From Jannaschia sp. CCS1 (GTDB taxonomy: Bacteria > Pseudomonadota > Alphaproteobacteria > Rhodobacterales > Rhodobacteraceae), in the NCBI RefSeq assembly GCF_000013565.1, contig NC_007802.1:1054001-1118000 (forward strand): a stretch of DNA of 64,000 bases, in the 5' to 3' direction. Made by a program: the position numbers and the translations under genes. Of this stretch, positions 1-64,000 are shown in pieces. The notes under the pieces are model-generated. The model was not told where the DNA came from and did not search any database. It saw nothing but the letters and a program-made list of their open reading frames with translations. Within the stretch, counting starts at the first letter, position 1. The number at the start of each line of letters is the position of its first letter.

Positions 1-714
1 AGCTACGGGGCGGGGACGAAAAAGGCGCGCGATGACAGCGGCTTGATCCGTTACCTGATGCGCCACTGGCACAGCACGCCGTTCGAGATGTGTGAGTTGA
101 AACTGCACGTCAAACTGCCCGTTTTCGTGGCCCGCCAGTGGATCCGCCACCGCACCGCCAACGTCAACGAATACTCGGCGCGGTATTCGATTCTGGACCG
201 GGAGTTCTACATCCCCCAGCCCGACCAACTGGCCGCGCAATCGGTGGTCAACAATCAGGGCCGGGGGGAGACTTTGCAGGGCGAGGAGGCTGAGCGCGTT
301 TTGCGGATGCTCAAGGACGATGCAGGTCGCGCGTATGATCACTATGAGGAGATGTTATCGCAGGAGGGTCAGCAGGGTCTGGCGCGCGAACTGGCCCGCA
401 TGAACCTGCCCGCGAACGTCTACACCCAATGGTACTGGAAAGTGGACCTGCACAACCTGTTCCACTTCCTCCGCCTGCGGGCGGATGAGCACGCGCAGTA
501 TGAAATCCGCGTCTATGCGGACGCGATCTGCGAGATGGTCAAAGACTGGGTCCCGGCGGCCTATGGCGCGTTCGAGGACTACCGGATGGGCGGCGTCCAG
601 TTGTCAGGCAAGGGCGTTGAGGTGTTGAGGCGGCGTCTAGCCGGGGAAGAGGTGACGCAGGAGACGTCTGGGATGAGCAAGGGAGAATGGCGGGAGTTCG
701 AGGCGGTGTTTTAA
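1..714 (+). CDS. thyX: ThyX flavin-dependent thymidylate synthase, 5'-truncated by window edge
   Basis: Makes dTMP from dUMP using methylenetetrahydrofolate, FAD and NADPH. The frame is open to the first base, so the N-terminal part of the gene lies outside the window; 237 residues are visible. The family signature RHRxxxxxxxS is present as [11 protein letters not shown] at visible residues 49-59, followed by ARYS, and the C-terminal [11 protein letters not shown] segment of the FAD/dUMP site is intact. The stop codon overlaps the next start (TAATG). The identification rests on the signature and is secure; ThyA is unrelated in sequence. Confidence 0.97.
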
Positions 715-1535
715 TGAGTGGAGATGGCAGCCTGGCAAGAAATAACTTTGCACTAGGTTTCTTGTCAGGCTCTCTATTTTCATTGTTTCTCCTGCTGTTT
801 TTAGATTTCTTTCAACTGTTGCCGTTTGCAGACTCTACTTTCACTGGAGCGATTCTAGGTGCCGTCTTAGCTGGAGGAATTGGCATATCTGGACAATTCT
901 TAGTCCTTTCCCAGAACGAACGACGTCTGAACCGAGAAGAAAAACGTGCTGAACGAGTTAAAATCGACTCACTGCTGAGTCGCATCAATCGTCTCAAAAG
1001 CACAATGTATCAAGTGCAACAGCATGTGGAATCAAGGCGTGACTTTGACAATATTGTCTTTGATAACCTTCAGCCCTTGATGAAGCCTTTCAAAATAAAT
1101 GACTTACCAGAAAGGCTTGCAGAAGGTGATTTGACTTTGTCACTGCAGCTGGAGGATTATCGCCTTTTCAACTTAGTCAATGCTCTTGATAGTATCGTTG
1201 CTAATTTCAGGTGGACACAAGAAAGCTATGAGAAGGCTGTAGAGGGTTTTCTTGAAGGAATGCAGAAGAGCGGGGATTTAAAATTTTCAGAAGGCCAATT
1301 TTCAGGCGTTGGAGAGATCAATTTGCCCGAATACCATGCGCTGACTGATTTGCAGTCACATCATATTGAGTCTGTTTATTCAGGTCTTGTTGCCTCAAAA
1401 GAGGTTTTTGATATTCTACTTGAGCATTTGCATCGACGTCATGGTGTCAAGATTTTATTTTCTGACCCTATTAGTGATGAACAATGGGTGGATCTAAAAG
1501 ATTCTGTAGACATGGGTGATATCGTTTCAGGTTAA
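714..1535 (+). CDS. Orphan membrane/coiled-coil protein, AT-rich, probably acquired
   Basis: A 273-residue protein I do not recognise. I chose the ATG that overlaps the thyX stop (TAATG) rather than an in-frame ATG at 687 inside thyX. Residues about 11-35 and 44-70 form two hydrophobic membrane segments. They are followed by a charged coiled-coil-prone stretch (about 72-105, rich in E, R, K and L) and a soluble alpha-helical C-terminal part. Sampled lines contain about 43-48% G+C, against above 60% in neighbouring genes, and codon choice is visibly different, which suggests horizontal transfer. It has no homologous neighbour. A topology of two transmembrane helices plus a cytosolic helical domain also occurs in some phage-defence effectors, but nothing here proves such a role. 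Confidence 0.75.
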   Translation: MSGDGSLARNNFALGFLSGSLFSLFLLLFLDFFQLLPFADSTFTGAILGAVLAGGIGISGQFLVLSQNERRLNREEKRAERVKIDSLLSRINRLKSTMYQVQQHVESRRDFDNIVFDNLQPLMKPFKINDLPERLAEGDLTLSLQLEDYRLFNLVNALDSIVANFRWTQESYEKAVEGFLEGMQKSGDLKFSEGQFSGVGEINLPEYHALTDLQSHHIESVYSGLVASKEVFDILLEHLHRRHGVKILFSDPISDEQWVDLKDSVDMGDIVSG

Positions 1536-1689
1536 CCCAATTGGCTTTCGAGAGTCACGGTGCTCATCTGCGCTCTAAGCGAGGACGCCTTAAATCTATT
1601 CGTAGACATCTACACAGCAGAATAGAAAATTGTGTTGTCCTCCGAAGTCGCACAGTCTGTATAACTGGCGTCGCGATGCAGTTGGAAGA

Positions 1690-1740
1690 CTAAACCTTCA
1701 CCAACTCCACCGCACTCTCACGGCCACCCTCCGCGCGGAA
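1690..1740 (-). pseudogene. 3' remnant of a second cold-shock protein gene
   Basis: The minus strand encodes EGGRESAVELVKV followed by TAG, matching the C-terminus of the intact cspA at 2235 (DGRESAVELVKV). The two differ mainly at third codon positions (for example AGT against AGC, CGT against CGC, GAG against GAA). This indicates an old paralogue rather than a recent copy. Upstream codons no longer resemble a cold-shock domain (no KGFGF or VFVHI motif), so only the tail survives. Confidence 0.7.
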
Positions 1741-1755
1741 CCAAGGCCAAAGGCC

Positions 1756-1940
1756 GCCGCGCATCGACGGGCCGTCCCCCGGCACGCCTCTCGGCATCTT
1801 TTGCAGGGCAAAAGAGCCTGCCGGGCAATGGGTGATTTGGTGACGCTTGGTGCAGCGAACAATCCGCGAGCTTCTTTGGCTGGCATAAAGTGAGAAGAGC
1901 AGACGCCGGATCGCCGCACCGCGGCCCGTCGATGCGCGGC
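1756..1940. repeat. 185-bp segment bounded by a perfect 19-bp inverted repeat
   Basis: The arm at 1756-1774 (GCCGCGCATCGACGGGCCG) is repeated exactly in inverse orientation at 1922-1940, with 147 bp between. No target-site duplication is obvious and there is no transposase, so a MITE-like or REP-like remnant is only a possibility. Confidence 0.7.
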
Positions 1941-2023
1941 TTGGGCTTTGTTCGGGAGCGGTCGATTTGGCGGAGGCTTGGTGCTCCATTCAGCGCGCGC
2001 GCACGTTTGGCAGATATAAAGTG
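1823..2023. repeat. Degenerate 70-bp direct repeat
   Basis: Segments 1823-1892 and 1954-2023 align without gaps with about 42 of 70 identical bases. They share GCTTGGTGC in the middle and TAAAGTG at the end. Identity is modest, so the relationship is suggestive only. Confidence 0.4.
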
Positions 2024-2122
2024 CCAACCATTCCTTTGGGTTTGCCGTACTCCGACTCGGCGATCGATCTTCAAAAAGTTAACAAAATGCCTTTTCCATT
2101 AAAAATCAGTCACCTAACGGCT

Positions 2123-2138
2123 TGCTCAACCTTGAGCA
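2123..2138. promoter_or_regulatory. Dyad TGCTCAA-N2-TTGAGCA, copy 1
   Basis: Perfect 7-bp inverted repeat with a 2-bp centre. The same 16 bases, within an 18-base match, recur on the opposite strand at 62361-62376. It sits in an AT-rich patch on the upstream side of the lost cold-shock paralogue. It could be a protein-binding operator; no known regulator is assigned. Confidence 0.4.
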
Positions 2139-2234
2139 GCACGGCTTGGCTTAAAGAGAACGACACAAAAAATATATCACCCGCGCCTGGGTTCGGGGTG
2201 GCGCAGGGGCATTTTCAGTCAACGGAGCCGTTTG

Positions 2235-2441
2235 TCAGACCTTCACCAACTCCACCGCGCTTTCGCGGCCGTCCCGGCCCTCGCGCAGCTCGTAGGTGAG
2301 TTTCGTGTCGTCGGGCAGATCGCTCCAACCTGCGCGCTCGACGGCGGAGATGTGGACGAAGACGTCTTTGCCGCCGTCATCCGGGGCGATGAACCCAAAT
2401 CCTTTGGTGGTGTTGAACCATTTAACAGTGCCGCTTGGCAT
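2235..2441 (-). CDS. cspA: Cold-shock protein CspA family
   Basis: A 68-residue single cold-shock domain that binds RNA or single-stranded DNA and acts as an RNA chaperone. It begins MPSGTVKWFN and carries RNP1 KGFGFI (residues 13-18) and RNP2 VFVHI (27-31). The length is typical of the family. The ATG at 2441 was chosen because it starts the domain exactly; the longer open frame upstream has no cold-shock residues. A decayed paralogue tail lies about 500 bp downstream. Confidence 0.95.
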   Translation of the reverse strand: MPSGTVKWFNTTKGFGFIAPDDGGKDVFVHISAVERAGWSDLPDDTKLTYELREGRDGRESAVELVKV

Positions 2442-2745
2442 AATCCCGTGTCTTTCCTTCCAAGAGCGTTTCGTGACACGGCCAGAGGTCTGGCCATCCA
2501 GGACCGGCCCGGCGCTCTTCATGGGGTGCGCAGGCCATCCTCCACGGCCCCAATAATCGGGACCACGGCGAAACTCAGTATCCCGCCCACAGGCGTTGCG
2601 GCGGTGTGATGCGCCGGTTTGCGTGCCGCGCATGGCGAAAAGGATGGGGCGATTGCGGGTAAACTCAAGGGGCTCGGCCCGGGCGGTGGCGCAGCGGCAT
2701 GACTTTGCTTATGACGTGGCCGAACACGGATGAAAGGGTGAGAAA
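2442..2745. other. Intergenic region with the cspA leader
   Basis: About 300 bp between divergently transcribed cspA and the ArsC-like gene. It must contain both promoters. cspA genes commonly have long structured leaders, and this space allows one, but I see no motif that I can assign confidently. Confidence 0.4.
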
Positions 2746-3057
2746 ATGCGCATATTCGGGTTGAAGGCCTGCGACACGTGCCGGAAGGCGGCGAAGGCGC
2801 TGGACGCAGAATTGGTGGACATCCGCGCGACGCCGCTGGACCCGGACCAGATCGAGGCGTTTCACACGGAATTCGGCGCGGCGCTGATCAACACACGGTC
2901 GACCACCTGGCGGGAGCTGGACGAGGCCGCACGGGCGATGGACCCGGTGGCGCTGATCCAGGCGCATCCGGCGGTGATGAAACGCCCGGTGATCGAGCGG
3001 GATGGCGCGCTGACGCTGGGGTGGAGCAAGGACGTGCAGGCGCGCTACGGGGTTTGA
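2746..3057 (+). CDS. ArsC/Spx-family thioredoxin-fold protein
   Basis: A 103-residue protein with the family pattern MRIFGLKACDTCRKAAKAL: a beta strand followed by a CxxC (Cys10, Cys13). In the C-terminal half KRPVIE (about residues 83-88) contains the Arg that contacts the substrate in arsenate reductases. It is slightly shorter than typical ArsC/YffB proteins (about 115). The nearest description is the YffB/Spx-like subgroup, glutathione-dependent reductases of uncertain substrate. There are no ars genes nearby, so an arsenate role is not supported by context. Confidence 0.85.
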   Translation: MRIFGLKACDTCRKAAKALDAELVDIRATPLDPDQIEAFHTEFGAALINTRSTTWRELDEAARAMDPVALIQAHPAVMKRPVIERDGALTLGWSKDVQARYGV

Positions 3058-3145
3058 GGGGGGAAACGGGCCGCGCCTTTCACCCTCACGGGCCGGGACG
3101 GGCGGCCCCATCTGATATCCAACGTAACAGATGTCGGAGATCCCC

Positions 3146-3514
3146 ATGCGCAACGCGGCCCTTGTCCTTGGCCTGATCGGAGGCACGCTTGCCATGGTCG
3201 TGGGCTTCTTCGTCTACGGCTACACGGTCTTCATCGACTGGTTCGGAGAGATCCCGGACCTCGCCTATCAGGTTGATAACCCAGAGCTTTTGCGCAGTGT
3301 GGCGTTTCTGTCCCCGCTGCTGGCGATTGCCGGTGGCGCCATGGCCCGGGCGCGGGCGCTGTGGGGGGGCGGGCTGATGTTGCTGGCCGCGGCCGGCCTT
3401 CTATACGCCTTCGGGTTCGGCGTCTTCACCATGTTCCCCATCGCGTTTTGCGGCCTTGGCGGCGTGCTGGCCATTGCCGCAGGGCAGCCGGACGAAGAGA
3501 AGGCGCATTTCTAG
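3146..3514 (+). CDS. Small four-helix membrane protein
   Basis: 122 residues with four hydrophobic segments (about 4-27, 50-68, 72-92 and 95-113) and a charged C-terminus. The ATG at 3146 was chosen over 3131 because GGAG lies 7-8 bases upstream. It resembles conserved DUF4064-type membrane proteins in layout only. Its stop codon overlaps the stop of the convergent Hint-domain gene (shared CTAG). Confidence 0.75.
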   Translation: MRNAALVLGLIGGTLAMVVGFFVYGYTVFIDWFGEIPDLAYQVDNPELLRSVAFLSPLLAIAGGAMARARALWGGGLMLLAAAGLLYAFGFGVFTMFPIAFCGLGGVLAIAAGQPDEEKAHF

Positions 3515-4137
3515 GCGCGATTGATGCGGGGCTGGTTTGCGATTGCGAGATGCGGCCGGACGGGGCGCATGTGCGGCACGGGAGCCGGTTTTTGCCCGGA
3601 GGTATGGGGGCCGCACGCGGTGTCGGCACCCAGTTCCATCCAGACCCCACCGACACAGATGTCGTGCGGCGCGCCAAAGTGAAGGCGGATATAGTGGATG
3701 CCGTCATCGGGGATGACCCGGCGGACCCTGCCACCATCGCAGAAGGCGCGGGCGGGGAAGGGGCGCAGGTCCGAGGCATCGGCGCTCCGGAAGATCGGGC
3801 AATCGGGAGAGACGAGTATGGCGGGGGCATCGGGCATGCCGGGCAGGGCGCCGGGGTCAAAGCGGATCGGCGCGAGGGTTGCGTCGTCCTGCATCTGGCG
3901 TCTGGAGACCAGCAGGTGGTCGATGCCGGTGATCGGTGCGGGGGTGCCGGAGCGGGTCACGAGGTGATCACCGACAGACAGGGATTTGACCGGTTGCACA
4001 CCCAGAGGCGTCCGGACAAGCGTCCCGGCATCCAATGCACGGTGGGGTGGTGCTGAAGCTGGTCCAGCCTCCTGCGCCGCGATGGGGAACGGGAGGGTGC
4101 CCATTTGAGGCGGTGCGTTGTTTGATTGCGTCGTCAT
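3511..4137 (-). CDS. Hint-domain (Hedgehog/intein-type) protein
   Basis: 208 residues. The Hint fold start is seen at about residues 28-60: ALDAGTLVRTPLGVQPVKSL followed by VGDHLVTRSGTPAPITGI, the pattern of the Hint_2 family common in Rhodobacterales. The Cys/Ser nucleophile expected just before the GTL motif is replaced (Leu-Asp-Ala), so self-cleavage is doubtful. The C-terminal part contains an HYIRLHFGAPHDI-like strand and VGGVWMELG. The ATG at 4137 was chosen for GAGG nine bases upstream. There is no signal peptide. Function is unknown. Confidence 0.75.
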   Translation of the reverse strand: MTTQSNNAPPQMGTLPFPIAAQEAGPASAPPHRALDAGTLVRTPLGVQPVKSLSVGDHLVTRSGTPAPITGIDHLLVSRRQMQDDATLAPIRFDPGALPGMPDAPAILVSPDCPIFRSADASDLRPFPARAFCDGGRVRRVIPDDGIHYIRLHFGAPHDICVGGVWMELGADTACGPHTSGQKPAPVPHMRPVRPHLAIANQPRINRA

Positions 4138-4256
4138 ACTCGTTACCTCAACCACGCCAAGAACACGGCGTAAGGAGAGGTATACAGGACGGGGTTGGAC
4201 ACTTGCCCGGCAAAACTGTGGCAATTCAAGGAAAGATTATTAACAGGGCGTTAAGG

Positions 4257-4288
4257 GTCGCGCGCCCGGGGCAGGAGGGGCGCGCGAC
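4257..4288. terminator. Strong hairpin downstream of thrS
   Basis: Perfect 10-bp stem (GTCGCGCGCC/GGCGCGCGAC) around a 12-base loop, 12 bases past the thrS stop. The U-tract is weak on the minus strand, so this is a probable but imperfect intrinsic terminator or mRNA 3' stabiliser. Confidence 0.5.
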
Positions 4289-4299
4289 TGGTTTTCGGG

Positions 4300-6246
4300 T
4301 CAGCGCAGGTCCGGCGCGACGGCCTCAGCGGCCAGGGCTTCCACCACTTCGGCCAGGGGCACAACGCGGGTTTGCTTTTCGCCCAGACGACGCAGGGTGA
4401 CGGTGCGGTTCTCGACCTCCTGCTTGCCGATGGCGAGGATCGCGGGGACCTTGCCGACGGAATGTTCGCGAACCTTGTAGTTGATCTTCTCGTTGCGGGT
4501 GTCGGCCTCGGCCCGGATGCCGGTGGCCTTCAGGGCGGCGACGACCTCGTGTACGAACTCATCGGCGTCCGACACGATGGAGGCCACGACCACCTGACGC
4601 GGGGCCAGCCAGAACGGCAGACGACCTTCCGAGTTCTCGATCAGGATGCCGATGAACCGCTCGAACGAGCCAAGGCAGGCGCGGTGCAGCATGTAGGGGC
4701 GATGCTTGTCGCCGTCCTGGCCGACATAGCTGGCGCCCAGACGCTCGGGCAGGTTGGGGTCGACCTGGAACGTTCCACACTGCCATACGCGCCCGATGGC
4801 GTCGGTCAGGTAGAAGTCCAGTTTGGGGCCGTAAAACGCGCCGTCGCCCTCCTCGATCCGGTAGGGATTGCCCACGGATTTGATCGCCGCCTCCAGCGCG
4901 CCTTCGACGTGATCCCACGCCTCATCGGTGCCCACGCGCTTTTCGGGGCGGGTGGCGAAGGCAATGTCGAAGCTCTCAAACCCCAAATCCTTGTAGACGC
5001 CCGAGAGGAAGGTGATGAACTTGGCGCATTCGGCCTCGATCTGATCTTCGGTGCAGAAGATGTGGGCGTCGTCCTGGGTAAACCCGCGCACGCGCATGAT
5101 GCCATGCAAAGCGCCCGAGGGCTCATACCGTGAGCAGGAGCCGAATTCCGCCATCCGCAGGGGCAGGTCGCGATAAGATTTCAGCCCCTGATTGAACACC
5201 TCCACGTGGCAGGGGCAGTTCATCGGCTTGAGCGCGTTGATGGCCTTGGTCTGGGCGTGTTCCTCATCCACTTCGACGATGAACATATGCTCCTGATACT
5301 TGTCCCAATGGCCGGACTTTTCCCACAAGGCGCGGTCCACGACCTGCGGGGTGTTCACCTCCACATAGCCATCGGCGCGTTGCTTGCGGCGCATGTAATC
5401 CTGCAACGTGGTGTAGATGGTCCAGCCGTTGGGGTGCCAGAACACCTGCCCCGGCGCCTCTTCCTGCATGTGATACAGGTCCATCTCGCGGCCCAGACGA
5501 CGGTGATCGCGCTTCTCGGCTTCCTCCAGGAAATTCAGATACTTGCGCAGGTCGTCGCGGTTCTTGAAGGCGACGCCGTAGATGCGTTGCAGCATAGGGC
5601 GCGTGTTGTCGCCAAGCCAGTAGGCGGCGGCCACGGACATCAGCTTGAAGGCATCGGCGGGCACCTGACCGGTATGTTGCAGATGCGGGCCGCGGCACAT
5701 GTCCTGCCAATCGCCGTGCCAATACATGCGGATCGGCTCGTCGCCCGGAATGCGGTCGAGGAGCTCGATCTTATAGGGCTCATCCGTCGCCTCATAATGG
5801 GCGCGGACGCGGTCGCGGTCCCAGATTTCGGTGCGCACGGCGTCGCGGGCGTTGATGATCTCTTTCATCTTCGCCTCGATCGCGCCCAGATCCTCGGGCG
5901 TGAACGGCTCCGGCCGGTCGAAATCGTAGAACCAGCCCTTGTCGCGCACCGGGCCGATGGTGACTTTGACGTCCGGCCAGATTTCCTGCACCGCGCGGGC
6001 CATGATGTGGGCGCAGTCGTGGCGGATCAGCTCAAGCGCCTGATCGTCATCCTTGAGGGTATGGATCGCGATTTGCGCGTCCGCGTCGATGGGCCATTGC
6101 AAATCATGATGCGCGCCGTCGACCGTGGCGGAAATGGCCTTCTTGGCCAGCGAATTGGAGATGTCGGCGGCGACGGCAGCGGGAGTGATCCCGGCGTCGT
6201 AAGAGCGCGCGTTGCCATCGGGGAAGGTGAGAGAGATTTGGGCCAT
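4300..6246 (-). CDS. thrS: Threonyl-tRNA synthetase
   Basis: A 648-residue class II synthetase charging tRNA-Thr. In order it has an N-terminal TGS domain (about 1-60), the editing domain with its [10 protein letters not shown] metal site, the catalytic core with the zinc motif MNCPCH, motif 2 (R-x-x-EFG-x-C-x-RYEPSG) and the [11 protein letters not shown] segment, then the C-terminal anticodon-binding domain. The ATG at 6246 follows GAGGAG; an upstream in-frame TTG is less likely. It is monocistronic, facing a divergent gene. Confidence 0.98.
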
Positions 6247-6368
6247 CAAAAGGGCTCCTCGTCAGTTTGGCGCCTACAAAACGCCCGGTTGCGGGTATGT
6301 CTTCCGGTGCTCTTTGGCGAGGCTTCGGGCCCATGTCAACGGGCGGTGCGTGGGGGGCGGGCCGGATT

Positions 6369-6405
6369 GAGTTGTATTTGCCCAGATGAAAGGGGGAGCG
6401 GCGTG
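6369..6405 (+). repeat. Dispersed 37-bp repeat, copy 1
   Basis: Matches the family consensus GAGTTGTATTTGCCCAGATG then AAAGGGGGAGCGGCGTG. It ends in GTG preceded by a purine-rich GGGGGAG. That GTG opens a 26-codon frame whose TGA overlaps the ATG of the next gene at 6480. Confidence 0.8.
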
Positions 6406-6479
6406 CCCCAACTTCTGACTTTGCCGATTTTCTGCTATTGTTTCGCCATTGCAGACAATCCCATTTCAAAAGGTGCCCC

Positions 6480-7223
6480 ATGATTAAGACATTTGCCGAC
6501 GCCGCCGCATCCGTCGGGAAGGCGGTTCTGTTGCTTGCCCTGCCCGTTTATCTGGCCGTTGATACGGCGCGCTACACCGTGAGCGAAAGCTACCGGGAGA
6601 AACGGTTGGCGCAGCAGGATGCGCTTTGCTTTGATCTGTTCGACGAGGAGACGGGTCTTGGGGACCCCGTGGCCGAGGCCGCCCGTCAAGAGGCGTTGCC
6701 CCTGTCGCTTCTGGGCAAGCTGGACCTGTTTCTGCAATGTGCCACGATCACCGAGATCGGGCTGGCCGGGATCAAACTGCAACAGGCCGAGCAGCAGCGG
6801 GTGGCCCAGTTGACGCAGGCCCATGCGGAAGGCGTTGAAGAAATCGCCGCCGAGGCGCGGGTGCTGGCGGAGGAGGCTTACGCGCGCGGCTGGGTCAGCG
6901 CGATGGCGGCGGAGGCCGATGGCAATGATACGGGCGCGGTCTGGCAGGGGTTCAATAACGGGGCCGGGATCGACTGGACCCCGATTATCCAGAACGGATC
7001 TGGCAATGCGTTGGGCGATGATCAGATCGTGATCGTGCCGCCTGATCCGGTGGTGGAGCCTGGCATTGGAGAAGTGGATCCGGTGATCGTGGAAGAGGCA
7101 CCCCTGACGATCCCGCTGCCCGATGACCAGCGCGAGGCCCTGGAGGCCGCATTGGACGCGGCGGTGCGTGATGCGCTGCAATCCTACCGACCGGACCCGA
7201 TCACGGGCCGCGATCTTCAATGA
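6480..7223 (+). CDS. Unknown membrane-anchored protein
   Basis: 247 residues. An N-terminal hydrophobic segment (about 10-28) is followed by a long helical, Gln/Glu/Ala-rich region (about 95-140), then a low-complexity acidic/proline stretch (repeated PDPVVEP, DPVIVEE) and a final helix. This suggests a single-pass inner-membrane or periplasmic structural protein. The ATG at 6480 was taken because the preceding short frame from the dispersed repeat ends there in ATGA. I recognise no family. Confidence 0.65.
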   Translation: MIKTFADAAASVGKAVLLLALPVYLAVDTARYTVSESYREKRLAQQDALCFDLFDEETGLGDPVAEAARQEALPLSLLGKLDLFLQCATITEIGLAGIKLQQAEQQRVAQLTQAHAEGVEEIAAEARVLAEEAYARGWVSAMAAEADGNDTGAVWQGFNNGAGIDWTPIIQNGSGNALGDDQIVIVPPDPVVEPGIGEVDPVIVEEAPLTIPLPDDQREALEAALDAAVRDALQSYRPDPITGRDLQ

Positions 7224-7268
7224 TGCGCGGGGTCGGATGCGCCCGCGCGTCACCGTTGTCTGCGGGCG

Positions 7269-7682
7269 TCAGCCTGCCATGAAGGCCGAGACGCCGAGGA
7301 TCATGATGCAGACCCAGCCTGCGGTGAAGATCAATGGGCGGAGCGGCATGCGTGCCGTGCCGGTGATCATCCCTACGGCGTGGGCCACGCGCAGCCAGAA
7401 GAACACGATGGCGGTCCAGTAGGTGACGGCGGTGAAACCATCGGCGAGGTGGAGGATCAGGATGATGACCGCGAAGGGCATGCCCTGTTCGAGCAGGTTC
7501 AAGTGGGCGCGGTTGGCGCGGGCCACCCAATCGGGCAGGCCGTCATCGCCGGGGGGGCGCTGGAAGCTGTCCACGCCTTCGCGTTCATATTTGTTGACGC
7601 CGACGATGTAGGGGATCCAGAGCGAGGCTGCCAGAAGCATCAGGCAGGTCAGCACGCCCAGTTCGGTGGGAAGGGTCGACAT
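7269..7682 (-). CDS. MAPEG-family membrane protein
   Basis: 137 residues with four predicted transmembrane helices, and the pattern VARANRAHLNLLEQGMPFAV typical of the MAPEG family (membrane-associated proteins in eicosanoid and glutathione metabolism). Bacterial members are often of unknown substrate. The ATG overlaps the stop of the upstream ArsR-SRPBCC gene (TGATG), so the two are translationally coupled and probably co-regulated. Confidence 0.88.
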   Translation of the reverse strand: MSTLPTELGVLTCLMLLAASLWIPYIVGVNKYEREGVDSFQRPPGDDGLPDWVARANRAHLNLLEQGMPFAVIILILHLADGFTAVTYWTAIVFFWLRVAHAVGMITGTARMPLRPLIFTAGWVCIMILGVSAFMAG

Positions 7683-8425
7683 CAGGCGGCTCCTTTCATG
7701 GCTTTGCCGGTCTCCAGGTAGGATTTCAGCGATGAGGCGAGGCGTGCCCATCCTTCGGCAAAGCCCTCCTGGCCCGGGGCCATATCGTAGTGTTCGATGG
7801 TCAGTTTACAGGTCTCTCCCTGGGGCTCGATCAGGTAGACCATGTGAGAGGCGGGGGCGTCGGGGCCCATGAACATCGGCTCAAACGTCGCCGCGATGCG
7901 GGATTTCGGATCCAGTTCGGTGGTGACCTGGCGGAGCATGGGGTTGCCATCGGGCAGGACGAACTCGGTCACGTTGCCGACGCTGGCATTGCCGCGCACC
8001 TCGTTGCACATGAAGTGATACGCGGCCATCTGGTCGGCCTTCGTCAGCGCGTCCCATAGCGCGTCCTGGGTGCAGCGGATGAACGTCTGCATCATGAAAT
8101 CTGGTTTGCCCATTGTGTGGCTCCTTTCAAGTTTTGCTTTTAAATCAGAGAGGTGTCTGGCTTGCGGTTGCAGGAACGGCGCGACCCAACGGTCGAGCAT
8201 CTCCTGCAGGGGCATGGGGTTGAGGTAGTGATACTTGAACCGGCCCTGTCGTTTGGTGACGATCAGGCCCGCGTCTTCCAGCAGCTTGAGGTGCTTCATC
8301 ACGCCGAACCGCGTCATGTCGAGTTGCGGTTCCAGATCCGTGAGGGACTGGCCATCGCGGGCGCGCAGGCTGTCGAGGATGGCGCGGCGGGCCGGGTCGC
8401 TGAGGGCTTTGAACAGGGTATCCAT
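7682..8425 (-). CDS. ArsR-type HTH fused to an SRPBCC (AHSA1-like) domain
   Basis: 247 residues. Residues 1-95 form a winged-helix ArsR domain (MDTLFKALSDPARRAILDSL, then DMTRFGVMKHLKLLEDAGLI as the recognition helix region). Residues about 108-240 form an SRPBCC/AHSA1 lipid-cavity domain (TFIRCTQDALWDALT). The fusion suggests ligand sensing by the SRPBCC domain. No metal-binding ELCVCD-type motif is present. I took the ATG at 8425; an in-frame GTG at 8434 is possible, and neither has a good Shine-Dalgarno. An inverted repeat overlaps this start. Confidence 0.87.
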   Translation of the reverse strand: MDTLFKALSDPARRAILDSLRARDGQSLTDLEPQLDMTRFGVMKHLKLLEDAGLIVTKRQGRFKYHYLNPMPLQEMLDRWVAPFLQPQARHLSDLKAKLERSHTMGKPDFMMQTFIRCTQDALWDALTKADQMAAYHFMCNEVRGNASVGNVTEFVLPDGNPMLRQVTTELDPKSRIAATFEPMFMGPDAPASHMVYLIEPQGETCKLTIEHYDMAPGQEGFAEGWARLASSLKSYLETGKAMKGAA

Positions 8426-8428
8426 GGG

Positions 8429-8446
8429 AATCACTTATAGGTGATT
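8429..8446. promoter_or_regulatory. Putative ArsR-type operator
   Basis: AATCAC-N6-GTGATT, perfect 6-bp arms, lies over and just upstream of the start of the ArsR-SRPBCC gene. This is the size and spacing expected for a winged-helix dimer, so autoregulation is a reasonable inference. Confidence 0.5.
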
Positions 8447-8583
8447 AAATAGTCACGTGACAAGATGGTAACGTAAATAGTGGCGAGGCTCCGCCCATTT
8501 CATGCACGTCCCATTGCAGGCGCGGGCGTTGCGGGGCAGGGTCAGCGGCGTTGAATTGGGGCGTTCAATTGGAGGGATAATCC

Positions 8584-9333
8584 ATGGCCGAGATGCAGTA
8601 TCTTGAGACCGAGGCGGGGCGCCGGCTGGCGTATCACAAGTTCTCGGGCCGCCGGACGGGGGTGGTGTTTCTGGGCGGATTGCGCTCGGATATGACCGGG
8701 TCCAAGGCGATGCATCTGGAGGCGTGGGCGCGGCGGTCGGGGCGAGAGTTCCTGCGGTTCGACTATTCGGGCCATGGCGAGTCGTCCGGCGCGTTCACCG
8801 ATGGCTGCATCAGCGATTGGGCCGATGACGCCATGGCCGCCATTGATGCCCTGACCGAAGGGCCGCAGGTCATCGTCGGATCCAGCATGGGCGGCTGGAT
8901 CAGCCTTCTGATGGCCAAGCATCGTCCCGACCGGATGGCGGGGCTTGTGACCATCGCCGCCGCCCCGGACTTCACGGAAAACGGCTATTGGAAGGCCTGG
9001 GATGACGCCAAGCGCAAGACGTTGAAGGAGGAGGGGCAGGTGGCCCTGCCGTCGGAATACGGCGACGCGATGATCATCACCAAGCGGCTGATCGAGGATG
9101 GGCGCGACCACCTGATCCTGAACGACCCCCTGCGCATTGATGTGCCTGTGCGGATGTTGCAGGGCACGGCGGATGTCGACGTGACGATGGATGTGGCTTT
9201 GGGGCTGCTGGACCATCTGGAAGGGCCCGATATCCGGCTGGAACTGGTCAAGGATGCCGATCACCGCTTCTCGGATGCCGCCTGCCTCGACACGATCACG
9301 CGCGCCATCGAAGAAGTGCTGACGAATGCGTAG
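8584..9333 (+). CDS. Alpha/beta hydrolase (ABHD10-like)
   Basis: A 249-residue cytoplasmic hydrolase. The nucleophile elbow is GSSMGGW (Ser101), preceded by FDYSGHGESSG, the usual oxyanion region. The acid is likely Asp in GTADVDV and the histidine is in DADHRFSD. The layout fits the palmitoyl-thioesterase/ABHD10-like subgroup. GGAGGG precedes the ATG. The stop overlaps the start of a second hydrolase by 8 bp, so the two hydrolases form one unit; substrate unknown. Confidence 0.9.
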   Translation: MAEMQYLETEAGRRLAYHKFSGRRTGVVFLGGLRSDMTGSKAMHLEAWARRSGREFLRFDYSGHGESSGAFTDGCISDWADDAMAAIDALTEGPQVIVGSSMGGWISLLMAKHRPDRMAGLVTIAAAPDFTENGYWKAWDDAKRKTLKEEGQVALPSEYGDAMIITKRLIEDGRDHLILNDPLRIDVPVRMLQGTADVDVTMDVALGLLDHLEGPDIRLELVKDADHRFSDAACLDTITRAIEEVLTNA

Positions 9334-10297
9334 GCTCTTCTGGTTTTGCGCCTGTCTGGGTCTGGCCGTGCTGCTTTTCTTCACCGTTGTCCCACGCGAG
9401 GCAGTGGACCGGGGCGCGATTGAAGAGCCGGACCGAACCGACCCCGCCGCCTGGCTGGCCGAACGCGAAGCGCGGTTTGACGACATCACCGACGGCGCGG
9501 AGGCGCGGATCATCTGGGCCGGGGCCGAGGGGGACGAGACGCAAACCGTTCTGCTCTACATCCACGGCTTCTCGGCTACATCCGAGGAAATCCGCCCGGT
9601 CCCCGACCGGGTCGCCCGTGCCCTTGGCGCGAACCTGATCTTTGCGCGCCTGCCCGGTCACGGACGCTCGGGCGCTGCAATGGCAGAGCCGCGGGCGGGC
9701 GACTGGCTGGATGAGGTCGACGTGATGCTGAGCCTGGCCCGCGACATCGGGGACCGTGTTGTCATCATGGGCACATCGACCGGCGGCACGCTGGCATCCT
9801 GGGCGGCGAGCGATCCCGATATGGCCCGTGACGTGGCCGCGCTGGTGCTGATTTCACCGAATTATCAGGTGGCCAATCCGGCGGGCGCGTTGGTGGAATG
9901 GCCCGCTGCACGCCTCTGGGTGCCGTGGATTGCCGGGGCGGAGCGCAGGTTCGAGCCGCTCAATGAGGGGCAGGAGACCTACTGGACAACAACCTATCCG
10001 ACCGTGGCCACCGTGACGCTTGGCACGCTTCTGCGTGAGGCCCGCGCGCGGGATTACAGCGGTGTGCGGATCCCGGCCCTATTCGTGTTCTCGGATATGG
10101 ATCAGGTGATCTCCGCCCCTGCCGTGCGGGAGTTTGCGGGCGCCTGGGGTGGGGAGGCGACGCTGATCCCCGTGGCCGTCTCGGAGGCGGGGGGCGATCC
10201 GTCCAACCACGTGATCGCGGGCGATATTCTGAGCCCCGCCTTGACGGATCGTGTGGCCGAGGACGTCACCGAATGGCTGCGTGAGACGCTGTTTTAG
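9326..10297 (+). CDS. Membrane-anchored or secreted alpha/beta hydrolase
   Basis: 323 residues. An N-terminal hydrophobic segment (about 4-20) indicates membrane anchoring or export. The catalytic machinery is visible: HGFSATSEE oxyanion region (about residue 80), GTSTGG nucleophile elbow (Ser151), an Asp in FSDMDQVIS and the C-terminal His in SNHVI. It is likely a carboxylesterase or lysophospholipase. Translationally overlapped with the preceding hydrolase. Confidence 0.88.
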   Translation: MRRLFWFCACLGLAVLLFFTVVPREAVDRGAIEEPDRTDPAAWLAEREARFDDITDGAEARIIWAGAEGDETQTVLLYIHGFSATSEEIRPVPDRVARALGANLIFARLPGHGRSGAAMAEPRAGDWLDEVDVMLSLARDIGDRVVIMGTSTGGTLASWAASDPDMARDVAALVLISPNYQVANPAGALVEWPAARLWVPWIAGAERRFEPLNEGQETYWTTTYPTVATVTLGTLLREARARDYSGVRIPALFVFSDMDQVISAPAVREFAGAWGGEATLIPVAVSEAGGDPSNHVIAGDILSPALTDRVAEDVTEWLRETLF

Positions 10298-10468
10298 CGC
10301 CTGTGACGTCAGAGCTTTGTCGCGCCGAAACGCGGCATGACATCGATGGGGACACGTTGGTGATCCGGCAGCGTATCGGCCCATTGTTTTTGCAATCGTA
10401 TGCAGATTCTTCTTGAAGCGGGTCGAGGCCCTTGTATCCTTGCGCTGACCAGTGGCGGAGGGAATGCG

Positions 10469-11794
10469 ATGGCCGAGTATCTGAAACGGGGCAAACCAGC
10501 CGATGAACGTGCGGAAGATGACGCCAAGGTGCGCCACACCGTCGAGGGCATCCTGGGCGATATCGAGGCGCGGGGCGATGCGGCGGTGCGCGATCTGTCG
10601 GCTAAATTCGATGGGTATTCGCCTGAAGCGTTTCGCCTGAGCGCCTCGGAGATCGAGGCCGCGATGCAGAAGGTCTCCACCCGGGAGATGGAAGATATCC
10701 GCTTTGCCCAGACCCAGATCCGCCGGTTTGCCGAGGCGCAGCGCGCGTCGATGACCGACATCGAAGTGGAAACGATGCCGGGCGTGATCCTGGGCCACAA
10801 GAATATCCCGGTGAATTCCGTGGGCTGCTATGTGCCCGGCGGCAAGTTCCCGATGGTCGCCTCCGCCCATATGTCGGTGCTGACGGCGAAAGTGGCAGGC
10901 GTGAAACGCGTCGTGGCCTCCGCCCCGCCGATGAACGGTGCGCCGCACCCGGCGATCGTGGCCGCGATGCATGAAGGCGGCGCCGATGAAATCCTGTGCC
11001 TGGGCGGCGTGCAAGCCGTGGGCGCGATGGCGATTGGAACGGAAACGGTGAAGCCCGTCGATATGTTGGTGGGGCCGGGCAATGCCTTTGTGGCGGAAGC
11101 GAAGCGACAGCTCTTTGGCCGCGTGGGGATTGACCTGTTCGCCGGCCCGACAGAGACCTGCGTGATCGCCGATGAGACCGTCGACGGGGAGATGTGCGCC
11201 ACGGACCTGCTGGGGCAGGCGGAGCATGGGTATAACTCCCCCGCCGTGCTGATCACCAATTCGCGCAGGTTGGCCGATGACACCCTGGCCGAGATCGAGC
11301 GGATCCTTGGGATCCTGCCCACCGCCGAGACGGCGCGCGTGTCTTGGGAGGATTACGGAGAGGTCATCGTCTGCGACAGTTACGACGAGATGCTGGCCGT
11401 GTCCGAGGACATCGCGTCGGAGCATATCCAAGTGATGACCGACCGCGACGACTGGTTTCTGGAGAACATGACCAGCTATGGCGCGCTGTTTCTGGGGCCG
11501 CGCACGAACGTGGCCAATGGCGACAAGGTGATTGGCACGAACCACACGCTGCCGACGAAGAAGGCGGGCCGGTATACGGGTGGGCTTTGGGTTGGAAAGT
11601 TCCTGAAAACGCATTCGTATCAGAAGGTTGTGACGGATGAGGCGGCGACGCTGGTCGGTGAATACGGCTCGCGTCTGTGCATGTTGGAGGGCTTCGTGGG
11701 CCACGCGGAGCAATGCAACATCCGCGTGCGCCGGTATGGCGGGTTGAATGTGCCCTATGGCGAGGGCGCGCCCTACCACGACGCGGCGGAGTAG
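10469..11794 (+). CDS. HpsN-like sulfopropanediol/HisD-family dehydrogenase
   Basis: A 441-residue NAD- and zinc-dependent dehydrogenase of the histidinol dehydrogenase superfamily. Family residues are present: [28 protein letters not shown], the zinc ligands in GQAEHGY, the catalytic Glu-His in SEHIQVM, and GHAEQCNIR near the end. The YVPGGKFPM region and a length of about 440 fit the HpsN branch (2,3-dihydroxypropane-1-sulfonate oxidation) better than true HisD. No his genes are near. The hps-type transporter is also absent, so the substrate could be another vicinal diol. The start at 10469 follows GGCGGAGGG. It heads a plus-strand cluster but is followed by a terminator. Confidence 0.85.
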
Positions 11795-11800
11795 GTTTTG

Positions 11801-11851
11801 GGGGTGGCGGGCCCCGCCCGCCCACCCCTTTTTGTGGGGGCCAGCCCCCAC
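11801..11851 (+). terminator. Double hairpin terminator after the HpsN-like gene
   Basis: GGGGTGGCGGG pairs with CCCGCCCACCCC (one bulge) and is followed by TTTTT, a canonical intrinsic terminator (11801-11833). A second hairpin GTGGGGG-CCAG-CCCCCAC follows at once, then CACCCCCGGGATATTT. A related GC-rich hairpin occurs at 44336. Confidence 0.75.
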
Positions 11852-11897
11852 ACCCCCGGGATATTTAGAGAACGGGGAAACAGGGAGAGTGCCGCCG

Positions 11898-12848
11898 GTG
11901 AGCGACGCGTTTCAACGAGCAAAAGATGGCGTGGCCGAGGTCCGGGCGTCTGGCCGATTGGGGGGGTGTGCGGCCGACGGATGTGCGGTGCATCTGGCGC
12001 ACCCGTTCGAGAGCCTGGATCTGGCCGGGTATCACGGCGTTCTGGATCAGTTGGCGACGGCCTTCCCGGATCTGGAGCGGCGGGTAACGGTTGAGGTCGC
12101 GGGTCGCGATGGCCATGGGCAGCTTTGGATCGGGTATTGCGGGTATTGGTGTGGGCGTTTTGATGCGCCGTTTCTGGACATTCCACCGACGCGGCGGATG
12201 GCGGCGATGCGGTTCCATGATTTTGTCCGGGTGGACGATGGCCGTGTCGTGGAGATGCAGTCCCTGTGGGATCTGCCGGAGTTGATGATGCAGGCCGGTG
12301 TCTGGCCCTTGTCACCATCGCTCGGGCGCGAATGGCAGGTGCCCGGCCCCGCCACGCAGGACGGGTTGGCCGTGTCCGGTGATGGAGCGGCGGCGTTGCA
12401 GGTCGTGGGCGATATGCTTGGCGGGCTTGGGAATGATCCGGCAGGCACGCCCCGCGATGTGATGGCGCGCTTCTGGCATGAGGGATGTTCCTGGTACGGG
12501 CCGTCGGGCATCGGAACCGCGCGCGGTATTGACGGGTTCCGCAGCCACCATCAGGCGCCGTTTCTGGGCGCCATGCCGGACCGAAGATCCTATGTGGACG
12601 CCGGGCATTTCTTCGCAGAGGGTGCGTATGTGGGCTTCACGGCGTGGCCTGGGATGGCCTGCACTCTCACCGGCGGCAGCTGGTTGGGGATCGCGGGCGC
12701 GGGTCAGGAGATCACGATGCGGAGCCTCGATTTCTGGCGGGTGGAGGGCGGCAAGATCGCCGAGAACTGGGTGCTGGTGGATCTGCTTCACGTCTATGAC
12801 CAACTTGGTGTGGACGTGCTGGCGCGGATGCGGGAGCTTGCGAGATGA
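11898..12848 (+). CDS. Double SnoaL-like (NTF2-fold) protein 1
   Basis: 316 residues, apparently two consecutive NTF2/SnoaL-like domains (about 1-150 and 165-316). Landmarks are WIGYCGYWCGRF then MRFHDFVRVDDGRVVEMQSLWDLP in the first half, and RFWHEGCSWYGPSGIG with MRSLDFWRVEGGKIAENWVLVD in the second. Such proteins act as cyclases, isomerases or dehydratases on small substrates. The GTG at 11898 was chosen for GGGAGA upstream. It is related in architecture to the gene at 14735 in the same cluster. Confidence 0.8.
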   Translation: MSDAFQRAKDGVAEVRASGRLGGCAADGCAVHLAHPFESLDLAGYHGVLDQLATAFPDLERRVTVEVAGRDGHGQLWIGYCGYWCGRFDAPFLDIPPTRRMAAMRFHDFVRVDDGRVVEMQSLWDLPELMMQAGVWPLSPSLGREWQVPGPATQDGLAVSGDGAAALQVVGDMLGGLGNDPAGTPRDVMARFWHEGCSWYGPSGIGTARGIDGFRSHHQAPFLGAMPDRRSYVDAGHFFAEGAYVGFTAWPGMACTLTGGSWLGIAGAGQEITMRSLDFWRVEGGKIAENWVLVDLLHVYDQLGVDVLARMRELAR

Positions 12849-12948
12849 GAGACCTGAACTTGACGAAATGCCTCCAATTCATAGGCTTATCCCCAGAATT
12901 TTCCCTAGAGCGTGTGAAAATCGAACCTTTCCCGGACGGAGCCGTGTC

Positions 12949-13704
12949 ATGAGCCTGCCGCGTACCCCGTCATTCTCCCTCGCTGGACAGCGGGCGTTTG
13001 TGCCCGGCGGATCGCGCGGGATTGGCCTTGGATGCGCGGTCGCGCTGGCCGAGGCGGGGGCCCATGTGGTGATCGCCGCGCGGGGCAGGGATGCGGTGGA
13101 CGCGGCTATGGCCGAGATAACGCAGGCCGGGTTTTCGGCCGAGGGGATCACGCTCGACATCACCGATGTCGATGCGACCCGCGCCGCTGTTGCCGCTATG
13201 GGGCGGCTGGATATCCTGTGCAACTCCGCAGGCCTTGCGCGCCATACGCCTGCCACCGACACCACGCCCGAGGATTTCGATGCCGTGCAGGCCGTCAATG
13301 TGCGCGCCGCCTATTTTCTGGCGCAGGCCGCCGCCGCGCAGATGATTGATGGCGGGTCGATCATTCAGGTCTCCAGCCAGATGGGTCATGTGGGCGGTAT
13401 TGATCGCGCAGTCTATTGCGCCACAAAACACGCGGTGGAAGGTTTCACCAAGGCCATGGCCATCGAATGGGGGCCGCGCAATATTCGCGTCAACACGCTG
13501 TGCCCCACATTCATTCGCACGCCGCTGACGGCCCCCACCTTCGCGGATCCCGAAAAACGCGCCTGGATCGAGAGCAAGATCAAGTTGCCGCGCGTGGCAG
13601 AGGTGGAGGATATCATGGGGGCGGTTCTGTTTCTGGCATCGGGTGCCAGCGCCATGGTGACGGGCACGTCGATCCTTGTCGACGGGGGATGGACGGCGGG
13701 ATGA
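12949..13704 (+). CDS. Short-chain dehydrogenase/reductase
   Basis: A 251-residue classical SDR: cofactor motif GGSRGIGLG near residue 18, NSAG strand motif, the catalytic YxxxK as YCATK, and the RVNTLCP segment after it. Rossmann-fold oxidoreductase using NAD(P). The ATG at 12949 was selected because the fold starts right after it. Its TGA overlaps the ATG of the LacI gene (ATGA), tying it to the same catabolic operon. Confidence 0.93.
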   Translation: MSLPRTPSFSLAGQRAFVPGGSRGIGLGCAVALAEAGAHVVIAARGRDAVDAAMAEITQAGFSAEGITLDITDVDATRAAVAAMGRLDILCNSAGLARHTPATDTTPEDFDAVQAVNVRAAYFLAQAAAAQMIDGGSIIQVSSQMGHVGGIDRAVYCATKHAVEGFTKAMAIEWGPRNIRVNTLCPTFIRTPLTAPTFADPEKRAWIESKIKLPRVAEVEDIMGAVLFLASGASAMVTGTSILVDGGWTAG

Positions 13705-14738
13705 TTGATCGCGCGCCCATTACAGGGAAAGTCACCTCCATCGACGTGGCGCAGCGGGCAGGCGTCAGCCAATCGGCGGTCAGCCGGGTCTTCACGCCGG
13801 GGGCCAGCGTGTCCAAGAAGATGGAGGCGCGGGTGCGCGAAGCCGCTGACGATCTGGGCTACCGGCCCAATGTGCTGGCGCGGTCGCTGATCACCGGACG
13901 CTCGCGGATTATCGGGCTGGTCGTGGCGCATCTGGACAATTCCTTCTACCCCGATGCGCTGGAAAAACTCAGCGCCGCGCTTCAGGCCAAGGGCTACCAT
14001 ATCCTTGTGTTCATGGCTGGAAATTCGGGCGATGACGTCGACAGCGTGATCCACGATCTGATGGATTATCAGGTGGATGGGATCATCACGGCCTCCATCA
14101 ACCTCAGCGGTGAATTGACCGACCGGTGCCGGGCTGCGGGCCTTCCGGTGCTGTTGTTCAACCGGGGGATCGAAGGCTCGGGCCTCAGTTCGGTCACGTC
14201 GGCCAACCGGATCGGCGGGGCTGCGGTGGCCAATACGCTTCTGGACGCGGGCCATACAAAAATTGCCACGATCTCGGGCTGGATGGGGGCGTCCACCGGG
14301 CGGGATCGCCGCGATGGTTTCGTGGCGGCGCTGGAGGCGCGGGGCGCACAGGTCCATGCCGAGGCCGATGGCTTGTATGACCGCGACACAGCCGCCCGGG
14401 TCGCCCGCGACATGATGCAGGCCGCACATCCCCCCGACGCGATTTTCGTGGGCAACGACCATATGGCCATGGCCGTCATGGACACGCTGCGCTTTGATCT
14501 GGGCCTGAGCGTGCCCGATGACGTGTCCATCATCGGCTATGACGATGTGCCGATGGCGGCCTGGCCGTCCTACAACCTGACGACGCTGCGCCAGCCGGTG
14601 AACCGGATGGTGGAGGCGACAGTCGACACCATGCTTGATGAAATCGAAACCGGGCGCGCGCCTGGCACGCGGGTCGAGATTGAGGGGGAGCTGATCCTCC
14701 GCACCTCTGCCCGCCTTCCCAAAGGACCAACCATATGA
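13701..14738 (+). CDS. LacI-family transcriptional regulator
   Basis: 345 residues. The N-terminal LacI HTH (SIDVAQRAGVSQSAVSRVFT, hinge helix NVLARSLITGRS) is followed by a periplasmic-binding-protein-like sensor domain with VGNDHMAMAVMDTLR and the PDDVSIIGYDD motif. It lies inside the HpsN/SnoaL/SDR cluster with ATGA overlaps on both sides, so it is probably the local repressor responding to a sugar-like or polyol effector. The effector cannot be read from sequence. Confidence 0.95.
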   Translation: MIDRAPITGKVTSIDVAQRAGVSQSAVSRVFTPGASVSKKMEARVREAADDLGYRPNVLARSLITGRSRIIGLVVAHLDNSFYPDALEKLSAALQAKGYHILVFMAGNSGDDVDSVIHDLMDYQVDGIITASINLSGELTDRCRAAGLPVLLFNRGIEGSGLSSVTSANRIGGAAVANTLLDAGHTKIATISGWMGASTGRDRRDGFVAALEARGAQVHAEADGLYDRDTAARVARDMMQAAHPPDAIFVGNDHMAMAVMDTLRFDLGLSVPDDVSIIGYDDVPMAAWPSYNLTTLRQPVNRMVEATVDTMLDEIETGRAPGTRVEIEGELILRTSARLPKGPTI

Positions 14739-15724
14739 AGGGCTTCGACGCCAAATTCCGCGATTTCCCCGACTACATCGTCGGCATCACCAAGGAGATT
14801 TGGGAGGATCGCGGCATCGCGACCCTGCACGAGTATTACGCAGAAGACATCGTGGTGCGCTCTCCGGCCTCGGTCGTGACCGGCAACCAGGGCGTGATCG
14901 CGGCGACCATGGCAACGCTGGCCGAATTCCCGGACCGCGTGCTTCTGGGTGAAGATGTGATCTGGTCCGGCACGCCGGAGGACGGGATGCTGTCGTCGCA
15001 CCGCATCATCAGTCAGGCGACCCATGCGGGCGATGGAGTGTACGGCGCGGCGACGGGCAAAAGGCTGGAATACCGCATCCTCGCCGATTGCCATGCGAAG
15101 AATAACGCCATCGACGATGAATGGCTGATCCGCGATCAGACCGCGATCGTGACGCAACTTGGTTGGACCCCGCGCGACTATGCCGCCGATCTGATCATGC
15201 GCGAAGGGGGGCCGGAGGCCTGTGTGAAGCCGCTGACGCCCGACACGGATCAGCCCGGCCCCTACAAGGGACGCGGCAATGACAACCCATGGGGCGAGCG
15301 GCTGGCCGATGTGCTGACCCGCATCATGGGTGCGGATATGGCCGCGATCCCAGAGGTGTATGACCGTGCCTGCCATCTGGAATATCCCGGCCATGTCACC
15401 GCCCATGGCCCGGCAGAGGCCGACAGGTTCTGGATGTCCCTGCGCGCCGCCTTCCCGAACGCGGCGTTCACCATCGACCACCAGATCGGGCGCGAGGATG
15501 ACCACATGCCGCCGCGCGCCGCGATCCGCTGGAGCCTGCACGGCACCCATGAAGGCTGGGGCGGGTTTGGCCAACCCACCGGTGCGGAGGTCTATATCGT
15601 CGGGATCACCCATGCGGAGTTTGGCCAGGTCGGCACGGCCGAGCCGAAGTTGCGCCGGGAATATACGCTGTTTGACGAGACGTCCGTGTGGAAACAGATT
15701 CTGCTGCATGAGGCGGCAAAATGA
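14735..15724 (+). CDS. Double SnoaL-like (NTF2-fold) protein 2
   Basis: 329 residues, two SnoaL-like domains. The first has LHEYYAEDIVVRSPASVVTGNQGV and MLSSHRIISQATHAG; the second has YDRACHLEYPGHVTAHGPAEA and RWSLHGTHEGWGGFGQPTG, the usual SnoaL/ester-cyclase pattern. Coupled to the LacI gene and to RidA by ATGA overlaps. Together with the gene at 11898 it gives the cluster two double-domain SnoaL proteins, likely acting on successive intermediates. Substrate unknown. Confidence 0.85.
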   Translation: MKGFDAKFRDFPDYIVGITKEIWEDRGIATLHEYYAEDIVVRSPASVVTGNQGVIAATMATLAEFPDRVLLGEDVIWSGTPEDGMLSSHRIISQATHAGDGVYGAATGKRLEYRILADCHAKNNAIDDEWLIRDQTAIVTQLGWTPRDYAADLIMREGGPEACVKPLTPDTDQPGPYKGRGNDNPWGERLADVLTRIMGADMAAIPEVYDRACHLEYPGHVTAHGPAEADRFWMSLRAAFPNAAFTIDHQIGREDDHMPPRAAIRWSLHGTHEGWGGFGQPTGAEVYIVGITHAEFGQVGTAEPKLRREYTLFDETSVWKQILLHEAAK

Positions 15725-16119
15725 CCAAACCGCGCGCCATCACGCCCGCCGGGATGGAGGGGTATGTCGACGACTGGCACATGTCGCCGGGCCTGATGGT
15801 CGGTGATTTCCTGTTCCTGACCGGCATGACGGGCGCGGGCCCGGACGGCATCGTTGACCCCGATCCGGAAACGCAGATCCGGCTCGCGTTCCAACGGGCT
15901 GACGCCGTCTTGCAGGAGGCGGGTCTGAGCTTTGCGCATGTGGTTGAGATGACCAGCTACCATGTGGGTATTGCATCCCACATCGATGCATTTCGGGCGA
16001 TCCGCAGCGAGTATGTCGCCGCGCCGCATCCCGCCTGGACGGCGATAGAAGTCGCCGGGTTCGTGACACCGGGCACCGTGTGTGAGTTGCGCATTGTCGC
16101 CCATCGGACCCCCGTGTGA
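15721..16119 (+). CDS. RidA/YjgF-family protein
   Basis: A 132-residue single RidA domain. Landmarks are GDFLFLTGMTG, an internal helix with VVEMTSYHVG, and the terminal ELRIVAHR. The catalytic Arg of imine-deaminating RidA proteins is not clearly at its usual place (VAGFVTPGTVCELRI rather than V..L..P...VEI), so it may belong to a divergent, possibly hydrolase-like, subgroup. Last gene of the coupled catabolic cluster. Confidence 0.9.
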   Translation: MTKPRAITPAGMEGYVDDWHMSPGLMVGDFLFLTGMTGAGPDGIVDPDPETQIRLAFQRADAVLQEAGLSFAHVVEMTSYHVGIASHIDAFRAIRSEYVAAPHPAWTAIEVAGFVTPGTVCELRIVAHRTPV

Positions 16120-16219
16120 TGGATACTATTGCGTCTGACAGATCGGCACGAAAAGCCTTGGTCGACCGTGTCGCAATGGATGTGGGGCGGATCATGTTCA
16201 TTCTGAATTGGAGACGTCC

Positions 16220-16717
16220 ATGAAAGCAGCCGCCCTTGTCGCCACCCTACTTGCCAGCCCCGTCGCAGCGGAGGGATTTGCCGTATCTGATCTGCAAACC
16301 CTCTCGGTTGATCTGTCGGCCTTGTCTGGCGGGACCTTTTTGGCCGAAGCCACCTCGCCGCAGCGATTGACGATCATGTGCACGGATTGCGCAGCCTTCC
16401 AGGCCATAGACGTGCGCATCGGTCGCCAGGACGACGGCACGGAGGCGCGGCTGCGCGCAGGCCAGACCACCATCGGTGATGTCCGCGCGATGTGTCAGGC
16501 CCGTGATCCGTCCTGCACGCTGGAGGGGATCGAACAGGGCCGCGCCATCGGTTGGCTCACCACCTATGACGGTGCTGTGACGGGCAGCACGGCGCTGTTG
16601 TTTCTGGATGGCGATCTGCTGACGATCCGGTCCATCGCCGATGATGTCACCACGGCGCGCCGCAACGTCGATGGCGTGCGCGCGGCCCTGGTCCCGGTGA
16701 TTGTGGGGTCGGAATGA
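16220..16717 (+). CDS. Secreted CxxC protein, paralogue 1
   Basis: 165 residues with a clear signal peptide (MKAAALVATLLASPVAAEG; cleavage after AAE or VAA). The mature part has CTDC (about residue 54), then MCQARDPSC, and a C-terminal FLDGDLLTIRSIA strand. It aligns loosely with the next gene, which has CETC, ACQFDPC and VGDRLWSLYV at the same relative places. GGAGA precedes the ATG. Probably periplasmic and disulfide-bonded; no known family. Confidence 0.78.
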   Translation: MKAAALVATLLASPVAAEGFAVSDLQTLSVDLSALSGGTFLAEATSPQRLTIMCTDCAAFQAIDVRIGRQDDGTEARLRAGQTTIGDVRAMCQARDPSCTLEGIEQGRAIGWLTTYDGAVTGSTALLFLDGDLLTIRSIADDVTTARRNVDGVRAALVPVIVGSE

Positions 16718-17229
16718 TCCGCGGCCCTTCGATATGGATCTGCGCGGTGGTCCTGCTGTCCGGTCTGGCCAGCGCCGCCGTGGCCCAGTCCCGGGATGCG
16801 GTGTTTCAGACCCTGTGGCAGGACATGAACGGCACGCTTTTGGGCAATGTCTACAGCCAGCCCACATCGGTGTCCGGTGCGCAGGACTGGACCTGCGAAA
16901 CCTGCGCGCCCGGCCAACGCATCCGCATCGGATGGTATGACTGGGCCTATACCTACGACACCGATGACGCATCCGTCGTTCTGCGCCGCATTGCCGGGGC
17001 CTGTCAGTTCGATCCCTGCACGACCGAGGCTTATGATGTGGATGGGTTGACCGGGTTGATCCAACACGGCACGCACCGCACCGGTGAGGCCGCGCGCAGC
17101 TTTCTGATTGTCGGTGACAGATTGTGGAGCCTCTACGTTCAAGGCATGCCGACAGTGGACGCGGCCCTCGCCCTCCTGCCGCGAGCCGAACGCGCCATCC
17201 TTCCCCTTATACTCGCCGCCGATCCCTAA
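16714..17229 (+). CDS. Secreted CxxC protein, paralogue 2
   Basis: 171 residues with signal peptide (hydrophobic stretch ICAVVLLSGLASAAVA followed by Q). The mature part contains TCETCAPGQRIRIGWYDWAY, then CQFDPC and a strand ending FLIVGDRLWSLYVQG. It overlaps its upstream paralogue by ATGA. The shared cysteine spacing suggests tandem duplication and strong divergence. Function unknown. Confidence 0.78.
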   Translation: MIRGPSIWICAVVLLSGLASAAVAQSRDAVFQTLWQDMNGTLLGNVYSQPTSVSGAQDWTCETCAPGQRIRIGWYDWAYTYDTDDASVVLRRIAGACQFDPCTTEAYDVDGLTGLIQHGTHRTGEAARSFLIVGDRLWSLYVQGMPTVDAALALLPRAERAILPLILAADP

Positions 17230-17253
17230 GGCTCAATCAAACCGGAACTTGCC

Positions 17254-18276
17254 ATGACCCATGCCGCTCTCGAACCCCGCGCAGATATGTCCCAGCGTGC
17301 AGATATGTCCAAGCGTATCGTGCGCTATGGCGATCTGAAGCCCTGCAAGACTGCCTTTATTGACGCCCACACGCCCGGATCCGATCAGAAGGAGAACTTC
17401 ACGATCATCGGCGGCGGGGTCAGTGAAAGTGCAGACCAGCACGTCCATATCGCGGAGGTCCATGGCTTCAACATCGGCGCGGCGGGTCAACCTCCGAAAT
17501 GCCGGAACAGCCTGCATTCCCACCGCACGGCAGAGGTGTTCTTTGTGCTGAAAGGGCGTTGGCGTTTTTTCTGGGGCCGTCATGGCGATGCGGGGGAGGT
17601 CACGCTGGAGGAAGGCGATATCTTCAACATCCCCACCGGAATTTTCCGCGGGTTTGAGAATATCGGCAATGATTACGGGATGATCATGGCGATCCTGGGC
17701 GGGGACGATGCGGGCGGCGGTGTGCTTTGGGCGCCGCAGGTAATCCAGGACGCCAGCGATCACGGGCTGGTCCTGGCGGAGACGGGCAAGCTTTACGACA
17801 CCAAGAAGGGTGAGGTCCTGCCCGATGGCGTGCACGCCCTCGCGCCGATGTCCGACGCGGAGGCTGATGCCTACCCCGCCCCCACCACGGCGGACGTCGT
17901 GCCCCATTACGTCGCGCGCTACTGGGATATGGTCGCGCTGGCCGACAAGACCCCCGCCAGAGTGATCGGCGAGGACGGGATGCTCCGCGACAAGCCGGGG
18001 TTTGAGGTGGACCTGATCACCCGCGCTTCCGCCAGCACCGCGATGCACCGCCATGACCGCCAATCGGTGCTGATGCCGGTCACGGGCCATTGGCGCGTCA
18101 CCTGGGCCGCCAACGATCACTACCCCGCCGGCACTGCGACCCTGGCCCCCGGCGACACGATGTCCGTGCCCGCCGACCTTGACCATTCCGCCGTGCCGTC
18201 GATGACCGGCGATGCCGCGCTCTACCATGTCATTGCCACTGATGATCCGGCCGGAGCCACATGGAGCGCGCCATGA
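17254..18276 (+). CDS. Bicupin protein
   Basis: 340 residues with two cupin domains. The first has HSHRTAEVFFVLKGRWRFFWG and EEGDIFNIPTGIFRGFENIG, the classic metal-binding cupin motifs. The second has MHRHDRQSVLMPVTGHWRV and LAPGDTMSVPADLDHS. The layout resembles gentisate- or homogentisate-dioxygenase-like cupins, but substrate is uncertain. An 18-bp tandem duplication (17281-17298 and 17299-17316) doubles the codons ADMSQR/ADMSKR near the N-terminus, making the true start ambiguous (17254, 17287 or 17305). Confidence 0.85.
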   Translation: MTHAALEPRADMSQRADMSKRIVRYGDLKPCKTAFIDAHTPGSDQKENFTIIGGGVSESADQHVHIAEVHGFNIGAAGQPPKCRNSLHSHRTAEVFFVLKGRWRFFWGRHGDAGEVTLEEGDIFNIPTGIFRGFENIGNDYGMIMAILGGDDAGGGVLWAPQVIQDASDHGLVLAETGKLYDTKKGEVLPDGVHALAPMSDAEADAYPAPTTADVVPHYVARYWDMVALADKTPARVIGEDGMLRDKPGFEVDLITRASASTAMHRHDRQSVLMPVTGHWRVTWAANDHYPAGTATLAPGDTMSVPADLDHSAVPSMTGDAALYHVIATDDPAGATWSAP

Positions 18277-19328
18277 AATCAGTCGGTTACGCCATGCTCG
18301 CCCTGCTTGCAGCCGGGTCTGCCACCGCCCAGACTTGGCAATCGGATACCGGCGACAGCACGGCGCTGCTCTATGCGGGGGCCTTCGCGCCCGGGGGCAC
18401 CACCTCGTTTTCCTGCACGACGCCCTCGCCGCAGAATGTGCCCCTGATCGAGACCGGTGATCACGAATCTATCCGCACCGATACGCCCTACGACATCGTC
18501 GTCGGCTTCAACATCGACCTGATGGATCCCTTCACGCTGCCCGAGCAGTTGGACACTGTGCGCATCATCCTCGACGACGTGCCCTATACGCTCCCGAGGG
18601 TGAGCTATTCTGATTTCTACGGCTCCTGGACGGTATGGATGCAGATGACGGACGGCCTGTTTCCGGCCCTGACCCGCGCGCAGAGCATGGTGGTCGATAC
18701 CGGCACGGGCACGGCCTATGCCTACCCCACCGACGGGCTGCGGGATGCCGTCCTGGCGACCGTGAATTTCTGCATATCGGGGTGGGAGGCGCAGGGTGAT
18801 ATCGCGCCCCGGGCCTTATCCGCCTGGTCCGGCGGGCAACTCGCGCCCGCGCCCGCGCCGATTGCTGCACCCACCCCCGCCTCGACCCCAGCGCCCTCCG
18901 GTGGTCAGGCCCTCTTGCCCGGTCTCTCGCCCGCACCCACCTTCCCGATCCCGGATCAGGCGCCGCAAGTGGCGATCGACCGGATGGTCGCGCAGTGTCA
19001 GGGGGAGTTTTCGGTCGACCCGAGCGCCGTGCAGGCCGCCGATGTCGACGGCGACGGCGCGCCTGACTACATCCTGAACTATTCCGGGGTCGAGTGTTTC
19101 GGCGGGCTCACAGGACGCGCCTATTGTGGGGCTGCGAATTGCCAGTTTGACGTCTTTCTATCGAGCCGGGCCTATGCCAACCCATCAGAATTTCTCGCCA
19201 TCGCGCTTGATCCTGTGGTCGATGGGCAGGGGCGCACGGGCCTTCTGATGGCCAGCACGCTGTTTGGCTGTGCGGACGGCGCATGCGACACGCCATTTTA
19301 TTGGGACGGAACCCAATTCACACAATAA
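18273..19328 (+). CDS. Secreted protein with proline-rich linker and EF-hand-like loop
   Basis: 351 residues. Signal peptide (MKSVGYAMLALLAAGSATAQ), then a beta-rich domain, a Pro/Ala linker (about residues 190-225) and a C-terminal domain with DVDGDGAPDYIL, an EF-hand-like calcium loop, plus paired cysteines. The C-terminal domain resembles the type seen in many Rhodobacterales periplasmic proteins of unknown role. The ATG overlaps the bicupin stop (ATGA), so I preferred it to the ATG at 18261. Confidence 0.78.
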   Translation: MKSVGYAMLALLAAGSATAQTWQSDTGDSTALLYAGAFAPGGTTSFSCTTPSPQNVPLIETGDHESIRTDTPYDIVVGFNIDLMDPFTLPEQLDTVRIILDDVPYTLPRVSYSDFYGSWTVWMQMTDGLFPALTRAQSMVVDTGTGTAYAYPTDGLRDAVLATVNFCISGWEAQGDIAPRALSAWSGGQLAPAPAPIAAPTPASTPAPSGGQALLPGLSPAPTFPIPDQAPQVAIDRMVAQCQGEFSVDPSAVQAADVDGDGAPDYILNYSGVECFGGLTGRAYCGAANCQFDVFLSSRAYANPSEFLAIALDPVVDGQGRTGLLMASTLFGCADGACDTPFYWDGTQFTQ

Positions 19329-19343
19329 AAACTGAGGGACACA

Positions 19344-20471
19344 ATGATCAAAACAACCCATGTGGGCAGCCTGCCGCGCACCCAGGACGTCGTGGACTTC
19401 ATCTTTGCCCGGGAAAATGGCGAGACCTATGACGCGGCCGCCTTCGACGCGGCGATGATGGCGGCGGTGGATGACACCGTGGCCAAACAGGTCGCAGCGG
19501 GCGTTGATGTCGTGTCCGATGGGGAGACGTCGAAAATCTCCTACGCGACCTACGTCAAGGATCGATATACCGGGTTCTCCGGCGACAGCCCGCGCAATGC
19601 GCCTGCGGACCTGAAGAAATTCCCGTCGTTCCTGAAGCGTCTGGCCGATGATGGTGGCACGCCGCAATACGCGCGGCCCATGTGCACCGGAGAGGTGCGG
19701 AGCAAGGGGCAGGGGGAGTTGGGCAAGGACATCGCCAACCTCAAGGCCGCGATGGCCAAACATGGCGCGGAGGAGGGGTTCATGAATGCGGCCTCTCCGG
19801 GTGTGATTTCGCTGTTCCTACAGAACGATTTCTACCCGACGCGGGACGCCTATCTGGCCGCGCTGGCGGACGCGATGGCCGAGGAATATCGGACCATCGT
19901 CGACGCCGGCCTGCTGTTGCAACTGGATTGCCCCGACCTCGCGCTGTCGCGGCACATGTTGTTCAATGAACTGTCGGATGCGGAGTTTCTGAAGATCGCC
20001 GCCTCCCATGTGGAAGCGTTGAACCATGCGCTGTCGGGGATCGACCCGTCCCGCGTGCGGGTCCACATCTGCTGGGGTAATTACGAGGGGCCCCATGTCT
20101 GCGACGTGCCGATGGACACGGTGTTCACCACCTTCATGGGGGTCGGCGCGAGCCAGCTGTTGTTCGAGACGTCCAACCCCCGCCATGCCCACGAATGGAC
20201 CGTCTTCCGTGACCGCGCGGCAGAGATCCCGGACGACAAGATCCTGGTGCCCGGCGTGGTCGATACCACCACCAATTTCGTGGAGCATCCCGAACTGGTC
20301 GCCGAGCGGATCGCCAAGTTTACCGGCATTGTGGGGGCCGACCGGGTGATTGCGGGAAGCGATTGCGGCTTTGGCACTTTCGCGGGGTTTGGCGCGGTGG
20401 ATCCGACGATTGCCTATGCGAAACTGGAGGCGCTGTCCCAAGGCGTCGCTCTGGCGAATGGGCGGGGATAG
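19344..20471 (+). CDS. MetE-like (cobalamin-independent methionine synthase C-terminal) methyltransferase
   Basis: 375 residues, corresponding to the C-terminal catalytic half of MetE (full MetE is about 750). The zinc ligands look complete: HICWGNYEG (His and Cys), the Glu in LLFETSNPRH, and the Cys in GSDCGFGTF. It starts with the family pattern TTHVGSLPRT. Stand-alone proteins of this kind transfer methyl groups from small donors, or use corrinoid proteins, rather than folate. The link with the preceding bicupin suggests catabolism of a methylated compound, which is inference. Confidence 0.88.
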   Translation: MIKTTHVGSLPRTQDVVDFIFARENGETYDAAAFDAAMMAAVDDTVAKQVAAGVDVVSDGETSKISYATYVKDRYTGFSGDSPRNAPADLKKFPSFLKRLADDGGTPQYARPMCTGEVRSKGQGELGKDIANLKAAMAKHGAEEGFMNAASPGVISLFLQNDFYPTRDAYLAALADAMAEEYRTIVDAGLLLQLDCPDLALSRHMLFNELSDAEFLKIAASHVEALNHALSGIDPSRVRVHICWGNYEGPHVCDVPMDTVFTTFMGVGASQLLFETSNPRHAHEWTVFRDRAAEIPDDKILVPGVVDTTTNFVEHPELVAERIAKFTGIVGADRVIAGSDCGFGTFAGFGAVDPTIAYAKLEALSQGVALANGRG

Positions 20472-20493
20472 TGCCAGATTTAGGCAAGTAAGC

Positions 20494-20502
20494 TGTGGAT
20501 AA
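20494..20502 (-). promoter_or_regulatory. Single perfect DnaA box
   Basis: TTATCCACA on the minus strand in the short gap between convergent genes, with a second near match (TGTGGAAGG) just after it. One box without an AT-rich unwinding region does not make an origin; it may be chance. Confidence 0.3.
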
Positions 20503-20532
20503 CGCTGTGGAAGGATCGCAAAAGCGATAGGT

Positions 20533-21090
20533 CTATTGGCGCCCCGCATCCCGTGGCAGCACCTGCGGCGAGGCCACGGGCGCACCCGTATCCACGTCAA
20601 AGAACGGCGTGTCCTTCCAGCGGCCAGAGGTCAGCGCCGACACGCTGCGCGACATCACGGCCATGATCGAGGGCATCAGGCGCGTGTGTTTGTCGGCCCC
20701 GCCCGCCTGCGGCACGTAGGCATGGGTGCGGGCGCGACCAAGCGCGCTGGTATCGGGAAAAATCGTCTGCACGAAGCCGATGAACGCGAATTTCGGCGTG
20801 GTGGACGACACGCCCAATTGCGTGTTGCAACAGGTAGTGAACCACCGGAACGCCCCCTTGGGCGTGAGCCGCCCGAGGCCCAGATGATCGGCGCCTGCGG
20901 TGATAGATACCCGATCCGGCGTGGTCTGATAAATCGCCACACCCTCCGTGCGCGTGGCCTCTACACCGAAATGGCGCTGCGCCCGGACGCAGCTGTCGCA
21001 GTGGCACACGACGGGTGTTCCGGACCGACGCTCCACCGAGACGGTGCCGTGAACCGCGCCGCAGCGACAGGACCAGGGCACCTCGGTCAT
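20533..21090 (-). CDS. GFA-type zinc protein (DUF6151-like)
   Basis: 185 residues. The N-terminal zinc site SCRCGAVHG then VCHCDSCVRAQ matches the glutathione-dependent formaldehyde-activating (GFA) fold; the GCC-C site is partly repeated as FTTCCNTQLG. The ATG at 21090 was chosen because it precedes the zinc motif; it lies 4 bases after the phaZ stop, so it is probably transcribed with phaZ. Enzymatic role unproven. Confidence 0.82.
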   Translation of the reverse strand: MTEVPWSCRCGAVHGTVSVERRSGTPVVCHCDSCVRAQRHFGVEATRTEGVAIYQTTPDRVSITAGADHLGLGRLTPKGAFRWFTTCCNTQLGVSSTTPKFAFIGFVQTIFPDTSALGRARTHAYVPQAGGADKHTRLMPSIMAVMSRSVSALTSGRWKDTPFFDVDTGAPVASPQVLPRDAGRQ

Positions 21091-21094
21091 CGGA

Positions 21095-22396
21095 TCAGAC
21101 CGCGACGTTTTCGACGGGCGGATCTTCGACCAGCTTCGGCTTGGCGCGTTTGGCGGGCGTTTTGATGCCCGAATTGGCGTCAATGAATTCCAGCACCAGG
21201 GGCCGGATGTTGTTGCGCCAGGACTTGCCCGCGAAGATGCCGTAATGGCCGGCGTCGGGCTCAATGTAATTGGCCTTCTTCTCCTCCGGCAGACCGGTCA
21301 GCATATCCAAAGCGGCCACACATTGACCGGGGGCCGAGATGTCATCCTTCCCGCCCTCCACCGTCTTCACCGCGACCGATGTGATCTTGCCGATATCCAC
21401 CGGCTTGCCGTCGACCACGAAGGTGTTTTTCGCAATCTCGCGGTTTTTGAAGATCCGCTCCACGGTGCTGAGGTAGAATTCCGCCGTCATATCCATGACC
21501 GCCAGATATTCATCGTAGAAGACGTTGTGCTTGTCGTGGTCGCTGGCCTCGCCCTTGGAGACGGCGACAACCTGATCAGAAAACGCCTTGGCGTGGGTTT
21601 CGGCGTTCATCGCCATGAAACTGGCCAGCTGCTGGATGCCCGGATAGACCATCCGCCCCGCGCCCGCATATTTGAAGCCGACGCGCTGGACGACGAACTT
21701 TTCCAGATGCCCCATCGTCACGCGGCGGCCAAAGTCGGTCACATCCGTGGCGGCGGCGTCGGGGTCAATCGGGCCACCGATCAGGGTCAGCGTGCGGGGC
21801 TGTGCCTTGGGGTCTTCCTCCGCCAGATAGGCGGTCGCGGCAAGCGCTAGGGGCGCGGGCTGGCACACGGCGATCACGTTTGTGTCCGGCCCCATCTCGC
21901 GCATGAAATCAACCAGGTAGTGGGTGTAATCCTCGATATCGAACTTGCCCGCACTCACCGGAATATCGCGCGCATTGTGCCAGTCGGTGATGTAGACGTC
22001 CGCGTCGGGCAGCAGCGACAGCACCGTCTTGCGCAGAAGCGTGGCGTAATGGCCCGACATCGGGGCGACCAGCAGGATCTTGCGGCCAGTCGGCTCCCGT
22101 CCCTGCACGTCAAAGCGGATGAGGTCGCCGAACGCACGCTCCATCACCGGTTCAATGCTGATCACGTGGTCGCGCCCATCCGCGCCGGGAATGGAGCTGA
22201 TGCCCCAATCTGGCTTGGCGGCCATGCGCGCGAACGACCGCTCGGCCACTTCGCCCCAGGCGGCGGTTAGCTGGATGAAGGGATTTGCGGCCAGGCCCAG
22301 TTGCGGATAGCTGCACAATGCGCGGGCCGATGCGCCCATCCATTGATTTGTGACCCGCATAGATTCCATTAGGTCATAGGTGAGTAGCTGTCGCAT
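21095..22396 (-). CDS. phaZ: Intracellular polyhydroxybutyrate depolymerase
   Basis: A 433-residue PhaZ of the cytosolic, amorphous-PHB type. The nucleophile is cysteine in VCQPAPLAL (lipase-box-like), preceded by YITDWHNARDIP, and the C-terminal His is in IEPDAGHYGIFAG. It starts at the ATG giving MRQLLTYDLMESMR. It is divergent from phaC with about 140 bp between. It mobilises stored PHB to hydroxybutyrate. Confidence 0.95.
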   Translation of the reverse strand: MRQLLTYDLMESMRVTNQWMGASARALCSYPQLGLAANPFIQLTAAWGEVAERSFARMAAKPDWGISSIPGADGRDHVISIEPVMERAFGDLIRFDVQGREPTGRKILLVAPMSGHYATLLRKTVLSLLPDADVYITDWHNARDIPVSAGKFDIEDYTHYLVDFMREMGPDTNVIAVCQPAPLALAATAYLAEEDPKAQPRTLTLIGGPIDPDAAATDVTDFGRRVTMGHLEKFVVQRVGFKYAGAGRMVYPGIQQLASFMAMNAETHAKAFSDQVVAVSKGEASDHDKHNVFYDEYLAVMDMTAEFYLSTVERIFKNREIAKNTFVVDGKPVDIGKITSVAVKTVEGGKDDISAPGQCVAALDMLTGLPEEKKANYIEPDAGHYGIFAGKSWRNNIRPLVLEFIDANSGIKTPAKRAKPKLVEDPPVENVAV

Positions 22397-22502
22397 AAGT
22401 ACTCCAAGCGTCTGCTCCGGCCCCACACAACGCTGGGACACACCGGATCATTTCGTCGCGTGGACCGCCTCACCCAGGTCCCCGTAATGTATATCGCCAT
22501 TA

Positions 22503-22515
22503 TGCAGATGCAGCA
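22503..22515. promoter_or_regulatory. PhaR-like TGC/GCA site in the phaZ-phaC divergent region
   Basis: TGCAGATGCAGCA lies about 20 bases upstream of phaC. PhaR repressors of related bacteria bind paired CTGC/GCAG motifs. The match is partial, so this is weaker than the phaP site. Confidence 0.4.
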
Positions 22516-22534
22516 TTAAGCCGGGGAAAGCAAG

Positions 22535-24373
22535 GTGTCAGACAAAAACGAAGATGACGTTAAGGCGGAAACCACGGCTCCTGACGGGCCCGAAGCGCTG
22601 GAGCGGTTGAACGCCAATCTTGCGAAGGTGGAAGGCCTGTCGAAGCGGCTTGTGGCCGCGATGGGGCATCGCGCGCCGTCCGATCAGGGGCTGTCGGGGC
22701 CGGGGCAGGAACTCTACGTGAAAGCAGGCGCGGCCTATTGGGCGGACGCCATGGCTAACCCCACGAAATTGCTGGAACAACAGGCACAGTTCTGGGGTCA
22801 GGCCATGTCCACCTATATGGAGATGCAGGAGGCCATCGCATCGGGCCAATTGCCGCTTCTGGACGATGATGACCTGCCCGCCGACATGGCCCGCGACAAG
22901 CGCTTTTCCAACCCGCTCTGGCGCACGCATCCCTACTTCAATTTCGTGCGTCACCAATATGTGATGGGGTCCGAGGCGATCCGCAAAGCGGTCTCTGACC
23001 TCGACGGGCTGGAGCCGCAGGACAAGCAGCGGGTGGAGTTCTTCGCCACCCAGGTGATTGAGCTGTTCTCGCCCACCAACTACTTCGGCACCAACCCCGA
23101 CGCGCTGGAAAAAGCGGTGGAGACCGATGGCGAAAGCCTTGTGCACGGGCTGGAAAACCTTGTGCGGGATATCGAGGCCCATGGCGGGGAGTTGCTGCCC
23201 ACGCTCGCCGATCCGGACGCGTTTGAAGTTGGCACCAACATCGGCACCACCGAAGGCAGCGTCGTCTACCGCAACCGGATGATGGAGTTGATCCAATACG
23301 CGCCCACGACCGAGTTGGTCCACAAGACGCCTTTGGTGATCTTTCCGCCCTGGATCAACAAGTTCTACATCCTGGACCTCAAACCCCAGAACAGCCTGAT
23401 CAAATGGCTTGTGGGCCAAGGCTACACCCTGTTCGTGGTCAGCTGGAAGAACCCCGATGACACCTATGCCGATGTGGGTCTTGGTGACTATGTCGAAGAC
23501 GGCTACCTCGCCGCCGTCGAACAGGTGAAGGAGATCACCGGCGAAAAGCAGGTCAACGCCGTGGGCTATTGCATCGCCGGTACGACCCTGAACCTGACGC
23601 TCGCGCTGATGAAGAAGCGCGGCGACACGTCGATCAAGTCGGCCACCTTCTTCACGACGCTCACGGATTTCTCGGTGCAGGGCGAATTCACACCGTTCCT
23701 ACAAGATGATTTTGTCGATGCGATTGAACGGCAGGTGGATCAGGACGGCGTGCTCAACAGCTATTTCATGTCCAAGACCATGTCGTTCCTGCGCTCCAAG
23801 GATCTGATCTACGGGCCCGCCGTGCGCTCCTACATGATGGGGGAGGCGCCGCCCGCCTTTGACCTGCTCTACTGGAATGGCGATAGCACCAACCTGCCCG
23901 GCAAGATGGCGATGGAATACCTGCGCGGCCTGTGTCAGGGCGATCAACTCGCCTCGTCGGGGTTTGACCTGTTTGGCGAGTCGCTCTCCCTGAAAGACGT
24001 GACCGTGCCCCTCTGCGCCATTGCCTGCAAAACGGATCACATCGCGCCCTGGGTCGATTGTTATCGCGGCGTGACCAAGATGGGATCGCGCAGCAAGACG
24101 TTCATCCTGTCGGAATCCGGCCACATCGCGGGCATCGTGAACCCGCCATCGAAGAAGAAATACGGCCATTTCACCAATGACGCCGTGAAGGGGGAGGCCG
24201 CAGACTGGTTTGAGGGCGCGACCCACAACGATGGCTCGTGGTGGCCGCTCTGGGGGACGTGGCTGTCCAAGCGGTCCGGCAAGCAAATTGCTGCACGTGC
24301 ACCGGGTGAGGATGGCCGAGAAATTTTGGGTCCGGCCCCCGGAACCTACGTCAAGGAAGGCAAAACTAACTGA
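22535..24373 (+). CDS. phaC: Class I polyhydroxyalkanoate synthase
   Basis: 612 residues. Polymerises 3-hydroxyacyl-CoA to PHA at the granule surface. The lipase-like box is GYCIAGTTL with catalytic Cys; the Asp is in CKTDHIAPW and the His in ESGHIAGIVNPP. PPWINKFYILDL and the phaC N-terminal domain are present. The start is a GTG preceded by GGGGAAAG. Length agrees with class I PhaC (about 590-620). Divergent from phaZ. Confidence 0.97.
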   Translation: MSDKNEDDVKAETTAPDGPEALERLNANLAKVEGLSKRLVAAMGHRAPSDQGLSGPGQELYVKAGAAYWADAMANPTKLLEQQAQFWGQAMSTYMEMQEAIASGQLPLLDDDDLPADMARDKRFSNPLWRTHPYFNFVRHQYVMGSEAIRKAVSDLDGLEPQDKQRVEFFATQVIELFSPTNYFGTNPDALEKAVETDGESLVHGLENLVRDIEAHGGELLPTLADPDAFEVGTNIGTTEGSVVYRNRMMELIQYAPTTELVHKTPLVIFPPWINKFYILDLKPQNSLIKWLVGQGYTLFVVSWKNPDDTYADVGLGDYVEDGYLAAVEQVKEITGEKQVNAVGYCIAGTTLNLTLALMKKRGDTSIKSATFFTTLTDFSVQGEFTPFLQDDFVDAIERQVDQDGVLNSYFMSKTMSFLRSKDLIYGPAVRSYMMGEAPPAFDLLYWNGDSTNLPGKMAMEYLRGLCQGDQLASSGFDLFGESLSLKDVTVPLCAIACKTDHIAPWVDCYRGVTKMGSRSKTFILSESGHIAGIVNPPSKKKYGHFTNDAVKGEAADWFEGATHNDGSWWPLWGTWLSKRSGKQIAARAPGEDGREILGPAPGTYVKEGKTN

Positions 24374-24406
24374 TATTGCTGATGTTTCCGGCTTGATGGT
24401 GGCTTA

Positions 24407-24448
24407 TGCTGCAGTGCAGAATAAACCTTGACTTTCTGCGCTGCAGCA
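24407..24448 (+). promoter_or_regulatory. phaP promoter with paired PhaR operators
   Basis: TTGACT (24428-24433), 17-bp spacer, CATATA (24451-24456). TGCTGCAGTGCAG (24407-24419) and CTGCGCTGCAGCA (24436-24448) form an inverted repeat matching at 12 of 13 positions. One half lies upstream of the -35, the other exactly inside the -35/-10 spacer. PhaR binding here would block the promoter, the known arrangement for granule-sensing PhaR. Confidence 0.75.
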
Positions 24449-24506
24449 TTCATATATGCTTCATCAATTCATTGCCCCACACGGGTAGAACACCGGAGAC
24501 TGAACA

Positions 24507-24962
24507 ATGGCCAAAGCCGCACAAACCCCCGACTTCTCGAAGTACATGACCGAGATGATGTCCTCTTTCCCGATGGACATGTCCGCCATGACCGACGCCT
24601 TCAAATCCCAGGCCGCCGTGTCTGAGAAAATGTCCAAGGTCGTTCTGGAAGCCGCAGAGAAATCCACCGAGATTTCTTCCAAGTGGACCAAAGACACCAT
24701 CGCCAAGATCGGCGACGTCTCCGCTGCCAAGGAAGAACCTGCCGACTACACCAAATCCATGACCGACTTCGCCTCCGCGCAAGCCGAAATGGCGACTGAG
24801 AACATGGCCCTTTTCGCTGAGATCGCGAAAAAAGTGCAGATGGAAACGGTTGAGCTGATGATGGCTGCCGGTAAAGAAGCATCTGAAGAAGCAACCGCTG
24901 CCGTCAAGAAGGCAACCGCCGACGTGACGACGGCTGCCAAGAAAGCCGCAACCGCCAAGTAA
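24507..24962 (+). CDS. phaP: Phasin
   Basis: 151 residues, almost entirely helical, with a C-terminal Ala/Lys-rich tail (AAVKKATADVTTAAKKAATAK-like). The phasin-2 pattern is seen around MTDAFKSQAAVSEKMSKVV and AQAEMATENMALFAEIAKKV. It coats PHB granules. Codon usage is strongly biased to frequent codons (GCC, AAG, ATC), as expected for an abundant protein. Flanked by a PhaR-type promoter and an intrinsic terminator. Confidence 0.95.
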   Translation: MAKAAQTPDFSKYMTEMMSSFPMDMSAMTDAFKSQAAVSEKMSKVVLEAAEKSTEISSKWTKDTIAKIGDVSAAKEEPADYTKSMTDFASAQAEMATENMALFAEIAKKVQMETVELMMAAGKEASEEATAAVKKATADVTTAAKKAATAK

Positions 24963-25060
24963 TTGGCCCCTGCGAAAACAGCCTGCGCGCCGTCCTCCGC
25001 GGTGCGCAGGTTCAGCGACCGCGACGCGGGGCCCTCCCCCTTGCTTGACGCGGACCTTGG

Positions 25061-25094
25061 AAAAGGCGGACCTCCACGCAATGGTCCGTCTTTT
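25061..25094 (+). terminator. phaP intrinsic terminator
   Basis: AAAAGGCGGACC pairs with GGTCCGTCTTTT (11 Watson-Crick pairs and one G-U) around a 10-base loop. It ends in TTTT and may act in both directions. Confidence 0.75.
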
Positions 25095-25249
25095 CTGCTG
25101 TCTGGGGGGGCTTCCTTTATAAGATCTTGGTGCCGGACTTCGTCGGACCTCAAAACGCCCGTTTGCTTTTCTGCACAAGCAGCGTAGGCTTTCGAATGCT
25201 GCACCGCAAAAGCCCCGGGATCCGCGGGCACCAGAGGAGGGCCAGCGCG

Positions 25250-25789
25250 ATGACCGATACCCCAAAGCCGCTTCTCATCAAGCGATATGCCAGCCGCCGT
25301 CTGTATAATACGGAGACCTCCGATTATGTGACGCTGGAGGATATTGCAGGCTTCATCCGCGACGGGCGCGAGGTGCAGATCGTGGACCTCAAATCCGGCG
25401 ATGACCTGACGCGCCAGTACCTGTTGCAGATCGTGGCCGATCACGAATCGCGCGGGGAGAGTGTGCTGCCCATCGCCGTGCTGACCGATCTGGTGCGCAG
25501 CTACACAACGCAGGCGCAATCGGTCGTACCGGAGTTTCTGGCGTCGAGTTTTGAGATGCTGCAACAGGGCCAGTCCAAGATGATGGACAATATGGCCGCG
25601 ATCCACCCCATGGCCTCCATGCCCGGGTTTGACGCCATGCGCGCGCAGCAAGAGGCGTTTTTTGCCGCCATGACCGCCAGCGTGCCCAAACCCCCCGAGG
25701 CCGCGCCCGAGGATGCTGAGCCCGCCGATGATCTGGACGCGATCAAGCGCCAGCTGGCGGATTTACAGAACAAACTCAGCAAGATGTGA
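25250..25789 (+). CDS. phaR: PHA synthesis repressor PhaR
   Basis: 179 residues. N-terminal PHB/PHA accumulation regulator DNA-binding domain (LLIKRYASRRLYNTETSDYVTLE), then the PHB-binding domain (DLTRQYLLQIVADHE), a Met-rich middle (about 120-150) and a C-terminal coiled coil (DAIKRQLADLQNKLSKM). It senses free PHB surface and represses phaP. GAGGAGGG precedes the ATG. Sits directly downstream of phaP, as in relatives. Confidence 0.96.
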   Translation: MTDTPKPLLIKRYASRRLYNTETSDYVTLEDIAGFIRDGREVQIVDLKSGDDLTRQYLLQIVADHESRGESVLPIAVLTDLVRSYTTQAQSVVPEFLASSFEMLQQGQSKMMDNMAAIHPMASMPGFDAMRAQQEAFFAAMTASVPKPPEAAPEDAEPADDLDAIKRQLADLQNKLSKM

Positions 25790-25838
25790 CGGTCGGGTCC
25801 ATGGGCCGCTGTTGCGTCTGGGGTGGCGGTCGGATTTT

Positions 25839-25875
25839 GAGTTGTATCTGCCCGGATGAAAGAGGGAGCGGCGTG
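25839..25875 (+). repeat. Dispersed 37-bp repeat, copy 2
   Basis: GAGTTGTATCTGCCCGGATG then AAAGAGGGAGCGGCGTG, between the convergent phaR and GNAT genes. It ends in GTG, which opens only a 14-codon frame here. Confidence 0.8.
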
Positions 25876-25913
25876 AGCCTCGTCAGACGGCCCGTGTGGG
25901 GAGAAGCGCGACC

Positions 25914-26471
25914 CTAGGGGTTGGACTGGTCGTGCCACGCCGCGCGGGTCAGGCGCATCCGAACCCAATCCATGCGCCCGGTTCCGAGGTCGAGGGTCAG
26001 GTTATCCATCCGCGCGGCCCCCAGCTTCGCGGTGGCCTTCTGGGATCGGATATTGGTGGGCGCGATGTGAAACCAGGCCTCTGGCGCGGTGGCGAAGAGG
26101 TGGTCCAGCATCAGGCGTTTCATGGCGAAGTTTGTCTGCCCGCCCCAATGCGCTCGTACCAGAAACGTGAAGCCGATCCCGATGCCGTCGGGCGCATCGG
26201 CAGAGGCATAATAGCGCGACATTCCAATGGCCTGGCCGTTTGCGTCTTCGGCGATCAGCGTGCCGCCCGCTTTGAGGAGAGCTTCAAAATACGGCCGGAA
26301 CACGTCCGGCTTGTAGCGATCCGTCGACGGATGTCCCGCCCAGATGCCGGGGTCGCTGCCGGCGATTGTGAGTGCGGCCAAGTCCTGCGCCACCATGGGC
26401 CGCAGGTGCAGCGTGGCGGAGCGCAGGGGGATCAGCTCAAAACCGTCGGGCAGCGGACGTGCGTCACTCAT
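25914..26471 (-). CDS. GNAT-family N-acetyltransferase (RimJ/RimL-like)
   Basis: 185 residues. The GNAT fold is recognisable from LRPMVAQDLAAL, GIGFTFLVRAHWGGQTNFAMKRLML (acetyl-CoA binding loop region) and a terminal VRMRLTRAAW. No acceptor is implied by sequence. The ATG overlaps the stop of the upstream class III aminotransferase (ATGA), so they are cotranscribed. Confidence 0.87.
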   Translation of the reverse strand: MSDARPLPDGFELIPLRSATLHLRPMVAQDLAALTIAGSDPGIWAGHPSTDRYKPDVFRPYFEALLKAGGTLIAEDANGQAIGMSRYYASADAPDGIGIGFTFLVRAHWGGQTNFAMKRLMLDHLFATAPEAWFHIAPTNIRSQKATAKLGAARMDNLTLDLGTGRMDWVRMRLTRAAWHDQSNP

Positions 26472-27829
26472 GTGATCTCTGCAAACACCTGCCGCAGCGC
26501 CGCATCGAGCTTCTCGCACATCTCATCCATCTGCCCGTCGGTCAGGGTGAAGGCGGGGCAGAGCACCACCGATTGTCCCAGTGGGCGGCAGATCAACCCG
26601 TGGTCGGTGCAGGTATTGGCGATCCGTTCGCTGACCGACAGGTCGCCCTCGAACGGCACCTTGCCCTCGCGCACCGCCTCCAGCGCCCACATGTAGCCGA
26701 TGCCGCGCAGCTCTCCGATGTTGGGGTGTTTTGCGACCTCGGCCAAGCCCGCTTCCATCCGGCCCGCACCCGCGCGGACGCTATCCAGCAGCCCCTCCTC
26801 CAGCACCACGTCGATGGCCTTCAGGGCCACCGCACAACCCACCGGGTGGCCCGACGCGGTGAAGCCGTGGGGGAATTCCTCGATCGGGTCGATGGCCGCT
26901 TGCAGGCGGTCCGTCATCTGAGGCCCCAACATCACCGCGCCCATGGGAAAATACCCTGCTGTCAGGGCTTTGGAGGATATGATGGCATCGGGGATGAAGT
27001 CATAGCTCTCGCAGCCCCAGACCTCTCCGGTGCGGCCAAACCCGCAGATCACCTCATCGGAAATGAGCGGGATGCCATGCCGGCGCAGCACCGCCTGCAT
27101 CGCCTGAAAGTACCCCTCGGGCGGAGGGATCACCCCGCCTGCGCCCAGAACCGGTTCCGCAAAGAACCCCGCAATCGTCTCCGCGCCCTCGCGCGCGATG
27201 ACGTCCTCCAACTCAAGCGCCAGCCGGGCGGTAAACGCGGCCTCACTCTCGCCCTCGTGCCCCTCGCGCCAGTAATGCGGGCAGGTGAGGTGGACGAACC
27301 CGTCGAGCGGCAGGCCGAACACCTCGTTATACGGCTTCGCGGTCATGGAGGCCGAGACCGCCGTGACCCCATGATAAGCATTGCCCCGGGTCAGGATTTT
27401 GCGCTTTTGCGGCGTGCCTTCCGCGCGGGCCATGAACCACAGCATCTTGACCATGGTGTCGTTCGCCTCGGACCCGGAATTCGTGTAGAACACCTTGCCG
27501 CGGTCCCAGGGTGACACGTCGATCAACCGCTCGGACAAGGCCACCGTTTGGTCGGACATGCGGCCAAAGAAGGCGTGATAGCCGGGGAAGCGGTCGTATT
27601 GCGCCTTGGCGGCCTCGGCCAATCCTTTGTGGTCAAATCCCGCCACCATGTTCCAAAGGCCCGAATTGCTATCGAGGTACTTTTTCCCATTGGTGTCAAA
27701 GATATACGGACCCTCACCGTGGGTGACGACAACGGTTCCCCGGTCGCGGATCGACGGCAGATCGGTGAAGCCATAGAGCGAGTATTCCTCGGCGCGCGCT
27801 TCCCAGGAATTGGGGGCGTAGGTGTTCAT
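26468..27829 (-). CDS. Class III (omega) aminotransferase
   Basis: A 453-residue PLP enzyme. Motifs: YTNSGSEANDTMVKM (phosphate cup), HGVTAVSASM, SDEVICGFGRTGEVWG (Asp binding PLP nitrogen) and the lysine in SSKALTAGYFPMGAV. The subgroup includes taurine-, beta-alanine- and putrescine-pyruvate transaminases. Within a cluster with PuuA-, PuuB- and PuuD-like genes, a polyamine or omega-amino acid substrate is plausible. Coupled to the GNAT gene downstream. Confidence 0.93.
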   Translation of the reverse strand: MNTYAPNSWEARAEEYSLYGFTDLPSIRDRGTVVVTHGEGPYIFDTNGKKYLDSNSGLWNMVAGFDHKGLAEAAKAQYDRFPGYHAFFGRMSDQTVALSERLIDVSPWDRGKVFYTNSGSEANDTMVKMLWFMARAEGTPQKRKILTRGNAYHGVTAVSASMTAKPYNEVFGLPLDGFVHLTCPHYWREGHEGESEAAFTARLALELEDVIAREGAETIAGFFAEPVLGAGGVIPPPEGYFQAMQAVLRRHGIPLISDEVICGFGRTGEVWGCESYDFIPDAIISSKALTAGYFPMGAVMLGPQMTDRLQAAIDPIEEFPHGFTASGHPVGCAVALKAIDVVLEEGLLDSVRAGAGRMEAGLAEVAKHPNIGELRGIGYMWALEAVREGKVPFEGDLSVSERIANTCTDHGLICRPLGQSVVLCPAFTLTDGQMDEMCEKLDAALRQVFAEIT

Positions 27830-27883
27830 GGTGCGGACCTCCGTGGTACTTGTCGCTGACGCTACGCCCGTGTCCCGTGGCGC

Positions 27884-28783
27884 TCAATAGGCGATGTCGG
27901 TTCGGTGCTCGGCCCGCGTGATCCAGTCGAAATACCGCCGCCGCAGGTCCAGCGCCACGGGCCCTGCCGCATCGTTGGAGAAGACGCGGTTATCGACCCG
28001 CGCCACCGGGATCACGCCGCCGCCCGAGGACGACAGGAAGACCTCATCGGCCTCCAGGAATTCGTCCAGGGGCAGCGGGCGTGTTTCGACCGTCAGGCCC
28101 GCCTCTGCGGCCATTTCCAGCACCGTGCGGCGGGTGATGCCATGCAACACACCGTGGTCCGACGTCACGATCCGGTCACCGAACAGGGCGAAGGCGTTGA
28201 AGCCCGGCCCTTCGGTCACATGGCCCGCGTGGTCCAGCAGCAAGACCGTCTCAAACCCCTTGTCTTTCGCCTCGAACAACCCGCCGGTGAAATCGCCCCA
28301 ATGGTAGTTTTTCACGGTGGGATCAACGCTGTCGGCGGGGATGCGGCGGGTGCGTTTGGCGATCCAGACGGAGGTTCCACGCTCGGCGATTTCGGGTTTC
28401 ACGATGTGCACGTACGGCACGCACCAGGCGTAGAAGTGGTTGGCACAATCGCGCGGGTCCCGCGATCCGGGCACCGGGTTGCGCCCCCGCGCGGCGACCA
28501 TGGCGACATAGCTGTCGCGCAATCCGCTTGCGGCCACCATCCGGGTCAGGGCCGTTTTCACGCCGTCCCCGTCGCGCCCGATATCCATCCGCAGCGCGCC
28601 GACGGAGGCCATGAACCGCGCCACGTAATCATCCAGCCGGAAGAAGCCGCCCCGCCAGACCGGCACCACGTCATAGGCGATGTCGGAATGGGTCAGGCCC
28701 CAATCGGTGACGGGGATCGCGGCCTCTGCGATGGGGATGATGCGGCTCCCCATCCAGGCCGCGCCGTTGGATAAATCATTCAT
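27884..28783 (-). CDS. Class IV aminotransferase (branched-chain/D-amino acid type)
   Basis: A 299-residue fold type IV PLP enzyme. The catalytic lysine is in TVKNYHWGDF, the phosphate-binding region in HGITRRTVLEMA, and FLSSSGGGVIPVARVD follows near the end. It is closer to the D-amino acid/4-amino-4-deoxychorismate lyase-like group than to IlvE. Same strand as the neighbouring aminotransferases, 54 bp upstream of the class III gene. Confidence 0.9.
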   Translation of the reverse strand: MNDLSNGAAWMGSRIIPIAEAAIPVTDWGLTHSDIAYDVVPVWRGGFFRLDDYVARFMASVGALRMDIGRDGDGVKTALTRMVAASGLRDSYVAMVAARGRNPVPGSRDPRDCANHFYAWCVPYVHIVKPEIAERGTSVWIAKRTRRIPADSVDPTVKNYHWGDFTGGLFEAKDKGFETVLLLDHAGHVTEGPGFNAFALFGDRIVTSDHGVLHGITRRTVLEMAAEAGLTVETRPLPLDEFLEADEVFLSSSGGGVIPVARVDNRVFSNDAAGPVALDLRRRYFDWITRAEHRTDIAY

Positions 28784-28831
28784 CCCCCGACGCTGGCCCA
28801 GGCCCGCGCGCGGTTCAAGTGCCCCAATCGC

Positions 28832-30034
28832 TCAGGTCCCGTAGGCGCGCACCTCACCCTTCACGTCCTCGGCGGCGGCCAGAAGCGCGCCCGCGATGAA
28901 GTCGAGATCCGGTTTCGTCAGTCGCGCGGGCAGGCGCACGTCGCAGGCCCGCATCAGCATGGCGCGGGTCTGCGGCAGGTCGGGCGTCTTTCCGGGGATG
29001 AACTGCCAGTTCCAGAACGCGCGCGCATTGTCGGTGGACAGGCCGAAGATCTGCACCGTGACGCCACGGGCGCTTGCAGCATCGGCAAAGGCGCGGGCCT
29101 CCGCATCGGTGTGGACCTCATCGAGGTTGAACTGGATCGAATCCGGTGCGCGGTCTTCGGGGCCGAGGGGATCGGGCACGCTCAGCCAGCGAGAGGTGTT
29201 CAGCACGCCCGCCACATAATCGTGGTTCGCGCGGCCATCGCGCACCCGGCGGGCGACTTCGGGCAATTGCGGGCGGATCACCGCGGCGCTGAGGTTCTGC
29301 ATCCGCAGATTGTAAAGCGGCAGCTTGTTCTGCCAGCGGGCGAAGGCCTCCACCAATGCCGCGTCATGGGCATGTTTCTTCCACGTATGCTCATAGGCGC
29401 CCGACATGATCACGGCGCGCGCCACAAGGTCTGCGTCATCGGTGATCAGGATGCCGCCTTCGCCCGCGTTCACCAGTTTATAGGATTGGAAACTGAAGCA
29501 GCCCACGCGCCCGATCGTGCCGATCTTGCGCCCGTGCCATTCGGTGCCCAATGAGTGCGCCGCGTCTTCGATCAGCGGGATCCCCGCCGCATTACACGCC
29601 GCCTCAATCGCATCCATGTCGGAGGTATGGCCGCGCATATGGCTGATCAGGACCCCATGGACACCCGGTAATTTCGCCATGAAATCAACCATATCCACCC
29701 GGTAGTTGGAGCCCACTTCGCACAGGACCGGCTGCATACCTGCATGGACGATGGATGACGGCACAGCCGCGAAGGTGAAGGCCGGGATCAGGATTTTCGC
29801 GCCCTTGGGCAGGCCCAACGCCTCCAGCGACAGGAACAGCGCGGCAGAGCAGCTGGACACGGCCAGCGCATATTTGGTGCCCATCATCGCGGCGAATTCC
29901 TGCTCCAGCAGGGCCACGGGCGCATCCTCGGGCGCGGTGTAGCGGAACAGGTCGCCGCTTTGCAGCAGCCGGTCAATCTCGGCGCGGGCGGCCTCTGGAA
30001 TGGGCTCGGCATCATAGACATTTGGCGCAGACAT
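28832..30034 (-). CDS. DegT/DnrJ/EryC1-family aminotransferase
   Basis: A 400-residue PLP-dependent enzyme of the sugar-aminotransferase fold. Internal lysine in SFQSYKLVNAGEGGILIT; LIEDAAHSLGTEWHG holds the Asp-x-x-His PLP contacts. Usual substrates are keto-sugars, but no other sugar-nucleotide genes lie here, so its presence beside polyamine-type genes is odd. AGGTGA precedes the ATG. An inverted repeat lies immediately upstream. Confidence 0.9.
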   Translation of the reverse strand: MSAPNVYDAEPIPEAARAEIDRLLQSGDLFRYTAPEDAPVALLEQEFAAMMGTKYALAVSSCSAALFLSLEALGLPKGAKILIPAFTFAAVPSSIVHAGMQPVLCEVGSNYRVDMVDFMAKLPGVHGVLISHMRGHTSDMDAIEAACNAAGIPLIEDAAHSLGTEWHGRKIGTIGRVGCFSFQSYKLVNAGEGGILITDDADLVARAVIMSGAYEHTWKKHAHDAALVEAFARWQNKLPLYNLRMQNLSAAVIRPQLPEVARRVRDGRANHDYVAGVLNTSRWLSVPDPLGPEDRAPDSIQFNLDEVHTDAEARAFADAASARGVTVQIFGLSTDNARAFWNWQFIPGKTPDLPQTRAMLMRACDVRLPARLTKPDLDFIAGALLAAAEDVKGEVRAYGT

Positions 30035-30048
30035 GATTTCACCTTTTT

Positions 30049-30063
30049 GAAATATGATATTTC
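30049..30063. promoter_or_regulatory. Operator-like palindrome upstream of the DegT gene
   Basis: GAAATAT-G-ATATTTC: perfect 7-bp arms with a single central base, in an AT-rich patch about 15 bases before the start codon. It is likely a repressor site for the 30.0-25.9 kb minus-strand unit. No regulator gene adjoins it. Confidence 0.55.
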
Positions 30064-30150
30064 GTTTTGCTTATATAGGCAGAGAGACACGACAGAAAAG
30101 CGACAAAATCGCGTCAGGTCGAAATGTCCGGAAATCTGCCGAGGGTCGCG

Positions 30151-31446
30151 CTACAGGCCCAACCGGTCGCGCAGAGCAAACCACGACATCGCGAGGGTCA
30201 GGATTGGCGCGCGCAGGGCCGTCCCCCCTGGAAATGCTGGGATTTTCAGGGTTTCCATCGTCGCCAAGCCATCCTCCTGGCCCAACAATTCCTCGGCCAT
30301 CACACGGCCCGCCATCCCGGACAAAGCGACCCCGTGGCCGGAGAATCCCGCGCCCGAGATCACGTTGGGCGCGACCCGCGCCACATGGGGCAGGCGCGAC
30401 GGCGTGATGCCCAACGACCCGCCCCAGACGTGGTCGATCCGCACGCCCGCCAGTTGCGGAAAGAGACGCTCCATCCGCGCCACAAGGGCCGTTTTGATGT
30501 CGCGGGGGAAGCCGATGGAATAGCTCTCCCGCCCGCCGAACAGAAACCGGCTGTTGTGATCGAAGCGGTAGTAATTCACCACGAATTTGCTGTCCGACAC
30601 CGCGATATCGCGGGCCAGAACGTCTTGCCAAGTATCGGGCAGGGGCTCCGTGGCGGCGATGAACGAATTGATCGGCATGACCCGGCGGTTCACGTGCGGC
30701 AGGATGTTGGGCAGATAGCCGTTGCCCGCCACGATCACATGGCCCGCGTCCACGCGCCCGCGCGGTGTGTGCAGGATCACGCGGGGGCCCATGGCGACGT
30801 CGATCACTTCGGTCCTCTCATGGATCACCGCGCCTGCCGCCATCGCTGTTCGGGCCAACGCCAAAGCATAGGCCAGCGGCTGCACATGCCCGCCCGTCTC
30901 ATCCAGCGTGCCGCCCATATAGGCGGGCGCTTTGACCAAGGCGGCAAAGGCGTCGCGGCCCAAGACCTCCACGTTTGTGCCGTAGTGGCGGTTCATGTGG
31001 TCCGCCTCCAACCGCGCTTCGGCGAGGTCCAGTGCGTGATATTCGCCATGGGCGATGCCGGGGCGGAAGTGGGTTTCGGGCGCATTGTCGCAGATCTCGC
31101 GCAGCTGCGCCTTGCTCGCTTCGGCCAGATCCCACAGGGCATGGGCGCGGGTCTCTCCCAGCTTGTCCTCCAGCGCGCGTTGGCCCGCGTTGAAGCCCGA
31201 ATGCATCTGCCCGCCATTGCGCCCCGACGCACCGAAGCCCACCCGGTGGGCATCCAGCACGGCCACGCTGCGGCCCGCGCGCGCCAGCGTTAATGCCGCC
31301 CAAAGCCCGGTGAATCCCGCGCCAATGACCGCGACATCGGCCTTGATGGTGCCAGTCAGGGGGGCATGCTCCGGGGCCTCCACCTCGGCGGCATAGACCG
31401 AGGGCGCGTGGTGGCCGGGGCGGTCGTTGCGGTAAAGCGCGCTCAT
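30151..31446 (-). CDS. PuuB-like FAD-dependent oxidoreductase
   Basis: 431 residues, DAO/glycine-oxidase fold. Dinucleotide-binding motif VIGAGFTGLWAAL (about residue 33), a second FAD contact in RNGGQMHSGFN, and the C-terminal GFSGHGVALSGMAG. This matches the gamma-glutamylputrescine oxidoreductase (PuuB/OrdL) group. It lies downstream of PuuA-like and amidotransferase genes. Start at 31446 overlaps the previous stop (ATGA). Confidence 0.9.
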   Translation of the reverse strand: MSALYRNDRPGHHAPSVYAAEVEAPEHAPLTGTIKADVAVIGAGFTGLWAALTLARAGRSVAVLDAHRVGFGASGRNGGQMHSGFNAGQRALEDKLGETRAHALWDLAEASKAQLREICDNAPETHFRPGIAHGEYHALDLAEARLEADHMNRHYGTNVEVLGRDAFAALVKAPAYMGGTLDETGGHVQPLAYALALARTAMAAGAVIHERTEVIDVAMGPRVILHTPRGRVDAGHVIVAGNGYLPNILPHVNRRVMPINSFIAATEPLPDTWQDVLARDIAVSDSKFVVNYYRFDHNSRFLFGGRESYSIGFPRDIKTALVARMERLFPQLAGVRIDHVWGGSLGITPSRLPHVARVAPNVISGAGFSGHGVALSGMAGRVMAEELLGQEDGLATMETLKIPAFPGGTALRAPILTLAMSWFALRDRLGL

Positions 31447-31736
31447 GGAAAAGGCCGCTGTTCGGGCGGCAGATCGCGCAGCAACACAGGGTTGGCGGTG
31501 TCGACATAGCACCGGATCGTCAAATCCTCCCCCTCGGCCAGGGCGCGCAGGTGATCGCCGGTCAGGCACCCGGCATCCAATAGATCGCCAAGATCTGTGG
31601 TGGCCGGTGCAAGCGTATCGGTGGCGGAGGGGGTGAAGATGACCGGCCCGTCCCAAAGCCAGATCGCCAGCGCCACGCCACCAGCCGTGATCAGCGCGGT
31701 GTCTTGCCACCAGCGGAGGGAGCCCGGGTCAGACAT
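31443..31736 (-). CDS. Small membrane-anchored protein
   Basis: 97 residues; one hydrophobic segment (about 14-34) followed by an acidic domain with two cysteines (GCLTGDH, IRCYVD). Overlaps both neighbours, the PuuA-like gene by 8 bp and the PuuB-like gene by 4 bp, so it is probably translated as part of the operon. Likely periplasmic-facing. No known family. Confidence 0.65.
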   Translation of the reverse strand: MSDPGSLRWWQDTALITAGGVALAIWLWDGPVIFTPSATDTLAPATTDLGDLLDAGCLTGDHLRALAEGEDLTIRCYVDTANPVLLRDLPPEQRPFP

Positions 31737-33090
31737 TCAGCAACAGATGCTCCCGCTCCCAGGGGCTGATGACGTGGAGGAATTCGCTGTATTCCAATTG
31801 CTTGACGGCGGAATAGACGCGGCAGAAGTCCTCTCCCAACACCTGTTGGACACCCAGATTGGCCTCCAGCAACCCCAGCGCGTCGCCCAGACCCCGTGGC
31901 ACGCCCGACTCTGCCGAATAGGCGTCGCCCTTGAACTCATCCGAGGGACCCTCGCCCTCCATCAACCCCAGATAGCCCGTGGCGAGGCTGGCGGCGATGC
32001 CCAGATAGGGGTTGCAATCCATGCCTGGCAGACGGTTTTCGACCCGCCGTGCAGAGGGTTCCGAGACCGGCACCCGCAACCCCGTGGTGCGATTGTCGCG
32101 GCCCCATTCAAGGTTGATTGGTGCCGCAAAATCAGGGACATAGCGGCGGTAGCTGTTCACATAGGGCGCAAGCAGGGCGATCACGGCGGGCATATTGCGC
32201 TGCATGCCGCCGATGAAATGGGCGAAGGCGGGGGTTTCCGCACCGTCGGCATCGGAGAAGATGTTGGCCCCCGTGGCGCTGCCCACGACCGAGTGGTGGA
32301 TATGCATCGCGCTGCCCGGCTCTCCGGCGATGGGTTTGGCCATGAACGTCGCGTACATGTCGTGGCGCAGCGCGGCCTCCCGGATCATCCGTTTGAAGTA
32401 GAACATCTCGTCGGCCAGCTTCACCGGATCGCCGTGACGCAGGTTCAATTCGATCTGCCCCGCTCCGCCTTCTTGCAGGATGCCGTCGATCTCAAGGCCC
32501 ATGCTTTCGGCGAAATCGTAAATATCATCGATGACTTGCCCATATTCATCCACGGCCGACATCGAATAGGCCTGCCGGGCCGCGGCGCGCCTGCCAGACC
32601 GGCCCATGGGCGGCTCGATCTCTCGGGCCGGGTCGGTGTTGGGGGCGACGAGGTAGAATTCCATCTCGGGCGCCACGATCGGCTGCCAGCCGCGCGCGTT
32701 GTACAGATCCACCACGCGTTTGAGGACGTTGCGCGGGGCAAACGTGACGGGATCACCCTGCTGGTCGTGGATGTCGTGGATCACCTGAAGCGTCCAGTCG
32801 GCGGTCCAGGGCGCGGGCAGGGCGGTGTCGAAATCGGGCGTCAGGATCATGTCCGGCTCGGTGAAGCCATCGCCGACATCATCGGCCCAATCGCCTGTAA
32901 TGGTTTGGAAAAAGATCGAGTTGGGCAGGTAGAACTGCGTCTGCCGCGCGAATTTCGCGCCCGGCATCGCCTTGCCCCGGGCCACGCCCGCGAGGTCCGA
33001 GACGATGCATTCGACCTCATCCAAGGTGCGGCCTTGCAGGTAATCGCGCGCGATCTGCGGCAGTTTGGTGAGGAGGTCTGACTGGCTCAT
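31729..33090 (-). CDS. PuuA-like glutamine synthetase 1
   Basis: A 453-residue GS-fold ligase. Landmarks are DLAGVARGKAMPGAKF, the glutamate/metal segment EGGAGQIELNLRHGD, HIHHSVV and the arginine-rich NRTTGLRVPVSEPSARRVENRLPG. The sequence is closer to gamma-glutamylpolyamine synthetases (PuuA/GlnA2-3 type) than to GlnA, and lacks the adenylylation Tyr loop context. Paired with a class I amidotransferase and PuuB-like oxidase, it fits gamma-glutamyl-amine catabolism. Start at 33090 overlaps the amidotransferase stop (ATGA). Confidence 0.92.
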   Translation of the reverse strand: MSQSDLLTKLPQIARDYLQGRTLDEVECIVSDLAGVARGKAMPGAKFARQTQFYLPNSIFFQTITGDWADDVGDGFTEPDMILTPDFDTALPAPWTADWTLQVIHDIHDQQGDPVTFAPRNVLKRVVDLYNARGWQPIVAPEMEFYLVAPNTDPAREIEPPMGRSGRRAAARQAYSMSAVDEYGQVIDDIYDFAESMGLEIDGILQEGGAGQIELNLRHGDPVKLADEMFYFKRMIREAALRHDMYATFMAKPIAGEPGSAMHIHHSVVGSATGANIFSDADGAETPAFAHFIGGMQRNMPAVIALLAPYVNSYRRYVPDFAAPINLEWGRDNRTTGLRVPVSEPSARRVENRLPGMDCNPYLGIAASLATGYLGLMEGEGPSDEFKGDAYSAESGVPRGLGDALGLLEANLGVQQVLGEDFCRVYSAVKQLEYSEFLHVISPWEREHLLLNV

Positions 33091-33800
33091 GCGTCGGCAT
33101 CCACCCTGAAGCGGCGCGGCTGCGTGGCGTCCGCGCCTTCCAGCACATCGGCCAGCCAATCGGCGATCAGGCGGTTGTCATTGGCGCGCGCCAGCTGCGA
33201 TTTTGCCGTGGTAAGCCGGTCCGGCTCGACCAGGTGGCCCTTGGTGTCGATTAGCGTCTCGATCACCGAATTCTCAAATTCCGGATGCGGCTGGGTGGTG
33301 AGGATGCGAGGGCCAATCGCCAGGATAGCATTGTCGCAGAAGTCGGACGAACCGTGGACCGTGGCCCCGGGGGGAAGCGTGGTCACCTGATCCTGATGCC
33401 AGGCGTTCAGTGCCAACGTCCGGCCATTCGCGGTATAGGCGGTGTGGCCCACGGACCAGCCGTCGCGGAACTTTTCCACTGTGCCGCCAAGGGCCTGCGC
33501 GATGATCTGATGCCCGAAGCAGGAGCCCACGAGCGGAATCTTTGCGTCGCGGATGGCGCGGATCAGATCCTCCAGCGGCGGGATCCAGGGGTGATCCTCA
33601 TAGGCGCCATGTCTGGACCCGGTGATGAGCCAGGCATCGGCGGCATGGGGGCCATCTGGGAAATCTCCGTCGACCACGGACCAGAGTGTTTGCGTGAAGC
33701 CACGATGCGCAAAGAGCTTGGCGAAGAGCGTGCCGTAGGGGCCGTCTTTGGCGGCGACTTCATCGGGAACATGGCCGGTTTGCAGGATGCCGAGGTGCAT
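33087..33800 (-). CDS. Class I glutamine amidotransferase-like hydrolase
   Basis: 237 residues. Nucleophile Cys in GSCFGHQIIAQALGG and a QPHPEFE segment with His and Glu complete the triad. Such stand-alone domains hydrolyse gamma-glutamyl bonds; the position between two PuuA-like genes suggests a PuuD-like role (gamma-glutamyl-GABA hydrolysis), though PuuD itself belongs to a somewhat different subgroup. ATG at 33800 starts the fold directly. Confidence 0.88.
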   Translation of the reverse strand: MHLGILQTGHVPDEVAAKDGPYGTLFAKLFAHRGFTQTLWSVVDGDFPDGPHAADAWLITGSRHGAYEDHPWIPPLEDLIRAIRDAKIPLVGSCFGHQIIAQALGGTVEKFRDGWSVGHTAYTANGRTLALNAWHQDQVTTLPPGATVHGSSDFCDNAILAIGPRILTTQPHPEFENSVIETLIDTKGHLVEPDRLTTAKSQLARANDNRLIADWLADVLEGADATQPRRFRVDADA

Positions 33801-33864
33801 GGGGACGCTCACGTGATTGCGACTGAGACGACGGTATGGGGCCACACCGCGGGCGGCAAGGGGG

Positions 33865-33952
33865 GCAAACTCTTCGAAGAGTTTGCACACGTCCTTGCAA
33901 GGACGTGGCACAGAGCCTTGCAAGGCTCTGGCAAGCCTTTTCGAAAAGGCTT
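33865..33952. repeat. Palindrome array A (four units)
   Basis: Perfect palindromes at 33865-33886 (22 bp, TTCGAA core), 33888-33907 (TTGCAA core), 33911-33930 (TTGCAA core, CAGAGCC arm) and 33933-33952 (TTCGAA core), separated by 1-3 bases. It lies between the stop of the second PuuA-like gene and the amidotransferase start. In RNA each unit would form its own short hairpin. Confidence 0.92.
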
Positions 33953-33964
33953 TCGTGCGGTATG

Positions 33965-35311
33965 TCAGACGGTGTCGAGGTAGAGTTCCTGCTGCTCCTC
34001 CGGCGAAAGGTCGGCCATGTAGCGGAGCTCTTGGCGTTTGGTGGCGAGAAAGGTCTCCCGCAGCTCGGACGCGAAGATGCGTTTGATTTCAGGGCTTTCG
34101 TCGAAGGCTGCGAGTGCGTCGCTCCAGGTCTGGGGCAGTTGCGGCAGGTCCGCGCCATAGGCGCTGCCGGTGATGGCGGGGGGCGGGGTCGTGCCCTGCT
34201 CAATGCCGTCGAGCGCTGCGCCCAGGACGGCGGCTAGGAAGAGGTACGGATTGATATCCCCACCCGCGACCCGATGTTCGATCCGGCGCGCAGCGGGGGC
34301 GCCGCCGGGGATGCGGAGCGCGGTGGTGCGGTTTTCATAGGCCCAGGCGGCGGCGGTGGGCGCGTGGGCACCGTCCACGAAGCGGTCATAGCTGGAGGCG
34401 TGGGGCGCGAAGATCAGCATGGAGCCGGGCATTGCCTTTAGGCAACCCGCGACGGCATGGTGCAGGACGTCCGAGCCATCATCGGTTCCGTTGTCAAAGA
34501 TGTTGTGGCCGTCCGCATCCAGCACCGAAAAGTGGGTGTGCAACCCGTTGCCTGCGTAGTCGGGATAAGGTTTGGCCATGAAGCTGGCGGCAAATCCGTA
34601 GGACCGGGCAAGGCCTCGGGTCAGCAGTTTGAACAGCCACGCATCATCGGCGGCCTTCATCGCGTCTGCCTGGTGATCCATGTTGATCTCAAACTGACCC
34701 GGTCCCGCCTCCGAGATCATCGTATCGGCGGGGATATCCATCGCCTCGCACCCGTCGTAAAGCGCGGTGAGGAAGGTATCGAAGGCATCCAATTGGCGCA
34801 GCGCCAGAATCTCCGCCTGTTGGCGGCGGATGCCCGAGCGCGGCGAAGGGGGCACGCGTAATTCGCGGCCCCGGTCGTCGATGATGTAGAACTCCAGCTC
34901 GGTCGCGACCACGGGCGTCAGGCCCCGCGCGGTGTAGCGGTCAATCACCCGGGCCAGCGCGTGGCGTGGGTCACCCATATACGCGCTGCCGTCGTCGTGG
35001 AACATCCAGATCGGCACGATCGCGGTGGGCGTGTCGAGCCAGGGAACCGGCACCGGCCCGCGCGCGGTGGGGTAGAGGATGCCATCGGGGTCCCCGGCCT
35101 CAAACACCAGGGGGCTGTCGTCGATATCCTCCCCCCAGATGTCGAGGTTCAGGACCGAATAGGGGAACCGCGTGCCGTCCGTCATCGCCTTGCCCGCAAA
35201 GCGCCGCGCCACCCGTTTACCCCGGGCTTGTCCGTTGAGGTCGGCGGCGACCATGCGGATGGATTTGATCTGCGGGTTGTCGTGCAGGAAGGCGGTGGGA
35301 TCTTGGGACAT
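33965..35311 (-). CDS. PuuA-like glutamine synthetase 2
   Basis: A 448-residue GS-fold ligase, paralogous to the gene at 31729. It shows DLNGQARGKRVARRF, EAGPGQFEINMDHQAD, THFSVLDADGHN and ENRTTALRIPGGAPAARRIEHRVAG. The presence of two PuuA-like proteins suggests either two amine substrates or a heteromeric enzyme. ATG at 35311 gives MSQDPTAF; the longer upstream frame lacks family similarity. First gene of the minus-strand run leading to the amidotransferase. Confidence 0.92.
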   Translation of the reverse strand: MSQDPTAFLHDNPQIKSIRMVAADLNGQARGKRVARRFAGKAMTDGTRFPYSVLNLDIWGEDIDDSPLVFEAGDPDGILYPTARGPVPVPWLDTPTAIVPIWMFHDDGSAYMGDPRHALARVIDRYTARGLTPVVATELEFYIIDDRGRELRVPPSPRSGIRRQQAEILALRQLDAFDTFLTALYDGCEAMDIPADTMISEAGPGQFEINMDHQADAMKAADDAWLFKLLTRGLARSYGFAASFMAKPYPDYAGNGLHTHFSVLDADGHNIFDNGTDDGSDVLHHAVAGCLKAMPGSMLIFAPHASSYDRFVDGAHAPTAAAWAYENRTTALRIPGGAPAARRIEHRVAGGDINPYLFLAAVLGAALDGIEQGTTPPPAITGSAYGADLPQLPQTWSDALAAFDESPEIKRIFASELRETFLATKRQELRYMADLSPEEQQELYLDTV

Positions 35312-35405
35312 GGGGCACACGGGCGTTGGGATGCGGTTTTGCTTACGCCTGCGGGCCATGTACGGCAAGCGGGGTTTGCCGCCCGCCTGCCGCGTTGGTG
35401 TCATG

Positions 35406-36773
35406 TCAGGCGCGCAGACGGCGCAGGCCCGCCAGACCGCCGAGGCTCACCAAGAGGAGCCAGACGCCAGCGGGCAAGGGCACGGGGGCAACGGATACCT
35501 CCGAGACAGCGGCCATGCTGCGGGCTGTGCCGCGCGTGGGAAACGGGTTTGCATCCGGCACACGGGGAGCCGCCCCGCCCCAGGCAGTCAACGGCAGGCT
35601 GTGGTAACTGCTCAAGACCTCGAATGTCAGGCCGGTTTCAGCATTTTCGGGGAAGCCAGCCGCGATGGGATGGTTGGCATGGGCCCCGCTATAGGCCTCC
35701 GCCATGCTGGCATTTGAACTGAAGATCAGGGTGGACGTCGTGACAGCGGGCGCGGTGTTGGCAGCGCCATAGCTGAAAAACTCCACCGATTGGATCACGC
35801 CGTTCTGTACGGTCCAGAGGTTCGGGATGGGCGTGCCCACATATTCGCCCATGCCGAACACGCCCTGGCTGGCCGTCACCTCTACGCTGTAGGCAGCACT
35901 TGTGCCATTGGCGCTGAGGCCACGGATGATACCGGCTGAGATGTCGTTGGTGACGGCGTCGACGAAGCGAAAGGAATAATCGTAGTAATTCGCCGGTGGC
36001 GTCCCAGTGAAGACCCCAACGGGTGTTGCCTGGGCGGCGGACGCAGCACCGAGACACAGCGCCAGCGACCCGGCCATCGTTGCCATGGGAGTGCTCCGTT
36101 TGGGCCGCGCGGACAGGCGGCGCAGGCCGGTCATGCCCGCAAGGCTCGCCAGCAACAGCCAGATCCCCGCAGGCAATGGCACGGGCGCAACGGCGGCGGT
36201 TTCGGACAGGTTTGCCCGGGATATGGCCCCGGCCAGCTGCGTCCGCGTCCGGGGGACGGGCAGCCTGTCGTAGCGGCGCAGGGCGGTGAAATAGAGGCCG
36301 GAGCCGTCGAGATCTTCCGTTTCTGCGTCAGCCCAGGACGCGCCGAGGCCGATCTCTCCTTCAATGGGGGAGCCCGGCGTGTTGCTCAGGCCAAAGGTGG
36401 CGGTGGTGACGGTGGGGGCCGTGTTGAACGCACCGGCGGAGTAGAACTCGAACTGGGTGATCTCTCCGTTCAAGACGGTCCAGGAATTGGCCAGCGGGTT
36501 GCCAACATATTCCCCGATCCCGAAGCCTGCGGAATTTGCCGTGATTTCAACGGAATAGGCCGCGCTTGTGCCCGATAGCGACAGACCGCGCACCACGCCT
36601 TCCACGGCGTTGAACCCATTGGCGAGGTTGAAGAAGTTGAACCGAACATCAATGTATTGCGGTGCGTTCGGGCCTGGCACCGTTGAGACTGGCGCGGCCT
36701 GGGCCTGGGTGTGGAGCAGGGTGGCGGACAGGGCGAGAGTGGCCGCAAAAGCGGCTTGGGCGAGTGGTGTCAT
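35406..36773 (-). CDS. Two VPLPA-CTERM proteins in one reading frame
   Basis: 455 residues. Module 1: signal peptide (1-26), beta-rich body, VPLPAG (198-203), hydrophobic helix and RRLSARPKR. Module 2 restarts at Met230 with its own signal peptide (to about 251), a homologous body, VPLPAG (431-436), helix and RRLRA. The bodies are clear paralogues (both contain GTSAAYSVE and GEYVG). No stop codon separates them. Met230 (36086) has GGAG seven bases upstream, so the second module could also be translated alone. VPLPA-CTERM tails are anchored by an exosortase, not found here. Confidence 0.88.
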   Translation of the reverse strand: MTPLAQAAFAATLALSATLLHTQAQAAPVSTVPGPNAPQYIDVRFNFFNLANGFNAVEGVVRGLSLSGTSAAYSVEITANSAGFGIGEYVGNPLANSWTVLNGEITQFEFYSAGAFNTAPTVTTATFGLSNTPGSPIEGEIGLGASWADAETEDLDGSGLYFTALRRYDRLPVPRTRTQLAGAISRANLSETAAVAPVPLPAGIWLLLASLAGMTGLRRLSARPKRSTPMATMAGSLALCLGAASAAQATPVGVFTGTPPANYYDYSFRFVDAVTNDISAGIIRGLSANGTSAAYSVEVTASQGVFGMGEYVGTPIPNLWTVQNGVIQSVEFFSYGAANTAPAVTTSTLIFSSNASMAEAYSGAHANHPIAAGFPENAETGLTFEVLSSYHSLPLTAWGGAAPRVPDANPFPTRGTARSMAAVSEVSVAPVPLPAGVWLLLVSLGGLAGLRRLRA

Positions 36774-36936
36774 GGAACGTCTCCGATCAAAAGCGGTCCG
36801 GTCAAAGAAAGCCGTTGAGTGAAAACAGCGCGAGGTCAGGGGTGGTGTGACCCTACCGCGCGCGACGGCTGAGGGGTGCTACGGAAAACCTGACTGGATT
36901 GTTGAAACTCGCGAAACTCCGCTTACCGGAGGTCCT

Positions 36937-37776
36937 CTACCGGATCAGCGTCGGTCGAATGCGCAGCTTTGCCCGCCGGTCCGACGGCAAGTGGCGGTTC
37001 AGGCGGCGGTTGATCGCCCCAAAAAGCGCGATCACCAGAAGGGTGAGGGCAATGAAATAAGCCCCCACGATGGGATAGGGGATGAACGGGTTGAACGTGC
37101 GGTCGGCGAAGTAGGAGGCGTAGTAGAGCGCATCGCCGCGCTGCTGGAAGGCGGGAAAGGAGCTGAAGAACACCAGTGCGGTGGCGTGGAACATGAAGAT
37201 CGCCTCGTTGGTGTAGGCGGGCCATGCGAGGCGCATCGTGGTGGGGAAGGTGATGCGCCTGAACTTGGTCCAGCCGGTCAGGCCATAGGCGTCGGCGGCC
37301 TCCAGATCGCCTTTGGGGACCGAGCGGAGTGCGCCGTAGAAGATCTCGGCCGCATAGGCGGAGGTGTTGCAGAACAGGACGATGAGGGCCCCGAGCCAGG
37401 CGCGGGCGAACCAGCGGGTCTCGGCCTCGATGGCGATGCCGAAGAGCTCGAACTCATAGCCCAGGCGGGGCAGCATCACGAAAGCCTCATAGGCCATGAA
37501 GAACTGGATGAAGAGGGGCGAGCCCCGGAACAGGAAGATGAACCACTCCGCCGGTTTGCGGAGCATGAAACGGGGGGAGGCTTTGGCGACAGCGAGGGCG
37601 ACGGCGAAGAAGAAGCCGAACGACAGGGCCAGGACGCCGAAATAGACGTTCCAGATCATGCCCGAGCCGATGAGGACGACCTGTTCGCACAGCGTCACGT
37701 CGCCCTGGGGCAGAGCGCGTTCGCCGATGCCGAGGGAGCGGAGGGCGTAGTCTTGGATCGTCTGCGCGCAACTCAT
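36937..37776 (-). CDS. Polar amino acid ABC transporter permease (HisM-like)
   Basis: 279 residues with five to six hydrophobic segments and the ATPase-contact EAA motif (EAADAYGLTGWTKFRRITFPTTM region). Belongs to the HisM/ArtM/OccM class that imports basic amino acids or opines. The ATG at 37776 (MSCAQTIQDY) was chosen; upstream codons are translated palindrome DNA. It follows its partner permease across palindrome array B. Confidence 0.93.
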   Translation of the reverse strand: MSCAQTIQDYALRSLGIGERALPQGDVTLCEQVVLIGSGMIWNVYFGVLALSFGFFFAVALAVAKASPRFMLRKPAEWFIFLFRGSPLFIQFFMAYEAFVMLPRLGYEFELFGIAIEAETRWFARAWLGALIVLFCNTSAYAAEIFYGALRSVPKGDLEAADAYGLTGWTKFRRITFPTTMRLAWPAYTNEAIFMFHATALVFFSSFPAFQQRGDALYYASYFADRTFNPFIPYPIVGAYFIALTLLVIALFGAINRRLNRHLPSDRRAKLRIRPTLIR

Positions 37777-37794
37777 GGGCGAAGGCCTTGGCGC

Positions 37795-37880
37795 AAAACC
37801 CTTGCAAGGGTTTTCCCACGCCCTTGCAAGGGCGTGACCAGAGCCTTGCAAGGCTCTGGCAAGGCTTTTGCAAAAGCCTT
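37795..37880. repeat. Palindrome array B (four units)
   Basis: Perfect 20-bp palindromes at 37795-37814 (AAAACCC arm), 37817-37836 (CACGCCC), 37839-37858 (CAGAGCC) and 37861-37880 (AAGGCTT), all with TTGCAA cores and two-base gaps. It is placed exactly between the two permease genes of one transporter. Confidence 0.93.
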
Positions 37881-37903
37881 GGGCGCGTGGCGCATGCGGC
37901 GGG

Positions 37904-38785
37904 TCAAGCCGCAGCCTTTCGCATCGCGTCGCCGCCCGCCGTGGCCTGCCCCCGCGACAGGCGGCGCGTGAGGCGGGCCAGCACAATCTCGGACAGTCGT
38001 GTGAAGCAGAGGTAGAAGATCAGCAGGCCCAGGAAGTACCAGAAGCGCCAGTCGGGGTGCGGATAGGTAAAGCGGGCGTTGCGCGAGCCGCCAATTTCTC
38101 GGGCCCAGTAGACGATATCCTCAATGCCCAGAAGGAACAGCAAGGGTGTCGCTTTGATCAGGATCATCCAGATGTTGGAAAGGCCCGGCAGCGCGTAGAT
38201 CCACATCTGCGGCACCAGGATGCGCCAGAAGATCTGGCGCGTCGACAGGCCGTAAGCGGCGGCGGTTTCCAACTGCGGCCGGGGCACCGCGTTCATCGCA
38301 CCGTAAAGGACATTCCCGCAAAAGGCCCCGAAGACGATGGCGTAGGTCAGCGCGGCAAGGCCGAAGTTATAGGTCTCGTGCACCCATTGCGGGGCGGCGC
38401 CCTGGGGCGTGCGGGCGGCGTCACAGACCAGAAAGTTCGCGCCCTGGCGGATCGGCTCGTCCCAGTCGGGGCAGGCGATGGTGTGGCGCAGGTATTCGAT
38501 CCCCTGATCCAGGACGAGGACGAAGAACAGGAAGAACACGATGTCCGGGATGCCGCGCACCATGGACGTATAGCCCTTGCCGACAAGGCGCAGCGGAAGA
38601 ACCGGGGACCGGGATGCAGTGGCAGAGGCAAAGCCAAACGCCAGCGACAGGGGGGCGGCGACCGCCAGAAGCACCGCAACCGTCAGGAAGCTCTGATAGA
38701 ACAGCATATGGACGCCATTGGTCAGGTAGCAGCTGAACCATTGGAACGTCGCAAGCGTGGAGGGGTCTTCGCAGAAGCTGAACAT
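37904..38785 (-). CDS. Polar amino acid ABC transporter permease (HisQ-like)
   Basis: 293 residues, several transmembrane helices, EAA-type loop ETAAAYGLSTRQIFWRILVP. A loop between early helices (about residues 85-130) contains two cysteines and is unusually long. Pairs with the HisM-like permease. Chosen start MFSFCEDP has no clear Shine-Dalgarno. Its binding protein and ATPase are encoded further upstream on the same strand, separated by other genes. Confidence 0.92.
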   Translation of the reverse strand: MFSFCEDPSTLATFQWFSCYLTNGVHMLFYQSFLTVAVLLAVAAPLSLAFGFASATASRSPVLPLRLVGKGYTSMVRGIPDIVFFLFFVLVLDQGIEYLRHTIACPDWDEPIRQGANFLVCDAARTPQGAAPQWVHETYNFGLAALTYAIVFGAFCGNVLYGAMNAVPRPQLETAAAYGLSTRQIFWRILVPQMWIYALPGLSNIWMILIKATPLLFLLGIEDIVYWAREIGGSRNARFTYPHPDWRFWYFLGLLIFYLCFTRLSEIVLARLTRRLSRGQATAGGDAMRKAAA

Positions 38786-38812
38786 GGGGGGCTTGGGGTT
38801 GGGGGCGGGATC

Positions 38813-38848
38813 GAGGTGTATGTGCCCAGATGAAGGGGGAGCGCCGCG
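38813..38848 (+). repeat. Dispersed 37-bp repeat, copy 3
   Basis: GAGGTGTATGTGCCCAGATG then AAGGGGGAGCGCCGCG, just upstream of the HisQ-like start codon and on the opposite strand. The terminal GTG is altered to GCG. Confidence 0.7.
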
Positions 38849-39084
38849 CGCCGTGGCCTCTGTTAGACAGCCAGGACACCGGCCTGCGCAAGGGCCAATG
38901 TGCAGTGCGGCCATCAGGAGACACAACCGCTGATGGCGCGGCACCCCCCGCGCGCACCGCGAAATTGGGGCCTGCTGGTGCAGGGTCGCCGGGGGATGTC
39001 GTGTTGTCCGCGTATCGGGTTGATTTGCAAAACCCGCAAAACCTCATAAACTCTGGCTTCATGCAGACGGAAAAGGCGCGCATC

Positions 39085-39693
39085 ATGGGCAACTTGAAGA
39101 CGGTCCTGTCCCTGTCGGTTTTGGCCCTGACGATCCTGGTGTCAAAGCCGCTATCCGCCTTGCCCGTCGGCTTTGAACTCACGTCGACCCTGCTCCTTCC
39201 CTTCAATGACAGTGTCGATATCGAAGGGGTCACCAACCAGTTTGGGATAAGCCGGGACGACGGGACCCCAAGCGAGCAGCTCGAAATCTCTGTCAATCTC
39301 AATAGCCAGGGAGGGTTCGAGCCGGGCTTGGCTACGGACTTTGACATCTTCTATGGCGAATTTACCGATCTCTCCCTTCAGGGGCGAGCCATCTGGTTCG
39401 AGACAGACCCGTCCCTGAGCCAGGTGAGCATCCTTTTTGAACTGACAACGAACCTGATCAACGGGGACCCATTCCTCTTTGTGCAAGCTGTGGTCGCGGA
39501 CATGTTCGATGACCCGGCAGGTCTGTTGACGCTTGGGTCAACCGAAGGGGCCATTGATGTGTTCGAGGGCGCGATCCGGGTGGATCCGGCTCCGGTTCCG
39601 GTCAGTCCGCCACTCCTGATGCTCTTGTCGGCGCTGGTCGTGTTCGTCGCCACGCGATTCGCGCGAGGGCCGGGGCAAAGCGCCGTCGCCTGA
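39085..39693 (+). CDS. Exported protein with a CTERM-like tail
   Basis: 202 residues. Signal peptide-like N-terminus (MGNLKTVLSLSVLALTILVSKPLSA), beta-rich body, and a C-terminal PVPVSPPLLMLLSALVVFVATRFAR, which resembles a degenerate VPLPA-CTERM tail: short motif, hydrophobic helix, basic cluster. The ATG at 39085 follows GGAAAAGG; 39061 is an alternative. Sits between the HisQ permease and the kinase gene on the opposite strand. Confidence 0.7.
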   Translation: MGNLKTVLSLSVLALTILVSKPLSALPVGFELTSTLLLPFNDSVDIEGVTNQFGISRDDGTPSEQLEISVNLNSQGGFEPGLATDFDIFYGEFTDLSLQGRAIWFETDPSLSQVSILFELTTNLINGDPFLFVQAVVADMFDDPAGLLTLGSTEGAIDVFEGAIRVDPAPVPVSPPLLMLLSALVVFVATRFARGPGQSAVA

Positions 39694-39784
39694 CCGGGTC
39701 CTTGGTCTGTCCAGAGCGCTCAGATCGTCGTGGGTGATGCGGGGGGGGCCGGCCGCCGCCGAAGCCAAAGGCCGGGGCAGAGGG

Positions 39785-40327
39785 CTACCGAAAACCGCGG
39801 TCGATCCAGCCTTTGATCGCCTTTGCGGCGTCGGTTGGCGGCATTCCGGTCGTGTCAAAGACCAGCAGATTATCCGCATCCAGCCCGGCCAGCGGTTTGG
39901 CCTGGGCCTGGTTCCGCTCGGCATAGGATCGGTCGCGGGGTTTGCGTTTGTGGTCCCGGCCCGCGTCCTCGATGCGGGCGATATTCTCCTCCAGATCGCA
40001 TGTCACATGCACGACCGCGAAGGGCGGGCGCGCTTCGCCGAGCGCGATGATGCGCTGCCATTCCGCCTGTCCCCACGCGCTGTCACCCGCAATTACTGTC
40101 GTGAGAACAACAGGTTCACCATCGGGGAGGGCATGGATCAAATCGTGCGCGATCGCCTCGACCTTCTCGACCGTGGCGCGAAATTCGGGCGATTTGAACT
40201 CCGTCAAAGCGAAGGCCACGTTGTAGACGGAGTGAATGTCGAGCAACCGTCCACCCAACAGACGAGCCAGGTCCCGGCCGATGGTCAGCTTGCCCACGCC
40301 GGGGTAGCCATTGAGCACGATGATCAT
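39785..40327 (-). CDS. Small P-loop kinase
   Basis: 180 residues. Walker A in GYPGVGKLT at residues 7-15, followed by an IGRDLARLLGGRLLDIHS strand-helix and the LID-like RDHKRKPRDRSYAERN. Matches the AAA_33/predicted kinase group (shikimate-kinase-like). Substrate unknown. Lies on the same strand as the ABC transporter genes, between binding protein and permeases. Confidence 0.85.
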   Translation of the reverse strand: MIIVLNGYPGVGKLTIGRDLARLLGGRLLDIHSVYNVAFALTEFKSPEFRATVEKVEAIAHDLIHALPDGEPVVLTTVIAGDSAWGQAEWQRIIALGEARPPFAVVHVTCDLEENIARIEDAGRDHKRKPRDRSYAERNQAQAKPLAGLDADNLLVFDTTGMPPTDAAKAIKGWIDRGFR

Positions 40328-40511
40328 GGGGTTCAGCCGCCTCGGTTACACCTCAATACAGGCTATACGCCACCGGTGGAGGGGGTCACGCGGAAGATGT
40401 CGGGCGCGTCCGTTTCGGCGTGCAATGGCGCGGGCTTCCCGCTGCATCGGGGCGCGCCGCCAATGGAATGGGCTCCGGGCCAACCGAAGTCAGCCCGGAG
40501 CCGCGATCAGG

Positions 40512-41234
40512 TTACCAGGTCACGGCGTTTTCGCCGAACCATTCTTCCAGCAGCGCGTTCAGCGTGCCGTCTTCCTTCATCGACGTGATGGCCGCGTCGA
40601 AGACGGCGATCAGCTCATCGCCCTCACGCAGGCCCATGCCAACGCCGTCACCAAGCGACACGGGATCGAGCACGATCATCATGTCGGGATCTTCATCGGC
40701 GATCTGGGTGAGGAAGTCGTTGTCGGCCAGAACCGCGTCGGCCTCACCGTTGCGCACGGCGGCGACCGTCTCATCGGGGGTGGCGAATTCCACCAGCGTG
40801 ACGCCCTCAAGACCGGCCACATAGCCCGCCTGGATGGTGTTGGTCTGGGCCGCGATCACCGCGCCGTCGAGCGAGACATCCTCGTCCATCGCCATGTAAA
40901 GCGAGGGCGTGGGCGGGATGTAGGCCTGGGTGAAGTCGATGACTTCCTCGCGGTCTTCGGTGATGCTCATGCCGGCAATGATCGTGTCGTAGTTGCGCGA
41001 CGTCAGGTTCGGGATGATGCTGTCCCAATCGTTGGTGACCCACACGCAGGTCAGCTCGGCGCGGGCGCACAGCTCATCGCCCAGGGCGCGCTCCAGCCCG
41101 TCCACTTCGCCTGCATCGTTGATGAAGTTGTAGGGGGGGTAGGCGCCCTCGGTGCCCATGCGGACGGTGTCCTGGGCGAAGGCCATGCCGGCGGTCAGCG
41201 TCAGGGCGGTTGTCGCCAGAATCAGGTTTTTCAT
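40512..41234 (-). CDS. Amino acid ABC transporter substrate-binding protein
   Basis: A 240-residue periplasmic cluster-3 binding protein (HisJ/ArtJ/NocT type). Signal peptide (MKNLILATTALTLTAGMAFAQ), TEGAYPPYNF ligand strand, LCARAELTC disulfide pair, and AGMSITEDREEVIDFTQAY. The ATG at 41234 was preferred because GGAG lies nine bases upstream; nearer ATGs sit on the Shine-Dalgarno itself. Probably serves the permeases at 36.9-38.8 kb. Confidence 0.94.
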   Translation of the reverse strand: MKNLILATTALTLTAGMAFAQDTVRMGTEGAYPPYNFINDAGEVDGLERALGDELCARAELTCVWVTNDWDSIIPNLTSRNYDTIIAGMSITEDREEVIDFTQAYIPPTPSLYMAMDEDVSLDGAVIAAQTNTIQAGYVAGLEGVTLVEFATPDETVAAVRNGEADAVLADNDFLTQIADEDPDMMIVLDPVSLGDGVGMGLREGDELIAVFDAAITSMKEDGTLNALLEEWFGENAVTW

Positions 41235-41375
41235 TTTGCTCATCTCCATGTTGGTCGCAGCCGCGCAAACGGATGGCGCGACGACGAATATGGCGAAAGG
41301 TGATAAAGGTTTGTGCCGGGAGGACAAGATGGGACGAAATGGGCGGGTAAATCAGGCGGATTTGTTGACATAAAA

Positions 41376-41404
41376 TTGACCGAAAGTCAGAGGTACAAAT
41401 AAAG
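41376..41404 (+). promoter_or_regulatory. Likely promoter of the VPLPA-CTERM gene
   Basis: TTGACC, 17-bp spacer, ATAAAG, about 50 bases before the ATG at 41453. The -10 is imperfect. The divergent binding-protein promoter must lie in the same 218-bp gap. Confidence 0.45.
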
Positions 41405-41452
41405 TCTCGGCGTTTTCCTGCGCCTTGAGATTGCATTATCCGGAGTACCAAT

Positions 41453-42040
41453 ATGCGTAAGACCCTTTCAGCCGCATGCGTTGCGACCCTTCTCGGCACC
41501 GTCGCTGCCCATGCCGCCCCCGTCACATTGACCCAATCCGGGACGTTGACATCCAACGGACAGGATTTCATTTTTGATTTTCTGGCGCTGCCAACCGTCG
41601 TCTCTTCGGCATCGGTAACCATTGCGTCCAGCATTTCGGGGGGCACCGAAGGCTTGGACCTGAGCGGTTCGTTCAGCCGCGAAAATGAGTTCTTCTCGTT
41701 GACCTTTGATGGCGCTGCGGGCGGGTCCTTCAGCTGTGGGGGACCGTCCAGCAACGGATCGACCGCGATCCCCGGCGCGACAGACAATTCCCGCGCCTTC
41801 AATGATTGTGTGTTCTCGCTCGATGTCGTTTTGACGGACCTGAGCGTCTTTGCCGATGGCGCGTTTTCACTGGGCGTGAACTTTGGCAATGATGTGAGTA
41901 CATTCAACCAGAACGACCAGTTTACGGCGACCTTGACCTACGACAATGTTGCCGCTGTTCCGCTGCCTGCCTCCGTCGGCTTCATGCTGCTGGGTCTGGC
42001 GGGTCTGGGCACCGTGGCTGCGCGCCGCCGTCGCGGCTGA
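41453..42040 (+). CDS. VPLPA-CTERM sorting-domain protein
   Basis: 195 residues. Signal peptide ending AAHA, low-complexity Ser/Thr/Gly-rich beta body with a pair of cysteines, and a textbook C-terminal VPLPAS, hydrophobic helix, AARRRRG. Exosortase-processed surface or extracellular protein by family knowledge. GGAG precedes the ATG. Followed by an intrinsic terminator, so it is monocistronic and inserted between two ABC transporter genes of the opposite strand. Confidence 0.9.
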   Translation: MRKTLSAACVATLLGTVAAHAAPVTLTQSGTLTSNGQDFIFDFLALPTVVSSASVTIASSISGGTEGLDLSGSFSRENEFFSLTFDGAAGGSFSCGGPSSNGSTAIPGATDNSRAFNDCVFSLDVVLTDLSVFADGAFSLGVNFGNDVSTFNQNDQFTATLTYDNVAAVPLPASVGFMLLGLAGLGTVAARRRRG

Positions 42041-42068
42041 TCTGAAAGACCACTGTAGAAATTCCAAG

Positions 42069-42098
42069 ACGCTCGGTCCCATGGGCCGGGCGTTTTTT
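42069..42098 (+). terminator. Intrinsic terminator after the VPLPA-CTERM gene
   Basis: ACGCTCGG pairs with CCGGGCGT (one G-U) around TCCCATGGG, followed by six T. Clear rho-independent structure. Confidence 0.85.
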
Positions 42099-42129
42099 GT
42101 GGTCGTGCCGTTTGGACTGAAATGTCGCG

Positions 42130-42912
42130 TCAGGCCATCTCGGAATGGCTGAGAAACTGGCGCAGGCGGTCGGATTTCGCGTGGCGAAACAGCTCCGACG
42201 GGGGGCCTTGTTCTTCGATAAGACCCTGATGCAGGAAGATCGTCCGGGTCGACAGATCGCGCGCCATGCGCATGTCGTGGGTGACAAGGATCATGGTGCG
42301 GCCTTCCTCGGCCAGATCACGGATCACGCGGATCACCTCCTGTTCCAGTTCCGGGTCCAGCGCGCTTGTCGGCTCATCAAACAGAAGCGCGCGGGGCTGC
42401 ATGCACAGCGCACGCGCGATGGCGGCGCGTTGCTGCTGGCCGCCCGACAGCTCTGACGGCCAGGCGTCGCATTTTGCGCCGATGCCCACCTTGTCAAGGA
42501 TCGTGCGGGCGCGGTCCTCAACCTCGGCGCGCTCCTCGCCCAGGACCGTCACCGGGGCCTCCATCACGTTTTGCAGGATGGTCATGTGGGACCAGAGGTT
42601 GAAGGATTGAAACACCATCGACAGGTTCGTGCGGATCAGGCGGATTTGTTCCGCATCGGCGGGGCGACGGGCGTGGCCATTGCCCTTCCAGCGGATCGGG
42701 TCGCCTTCAAAGATGATGTCGCCCTGCTGGCTGTCTTCCAGCAGGTTGGCACAGCGCAGAAGCGTGGATTTGCCAGAGCCCGACGACCCGATTAGCGATA
42801 CCACATCGCCCGCATTGGCCGAGAGGTCCACGCCTTTCAGCACGTCCAAGGCGCCGAAACTTTTGTGCAGGCCTTTGATCTCGATTACCGGTGTCGGCAC
42901 GGGTGCGGTCAT
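42130..42912 (-). CDS. Amino acid ABC transporter ATPase (HisP-like)
   Basis: 260 residues. Walker A GSSGSGKST, signature LSGGQQQR, Walker B LLFDEPTSALD, switch His in LVTHDM. HisP/OccP class, matching the binding protein and permeases on the same strand. ATG at 42912 (MTAPVP). Separated from the binding protein gene by a plus-strand CTERM gene, so the transporter cannot be a single simple transcript without reading through antisense sequence. Confidence 0.95.
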   Translation of the reverse strand: MTAPVPTPVIEIKGLHKSFGALDVLKGVDLSANAGDVVSLIGSSGSGKSTLLRCANLLEDSQQGDIIFEGDPIRWKGNGHARRPADAEQIRLIRTNLSMVFQSFNLWSHMTILQNVMEAPVTVLGEERAEVEDRARTILDKVGIGAKCDAWPSELSGGQQQRAAIARALCMQPRALLFDEPTSALDPELEQEVIRVIRDLAEEGRTMILVTHDMRMARDLSTRTIFLHQGLIEEQGPPSELFRHAKSDRLRQFLSHSEMA

Positions 42913-43015
42913 GCAGATGTCCCCAATGGTTCGCATCTTTTGCGCCAAAGCGGCGCGCGATTGCAACATTTTAGGGGCGAGGCCGGGGTGGGTTCCGCAA
43001 GGGCAACCGGGCCGA

Positions 43016-43810
43016 TCAGGCGATTTTGGCTGAATTTTGGGCGATTGGGGCCGGGTCGGGCGGGGCCAGGGCGTGGTAATCAGCGTCCGGCAGGTCGGCG
43101 AGGCCCCGCAGCAGGAGCGTGTCTTTATGGGCCGCAGGTAGGGCGGTGAGGGCCTGGGTGACGGCGGCGCGGATCGGGGCGGGATCGTTGCGGCGCGCCG
43201 TGATCAGGGTCTGGCCCGGAGAGGTGTCCGTGCGGGCGATCAGGCGCAGGTGGCGCGCGCTGGTGTCATAGCGCCGGATCATCTGCCAGCTGATCGCGTC
43301 AATGCAGGCGATGTCCGCGCGCCCATCGGCCAATGCGCGGGCGGAGGCGCTGTGGGACCCGGTAAGGACCGCGCGGGTGAAGGTGAAACCATTTTGGCGG
43401 GCGTAGGTCCAGGCCGCCCCCCAGCCGGAGTGGCTGTCGGGCTCGTTAACGGCAAGGCGCGCCGTGGCGAAGGCGGCGGGCGTGTCGCGGGGGTCATCCT
43501 TACGGATGACAAAGTACGAAAAATAGTGACCCGGTGGCGTGTCCGGCAGGCCATAGTCACAGGTGCCGACACGGGCGGTCACGGCGTGGACATGGGTGCG
43601 GTAGGGCAGGTTGCAGACCTGACCCAGCAACAGGTCGGGCCGGGTCCAGGTGGCGGTGTGCGGCGTGGCATGGTCCAGCGCATTCGGGGCGGGATGGCCG
43701 TCCTGGTCTCGATATCCGGCGTCACGCAGCGCGTCCCGGGTCAGCGACCAGAGCGCATCATGGGCGGCCCGTGTCTCATCGCGCAGGTACATGGGCAGGG
43801 TGGCGAGCAT
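43016..43810 (-). CDS. PhnD/SsuA-like substrate-binding protein without signal peptide
   Basis: 264 residues with the type II periplasmic-binding fold of the PhnD family: LATLPMY start, NEPDSHSGWGAAW ligand loop, GSHSASARALADGRADIACIDAISW. No export signal is present, so it may be cytoplasmic, unlike typical PhnD. No transporter genes adjoin it. It may act as a sensor or be mis-started, but no upstream signal peptide is visible. Confidence 0.82.
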   Translation of the reverse strand: MLATLPMYLRDETRAAHDALWSLTRDALRDAGYRDQDGHPAPNALDHATPHTATWTRPDLLLGQVCNLPYRTHVHAVTARVGTCDYGLPDTPPGHYFSYFVIRKDDPRDTPAAFATARLAVNEPDSHSGWGAAWTYARQNGFTFTRAVLTGSHSASARALADGRADIACIDAISWQMIRRYDTSARHLRLIARTDTSPGQTLITARRNDPAPIRAAVTQALTALPAAHKDTLLLRGLADLPDADYHALAPPDPAPIAQNSAKIA

Positions 43811-43830
43811 GGTGTTGGCGGTTGCCGGTG

Positions 43831-44271
43831 TTAGCGGCTGGCCTCAACCCGGCGGCGGGCGAGGTTGCTGTCACGGTCGGTGATGCCAAGCATCGGGGCC
43901 ACCATGCGCATCAGGGCGTCTTCGACATCGTCGCGTTCCCCATCGGCCAGAACCACGTCCCATAGGGCTTCGATCACGTCGAGACGGTCGTCATACTCCA
44001 CCGCGTCCTTGATGGCGCGGGTGAAGCGCACGGTATCGGGGGCCTGGGTTTCCAACCCCTCCGCCTGGGCGCGCAAGGTCTTGGCCTGACCGGGCAGGAG
44101 GCCATAGCGATCAGCCAGAAGCGCGTCGATGCGGGCGATTTCCACGGCGGCGTAATCGCCATCGGAGCGGGCAATGCGCACCAGCAGGGCGGCGAGCGCA
44201 AGCCGGGCATCGGCAGGGGCGAGGGGTTCGGGCGTGGGCGCGGTGAGGCGGGCGAGGAGATCTGAAATCAT
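43831..44271 (-). CDS. TerB-like domain protein
   Basis: 146 residues, all helical, with ALAALLVRIARSDGDYAAVE and VVLADGERDDVEDALMRMVAP, the two acidic-loop repeats of the TerB/DjlA N-terminal fold. TerB-like proteins bind metals or membranes; tellurite resistance is not implied. ATG at 44271 starts the fold. Confidence 0.85.
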   Translation of the reverse strand: MISDLLARLTAPTPEPLAPADARLALAALLVRIARSDGDYAAVEIARIDALLADRYGLLPGQAKTLRAQAEGLETQAPDTVRFTRAIKDAVEYDDRLDVIEALWDVVLADGERDDVEDALMRMVAPMLGITDRDSNLARRRVEASR

Positions 44272-44335
44272 AGACAGAATATAGGCGGTGTCTGGCGCGG
44301 GGGAAAGAGGGTGTCGGTTGCTTCGGGTTTTTGGC

Positions 44336-44353
44336 GGGTGGGCCCGCCCACCC
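44336..44353. terminator. GC-rich hairpin downstream of the DMT gene
   Basis: GGGTGGG-CCCG-CCCACCC, 7-bp stem. The flanks (GGCGGG before, ACCCC after) resemble the terminator at 11801, suggesting a shared repeat. The T-run is weak on the relevant strand. Confidence 0.4.
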
Positions 44354-44442
44354 ACCCCATTTTAGCGGCTGTGCCGCGTGGGCGTTTGGGGGTGACGGCG
44401 CGCCTTACAGGGATGTTTGGTCCGGGTTCGGGCGGTGTGCAT

Positions 44443-44480
44443 GAGTTGTATTGGCCCAGATGAAACAGGGGAAGCGCGCG
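44443..44480 (+). repeat. Dispersed 37-bp repeat, copy 4
   Basis: GAGTTGTATTGGCCCAGATG then AAACAGGGGAAGCGCG, downstream of the DMT gene. The 5' half is best conserved; the terminal GTG is lost. Confidence 0.75.
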
Positions 44481-44508
44481 GGCGGGCATTCGGGACCTTT
44501 GGACGCGG

Positions 44509-44958
44509 TCAGGCTTTGGAGAGGATCACGCCGCCTGCAACCATGGCGACGGCCATGAGGCGGGTGAGGTCGATGGGGCGCGCCTCCATCCCGAAGGAGC
44601 CGCGCGCATCCAGCACCATGGCAGCGATCAGCTGGCCCAGGATCATTGCGCCGAACATCGTCACCACGCCCAAGCGGGGCAGGGACCAGATCGCAGCCCA
44701 GATCCACAGCGCCCCCAGGACGCCGCCCATCAGCGCCCACCACGGCACGCCGCTGAGCGAGGTGAGGGCTGTCATCGACGATCCGCGATACCAGGCGATG
44801 GCCGCCAGTACGACGAAGCCGATGGCAAAGGATATGGCCGCCGCCGCCGTGGGGTCGCCCACTTCACGGGCCAGCGCGGCGTTGATCGGGGCTTGCATGG
44901 CGAGCGCTGCGCCCACTGCAACCACGAGGGCGATGACGAGGGTGACGGACAGGCCCAT
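44509..44958 (-). CDS. DMT-family small transporter (YdcZ/DUF606-like)
   Basis: 149 residues, five hydrophobic helices (MGLSVTLVIALVVAVGAAL onward), with the DUF606 signature region WWALMGGVLGALWIWAA and MILGQLIAAMVLD. Inner-membrane half-transporter thought to work as a dimer. Substrate unknown. TAGGAG lies just upstream of the ATG. Confidence 0.88.
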   Translation of the reverse strand: MGLSVTLVIALVVAVGAALAMQAPINAALAREVGDPTAAAAISFAIGFVVLAAIAWYRGSSMTALTSLSGVPWWALMGGVLGALWIWAAIWSLPRLGVVTMFGAMILGQLIAAMVLDARGSFGMEARPIDLTRLMAVAMVAGGVILSKA

Positions 44959-45042
44959 GGGAAATCTCCTATAAGAATAGGAGGAAGCGTAGCGGCGGGG
45001 TCGGCGGCAGGTCAGTAAGGGAAGCCTTACCGGTGGCGCGGG

Positions 45043-45909
45043 TCAGGGGGCGGGCACGCGGATCTCGCCCCGGGCGATGTGAACGGCCTGGCCCGCAACG
45101 CGGATGGCGGTGAGGGCCCCAGCTTCGGTGTCGATGGTCAGGCGCAGGGCGGAGGGGCGACCCATCTCCACCCCCTGTTTGAGGTGGAAGGCTGTGGTGC
45201 CGGTATGAGGCAGGTGGCCGGCGGCATTGAGATGCGCGGCCAGGATCGCCGTGGCGGAGCCGGTGGCCGGATCCTCGGCAATACCGGCGGGCGGGTCGAA
45301 CATGCGGCCCTGAATCTGGTTGGGACCTGTGTGCACATAGGCGTAGATCGCGCCGGTATCGCCTGCGGTCTTGCGGGTCTCTGTGAAGGCGGGTTCACAG
45401 ATCCTGACCTGGGCCAGCGCGTCGAGCGAGGTGAGTTCGACGTAGAGAAAGCTGGGACCGCCCTCAAAATTTCCCAATGGCGTGTCGGCCAGCGCGCTGT
45501 CGGCCAGCCCGAGGGCCGCAGCCAGGGTGGCGCGGTCGGGCGTGGCGGGCAGGGCGCGCGGGAGTTTGGGGGCGGTGAATTCCGCCAGACCATTGGCGAT
45601 GGTGACGGGGACGAGGCCCGCGACCTCCTCCAGCGTGACCTGTGTCGCGCCGTCCGCCAGATGCAGGGCGCATCCGATGGTGGGGTGGCCCGCAAACGGG
45701 ATCTCGGCGGTGGGAAAGAAGATGCGTACCTTGGCGGTGTGGGCCGGGTCATCCGGGGTCTGGACAAAGATCGTCTCGGACAGGTTGAACTGGCGCGCGA
45801 TGGTTTGCATCTGCGCGGTCGTCAGCCCATCGGCCCCTTCGACAATCGCGAGGGGGTTCCCGGTGAAGGGTGTGTCGGTGAAGACGTCATAGACATGGAA
45901 ATTGAGCAT
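45043..45909 (-). CDS. PhzF-family isomerase/epimerase
   Basis: 288 residues. The PhzF N-terminus (FHVYDVFTDTPFTGNPLAIV), catalytic Glu in NLSETIFVQ and AEDPATGSA near the C-terminus are all present. Two pseudo-symmetric halves of the diaminopimelate-epimerase fold. No phenazine genes are near; typical genomic members have unassigned small-molecule isomerase activity. ATG at 45909 chosen from the family start. Confidence 0.94.
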   Translation of the reverse strand: MLNFHVYDVFTDTPFTGNPLAIVEGADGLTTAQMQTIARQFNLSETIFVQTPDDPAHTAKVRIFFPTAEIPFAGHPTIGCALHLADGATQVTLEEVAGLVPVTIANGLAEFTAPKLPRALPATPDRATLAAALGLADSALADTPLGNFEGGPSFLYVELTSLDALAQVRICEPAFTETRKTAGDTGAIYAYVHTGPNQIQGRMFDPPAGIAEDPATGSATAILAAHLNAAGHLPHTGTTAFHLKQGVEMGRPSALRLTIDTEAGALTAIRVAGQAVHIARGEIRVPAP

Positions 45910-46364
45910 GAGACTGGCCCCGTTGCGCGTGGATTGCGCATGAGGGTGCAGGCACCCCGCCCCGAGGGCAAGGGCGCTGGCCATGACAATTGCTGATGAA
46001 CGGCGCGATGTGCCGTGATCGTCTGTCGTGTTCTGGAGGGCCGGTGGTTGGTAAGCGGCGCCGCTTGGAACAACGGGGTGCAGCCTGCCGCGTGCCAAGC
46101 GGCAAACAGGGGGTTTGCGCGATCCTGTCGGGTGGCCTGCACCTTTGTAGAGGTGGTCTGGGGCCAGTCCGACGCATCCGTCTGGTCGATACCCAACGTG
46201 CCTTTTGAGGGGATCACGTCGGGCGGTGATGATCATCAAGGTCAGCGTATAGCGCGGCGCCGCGGGGTGTTGCGTGATGGCGCAAGGGTGCGCGCGGTGG
46301 GGGTGGCGGGGGGGGGGCGGCCCCGCGCCTATCGCCCGGGATCGGATATCGGTAGAGTCGCGCT
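45910..46364. other. Gene-free divergent intergenic region
   Basis: About 455 bp between divergent PhzF and DUF2268 genes. It holds an inverted repeat GCCGCTTGG (46060-46068)/CCAAGCGGC (46095-46103) and a G-run (about 46306-46320) followed by CGCCCGGGATCGGATAT. Open frames on both strands show no family features. I see no riboswitch or RNA gene. Confidence 0.45.
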
Positions 46365-47009
46365 GTGTCAGGGTGGAGCGTTCATATCTGCAATGCACGG
46401 GGGCGGTTGGATCGCACGCTGCCGATCATCTCGCGGGCATTGGAACAGGCCGAGCGGGTTTGCCGCGAGGTCCATGGGCCTGTTGCGCTTGACCTTACGG
46501 TTCGTGCGACGGAGCGGGCGATGCCGCCTGCGCTGGCGATCAGCGGGTCGGCCTTTGGGCCGGGGCGGATCGATCTGGGCGTAGATGACCGGCAGGCGCT
46601 ATCTGAGGATGCGCTGTTCGGCGCCGTCCTGCGGGCTGTGTATCACGAGTTCCATCACGTTTTGCGCTGGGATGGCCCGGGATATGGGGTCCGCCTGGGC
46701 GACGCGCTGGTATCGGAGGGCCTGGCACAGGTCTTCGTCCATGAGGTGATGACCTGCCCGCGGGAGCCGTGGGAGCAGGCCTTGGATGAGGCCACGGCAA
46801 CTGCCTTACTGAGAGAGGCCCGGGCGGCGTTCAAAAGCCCCGACTACGACCATGCGGAGTGGTTTTTTGGCACTGGCCAGATCCCGGAATGGGCCGGGTA
46901 TACGTTGGGCAAAACTATCGTCACCCGATATCTGGAGCAGACGCCCGGGACCACGGCGCTGGCCTGTGCCCATGTGCCTGCGGAAGCGTTTGCGCCGTAT
47001 CTGGAGTGA
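46365..47009 (+). CDS. DUF2268-type predicted zinc protease
   Basis: 214 residues. Zinc-binding HExxH as YHEFHHVLRW (about residue 93), with the third ligand likely the Glu in LVSEGLAQVFVHE. The C-terminal SPDYDHAEWFFGTG and WAGYTLG segments are typical of DUF2268. Cytoplasmic (no signal). A GTG start at 46365 was used as no ATG fits the conserved N-terminus. Confidence 0.85.
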   Translation: MSGWSVHICNARGRLDRTLPIISRALEQAERVCREVHGPVALDLTVRATERAMPPALAISGSAFGPGRIDLGVDDRQALSEDALFGAVLRAVYHEFHHVLRWDGPGYGVRLGDALVSEGLAQVFVHEVMTCPREPWEQALDEATATALLREARAAFKSPDYDHAEWFFGTGQIPEWAGYTLGKTIVTRYLEQTPGTTALACAHVPAEAFAPYLE

Positions 47010-47049
47010 CCCCCGTTGCACTGGGCCGGTGCCCGCCCCGGGATATGCG

Positions 47050-48000
47050 CTAGGGGGCGTTTGTCTTGTGGGCGTCGTAGCTGGCCTCAAGCTCGCCGCG
47101 CAGAAAGGTGTCGAATGACAGCGGGTCGAACCGGGGCGTGCCGGTGCCGGGCAGGGGCGTGATCGTGGTGGAGACGTGGGGGTCGAAGAAGAATGGGACA
47201 GAATACCGCTCGCGCCCGGAGGTGTTGACCACGCGGTGGGGCGTGGACAGGAGCCTGCCGTTGGACATCCGGTGCAGCATGTCGCCGACGTTGACGATAA
47301 ACGCATCGGGCCGGGGCGGTGCATCGACCCAGTCGCCCGACGGCGTCTGCACCTGCAACCCGCCGACGTCGTCTTGCGCCAGAAGCGTGAGGCAGCCGAA
47401 ATCTTTATGGGGCGCGGAGCCGTAGAGATCCTCGGGCGCCTGGGGGGATTGCGGTGGATAGTGCAGGAGGCGCAGCCAGGTGGTGGGGGTCTGGAACGCA
47501 TCAAGGATGGCGCGGTCGGTGGTGCCGATGGCCTGAAGCGCAAGACCCATGAGGTTCCGCCCAAGATCTGACAGGGCGGCGGTGTAGGCGTCGCAGGCCG
47601 CGCGGAAGCCGGGCAGGTCGGGCCATTGGTTTGGACCGGAGAGGTAAACGTTCGGATCCGCCACCGCATCCTCCCGCATCGCCATGAAGGAGGCGGATTG
47701 GTTGGGCCTGGTGACCTCCGCCAGATCAGACGTCACATCGGTGGAGGTGTTGATCGCGATGTAGCCGCGGTGGGTCTTGTTGACGGCAATGGCCTGTTTC
47801 GCGGCGTCGGGCAGGGCATGGAAGCGTTTCGAGGCGTCAAAGACGGCGGCGCGCAGGGCCGGGTCGATGCCGTGGCCGGTAACATAGGCAAAGCCCGTCT
47901 CGCCATAGGCCTTGGCGAAGGCGCGGGCGAGGTCGGTGGTGTCATGGCCTTTGATCAGGGGCGACAGGTCGAGGACGGGAATTTCAGAGAAGTCGGTCAT
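47050..48000 (-). CDS. 2-oxoglutarate/Fe(II)-dependent oxygenase (isopenicillin N synthase-like)
   Basis: 316 residues. DIOX_N start IPVLDLSPL, GFAYVTGHGI, then iron ligands H-x-D in APHKDFG and the distal His in STPHRVVN, with the 2OG-binding Arg-x-Ser in RYSVPFF. Family members hydroxylate or ring-close diverse small substrates. Convergent with the DUF2268 gene; 2OG assignment is by motif. Confidence 0.93.
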   Translation of the reverse strand: MTDFSEIPVLDLSPLIKGHDTTDLARAFAKAYGETGFAYVTGHGIDPALRAAVFDASKRFHALPDAAKQAIAVNKTHRGYIAINTSTDVTSDLAEVTRPNQSASFMAMREDAVADPNVYLSGPNQWPDLPGFRAACDAYTAALSDLGRNLMGLALQAIGTTDRAILDAFQTPTTWLRLLHYPPQSPQAPEDLYGSAPHKDFGCLTLLAQDDVGGLQVQTPSGDWVDAPPRPDAFIVNVGDMLHRMSNGRLLSTPHRVVNTSGRERYSVPFFFDPHVSTTITPLPGTGTPRFDPLSFDTFLRGELEASYDAHKTNAP

Positions 48001-48175
48001 GGTGCCCGAGGAAGCGCCGATGAACCCGATCTGTCAAGGCGACGGGCGGGGTGTGGGGTGCTATGGTTGCCCGGTAACGGGCGTGGGTCAGCGCGCGCCG
48101 CCACCACATCACTGTTGACGTGTCGGTCGGCGTCCCGCCACCTCAACACGGCAGACCCGAGGAAAGGAAGCTGAG

Positions 48176-49192
48176 ATGACATCGGAATTGTACCGCGTTC
48201 TTGAACTACAAAAACCGGTGATATCGGCCCCGATGGGCGGGGCTGCGGGGCCCGACCTTGTGGCGGCGGTCTGCAATGCGGGCGGCTACGGTGTGATCCC
48301 GCTTTGGGGCAAGCCGGTTCCGCAACTCATGGCCGGAATTGACGCGGTCCGTGCGCTGACGGATCGCAACTTCGCGGTGAACCTGAACCTGTCGTTTGAT
48401 TTTGAGGATCAGTTGAGCGCCTGCATCGCGGCGGAGGTTCATGCCGTTTCGCTGTTTTGGGGGCAGGCCCCGTCGGCGATTACGCGGGCGAAGGAGGGCG
48501 GCTTGGTCGTTTTCGTCAGCGTCGGATCGGTCGCCGAGGCCGTGGCGGCTGAGGCGGCGGGCGCGGATATCATCGTCGCCCAGGGGTGGGAGGCAGGCGG
48601 TCACGTCTGGGGGCAGGTCAGCACACTTGCCCTGGTCCCGGCGGTGGCCGATGCCGTGACGGTGCCCGTCGTGGCGGCCGGCGGGATCGCCGATGGCCGC
48701 GGCATGGCGGCGGCGCTGATGCTGGGGGCTGCGGGCGTCTGGATCGGAACGCGGTTTCTTGCAAGCCGCGAGGCGACGATCCATGCGGCGTACCTTGCGC
48801 GTGTTCTGGCGGCCTCGGAGGTCGACACGGAGTGGTATTCCGACCTCTACGATGTCGCATGGCCCGACGCGCCGCATCGGGCGCTGCGCAATTCGACAGC
48901 GCGCGCGTGGCGGGGGGCCGGTGCCCCTGCGCCGGGGGACCGCCCCAATGAGCGTGAGGTGATCGGACACCGCCCGGAGGGCGATCCGGTGGTGCGATAC
49001 CAAAGCTATACGCCGCTTCCCGACACCACCGGCGATGTGGAGGCCATGTCATTGTGGGCCGGTCAGGGGGTTGGCCTTGTCCGGGAGGTGCAGGGCGCGG
49101 CAGAGATATTGTCCGAGATATACGAACAGGCGCTGGACTGTCTGCGCAAGGCGCCGGGCGCGATGGGTGCGGACCAGGGCGCGCAGAGATAG
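48176..49192 (+). CDS. Nitronate monooxygenase-family FMN enzyme
   Basis: 338 residues, TIM-barrel. SAPMGGAAGPDLVAAV, NLNLSFDF, the catalytic-His motif QGWEAGGHVWG, and the FMN phosphate loop VVAAGGIADGRGMAAAL and GAAGVWIGTRF. Oxidises alkyl nitronates or acts on related substrates. A clear GAGGAAAGGAAG ribosome binding region precedes the ATG. Confidence 0.94.
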   Translation: MTSELYRVLELQKPVISAPMGGAAGPDLVAAVCNAGGYGVIPLWGKPVPQLMAGIDAVRALTDRNFAVNLNLSFDFEDQLSACIAAEVHAVSLFWGQAPSAITRAKEGGLVVFVSVGSVAEAVAAEAAGADIIVAQGWEAGGHVWGQVSTLALVPAVADAVTVPVVAAGGIADGRGMAAALMLGAAGVWIGTRFLASREATIHAAYLARVLAASEVDTEWYSDLYDVAWPDAPHRALRNSTARAWRGAGAPAPGDRPNEREVIGHRPEGDPVVRYQSYTPLPDTTGDVEAMSLWAGQGVGLVREVQGAAEILSEIYEQALDCLRKAPGAMGADQGAQR

Positions 49193-49200
49193 GATTGGCT

Positions 49201-49242
49201 TTGACTCGGTGCACCTCTTGGGATTAAATGAACAAGTGTTCA
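49201..49242 (+). promoter_or_regulatory. Promoter and operator of the leucine-catabolic operon
   Basis: TTGACT (49201-49206), 17-bp spacer, TTAAAT (49224-49229). The perfect palindrome TGAACA-AG-TGTTCA (49229-49242) begins at the last base of the -10, extending imperfectly to AAATGAACA/TGTTCAATT. A TetR-type repressor could bind here; no regulator gene is adjacent. Confidence 0.65.
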
Positions 49243-49261
49243 ATTAAAGGGAGTGGCGCAG

Positions 49262-50422
49262 ATGTTCCTTGGGGCGATGAATTTCGATTTGGGCGAAGAT
49301 GTCACCGCCCTGCGCGACATGGTGCATTCCTGGGCGCAGGAGCGGGTGAAGCCGCTGGCCGCCAAGACCGATGCCGACAACGCCTTTCCCAATGAATTAT
49401 GGGCCGAGATGGGGGAGTTGGGACTGCTGGGCATCACCGTCGACGAAGAGCATGGCGGCGCGGGGATGGGGTATCTGGCGCACACCGTCGCGGTGGAAGA
49501 GATCAGCCGCGTCTCGGCCTCCATCGGGTTGTCCTACGGGGCGCATTCCAACCTCTGCGTCAATCAGATCAAGCTGAATGGCACACCCGAGCAGAAAGCG
49601 AAATACCTGCCCCGGCTGGTGAGCGGAGACCATGTGGGCGCGCTGGCGATGTCGGAGGCAGGCGCGGGATCGGACGTCGTGTCGATGTCCCTGCGCGCCG
49701 AGAAACGCAATGACCGCTACTTGCTGAACGGCACGAAATACTGGATCACCAACGGCCCGGACGCGGACACGCTGGTGGTCTATGCCAAGACGGACCCGGA
49801 TGCGGGCTCGCGCGGGATCACGGCCTTTCTTATAGAAAAAGAGATGCATGGCTTCAGCACCTCTCCGCATTTCGACAAGATGGGGATGCGCGGGTCCAAC
49901 ACGGCGGAGTTGGTCTTCGAGGATGTCGAGGTCCCGTTCGAGAATGTGCTGGGCGAGGAAGGACGGGGTGTTGCCGTCCTGATGAGCGGGCTGGATTATG
50001 AGCGGGTGGTGCTGTCAGGGGTGAATATCGGGATCATGGCGGGCTGTCTGGACGAGGTCATGCCCTACCTGAAAGAGCGCAAACAATTTGGCCAGCCGAT
50101 TGGGGACTTCCAGCTGATGCAGGGCAAGATCGCGGATATGTATACCAGCATGAATTCCGCGCGCGCCTACGCCTATGAGGTCGCCAAGGCCTGCGATCGG
50201 GGGCAGGTGACGCGGCAGGATGCGGCGGCCTGTGTCTTGTATGCGTCCGAAGAGGGGATGAAGGTGGCCCACCAGGCCGTGCAGGCGATGGGTGGGGCCG
50301 GGTTCATGAACGACAGCGTGGTGTCGCGCATGTTCCGCGATGCCAAGCTGATGGAAATCGGGGCCGGCACCTCTGAAATCCGGCGGATGCTGGTCGGGCG
50401 CGAATTGATGGGGATGATGTGA
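49262..50422 (+). CDS. ivd: Isovaleryl-CoA dehydrogenase
   Basis: 386 residues. Oxidises isovaleryl-CoA to 3-methylcrotonyl-CoA. FNAD-type acyl-CoA dehydrogenase motifs: AMSEAGAGSDV, KYWITNGPDADTLVVYAKT, the catalytic Glu region GLDYERVVLSGVN, and C-terminal GGAGFMNDSVVSRMFRDAKLMEIGAGTSEI. The ATG at 49262 (MFLGAMNFDLGED) has GGGAG nine bases upstream and matches the family start; the GTG at 49253 is less likely. First gene of the liu-type operon. Confidence 0.95.
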   Translation: MFLGAMNFDLGEDVTALRDMVHSWAQERVKPLAAKTDADNAFPNELWAEMGELGLLGITVDEEHGGAGMGYLAHTVAVEEISRVSASIGLSYGAHSNLCVNQIKLNGTPEQKAKYLPRLVSGDHVGALAMSEAGAGSDVVSMSLRAEKRNDRYLLNGTKYWITNGPDADTLVVYAKTDPDAGSRGITAFLIEKEMHGFSTSPHFDKMGMRGSNTAELVFEDVEVPFENVLGEEGRGVAVLMSGLDYERVVLSGVNIGIMAGCLDEVMPYLKERKQFGQPIGDFQLMQGKIADMYTSMNSARAYAYEVAKACDRGQVTRQDAAACVLYASEEGMKVAHQAVQAMGGAGFMNDSVVSRMFRDAKLMEIGAGTSEIRRMLVGRELMGMM

Positions 50423-50438
50423 GGTTTGGCTGAGGTCG

Positions 50439-50477
50439 GATTGCGTTCTCCTGGCAAGATGAACGGGGGGCTGTGTG
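50439..50477 (+). repeat. Dispersed 37-bp repeat, copy 6 (divergent)
   Basis: GATTGCGTTCTCCTGGCAAG then ATGAACGGGGGGCTGTGTG. Same order of elements (TTG, GGC-AGATGAA, G-run, GTG) in the ivd-downstream gap, but the least conserved member. Confidence 0.55.
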
Positions 50478-50508
50478 TCAGTGTCCGTTGGCGGTGGGCG
50501 GCGCTGAG

Positions 50509-50811
50509 ATGATGCGCCAGATCGCCTTGCCGCTGGCGTTCCTGCTGGCCGTGACGGGCGCCATCGGGCTGTATCTGGGCGTGCAATCAGCGCCTGTGAG
50601 CGAGAGTGAGATCATCGAGCGTCACGCGGCGGACTATGTGACGGAAACAGGCGGGGCGCGGACCGATTGCTATGCCGTGCCCTCAGGCGTCGAAGGCGTG
50701 CGGATGATCGTGATTTGCGAAGCAGAGGGATCGGAGGCGTGGTTCCGCGCGGTGGATGCAAGGGGCGCGCCGGTCGACGCAGCGCTGGTCTTTGGGGAGG
50801 ACGGGACGTGA
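50509..50811 (+). CDS. Small signal-anchored protein in the leucine operon
   Basis: 100 residues. Hydrophobic N-terminal segment (about 4-27), then a small domain with two cysteines (TDCYAV and VICEAEG). The TGA overlaps the GTG of the next gene. It was placed at the ATG following GGCGCTGAG; one codon later is also possible. No recognised family. Confidence 0.65.
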   Translation: MMRQIALPLAFLLAVTGAIGLYLGVQSAPVSESEIIERHAADYVTETGGARTDCYAVPSGVEGVRMIVICEAEGSEAWFRAVDARGAPVDAALVFGEDGT

Positions 50812-51362
50812 GGATGATTTGGGCCCTCGTGGTGGCGATCTGGCCGGGGATTGGGGCGGCGCAGAGCTGGGGCGACGGCGCGTCTGACACGCCGCGGTTT
50901 GAAGTATGTCTGCCCGAGCAGATGCAGGCGTTCGAGGAGGCTTTGCTGACCCCCGGGTACGGGGCCGGTTGGGCGCTGGATGCGATCAATGTCCATTGGG
51001 TGCAGCATTGCGGGTATCTGGCGATGGGGATCTGCCAGGTCTCGGACAATTCGCTGATCTGTCAGCGCCGTCTGCGGGTAGGGTTCGAGGCGCGGGCTGC
51101 GGATATGCGGGCGATGCTGCCTGCCCCCGGTGATGTGGAGGGGCCGCTGGCGCCCTTATACGCAAGGGTCCACGCGCTGGCCCATGGCAGCAATGCGGGC
51201 GACGATTGCGCAGGCTGGGATTACCGCCGCGGCCTGTGGTGCGACAGTTTCCAGTCGGCGCTGAAATTTGAGGAGGCCGTCTGGGCCTGGCAGGTCGCGC
51301 GGTTAATGGGCGTCCTGGGGCCGCTGGACTGGGATGTATTAAGTGGGCTGGAGGCGGAATAG
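50808..51362 (+). CDS. Secreted cysteine-rich protein, paralogue 1
   Basis: 184 residues, GTG start overlapping the preceding stop with GGGGAGG seven bases upstream. Signal peptide (to about AAQS). The mature part has paired cysteines in HCGYLAMGIC, LICQRR, DDCAGW and LWCDSF, and ends with AWQVARLMGVLGPLDW. The next gene has the same length and the same cysteine pattern ([37 protein letters not shown]), so these are diverged tandem duplicates. Periplasmic; function unknown. Confidence 0.8.
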   Translation: MRMIWALVVAIWPGIGAAQSWGDGASDTPRFEVCLPEQMQAFEEALLTPGYGAGWALDAINVHWVQHCGYLAMGICQVSDNSLICQRRLRVGFEARAADMRAMLPAPGDVEGPLAPLYARVHALAHGSNAGDDCAGWDYRRGLWCDSFQSALKFEEAVWAWQVARLMGVLGPLDWDVLSGLEAE

Positions 51363-51917
51363 ATGCTCTGGCGGGACGCAGGGTTGGCCCTTTTGGTCGG
51401 GTGTATCGGGACACCGATGCTGGCCGAAGGCCATGGACCGGCAGCCGTGGCCATCTTCGCGGCAGAGACCTGTCTGCAGGGCGGTGATCAGGCCTTTGAA
51501 CACTCTTTGCAGGAGGATCTGGCCCCGCAGGATCAGGATGCGCTGGTGGGACTTGTGGAGACGGCCAGCTTTGAATGTCTGGGTCTGGCGATGGAGATTT
51601 GCGAAGGGCAAGACGCCGCTTTGGCCTGCCTGGGGGACCTTGAAACATGGGCGAGCGAGGCCCGTGGCGCCATCGTTGCGCGGTTGCCCGATGCGGCGGA
51701 GGCGGAGGGGTATGCGGATGTGCTGGAGCGGGCCGGGGCGGACGCCGATGACGCCGCGTGCAACCATATGAATGAAGACCAGCGCACGCGGTATTGCGGA
51801 ATGGTCGCAGAGGGCCTGGCCCTGGAAGATGCCTATGCCGCCTGGCGGATGGCGCGGCGGACGGGGGCGGTCCCGTTGGAAGGACATGACCCTGTGGATT
51901 TGGAGTTGATCCGATGA
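51363..51917 (+). CDS. Secreted cysteine-rich protein, paralogue 2
   Basis: 184 residues, start codon immediately after the preceding TAG. Signal peptide (to about TPMLAEG). Six or more cysteines with the spacing of its upstream paralogue. Its stop overlaps mccB (ATGA), so ribosomes pass from this exported protein straight into a CoA carboxylase subunit. A lysozyme-inhibitor-like role is conceivable because short cysteine-rich periplasmic proteins of this size include such inhibitors, but there is no direct evidence. Confidence 0.8.
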
Positions 51918-53518
51918 GATTGAAATCATCCTTTGTTGCGGGATCAGATGACGCCCGAGCCAACCGTGCGGCGCATCTGGAGGCGCTGGACGTGGTCCGC
52001 GAGGCGGCGGATCTGGCGGCTGCGGGCGGGGGTGAGCGGTCGCGGGCGCGCCATGTCTCGCGGGGGAAAATGCTGCCGCGGGAGCGGGTGGCGAACCTGC
52101 TGGACCCGGGCTCTCCGTTTCTGGAGGTTGGCGCGGTTGCGGGGCACGGGCTCTATGACGGGGCAGCCCCCTGTGGCGGCGTGATCGCGGGCGTGGGCCG
52201 TGTCCATGGGCGCGAGGTGATGGTGGTCTGCAACGATGCCACCGTGAAGGGCGGCACGTATTATCCGATCACGGTCAAGAAGCACCTGCGCGCGCAAGAG
52301 ATCGCCGAGGAGTGTGGATTACCTTGTGTATATCTTGTGGATAGCGGCGGCGCGAACCTGCCCAATCAGGACGAGGTCTTCCCGGACCGCGACCATTTCG
52401 GGCGCATCTTTTACAATCAGGCGCGCATGTCCGCCAAGGGCATCGCGCAGATCGCGGTCGTGATGGGCTCGTGTACGGCGGGCGGGGCCTATGTGCCTGC
52501 AATGGCGGATGTGTCCATCATCGTGAAGGAGCAGGGCACGATCTTTCTGGCCGGCCCACCTTTGGTGAAGGCGGCGACCGGAGAGGTTGTTTCAGCGGAA
52601 GATCTGGGCGGCGGCGACGTGCATACGCGGCTGTCGGGCGTGGCCGATTATCTGGCCGAAGACGACAATCATGCGCTGGCCTTGGCGCGGCGGGCCGTTG
52701 GGTCGCTGGACGGGTTCCGCGAAGACTACGGCGTCAGCTTGGGCGGGCGGCCCCCGGCCTATGACCCCGAAGACTTGCTTGGCGTCGTGCCCGCATCCCT
52801 GACCACGCCCTACGACATCCGGGAGGTCATCGCGCGCGTCGTCGACGACAGCTATTTCGACGAGTTCAAGGCGCGGTTCGGGGAGACAATTGTGTGTGGT
52901 TTCGCCGAGGTCATGGGTCTGCCCGTGGGCATCATCGCCAACAACGGCGTGCTGTTTTCCGAGGCCGCCCAGAAGGCGGCGCATTTCGTGGAATTGTGCT
53001 CCAGCCGCAAGATCCCGTTGGTTTTCCTGCAGAATATCACCGGCTTCATGGTGGGGCGCAAATACGAGAATGAAGGCATCGCGCGCCACGGGGCCAAGAT
53101 GGTGACGGCTGTGGCGACCACATCTGTGCCAAAGGTGACGATGCTGGTGGGCGGGTCGTTCGGGGCGGGAAACTACGGCATGGCGGGACGCGCCTATTCG
53201 CCCCGGTTCCTGTGGTCGTGGCCCAATTCGCGGATTTCCGTGATGGGGGGCGCGCAGGCGGCGGGGGTTTTGGCCACGGTCAAACGCGACGCGTTGGAGC
53301 GGGCGGGCGAGGACTGGTCGGCGGAGGCGGAGGCCGCCTTCAAGCAGCCCACGATTGATATGTTCGAGGAACAGTCGCATCCCTTGTATGCGTCCGCGCG
53401 GCTTTGGGATGACGGGGTCGTGGACCCTCGAAAAACGCGCGAAGTCTTGGGGCTGTCGCTGGCGGCCGCGCTGAATGCCCCGATTGATGAGACGCGCTTT
53501 GGCGTCTTCCGTATGTGA
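51914..53518 (+). CDS. mccB: Methylcrotonyl-CoA carboxylase, carboxyltransferase (beta) subunit
   Basis: A 534-residue carboxyltransferase that moves CO2 from biotin to 3-methylcrotonyl-CoA. Family markers: [85 protein letters not shown], and [23 protein letters not shown] and FPDRDHFG are characteristic of MCC rather than propionyl-CoA carboxylase. Pairs with mccA 0.8 kb downstream. Confidence 0.96.
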
Positions 53519-53537
53519 GCGTGGGGGAGGTTGGAAT

Positions 53538-53574
53538 GAGTTCTATTGGCCAAGATGAAGGGGGGAGCGGTGTG
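53538..53574 (+). repeat. Dispersed 37-bp repeat, copy 5, supplying an RBS and GTG start
   Basis: GAGTTCTATTGGCCAAGATG then AAGGGGGGAGCGGTGTG. The last three bases are the likely GTG start of the ASCH gene, and the GGGGGGAG run is its Shine-Dalgarno. Confidence 0.8.
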
Positions 53575-53991
53575 ACCCTGACGGAGTTGAGAGCCAAGTA
53601 TCCGGGCGCGGAAACCAGTATTTTCGGCGACTCCGCAACGCTGTCAGCCGAGTTGCTGGCGCTGGTGCGCAAGGGCGTGAAACGCGCGACCTGCACGGCG
53701 ATGGCCGATGTTGCGTCCGGCGAAGATGCCATGCCCCAGATCGGACGCATCGATATCTTCACGACGTTTGACGGACGGCCTGCATTGGCGACCCGGACCC
53801 TGGAGCTGCGGCTGGTGCGGTTCTGCGACATGACCGAAGAGATGGCGTTGGCCGAGGGGGAGGACGAAACCCTCGCCGGTTGGCAGGAAGGCCATGGGCG
53901 CTACTACCGGCGGCTGGGCATCTTCGCGCCGGACATGGAGCTGATCTGGGAGCGGTTCGAGGTGGTGGAAGATCTGGGGGCGGTTGATTGA
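53572..53991 (+). CDS. ASCH-domain protein
   Basis: 139 residues. ASCH fold (beta barrel related to PUA), with TLTELRAKYPGAETSIFGDSATLSAEL, VRKGVKRATC, GRIDIFTTFDGRPALATRTLEL and the terminal EGHGRYYRRLGIFAPDMELIWERF. Family members bind RNA or act as N-acetylcytidine amidohydrolases. The GTG at 53572 lies inside the dispersed repeat; an ATG at 53536 would encode the repeat as a 12-residue tail with no conservation expected. Confidence 0.87.
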   Translation: MTLTELRAKYPGAETSIFGDSATLSAELLALVRKGVKRATCTAMADVASGEDAMPQIGRIDIFTTFDGRPALATRTLELRLVRFCDMTEEMALAEGEDETLAGWQEGHGRYYRRLGIFAPDMELIWERFEVVEDLGAVD

Positions 53992-54281
53992 GTTTCACGG
54001 CGATCATCCGAGAGGCTTTCGTACTTTCCGATGGCAAGATCGTTTTGGACATGAGCGAAATCGAAGGGATGCCGACGGTGGGTGATCTGGTTCGCGCGGG
54101 CGGTGGTGCGGGCCGGATTGTCGAACTCGGCCGCAACTCGACCGACGGTCAGGTGGTCTCCACGCGCGCCTGTCTGACCGGCAAAGAGGTCGCGCCCTAT
54201 GGCGGTATCGTGGTGGTTTGGAGGGCGCAGCCGACCCAAGCGCTTGGGTTGCAACGGATTGAAGGAACGGCAGATGTTTAA
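53988..54281 (+). CDS. Small unknown protein coupled to mccA
   Basis: 97 residues, TTG start in a TTGA overlap with the ASCH gene; its end overlaps mccA by 8 bp. The sequence is beta-rich (AIIREAFVLSDGKIVLDMSEIEG, then GRIVELGRNSTDG, EVAPYGGIVVVWRA), with no membrane segment. Position between carboxylase subunits, with overlaps on both sides, suggests real translation. I recognise no family. Confidence 0.6.
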   Translation: MSFTAIIREAFVLSDGKIVLDMSEIEGMPTVGDLVRAGGGAGRIVELGRNSTDGQVVSTRACLTGKEVAPYGGIVVVWRAQPTQALGLQRIEGTADV

Positions 54282-56202
54282 GAAAATCCTGATTGCGAAC
54301 CGGGGCGAAATTGCCTGCCGGGTGATCGACACTGCCCGCGCCTTGGGGGTGCGGAGTGTGGCCGTGTACTCTGACGCAGACGCGGACGCGCGGCATGTGG
54401 AGATGGCGGATGAGGCGGTTCATATCGGCGGGCCCGCGCCCAAGGACAGCTACCTGCGGGGCGATGCGATCATCGCGGCGGCACTGGAAAAGAACGCCGA
54501 AGCGATCCATCCGGGCTATGGGTTCCTGTCGGAGAACCCGGAGTTTGTGGAGGCTGTGGAGGCGGCGGGGCTCACCTTCATCGGCCCCTCGGCCAGCGCG
54601 ATCCGGGCGATGGGCCTGAAGGATGCGGCGAAGGCGTTGATGGAGGAGGCGGGTGTCCCCGTGGTCCCCGGCTACCATGGCGCATCGCAGGACGGGTTGG
54701 CGGACCGCGCGGCGGAGGTGGGCTACCCGGTATTGATCAAGGCGGTGGCGGGCGGCGGCGGCAAAGGCATGCGCCGCGTGGACCAGGCACAGGATTTTGA
54801 AGAAGCGCTGGCGAGCGCGCAGGGGGAGGCCGGGACGGCCTTCGGCAACGATGCGGTGCTGATCGAGAAGTTTGTCGCCACGCCGCGCCATATCGAGGTG
54901 CAGGTCTTTGGCGATGGCACGCGGGCGGTGCATCTGTTCGAGCGGGACTGTTCCTTGCAACGCCGCCACCAGAAGGTCATCGAGGAGGCGCCCGCCCCGG
55001 GCATGACGCCCGAGATGCGCGCGGCCATGGGGCAGGCGGCCGTGCGGGCGGCGGAGGCGATCGGCTACAAAGGTGCGGGTACGGTTGAGTTCATCGTCGA
55101 TGCCACCGACGGGCTGCGCGCGGACCGGTTTTATTTCATGGAGATGAACACGCGGTTGCAGGTGGAACACCCTGTGACGGAGGCGATCACCGGCGTCGAT
55201 CTGGTGGAATGGCAGCTGCGCGTTGCCGCCGGAGAGCCCTTGCCAATGGGACAGGACGATCTGGCGATTGACGGCCATGCCTTCGAGGCGCGGCTTTACG
55301 CGGAGGACGTGCCCAAGGGATTCCTGCCCGCCACGGGCACGCTGGCGCATCTGGCATTCCCCGAGGGCGCGCGCGCGGATACCGGCGTGCGTCCCGGCGA
55401 TGAGATCAGCCCTTGGTATGACCCGATGATTGCCAAGCTGATCGTCCATGGGCCGACGCGGGAGATTGCGCTGGCAAAGCTGGATCAGGCCTTGTCGGAG
55501 ACGCAGGTGGCGGGGTCGGTGACGAACTTGGCGTTCCTGCGGGCCCTGGCGCGACACACGGGGTTTGGGCGCGGAGAGGTCGATACCGGGCTGATCGACC
55601 GCGAGGTTGAGGTACTGTCGCGTGCGCCGGTGCCCTGCACGCGGTGCCGGGCGGTGGCGGCCGTCGGCTCCATGGCGTTAACCGGAGAGGACGCGCAGGG
55701 GTTCAGCCTTTGGGCACCGCTGGAGCAATCGGTGCATTTGGCCCATTGCGACGAGGTGGAGGTCTTGAAAGTGTCCGTCACCGGGCCGGGGCGCGCTGTC
55801 GTTGTGCGCGAGGATGGCCGTCACGAGGTGGCATTTGGCGGTGGCGGATGGGCCGTCGATGGCATGGCCGTGGGGGCAGAGGTCGTGAGCCACGCGGCGG
55901 GCCTGTCGGTCTTCTGGGGCAACAATTACCATTTCACGCTGCCCGATACGTTAGATGTGGCGACGGGGCCCGGGGCCTCAGCAGGCCGGATTGAAGCCCC
56001 CATGCCGGGCCTTGTGAAGGCCGTTTTCGTGGAGGCGGGCGCGCAGGTCCAGGCCGGCGACAGGTTGGCAATCCTTGAGGCGATGAAGATGGAGCATGTT
56101 CTGGCCGCCGGGCGCGACGGGCGTGTGGCGGAGGTTCTGGTCGCCGCGGGCGCGCAGGTCGACGCGGGCGCGACGCTGATCGTCCTGGAGGACGAGGCGT
56201 GA
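54274..56202 (+). CDS. mccA: Methylcrotonyl-CoA carboxylase, biotin-carrying (alpha) subunit
   Basis: 642 residues with three parts: biotin carboxylase (1-445; KILIANRGEIACRV, ATP-grasp GGGGKGMR, EMNTRLQVEHPVTE), a linker/BT region, and a C-terminal biotinyl domain with EAMKMEH (about residues 605-611; Lys is biotinylated). Works with MccB to make 3-methylglutaconyl-CoA. The linker has a CTRC pair in PVPCTRCRAVAAVG, somewhat unusual. Followed by palindrome array C. Confidence 0.96.
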   Translation: MFKKILIANRGEIACRVIDTARALGVRSVAVYSDADADARHVEMADEAVHIGGPAPKDSYLRGDAIIAAALEKNAEAIHPGYGFLSENPEFVEAVEAAGLTFIGPSASAIRAMGLKDAAKALMEEAGVPVVPGYHGASQDGLADRAAEVGYPVLIKAVAGGGGKGMRRVDQAQDFEEALASAQGEAGTAFGNDAVLIEKFVATPRHIEVQVFGDGTRAVHLFERDCSLQRRHQKVIEEAPAPGMTPEMRAAMGQAAVRAAEAIGYKGAGTVEFIVDATDGLRADRFYFMEMNTRLQVEHPVTEAITGVDLVEWQLRVAAGEPLPMGQDDLAIDGHAFEARLYAEDVPKGFLPATGTLAHLAFPEGARADTGVRPGDEISPWYDPMIAKLIVHGPTREIALAKLDQALSETQVAGSVTNLAFLRALARHTGFGRGEVDTGLIDREVEVLSRAPVPCTRCRAVAAVGSMALTGEDAQGFSLWAPLEQSVHLAHCDEVEVLKVSVTGPGRAVVVREDGRHEVAFGGGGWAVDGMAVGAEVVSHAAGLSVFWGNNYHFTLPDTLDVATGPGASAGRIEAPMPGLVKAVFVEAGAQVQAGDRLAILEAMKMEHVLAAGRDGRVAEVLVAAGAQVDAGATLIVLEDEA

Positions 56203-56211
56203 GCGGGGGGA

Positions 56212-56316
56212 CAGACTTTTGCAAAAGTCTGCCCACGCCTTTGCAAAGGCGTGGCCGCGCGCTGGCGCGCGCCCAGAGCCTTGCAAGGCTCTGGCAAATT
56301 CCTTGCAAGGAATTTG
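56212..56316. repeat. Palindrome array C (five units)
   Basis: Perfect 20-bp palindromes at 56212-56231 (CAGACTT arm), 56234-56253 (CACGCCT), 56274-56293 (CAGAGCC) and 56296-56315 (AAATTCC), all with TTGCAA cores. A GC-only hairpin (CGCGCGC-TG-GCGCGCG, about 56256-56271) sits in the middle. Located between the mccA stop and the GST start. Confidence 0.93.
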
Positions 56317-56338
56317 CCCGGACCGGAAGCGCCGCGCC

Positions 56339-56998
56339 ATGATCAGGCTTCATCACGTACAATGGGGGCGGTCGTTCCGGGTCCTGTGGCTGTTGCAGGA
56401 AATGGGGATCACGCCAGAGATTGCGGGCTATGAAATCGGTACGCGGGGTATGCGCGCGGCCGATTTTTTGAACCGCTCGCCTGCGGGCCGGATCCCGGCG
56501 CTGGAGATCGATGGCATCAGCGTGTTTGAGAGTGCCGCGATCCTCCAATATCTATGCGAAAGCCGCCCCGAGCATGGGTTTGGCCGCCCGCCGGGGCATC
56601 CGGACCGGGTCGCCTATCTTCAAGCCATGGGCTTTGCGGAAACGCAGGCTTCGCTGATCGAGCAGCTCAACCTCAATCATCTGTTTCTACGTCCCCCGGC
56701 CAAGCCGTCACCCACGGTGATCAAGCTGAACACGCTGAGGCTGGCCGATACATTGCGGGCGCTGGACGGGATGATTGACAGCGACTACCTGCTGCCGTCG
56801 GGCTTCTCGGCCGCCGATGCGATGCTGGGCTTCAATCTGTTTGCTGCCCCCTATTACGTGCGCCTCGATCCCTGGCCCAACCTGCAAGCCTATTGGGCGC
56901 GGTTGACGGCGCGGCCCGGGTTTCAGGCGGCGGCTGCGCTGGAAGGCCCGCAGACATTCTATGCGAAGGACTTCTACGAGGTGCCGGTCGATGACTGA
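56339..56998 (+). CDS. Glutathione S-transferase-like protein
   Basis: 219 residues, thioredoxin-like N domain (RLHHVQWGRSFRVLWLLQEMG, GRIPALEIDG, SVFESAAILQYL) and all-helical C domain. The usual Ser/Tyr position is occupied by Trp/Gly-Arg-Ser, fitting a beta- or Ure2-like group. Translated right after the palindrome array; its stop overlaps the HMG-CoA lyase start by 8 bp. Role in the leucine operon unknown. Confidence 0.9.
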   Translation: MIRLHHVQWGRSFRVLWLLQEMGITPEIAGYEIGTRGMRAADFLNRSPAGRIPALEIDGISVFESAAILQYLCESRPEHGFGRPPGHPDRVAYLQAMGFAETQASLIEQLNLNHLFLRPPAKPSPTVIKLNTLRLADTLRALDGMIDSDYLLPSGFSAADAMLGFNLFAAPYYVRLDPWPNLQAYWARLTARPGFQAAAALEGPQTFYAKDFYEVPVDD

Positions 56999-57845
56999 AT
57001 GGGTGGACATCTTCGAGGTTGGTCCCCGCGATGGCCTGCAGAACGAGGCGCGGCTGATCCCGACGGACGACAAGATCGCGCTGATTAACCTGCTCTCGCG
57101 CGCCGGATTCCGGCGGATCGAGGTGGCGTCCTTCGTCTCACCCAAATGGGTGCCGCAGATGGCGGATGGGGCCGACGTTCTGGCCGGGATCACGCGGGCG
57201 CCGGGTGTCAGCTACGCGGCCCTGACGCCGAATATGCGCGGCTATGACGGCGCTCTCGGGGCCAAGGCCGATGAGATCGCGATTTTCGCCAGCGCCTCGG
57301 AAGGGTTCTCCAAGGCCAACCTCAACGCCACGATTGCCGAGAGCCTTGTTCGGTTCGCCGATGTGGCGCAGGCCGCCAGGGCGGCGGGTGTGCCGATGCG
57401 GGGCTATGTCTCCTGCGTCACGCAATGCCCGTTTGACGGAGAAACCCCGCCTGAGAATGTCGCCCGTGTGGCCGCCGCCCTGCGCGACATGGGGGCCTAT
57501 GAAATATCGCTCGGCGACACCCTAGGGCGGGCCTACCCCGCGCAGGTCGATGCGATGCTGGCGGCGGTGTTGCCGGAGGTGCCGGCGGGCAGGCTTGCGG
57601 GACATTTCCACGACACATCCGGGCGCGCGCTGGACAATGTGGACGCGGCGCTGGCGCGGGGATTGCGCGTGTTCGACGGTGCCGTGGGCGGCCTTGGGGG
57701 CTGCCCCTATGCGCCCGGCGCCAAGGGCAATGTGGCGACGGAGGCGTTGGACGCGCATCTGCGCCGACGCGGGTTCGAGACGGGTCTGGATGCCGATGTG
57801 CTGGCCCGGGCCGGGGCTTTGGCGCGCGGTTTGCGGAAGGAATGA
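56991..57845 (+). CDS. Hydroxymethylglutaryl-CoA lyase
   Basis: 284 residues. Cleaves HMG-CoA to acetoacetate and acetyl-CoA, the last step of leucine breakdown. EVGPRDGLQNE (residues 6-16; metal Asp and catalytic Arg), SLGDTLGRAYPAQ, GHFHDTSGRAL (metal His pair) and the cysteine loop GGLGGCPYAPGAKGN are present. ATG at 56991 overlaps the GST stop. Length agrees with the family. Confidence 0.97.
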   Translation: MTEWVDIFEVGPRDGLQNEARLIPTDDKIALINLLSRAGFRRIEVASFVSPKWVPQMADGADVLAGITRAPGVSYAALTPNMRGYDGALGAKADEIAIFASASEGFSKANLNATIAESLVRFADVAQAARAAGVPMRGYVSCVTQCPFDGETPPENVARVAAALRDMGAYEISLGDTLGRAYPAQVDAMLAAVLPEVPAGRLAGHFHDTSGRALDNVDAALARGLRVFDGAVGGLGGCPYAPGAKGNVATEALDAHLRRRGFETGLDADVLARAGALARGLRKE

Positions 57846-58630
57846 CGATGGACACTTTGGATGTAACGGTGGACGCGCGCGGGGTGGCCACTCTGACGCT
57901 GAACCGGGTGGACGTGCACAACGCCATGAACGCCGCGATGATCGCGGAGCTGGCAAATGCGGCCCAACGTTTGGGTCGTGACCCGGCGGTGCGGGTCGTG
58001 GTGCTGACCGGGGCGGGCAAAAGCTTCTGCGCGGGCGGTGATCTGGCCTGGATGCGCGCGCAGATGGCGGCGGACGCGGAGACGCGCGCGAGGGAGGCCC
58101 GCGGTCTGGCCGAGATGTTGGGGGCGCTCGACCGTCTGCCCAAGCCGCTGATCGGGCGCATTCAGGGGCAGGCCTTCGGCGGTGGCGTTGGCCTGATGTC
58201 GGTCTGCGATGTGGCGGTGGGCGTCAACGGTGCAACATTCGGCCTGACGGAGGTGCGCCTTGGTCTGATCCCGGCCACCATCGGGCCCTATGTCGTGGCG
58301 CGGATGGGGGCTGCGCGGGCGCGGCGGGTGTTCTTCTCGGGCCGCCGCTTCGGCGCGGAGGAGGCGGTGGCGCTTGGCCTGTTGGCCCGCACCGTGCCTG
58401 AGGCGGATCTGGATGCCGCCGTCGAGGCAGAGGTGACGCCGTATCTTGCCGCGGCCCCCGGAGCCGTGGCCGACAGCAAGGCGCTGGTAGCGCGGCTTGG
58501 CGGCGGCGTCTCGGACGCGGATATCACCGCCACGATTGACGCCCTTGTGGGCCGTTGGGAAAGCGCGGAAGCCGCCGACGGGATCGCGGCATTCTTCGAC
58601 AAGCGCAAACCCGGATGGGTCGAGACCTAG
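57842..58630 (+). CDS. liuC: Enoyl-CoA hydratase/methylglutaconyl-CoA hydratase
   Basis: 262 residues, crotonase fold. Oxyanion-hole strand GAGKSFCAGGDLAWM and the second loop GQAFGGGVGLMSVCDVAV; catalytic residues in FGLTEVRLGLIPATIGPY. Within this operon it should hydrate 3-methylglutaconyl-CoA to HMG-CoA. ATG at 57842 overlaps the lyase stop; the ATG at 57848 is a close alternative. Confidence 0.92.
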   Translation: MTMDTLDVTVDARGVATLTLNRVDVHNAMNAAMIAELANAAQRLGRDPAVRVVVLTGAGKSFCAGGDLAWMRAQMAADAETRAREARGLAEMLGALDRLPKPLIGRIQGQAFGGGVGLMSVCDVAVGVNGATFGLTEVRLGLIPATIGPYVVARMGAARARRVFFSGRRFGAEEAVALGLLARTVPEADLDAAVEAEVTPYLAAAPGAVADSKALVARLGGGVSDADITATIDALVGRWESAEAADGIAAFFDKRKPGWVET

Positions 58631-58795
58631 GCGGCAACAGGACCCCGCGCCCCGACACTAACGCCCCATCCCTCCGCGCCACGCTCATGGTGCTGCGCTG
58701 CGGCGTGGAACGCGCTGGACAGACGGCGCGGGTTTCGCCCATCGTATCCCCTTAATCCGCGCGGCAGATCGCGGGACCTCTTGTGGAGAACGATC

Positions 58796-60346
58796 ATGGC
58801 TATTTTCCAAAGTCGCCGGGGCTCTGTCGTGGTGCCGGATCAATCGGTGACGCAGCTCTTGTTTGAGGGCCTGGCGGGCCGCGGCGGTGCGATCGCGATC
58901 GTGGATGGTCCCAGCGGGCGAATGGTCACCGCCGAGGACCTGATGGCCCGGATCAAGGCCGTGGCCGGTGGCCTGACCGCACGCGGCGTTCTGCCCGGCG
59001 GGACCATCGCTATTCTGGCCCCCAACATCCCCGAATATCCCGTCGTCTTTCACGGCGTGGCCTGGGGCGGCGGCACGGTCACAACGATCAACCCCACCTA
59101 CACGGCGCCTGAGATCCGCCACCAGCTGGAGGATGCGGGCGCGGTCATGCTGGTCACCATCTCCATGTTCGAGGAGAGCGCGCGCGAGGCGATGGTGGGC
59201 ACGGCCTGCCAGGAACTTGTCGTACTCGACGGGGGCGGTGGCGACGGCGCATTGGATATGAACGACATTCTGGGTGAAGAGCTGCCCGAACAGGCCCCCG
59301 GCGACTGGGCGGAAGATGTCGTTGTCCTGCCCTATTCCAGCGGGACCACCGGCAAGCCCAAGGGCGTGATGCTGACCCACCGCAATCTGGTGGCCAATGT
59401 GACCCAGGGGGCCGCCGCATCGGAGATTACCCCGGACGACAAGGCCATCGCCTTCCTGCCGTTTTTCCATATCTACGGCATGACGGTGCTGATGAACCTG
59501 TTCCTGAACCAGAGCGCCACGATCATCACCATGCCCCGGTTCGATCTGGAGCTTTACCTGCGCCTGATCCAGGAACATCAGGCCACGCGGCTTTATATCG
59601 TGCCTCCGGTCGCGCTGGCGCTGGCCAAGCACCCGCTGGTGGAAGACTACGATGTCTCGTCCGTGACGCAGATCGTCTCGGGCGCGGCGCCCCTGGGAGC
59701 CGAGATCGAGGCGGCTGTCGGCGCGCGGTTCGGCGCGGTATCGGTGCAGGCTTATGGCATGACCGAGTTGAGCCCGATCAGCCATCTGACTGGCGTGGAT
59801 GAGATCCGCCATGGGTCAAGCGGGCAGGCGGTGCCGTCCACCGAGTGCCGGATCGTGGACCCCGAGACGCTGGAAGACCTGCCCGCCGGGATGGAGGGGG
59901 AGCTGTGGATCCGCGGCCCGCAGGTGATGAAGGGCTACCTGAACAATCCCGACGCCACGGCAGAGACCATGGCCGAGGGAGGGTGGCTGCGCACCGGCGA
60001 TTTGGCGGAGATCGATGAAGACGGCTTCATGTTCATCCGCGACCGTTTGAAAGAGCTGATCAAATACAAGGGCTTCCAGGTCGCACCGGCCGAGGTGGAG
60101 GCCGCGCTTTGCGCCTGCGACGGCGTCACGGATGCCGCCGTCATCGGCCGCAATGATGCGGAGGCGGGCGAATTGCCCATCGCCTTCGTGGTCACCGCAG
60201 GCAGCATTGACGAGGCCACCCTGCGCAGCCATTGCGAGGGGTGTCTGGCCAGCTACAAGCGACCGGTGGAATATCGGTTTGTTGACAATGTGCCCAAATC
60301 GGCCAGCGGCAAGATCCTGCGCCGGGAGTTGCGGGACGCGTTGTAG
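58796..60346 (+). CDS. AMP-dependent acyl-CoA ligase (4-coumarate:CoA ligase-like)
   Basis: 516 residues, ANL superfamily. P-loop YSSGTTGKPKGVMLTHRN, AMP-binding SVQAYGMTEL and RTGDLAEIDEDGFMFIRDR, C-terminal KYKGFQVAPAEVE and catalytic Lys in PKSASGKILRREL. 165 bp separates it from the liu genes. It probably activates an aromatic or branched acid, or acetoacetate, for the same pathway, but specificity cannot be read. GGAGA precedes the ATG. Confidence 0.94.
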   Translation: MAIFQSRRGSVVVPDQSVTQLLFEGLAGRGGAIAIVDGPSGRMVTAEDLMARIKAVAGGLTARGVLPGGTIAILAPNIPEYPVVFHGVAWGGGTVTTINPTYTAPEIRHQLEDAGAVMLVTISMFEESAREAMVGTACQELVVLDGGGGDGALDMNDILGEELPEQAPGDWAEDVVVLPYSSGTTGKPKGVMLTHRNLVANVTQGAAASEITPDDKAIAFLPFFHIYGMTVLMNLFLNQSATIITMPRFDLELYLRLIQEHQATRLYIVPPVALALAKHPLVEDYDVSSVTQIVSGAAPLGAEIEAAVGARFGAVSVQAYGMTELSPISHLTGVDEIRHGSSGQAVPSTECRIVDPETLEDLPAGMEGELWIRGPQVMKGYLNNPDATAETMAEGGWLRTGDLAEIDEDGFMFIRDRLKELIKYKGFQVAPAEVEAALCACDGVTDAAVIGRNDAEAGELPIAFVVTAGSIDEATLRSHCEGCLASYKRPVEYRFVDNVPKSASGKILRRELRDAL

Positions 60347-60354
60347 CGTCTTTC

Positions 60355-60402
60355 GGCGGGTGGGCCAGGGCTGGCGGGCCAGGGCAGGCGGGCTAAGGCA
60401 GG
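60355..60402 (+). repeat. Short tandem GC-rich repeat between convergent genes
   Basis: Three tandem variants of GGCGGGCCAGGGCA (14-18 bp units) run up to the stop of the next gene. May reflect slippage or a weak terminator. Confidence 0.5.
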
Positions 60403-60923
60403 TTGGCGATCCAGTCGCCGGATTGCTCGCCGCCCCGCTTGGACAGCACCTGGTGCGCCCCCGCATCGCGCAATTGACGGGACAATCCATCGGGCAGGAT
60501 CATCGCGAGGGCAATGATCCGGGTTTGCGTATCCGCCCCCATATCCCGGCGCATGTCCGCGATCAGGCGGGGGGCGTAGTCGTCGCAATGGTCGACGTCG
60601 ATGACCACGAGTTCCACAGGCTCCCGTTCGATGATCCGGAGCACATTGCGGCCACCATCGGTCAGCACCCGGTCCCACCCGGCGGCGCGCAGGATGGCGG
60701 CGCCCGCCTCCGCTTCCGATTGCGGGAACCCCACGAGCAGGGCCGCAAATCCGTGCGGTCCCCGCCTGGAGGAAGGCGTGGCGGGCTGCGGGCGTTTGGG
60801 CAGCGCAACACTCGGCCTCGGTCGGGGCGTGGGCGCGGACGCTTGCAAGCCGGGCTTGGACGCGGAATTGAGTATGGCGCGTAACATGGCAGACCTGTGA
60901 TCCAGAGAGGGGACGGTCGTCAT
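60393..60923 (-). CDS. Receiver-like (CheY-fold) protein with disordered N-terminus
   Basis: 176 residues; 65 low-complexity Pro/Ser/Arg residues precede a CheY-like domain (GFAALLVGFPQSEAEAGAAIL, VELVVIDVDHCDDYAP, LVLSKRGG). The phosphoacceptor strand reads VVIDVDH and the final Lys is present, but the acidic pair at the first strand is missing, so phosphorylation is uncertain. ATG at 60923 or 60887. Neighbour of a LuxR gene, with no kinase nearby. Confidence 0.65.
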   Translation of the reverse strand: MTTVPSLDHRSAMLRAILNSASKPGLQASAPTPRPRPSVALPKRPQPATPSSRRGPHGFAALLVGFPQSEAEAGAAILRAAGWDRVLTDGGRNVLRIIEREPVELVVIDVDHCDDYAPRLIADMRRDMGADTQTRIIALAMILPDGLSRQLRDAGAHQVLSKRGGEQSGDWIANLP

Positions 60924-61059
60924 GTAGAAGGGGCGGCGATAGACAGCTATCCCGTGGTTACGTGAGGCCGGGGGCGGTTGCGTGCATATCGACCGTTCGC
61001 CCAGCATTCTCTGGTGCGCATACGAATGCAGGAAAGTGTCCGCAATTTGAGTTAAGCTG

Positions 61060-61791
61060 TCACGACGTGGCGGTGTCGATCCCGGGATATTGCAGCACGC
61101 CGGACCCCACGCCGCGCAGGGCCGCGCTGGTGCGGTCGGTCACGTCCAGTTTGCGGTAGATGCTGCGGACATGGGCATCGACGGTGTGCGGGGACATGGC
61201 CAGGATCTCGGCGATGACCGAATTGCTCTTGCCCTTTGCGATCCAGTCCAGGACCTGCTTTTCCCGCGGCGACAGCGCCGCCTCTTTCGGGGCCTGATCG
61301 CTCAACTCGCAGACCCGCAGATGCCCGGCCTGGGCCACGCATTGCAGGCGAAAGATCTGCTCCGGGGGAAGATCGACGACAGGTCGGCCAAACCCGAGGC
61401 CCACGTAAGCGTTGCGCAGGCCGGGACCGAACACATAAAACGCCAGCCCGTCGCCCAGGCCTGATGCGCGCAGCCGGTCCAGATAGGCATCGGTCTGCGC
61501 CGAGGGAGGGATCAGATCCTGGATTTCGTGCCAGTAGAACGGCCTCGACATGCGGGCCGCGAGGGCGGGGATCGGATCAATCAGCGCCAGCTTGCGGTTC
61601 AGGTATTCGCAGATCCACTCCTCAGGAAAGCCATCGGCGGCAACCCTGACGGAGGCGGCATCGGCATCAACGAAATGATAGCTGCCCATCACAACCCCTT
61701 CGTCATGCATGAAGTCCAGCATGATTTGCCACAGCGCCCGGCGCGACGGGGCTGTGCGGATCTGTTCCATGATGGCGTCTACCGAGGTCAA
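61060..61791 (-). CDS. LuxR-type regulator with autoinducer-binding domain (solo)
   Basis: 243 residues. N-terminal autoinducer-binding domain (EEWICEYLNRKLALIDPI then FYWHEI and GLAFYVFGPGLRNAYVG) and C-terminal HTH (LSPREKQVLDWIAKGKSNSVIAEILAMSPHTVDAHVRSIYRKL region). Trp, Tyr and Asp of the AHL pocket (WICEY, ALIDPI) are conserved. No luxI synthase is in the window, so it is a solo. It senses an AHL or related lactone and binds DNA as a dimer. Confidence 0.93.
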   Translation of the reverse strand: MTSVDAIMEQIRTAPSRRALWQIMLDFMHDEGVVMGSYHFVDADAASVRVAADGFPEEWICEYLNRKLALIDPIPALAARMSRPFYWHEIQDLIPPSAQTDAYLDRLRASGLGDGLAFYVFGPGLRNAYVGLGFGRPVVDLPPEQIFRLQCVAQAGHLRVCELSDQAPKEAALSPREKQVLDWIAKGKSNSVIAEILAMSPHTVDAHVRSIYRKLDVTDRTSAALRGVGSGVLQYPGIDTATS

Positions 61792-61976
61792 GGGGGCTGC
61801 TCCTCCACATTAACGTACAGGTTTATGCCGCGTCGCGCCACTCTCCCGCCCGGGGGGCTGGCCCGTATGGGCGGCGGGGCGCGGTCCATTTGCCCGACTT
61901 TGCCGCAGCCTGCGCCCGTTGACCGCTGCGCGGCTCCGGCGTAGACGGGAGCGGCATCACAATACCGGACGCGACC

Positions 61977-62342
61977 ATGACCGAGCTTCTCACCGAATAC
62001 GCCCCGATCCTGATCTTTCTGGGACTGGCCATTGGCCTGGCTTTGGTGCTGATCCTCGCGGCGGTGGTGGTCGCAGTCAGCAACCCGGACCCCGAAAAGG
62101 TCAGCGCCTACGAATGCGGCTTCAATGCGTTCGATGATGCGCGGATGAAGTTCGATGTGCGCTTCTATCTGGTGGCGATCCTGTTCATCATCTTTGACCT
62201 GGAAATCGCCTTCCTGTTCCCCTGGGCCACGGCCTTCCCGGGCCTCAGCGATCTGGCATTCTGGTCGATGATGGTGTTCCTGGGCGTGCTGACCATCGGC
62301 TTTGCCTATGAGTGGAAGAAGGGTGCGCTGGACTGGGAGTGA
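61977..62342 (+). CDS. nuoA: NADH-quinone oxidoreductase subunit A
   Basis: A 121-residue membrane subunit of complex I. Three transmembrane helices (about 9-35, 60-85, 92-115), the [21 protein letters not shown] loop and the conserved acid residues of [14 protein letters not shown] are all present. In related genomes nuoB follows directly; here it does not within the remaining 1.6 kb. Confidence 0.97.
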
Positions 62343-62360
62343 CCGGCGCAAGGCGGGGGC

Positions 62361-62376
62361 TGCTCAAGGTTGAGCA
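62361..62376. promoter_or_regulatory. Dyad TGCTCAA-N2-TTGAGCA, copy 2
   Basis: Exact inverse copy of the dyad at 2123, with GC before it giving an 18-base match. It precedes an AT-rich leader (about 62400-62450) and the gene at 62484, so it may be an operator, or part of a nuoA terminator. Confidence 0.45.
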
Positions 62377-62483
62377 CTTGTGCCAAGCGATTGAAAAGCC
62401 ACATAAACTCTCTTTTTGTTATCAATATATTAACCCTTTCGGCCGCTGGTTGAGCCGCCCGGCCCCGGGGCATGGAGCGGCAC

Positions 62484-63791
62484 ATGCGACATCTTCTGAG
62501 CGGAGCGCTTGTCTCACTTGCGCTGACCGGCACGGCGCAGGGGCAATCGCCCTGGGATGTCATCGCCCTGACCGACAGCTATTGCACCGGGTCTGGCGGA
62601 AACTTCACCGGCATGGGCTGCGAGGACGGCAGCAGCGGTGGCCTCAGCCCGCGTGAGCAGGCGCTGGCGGCGTTGGAGCAGGAATGGCTGCTGAGCGTCG
62701 CACTGGCCCAGGAGCAGGCCGACAGTTTCCAGGCGGGCTATTACGCCTGGCTTGAGGGCTACACGCCCGAGGATATGTCCGCCATCCCCCATGTCCGGCG
62801 CCCGGATCTGCCCAATGCCGATCACCCGGACATGATCGACGCCTACCTCTGCCTGCGGTCCAACATCGCGTCCCTTGCGTTGGCCGCCGATGCGCCCGCG
62901 TTGTTCGAGGATGCCGCGGGGCTCTATCGCAGCACCCTGGCGGGCTATGCCGGGGCCCATGCCCGCATGGCCTATTACCACCTGAGCCAGATCCTGGTCA
63001 CCGCCTACCCGGAGGCGGGCCCGCTGTCGCTGGAAACGCCCGACCACGCAGCCTTCGTGCGCGGCATCCTGGCCGCCGAGATCGGAAGCGTGGGCTTCTT
63101 CGCCTCGGGCCGGGCGGCGGGGTTCGCGGCAACCTGGGAGGTGGGCGACGCGCATTTCGACGCACTTCTCTACCATATCGGCTTTCACCCCGGCACCTAT
63201 GAGCATTACGACAGCCTTCTGGCGGGCCTGAGCTGCCGCACCCCGGATTTCCGCGCGGGCATACCGGAGAGCGCCCGCACGGTCGCCTTTGTGCGCACCC
63301 TTGAGATGCGGCCCGACTGGACTGACTTTACCCTGCGCGATCTGCTGCCGCCTGACGACATGGCGGCCTTCGGTTTTGCCGATGAGGCCGATCAGATGGT
63401 CGCCTTCCTGCGTGCGGCGCAGGACCGGCCCATGGTGCGGCTGTCGCAGGTGGATTTCCCCTCGCCCGTCATCGCCGCCTATGTCGACAGCCTGGGCACC
63501 ACCGCGGCCCTGTTCGAGGTGATCGAACTGCGCCCCGGCGACCCGCGCCCGCGCTACGCGGACCTGCACGCGGCGGGCTTTCCGGTGGGCCGCACGCTGT
63601 TTGTCCCGAGCCTTGAGGTCTTCGTGGCCCTGAGCGACCGGGAGATCATGGGGCTGATCGAGGCGGGACAGATCATGCGGGGCCGGTCGATCCCGGGCTA
63701 TGTGGCGCTTTATGAGGAGACGCCCGCCGAGATTGCCACAATGCTGGAGCAGGCGGGCGACCGGTTGTGCATGAGAGAGACGTGCCGTTGA
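62484..63791 (+). CDS. Secreted/periplasmic protein of unknown function
   Basis: 435 residues. Signal peptide (MRHLLSGALVSLALTGTAQG then Q), a short cysteine-rich N-terminal part (YCTGSGGNF, GMGCED), then a long helical body (AEIGSVGFFASGRAAGF, HYDSLLAGLSC, RTLEMRPDWTDFTLRDLL) and a C-terminal helix with CMRETC. The ATG at 62484 was preferred over 62472 because GGAG lies seven bases upstream. No family recognised. It occupies the position where nuoB would be expected. Confidence 0.75.
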   Translation: MRHLLSGALVSLALTGTAQGQSPWDVIALTDSYCTGSGGNFTGMGCEDGSSGGLSPREQALAALEQEWLLSVALAQEQADSFQAGYYAWLEGYTPEDMSAIPHVRRPDLPNADHPDMIDAYLCLRSNIASLALAADAPALFEDAAGLYRSTLAGYAGAHARMAYYHLSQILVTAYPEAGPLSLETPDHAAFVRGILAAEIGSVGFFASGRAAGFAATWEVGDAHFDALLYHIGFHPGTYEHYDSLLAGLSCRTPDFRAGIPESARTVAFVRTLEMRPDWTDFTLRDLLPPDDMAAFGFADEADQMVAFLRAAQDRPMVRLSQVDFPSPVIAAYVDSLGTTAALFEVIELRPGDPRPRYADLHAAGFPVGRTLFVPSLEVFVALSDREIMGLIEAGQIMRGRSIPGYVALYEETPAEIATMLEQAGDRLCMRETCR

Positions 63792-64000
63792 GGCTTTGAC
63801 GCGGGCCCCGATGGCGCTCGTTGCATGGGGCGGCACGATGCTGTTCTGCGCGCTGGTATCACTTGCCCGGACCGGCGCGGCGACTGTGAGGGCGTGACTT
63901 GACCGGCTTGCGCATTCCGCACCCGGCGGACCCCATGTCCGCGTCGCGCAGCAGCGCCGCATGTCCGCTCGGAGCCCATAACGGACCTGTTGAATTGTTA
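63792..64000. other. Unannotated right end with a possible tiny membrane ORF
   Basis: An ATG at 63811 opens a 28-codon frame (to 63897) with a hydrophobic middle (MLFCALVSLA), but without a Shine-Dalgarno. The rest shows no gene. The sequence does not match nuoB. Confidence 0.3.

Follow-up and report, generated by a model that had tools for sequence, protein, structure and literature searches.

What does a short row of perfect palindromes do between two bacterial genes, and what keeps its symmetry intact? The question is raised by array A of Jannaschia sp. CCS1, a site within the 64,000-nucleotide stretch of contig NC_007802.1 that was analysed here as a whole (the window). As predicted originally from the letters alone, four tandem perfect palindromes of 20-22 bp with TTCGAA or TTGCAA cores stand at 33865-33952, separated by 1, 3 and 2 bp. 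The cores had been described as alternating; both occur, but the order is outer TTCGAA and inner TTGCAA. The proposed intercistronic position in a nitrogen-catabolic operon also stood up, as the site lies in an apparent amino-acid or amine operon with glutamine-synthetase-like (GS), amidotransferase-like and ABC permease genes, the NCBIfam matches that name these genes all being under the curated cut-offs. The arrays of the window and their neighbouring genes are as follows.

33865-33886, array A unit 1: 22-bp perfect palindrome, core TTCGAA
33888-33907, array A unit 2: 20-bp perfect palindrome, core TTGCAA, word CACGTCC
33911-33930, array A unit 3: 20-bp perfect palindrome, core TTGCAA, word CAGAGCC
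33933-33952, array A unit 4: 20-bp perfect palindrome, core TTCGAA
33965-35311, minus strand: GS-like gene, stop codon 12 bp from array A
33087-33800, minus strand: class I glutamine-amidotransferase-like (GATase) gene, downstream of array A
37795-37881, array B: four perfect palindromes of 20, 20, 22 and 22 bp, all TTGCAA, between two ABC permease genes
37904-38785, minus strand: amino-acid-type ABC permease gene, upstream of array B
36937-37776, minus strand: amino-acid-type ABC permease gene, downstream of array B
56212-56318, array C: four perfect palindromes of 20, 22, 22 and 26 bp, interrupted mid-array by a GC-rich imperfect hairpin at about 56255-56272
54274-56202, plus strand: biotin-carboxylase-type (PccA-like) gene, ending 9 bp before array C
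56339-56998, plus strand: glutathione-S-transferase-like (GST) gene, downstream of array C

The arrays are real and far above chance: the window's perfect palindromes of at least 20 bp number 12, every one of them inside array A, B or C, while 60 dinucleotide shuffles averaged 0.2 and never exceeded 1. A known Rfam family was ruled out, with no family above its gathering score in the window and, in a search of 33800-34000, three matches at E<=1 (best 0.022), all far below gathering scores. Between the GS-like gene and the permeases, the open reading frame at 35406-36773 (minus strand) resembles a tandem fusion of two exported proteins and contains two same-frame stretches that match the VPLPA-CTERM sorting domain; among the matches listed, the two arrays of genome G004 lie about 1.5 kb closer together than those here. 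GC-rich hairpins of another type, with paired sequence of their own, stand mid-array in array C and in arrays L077, L117, L120, L210 and L212.

Array A is not a single local oddity, because the family is dispersed in its own genome, in same-genus genomes and in other genera. Genome-wide enrichment was confirmed: CCTTGCAAGG occurs 23 times in the Jannaschia sp. CCS1 genome (7 times for the reversed control), and 16 arrays of at least two units lie within 17 stretches taken from it. A DNA search found more arrays in this genome and in others of the genus. A covariance model of four hairpins, built from 11 arrays, matched at E<=1 in at least 8 of the 13 same-genus genomes, among the matches listed; G009 has one two-unit array, G007 gave matches at E above 4 only, and G001, G005, G010 and G011 gave none up to E=10. 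Arrays are absent or mere traces in 6 of the 13, so their role is dispensable. Within the family Rhodobacteraceae, sampled at one genome per genus, at least 25 of 248 genomes match at E<=0.001 under stricter filters, among the matches listed, a distribution that is wide yet patchy. On a tree of PccA and GS (1082 columns), the array-carrying G003 nests among species without arrays. An exact scan with a single unit as bait returned 44 stretches, chiefly from Roseicyclus, Roseibacterium and other Rhodobacterales, together with two Marivita arrays; single CAGAGCC palindromes in a Bacteroidetes MAG, Gemmobacter and Noviherbaspirillum were rejected as lone units, and five loci that duplicated stretches already fetched were left out of the counts. 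The array lists come from the DNA query and the model trained on 11 arrays, followed by a palindrome filter (no more than two mismatches over ten pairs, and TT..AA cores in two or more units) that misses degenerate arrays such as the one at the GS site of G003.

The units of the family, 20-22 bp long with TTGCAA or TTCGAA cores, follow one another at a pitch of mostly 22-25 bp. Across 417 units from 127 distinct arrays, pairing is near perfect over exactly ten pairs and then collapses, with mismatch rates of 6.5% at the central pair (k0), 0-1.2% at k1-k8, 4.6% at k9 and 49% at k10, all of which are lower bounds because the finder allowed at most two mismatches and required TT..AA cores in at least two units. 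The frequency of the TT..AA core is likewise partly a matter of construction, and the unfiltered list has the same core. The 5' side carries a pyrimidine at k3 in 412 and at k4 in 404 of the 417 units, and an A at k8 in 375. The freest stem positions are k5-k7, and the units hold 145 different half-words, the commonest being CAGAGCC, which was also the bait of the exact scan. Among 150 arrays, four units are found in 68, three in 41, two in 37 and five in 4, mostly at a pitch of 22 or 23 bp; units are longer in G063, G053 and G170, where the pitch is mostly 23-25 bp.

Words repeat within an array less than chance would have it, as expected if each hairpin must fold alone. With the bait-word loci excluded, a word recurs in 1 of 152 pairs where shuffling gives 6.7, and 25 of 5000 shuffles went as low; leaving out the commonest word too changes this to 1 of 112 against 4.5 (212 of 5000 as low), and with the bait-word loci included it is 2 of 245 against 11.2. 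Outer units also have a lower GC content (0.417, n=54) than inner units (0.555, n=42); because arrays share ancestry, neither this test nor the word-repeat test deals in independent events. An exception to the rule of differing words is L254, at the permease junction of G008, where two adjacent units with the same word form one long palindrome. We also observed that TT..AA steps recur every 11-12 bp even across unit borders, and that some words are circular permutations of others, such that neighbouring half-units can form alternative dyads (L132, L134, L143, L144 and others).

The core order of array A, outer TTCGAA and inner TTGCAA, is the rule that prevails in three other genera. In 24 arrays of at least three units from other genera, outer units have TTCGAA in 39 cases, TTGCAA in 6 and another core in 3, and inner units TTGCAA in 25, TTCGAA in 13 and another in 7 (P=1e-6; without removal of border dyads the counts were 51/7/16/27, and after it 39/6/13/25). 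The rule is sharpest in, and leans chiefly on, G063, G053 and G170 (outer, 32 CG and 2 GC; inner, 22 GC, 4 CG and 6 other), the G063 arrays being copies of one another. Inner units of Marivita and G236 fall outside it, and most Roseicyclus-type arrays are all TTGCAA, as is the G004 counterpart of array A.

With genes called by a codon-usage script, arrays sit just behind stop codons. Of 174 arrays, 147 start within 30 bp of the upstream stop (overlaps of up to 15 bp included), 9 at 31-60 bp and 6 farther away; the other 12 overlap a called gene by more than 15 bp. Among 184 arrays with a called gene on both sides, orthologues included, 89 are convergent, 85 co-directional and 10 divergent (4 more arrays lie at edges), compared with 69 convergent, 419 co-directional and 195 divergent among array-free gaps of the same stretches. 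When each flank set or locus contributes a single array, the counts are 52, 43 and 8.

Four gene junctions, read by eye in the 13 same-genus genomes with G000 among the array carriers, reveal what stands there when an array does not. At the permease-permease junction (the array B site), an array is present in G000, G002, G004, G006, G008 and G012, the two genes overlap by 4 nt in 6 of the 13 (G001, G003, G007, G009, G010 and G011), and G005 has another spacer. At PccA-GST (the array C site), G000, G003, G004 and G008 carry an array, 7 of the 13 (G001, G002, G005, G006, G007, G009 and G012) have a 4-nt overlap, and G010 and G011 have another neighbour gene. PaaA-PaaB holds an array in G000, G002, G003, G006 and G008, an overlap in G007 and a 25-bp gap in G012, with another neighbour in G001, G005, G009, G010 and G011 (G004 was outside this reading). 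In these three operons, therefore, array-free species usually have a 4-nt overlap of the two genes. Arrays at corresponding sites in KMU-115 and others would favour an old origin, and the exact overlaps elsewhere would fit insertion or loss equally. The GS-GATase junction (the array A site) has an array in G000 and G004, a degenerate one in G003, and neither an array nor another repeat in G005 and G009; in the other 8 of the 13 (G001, G002, G006, G007, G008, G010, G011 and G012) another hairpin repeat, of GGGGGCTGGCCCCC type, takes its place. This second, unrelated repeat at the GS-GATase junction of array-free sister species (TTTGGGGGCTGGCCCCCAA type, at times in tandem at a pitch of 30) was seen in L262, L263, L265-L268, L270 and L273, and also at L070:7495-7544 and L086:7465-7514, with one copy at 11836 of the window.

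Arrays that share flanks made it possible to follow the palindromes as they change. We assembled 28 sets of such arrays, a few of which joined two arrays of one genome, and retained 25 after cleaning. Spacers between shared-flank arrays differ at 421 of 807 positions. In pairwise comparison of the stem cells k3-k8, 244 double changes keep Watson-Crick pairing against 25 single changes, whereas at the central pair 7 changes are double and 36 single. When states are counted once per set and unit in the 25 sets, at least 57 are compensated and 6 broken at k3-k8, 14 and 9 at k9, and 4 and 11 at the central pair (60:7, 15:9 and 4:11 before the sets with two arrays of one genome were removed). In the gap-free nine-species set, 99.7% of cells are paired and covariation is 0.262, against 0.097 when shuffled (reached in 0 of 500) and at most 0.073 when slid. 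Changes in one arm are thus matched in the other, as had been proposed from array A by itself, although uncompensated changes do occur. The stronger form of that proposal, that structure and not sequence is maintained, holds for pairing and fails as a strict statement, since the TT..AA core, the pyrimidines at k3 and k4 and the A at k8 are kept as sequence; nor is sequence free under the structure, as words are mostly kept between species. Compensated stems beside freely changing spacers and centres are the signature of a stem with a loop and not of a duplex binding site, and from these comparisons the central pair appears to behave as an unpaired loop.

Arrays A, B and C are predicted to fold as the drawn hairpins, with z-scores of -5.0 to -6.7. 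None of 263 array ends has a T-run of at least four within 10 nt, and the T content after array ends averages 1.04 per 10 nt against 1.75 expected. Without a U-tract, a canonical intrinsic (Rho-independent) terminator is ruled out.

We consider it somewhat better than an even bet (probability roughly 0.55) that the arrays are REP/BIME-like rows of 3'-end hairpins that limit RNA decay or read-through and have spread by copying. The array would be a short dispersed element of self-complementary units, four in this case, and its transcription from either strand would give a row of independent RNA hairpins just after the stop codon. Such a row would block 3'-to-5' exonucleases and slow or partly stop RNA polymerase; the gene in front would gain a defined, stable 3' end, and the gene behind would be expressed less and uncoupled from it. 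Because palindromes read alike both ways, one array between convergent genes could serve both messages. The differential mRNA decay suggested at first would fit the placement at 3' ends. Directly observed are where the arrays lie, the covariation typical of hairpins, the gain or loss of arrays at stop/start junctions and the dispersal of entire arrays within a single genome; that they are transcribed, that they alter decay or read-through, and how they are copied is inferred. Counting against this reading are the missing U-tract; the rarity of G-U pairs, which selection on RNA would tolerate; the ten arrays between divergent genes; the symmetric cores, mostly kept where a hairpin loop needs none; and the same-genus genomes in which arrays are absent or mere traces.

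A possibility to be taken seriously, if clearly the less probable, is that the arrays are mobile elements like REPINs or MITEs. Some enzyme would move the whole array by way of its hairpins, the outer TTCGAA units would be the ends, and the location at stop codons would reflect tolerance or target choice, all of which is compatible with a REP/BIME-like role at 3' ends. G063 carries two arrays, L194 and L195, that match letter for letter across 93 bp, and two more, L197 and L198, with 93-97% similarity to that pair; the 600-bp flanks of the four have no similarity at E<=0.001. Whole arrays have therefore been copied, at least in G063. The outer/inner core rule of other genera points the same way, as do the patchy distribution across genera and, among the matches listed, the presence of arrays in G003 and their absence from its nearest sampled relatives. 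However, the REP transposase Y1/RAYT (Y1_Tnp, PF01797) was above its cut-off in 0 of 16 genomes (one sub-threshold match in G003; distant variants may escape), which rules out a RAYT-driven REP. The suggestion of a self-copying REP-like element thus held in spirit, through the identical G063 arrays, and not in the enzyme. No target duplication was recognised by eye at the arrays. Many arrays occupy corresponding places with their words kept across species, so movement must be rare in the Roseicyclus group. Array B matched nothing in phage and plasmid collections, and a repeat borne by phages or plasmids was ruled out for these two collections.

A more elaborate version is doubtful. It combines a RAYT-independent, self-copying multi-palindrome family, native to these Roseobacter-related bacteria and with an outer-TTCGAA/inner-TTGCAA code, with renewal of symmetry at the DNA level on hairpin templates; insertion at stop/start junctions would split translationally coupled genes and give them separate message ends.

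Upkeep at the DNA level as the principal explanation, in which single-stranded DNA hairpins would serve as templates, template switching would reverse or copy arm changes and any RNA function would be secondary, we judge unlikely, although the composition of the stems speaks for it. In co-directional arrays, 2 of 762 stem pairs (127 different units) are G-U, against 42 of 1344 in other 3' hairpins, and all non-Watson-Crick pairs number 9 of 762 against 86 of 1344 in other hairpins behind stop codons; these control hairpins come from the same stretches, were found by other rules and have other loops. Among double stem changes, transversions (34) nearly equal transitions (41). In 49 units compared between G002 and G006, the closest pair of genomes, the stems show two double changes and not one single change, and the central pair, which is expected to go untemplated, breaks most. 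Template switching has moreover been published as keeping RNA stems perfect, in passages of PMC8794818. Against this, strong selection yields the same double-change pattern, and DNA-level upkeep leaves the 3'-end placement, conserved cores, fixed pitch and conserved words unexplained. The other 3' hairpins of the same stretches, with their other loops and finding rules, are less perfect. Finally, G-U and A-C mismatches, whose proportion on the transcribed strand would single out selection on RNA, stand at 2:3 in arrays and 42:15 in control hairpins, a difference short of significance with P=0.14 after cleaning (the uncleaned 3:7 against 42:15, P=0.011, contained repeated units and border dyads); what survives the cleaning is the rarity of G-U. 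Rare G-U pairs and perfect stems could each come from strong selection on both strands or from template switching in DNA.

Least probable of all is a role as duplex DNA, in which a dimeric nucleoid or topology protein would bind sites set on one face every 22 bp, or two helical turns (gyrase and IHF are said to bind BIMEs). The regular pitch, the sequence-conserved TT..AA core and the same rules on both strands would suit such sites, but matched-pair variation at k5-k7, the freest positions, is more than a dimer site calls for and rules out a simple one; the central pair is free and divergent gaps are avoided.

The reading of the arrays as 3'-end hairpin rows can be set beside known systems. 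REP/BIME elements lie 3' of genes and between cistrons, and the arrays, too, are short, extragenic, clustered, dispersed, lineage-specific palindromes found mostly 3' of genes; they differ in being near-perfect palindromes of many words, not of one consensus, in rows of two to five units. The rhizobial RIME/Sm are likewise intergenic palindromic elements of Alphaproteobacteria, and are larger, with a common sequence. Passages of PMC2817692 give REPs as usually exceeding 100 copies, compared with about 16 arrays in the own genome here, and as associated with RAYT in the genomes that carry them. Each REP class, in passages of PMC3733652, has one conserved palindrome, often with a GTAG- or CGTC-type tag, whereas the arrays have no single conserved palindrome and, since orthologues differ in half of their spacer letters, no constant tag next to the units.

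In passages of PMC8355165, Gupta and Pal (2021) describe clusters of at least two hairpins, mostly within 80 nt of the stop codon, as terminators for which poly-U is not required. The arrays resemble these in clustering and in closeness to stop codons, and are unlike them in their regular pitch, shared core, family-wide sequence rules, whole-array copies and placement also inside operons. The hairpins with template-switch-maintained stems of Monttinen and Loytynoja (2022), as passages of PMC8794818 present them, share with the arrays stems kept perfect, paired changes and few intermediates; those hairpins lie in RNA genes, and the arrays are a dispersed 3'-end element. The likeliest models for how the array works are an intercistronic REP/BIME and a hairpin-cluster terminator; it is neither a RAYT-linked REP nor a canonical terminator. 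We found no account of the element in the literature searched, which held few subscription papers, and the passages of PMC12306157 (RepRanger), PMC3733652 and PMC2267715 name no Rhodobacter- or Roseobacter-type genus.

The arrays offer an unusually clean natural experiment in compensatory evolution: their short stems number in the hundreds, many of them occupy corresponding sites in several species, and the free spacers and, as a second, the unpaired centre serve as built-in controls. They make it testable whether selection assembles paired changes one at a time or template switching makes both at once, and what a row of hairpins does to an operon when placed between genes that overlap by four bases in sister species. 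They are a good natural test case for the spread of hairpins and the upkeep of their symmetry, and they also point to an undescribed, RAYT-free spread of REP-like elements.
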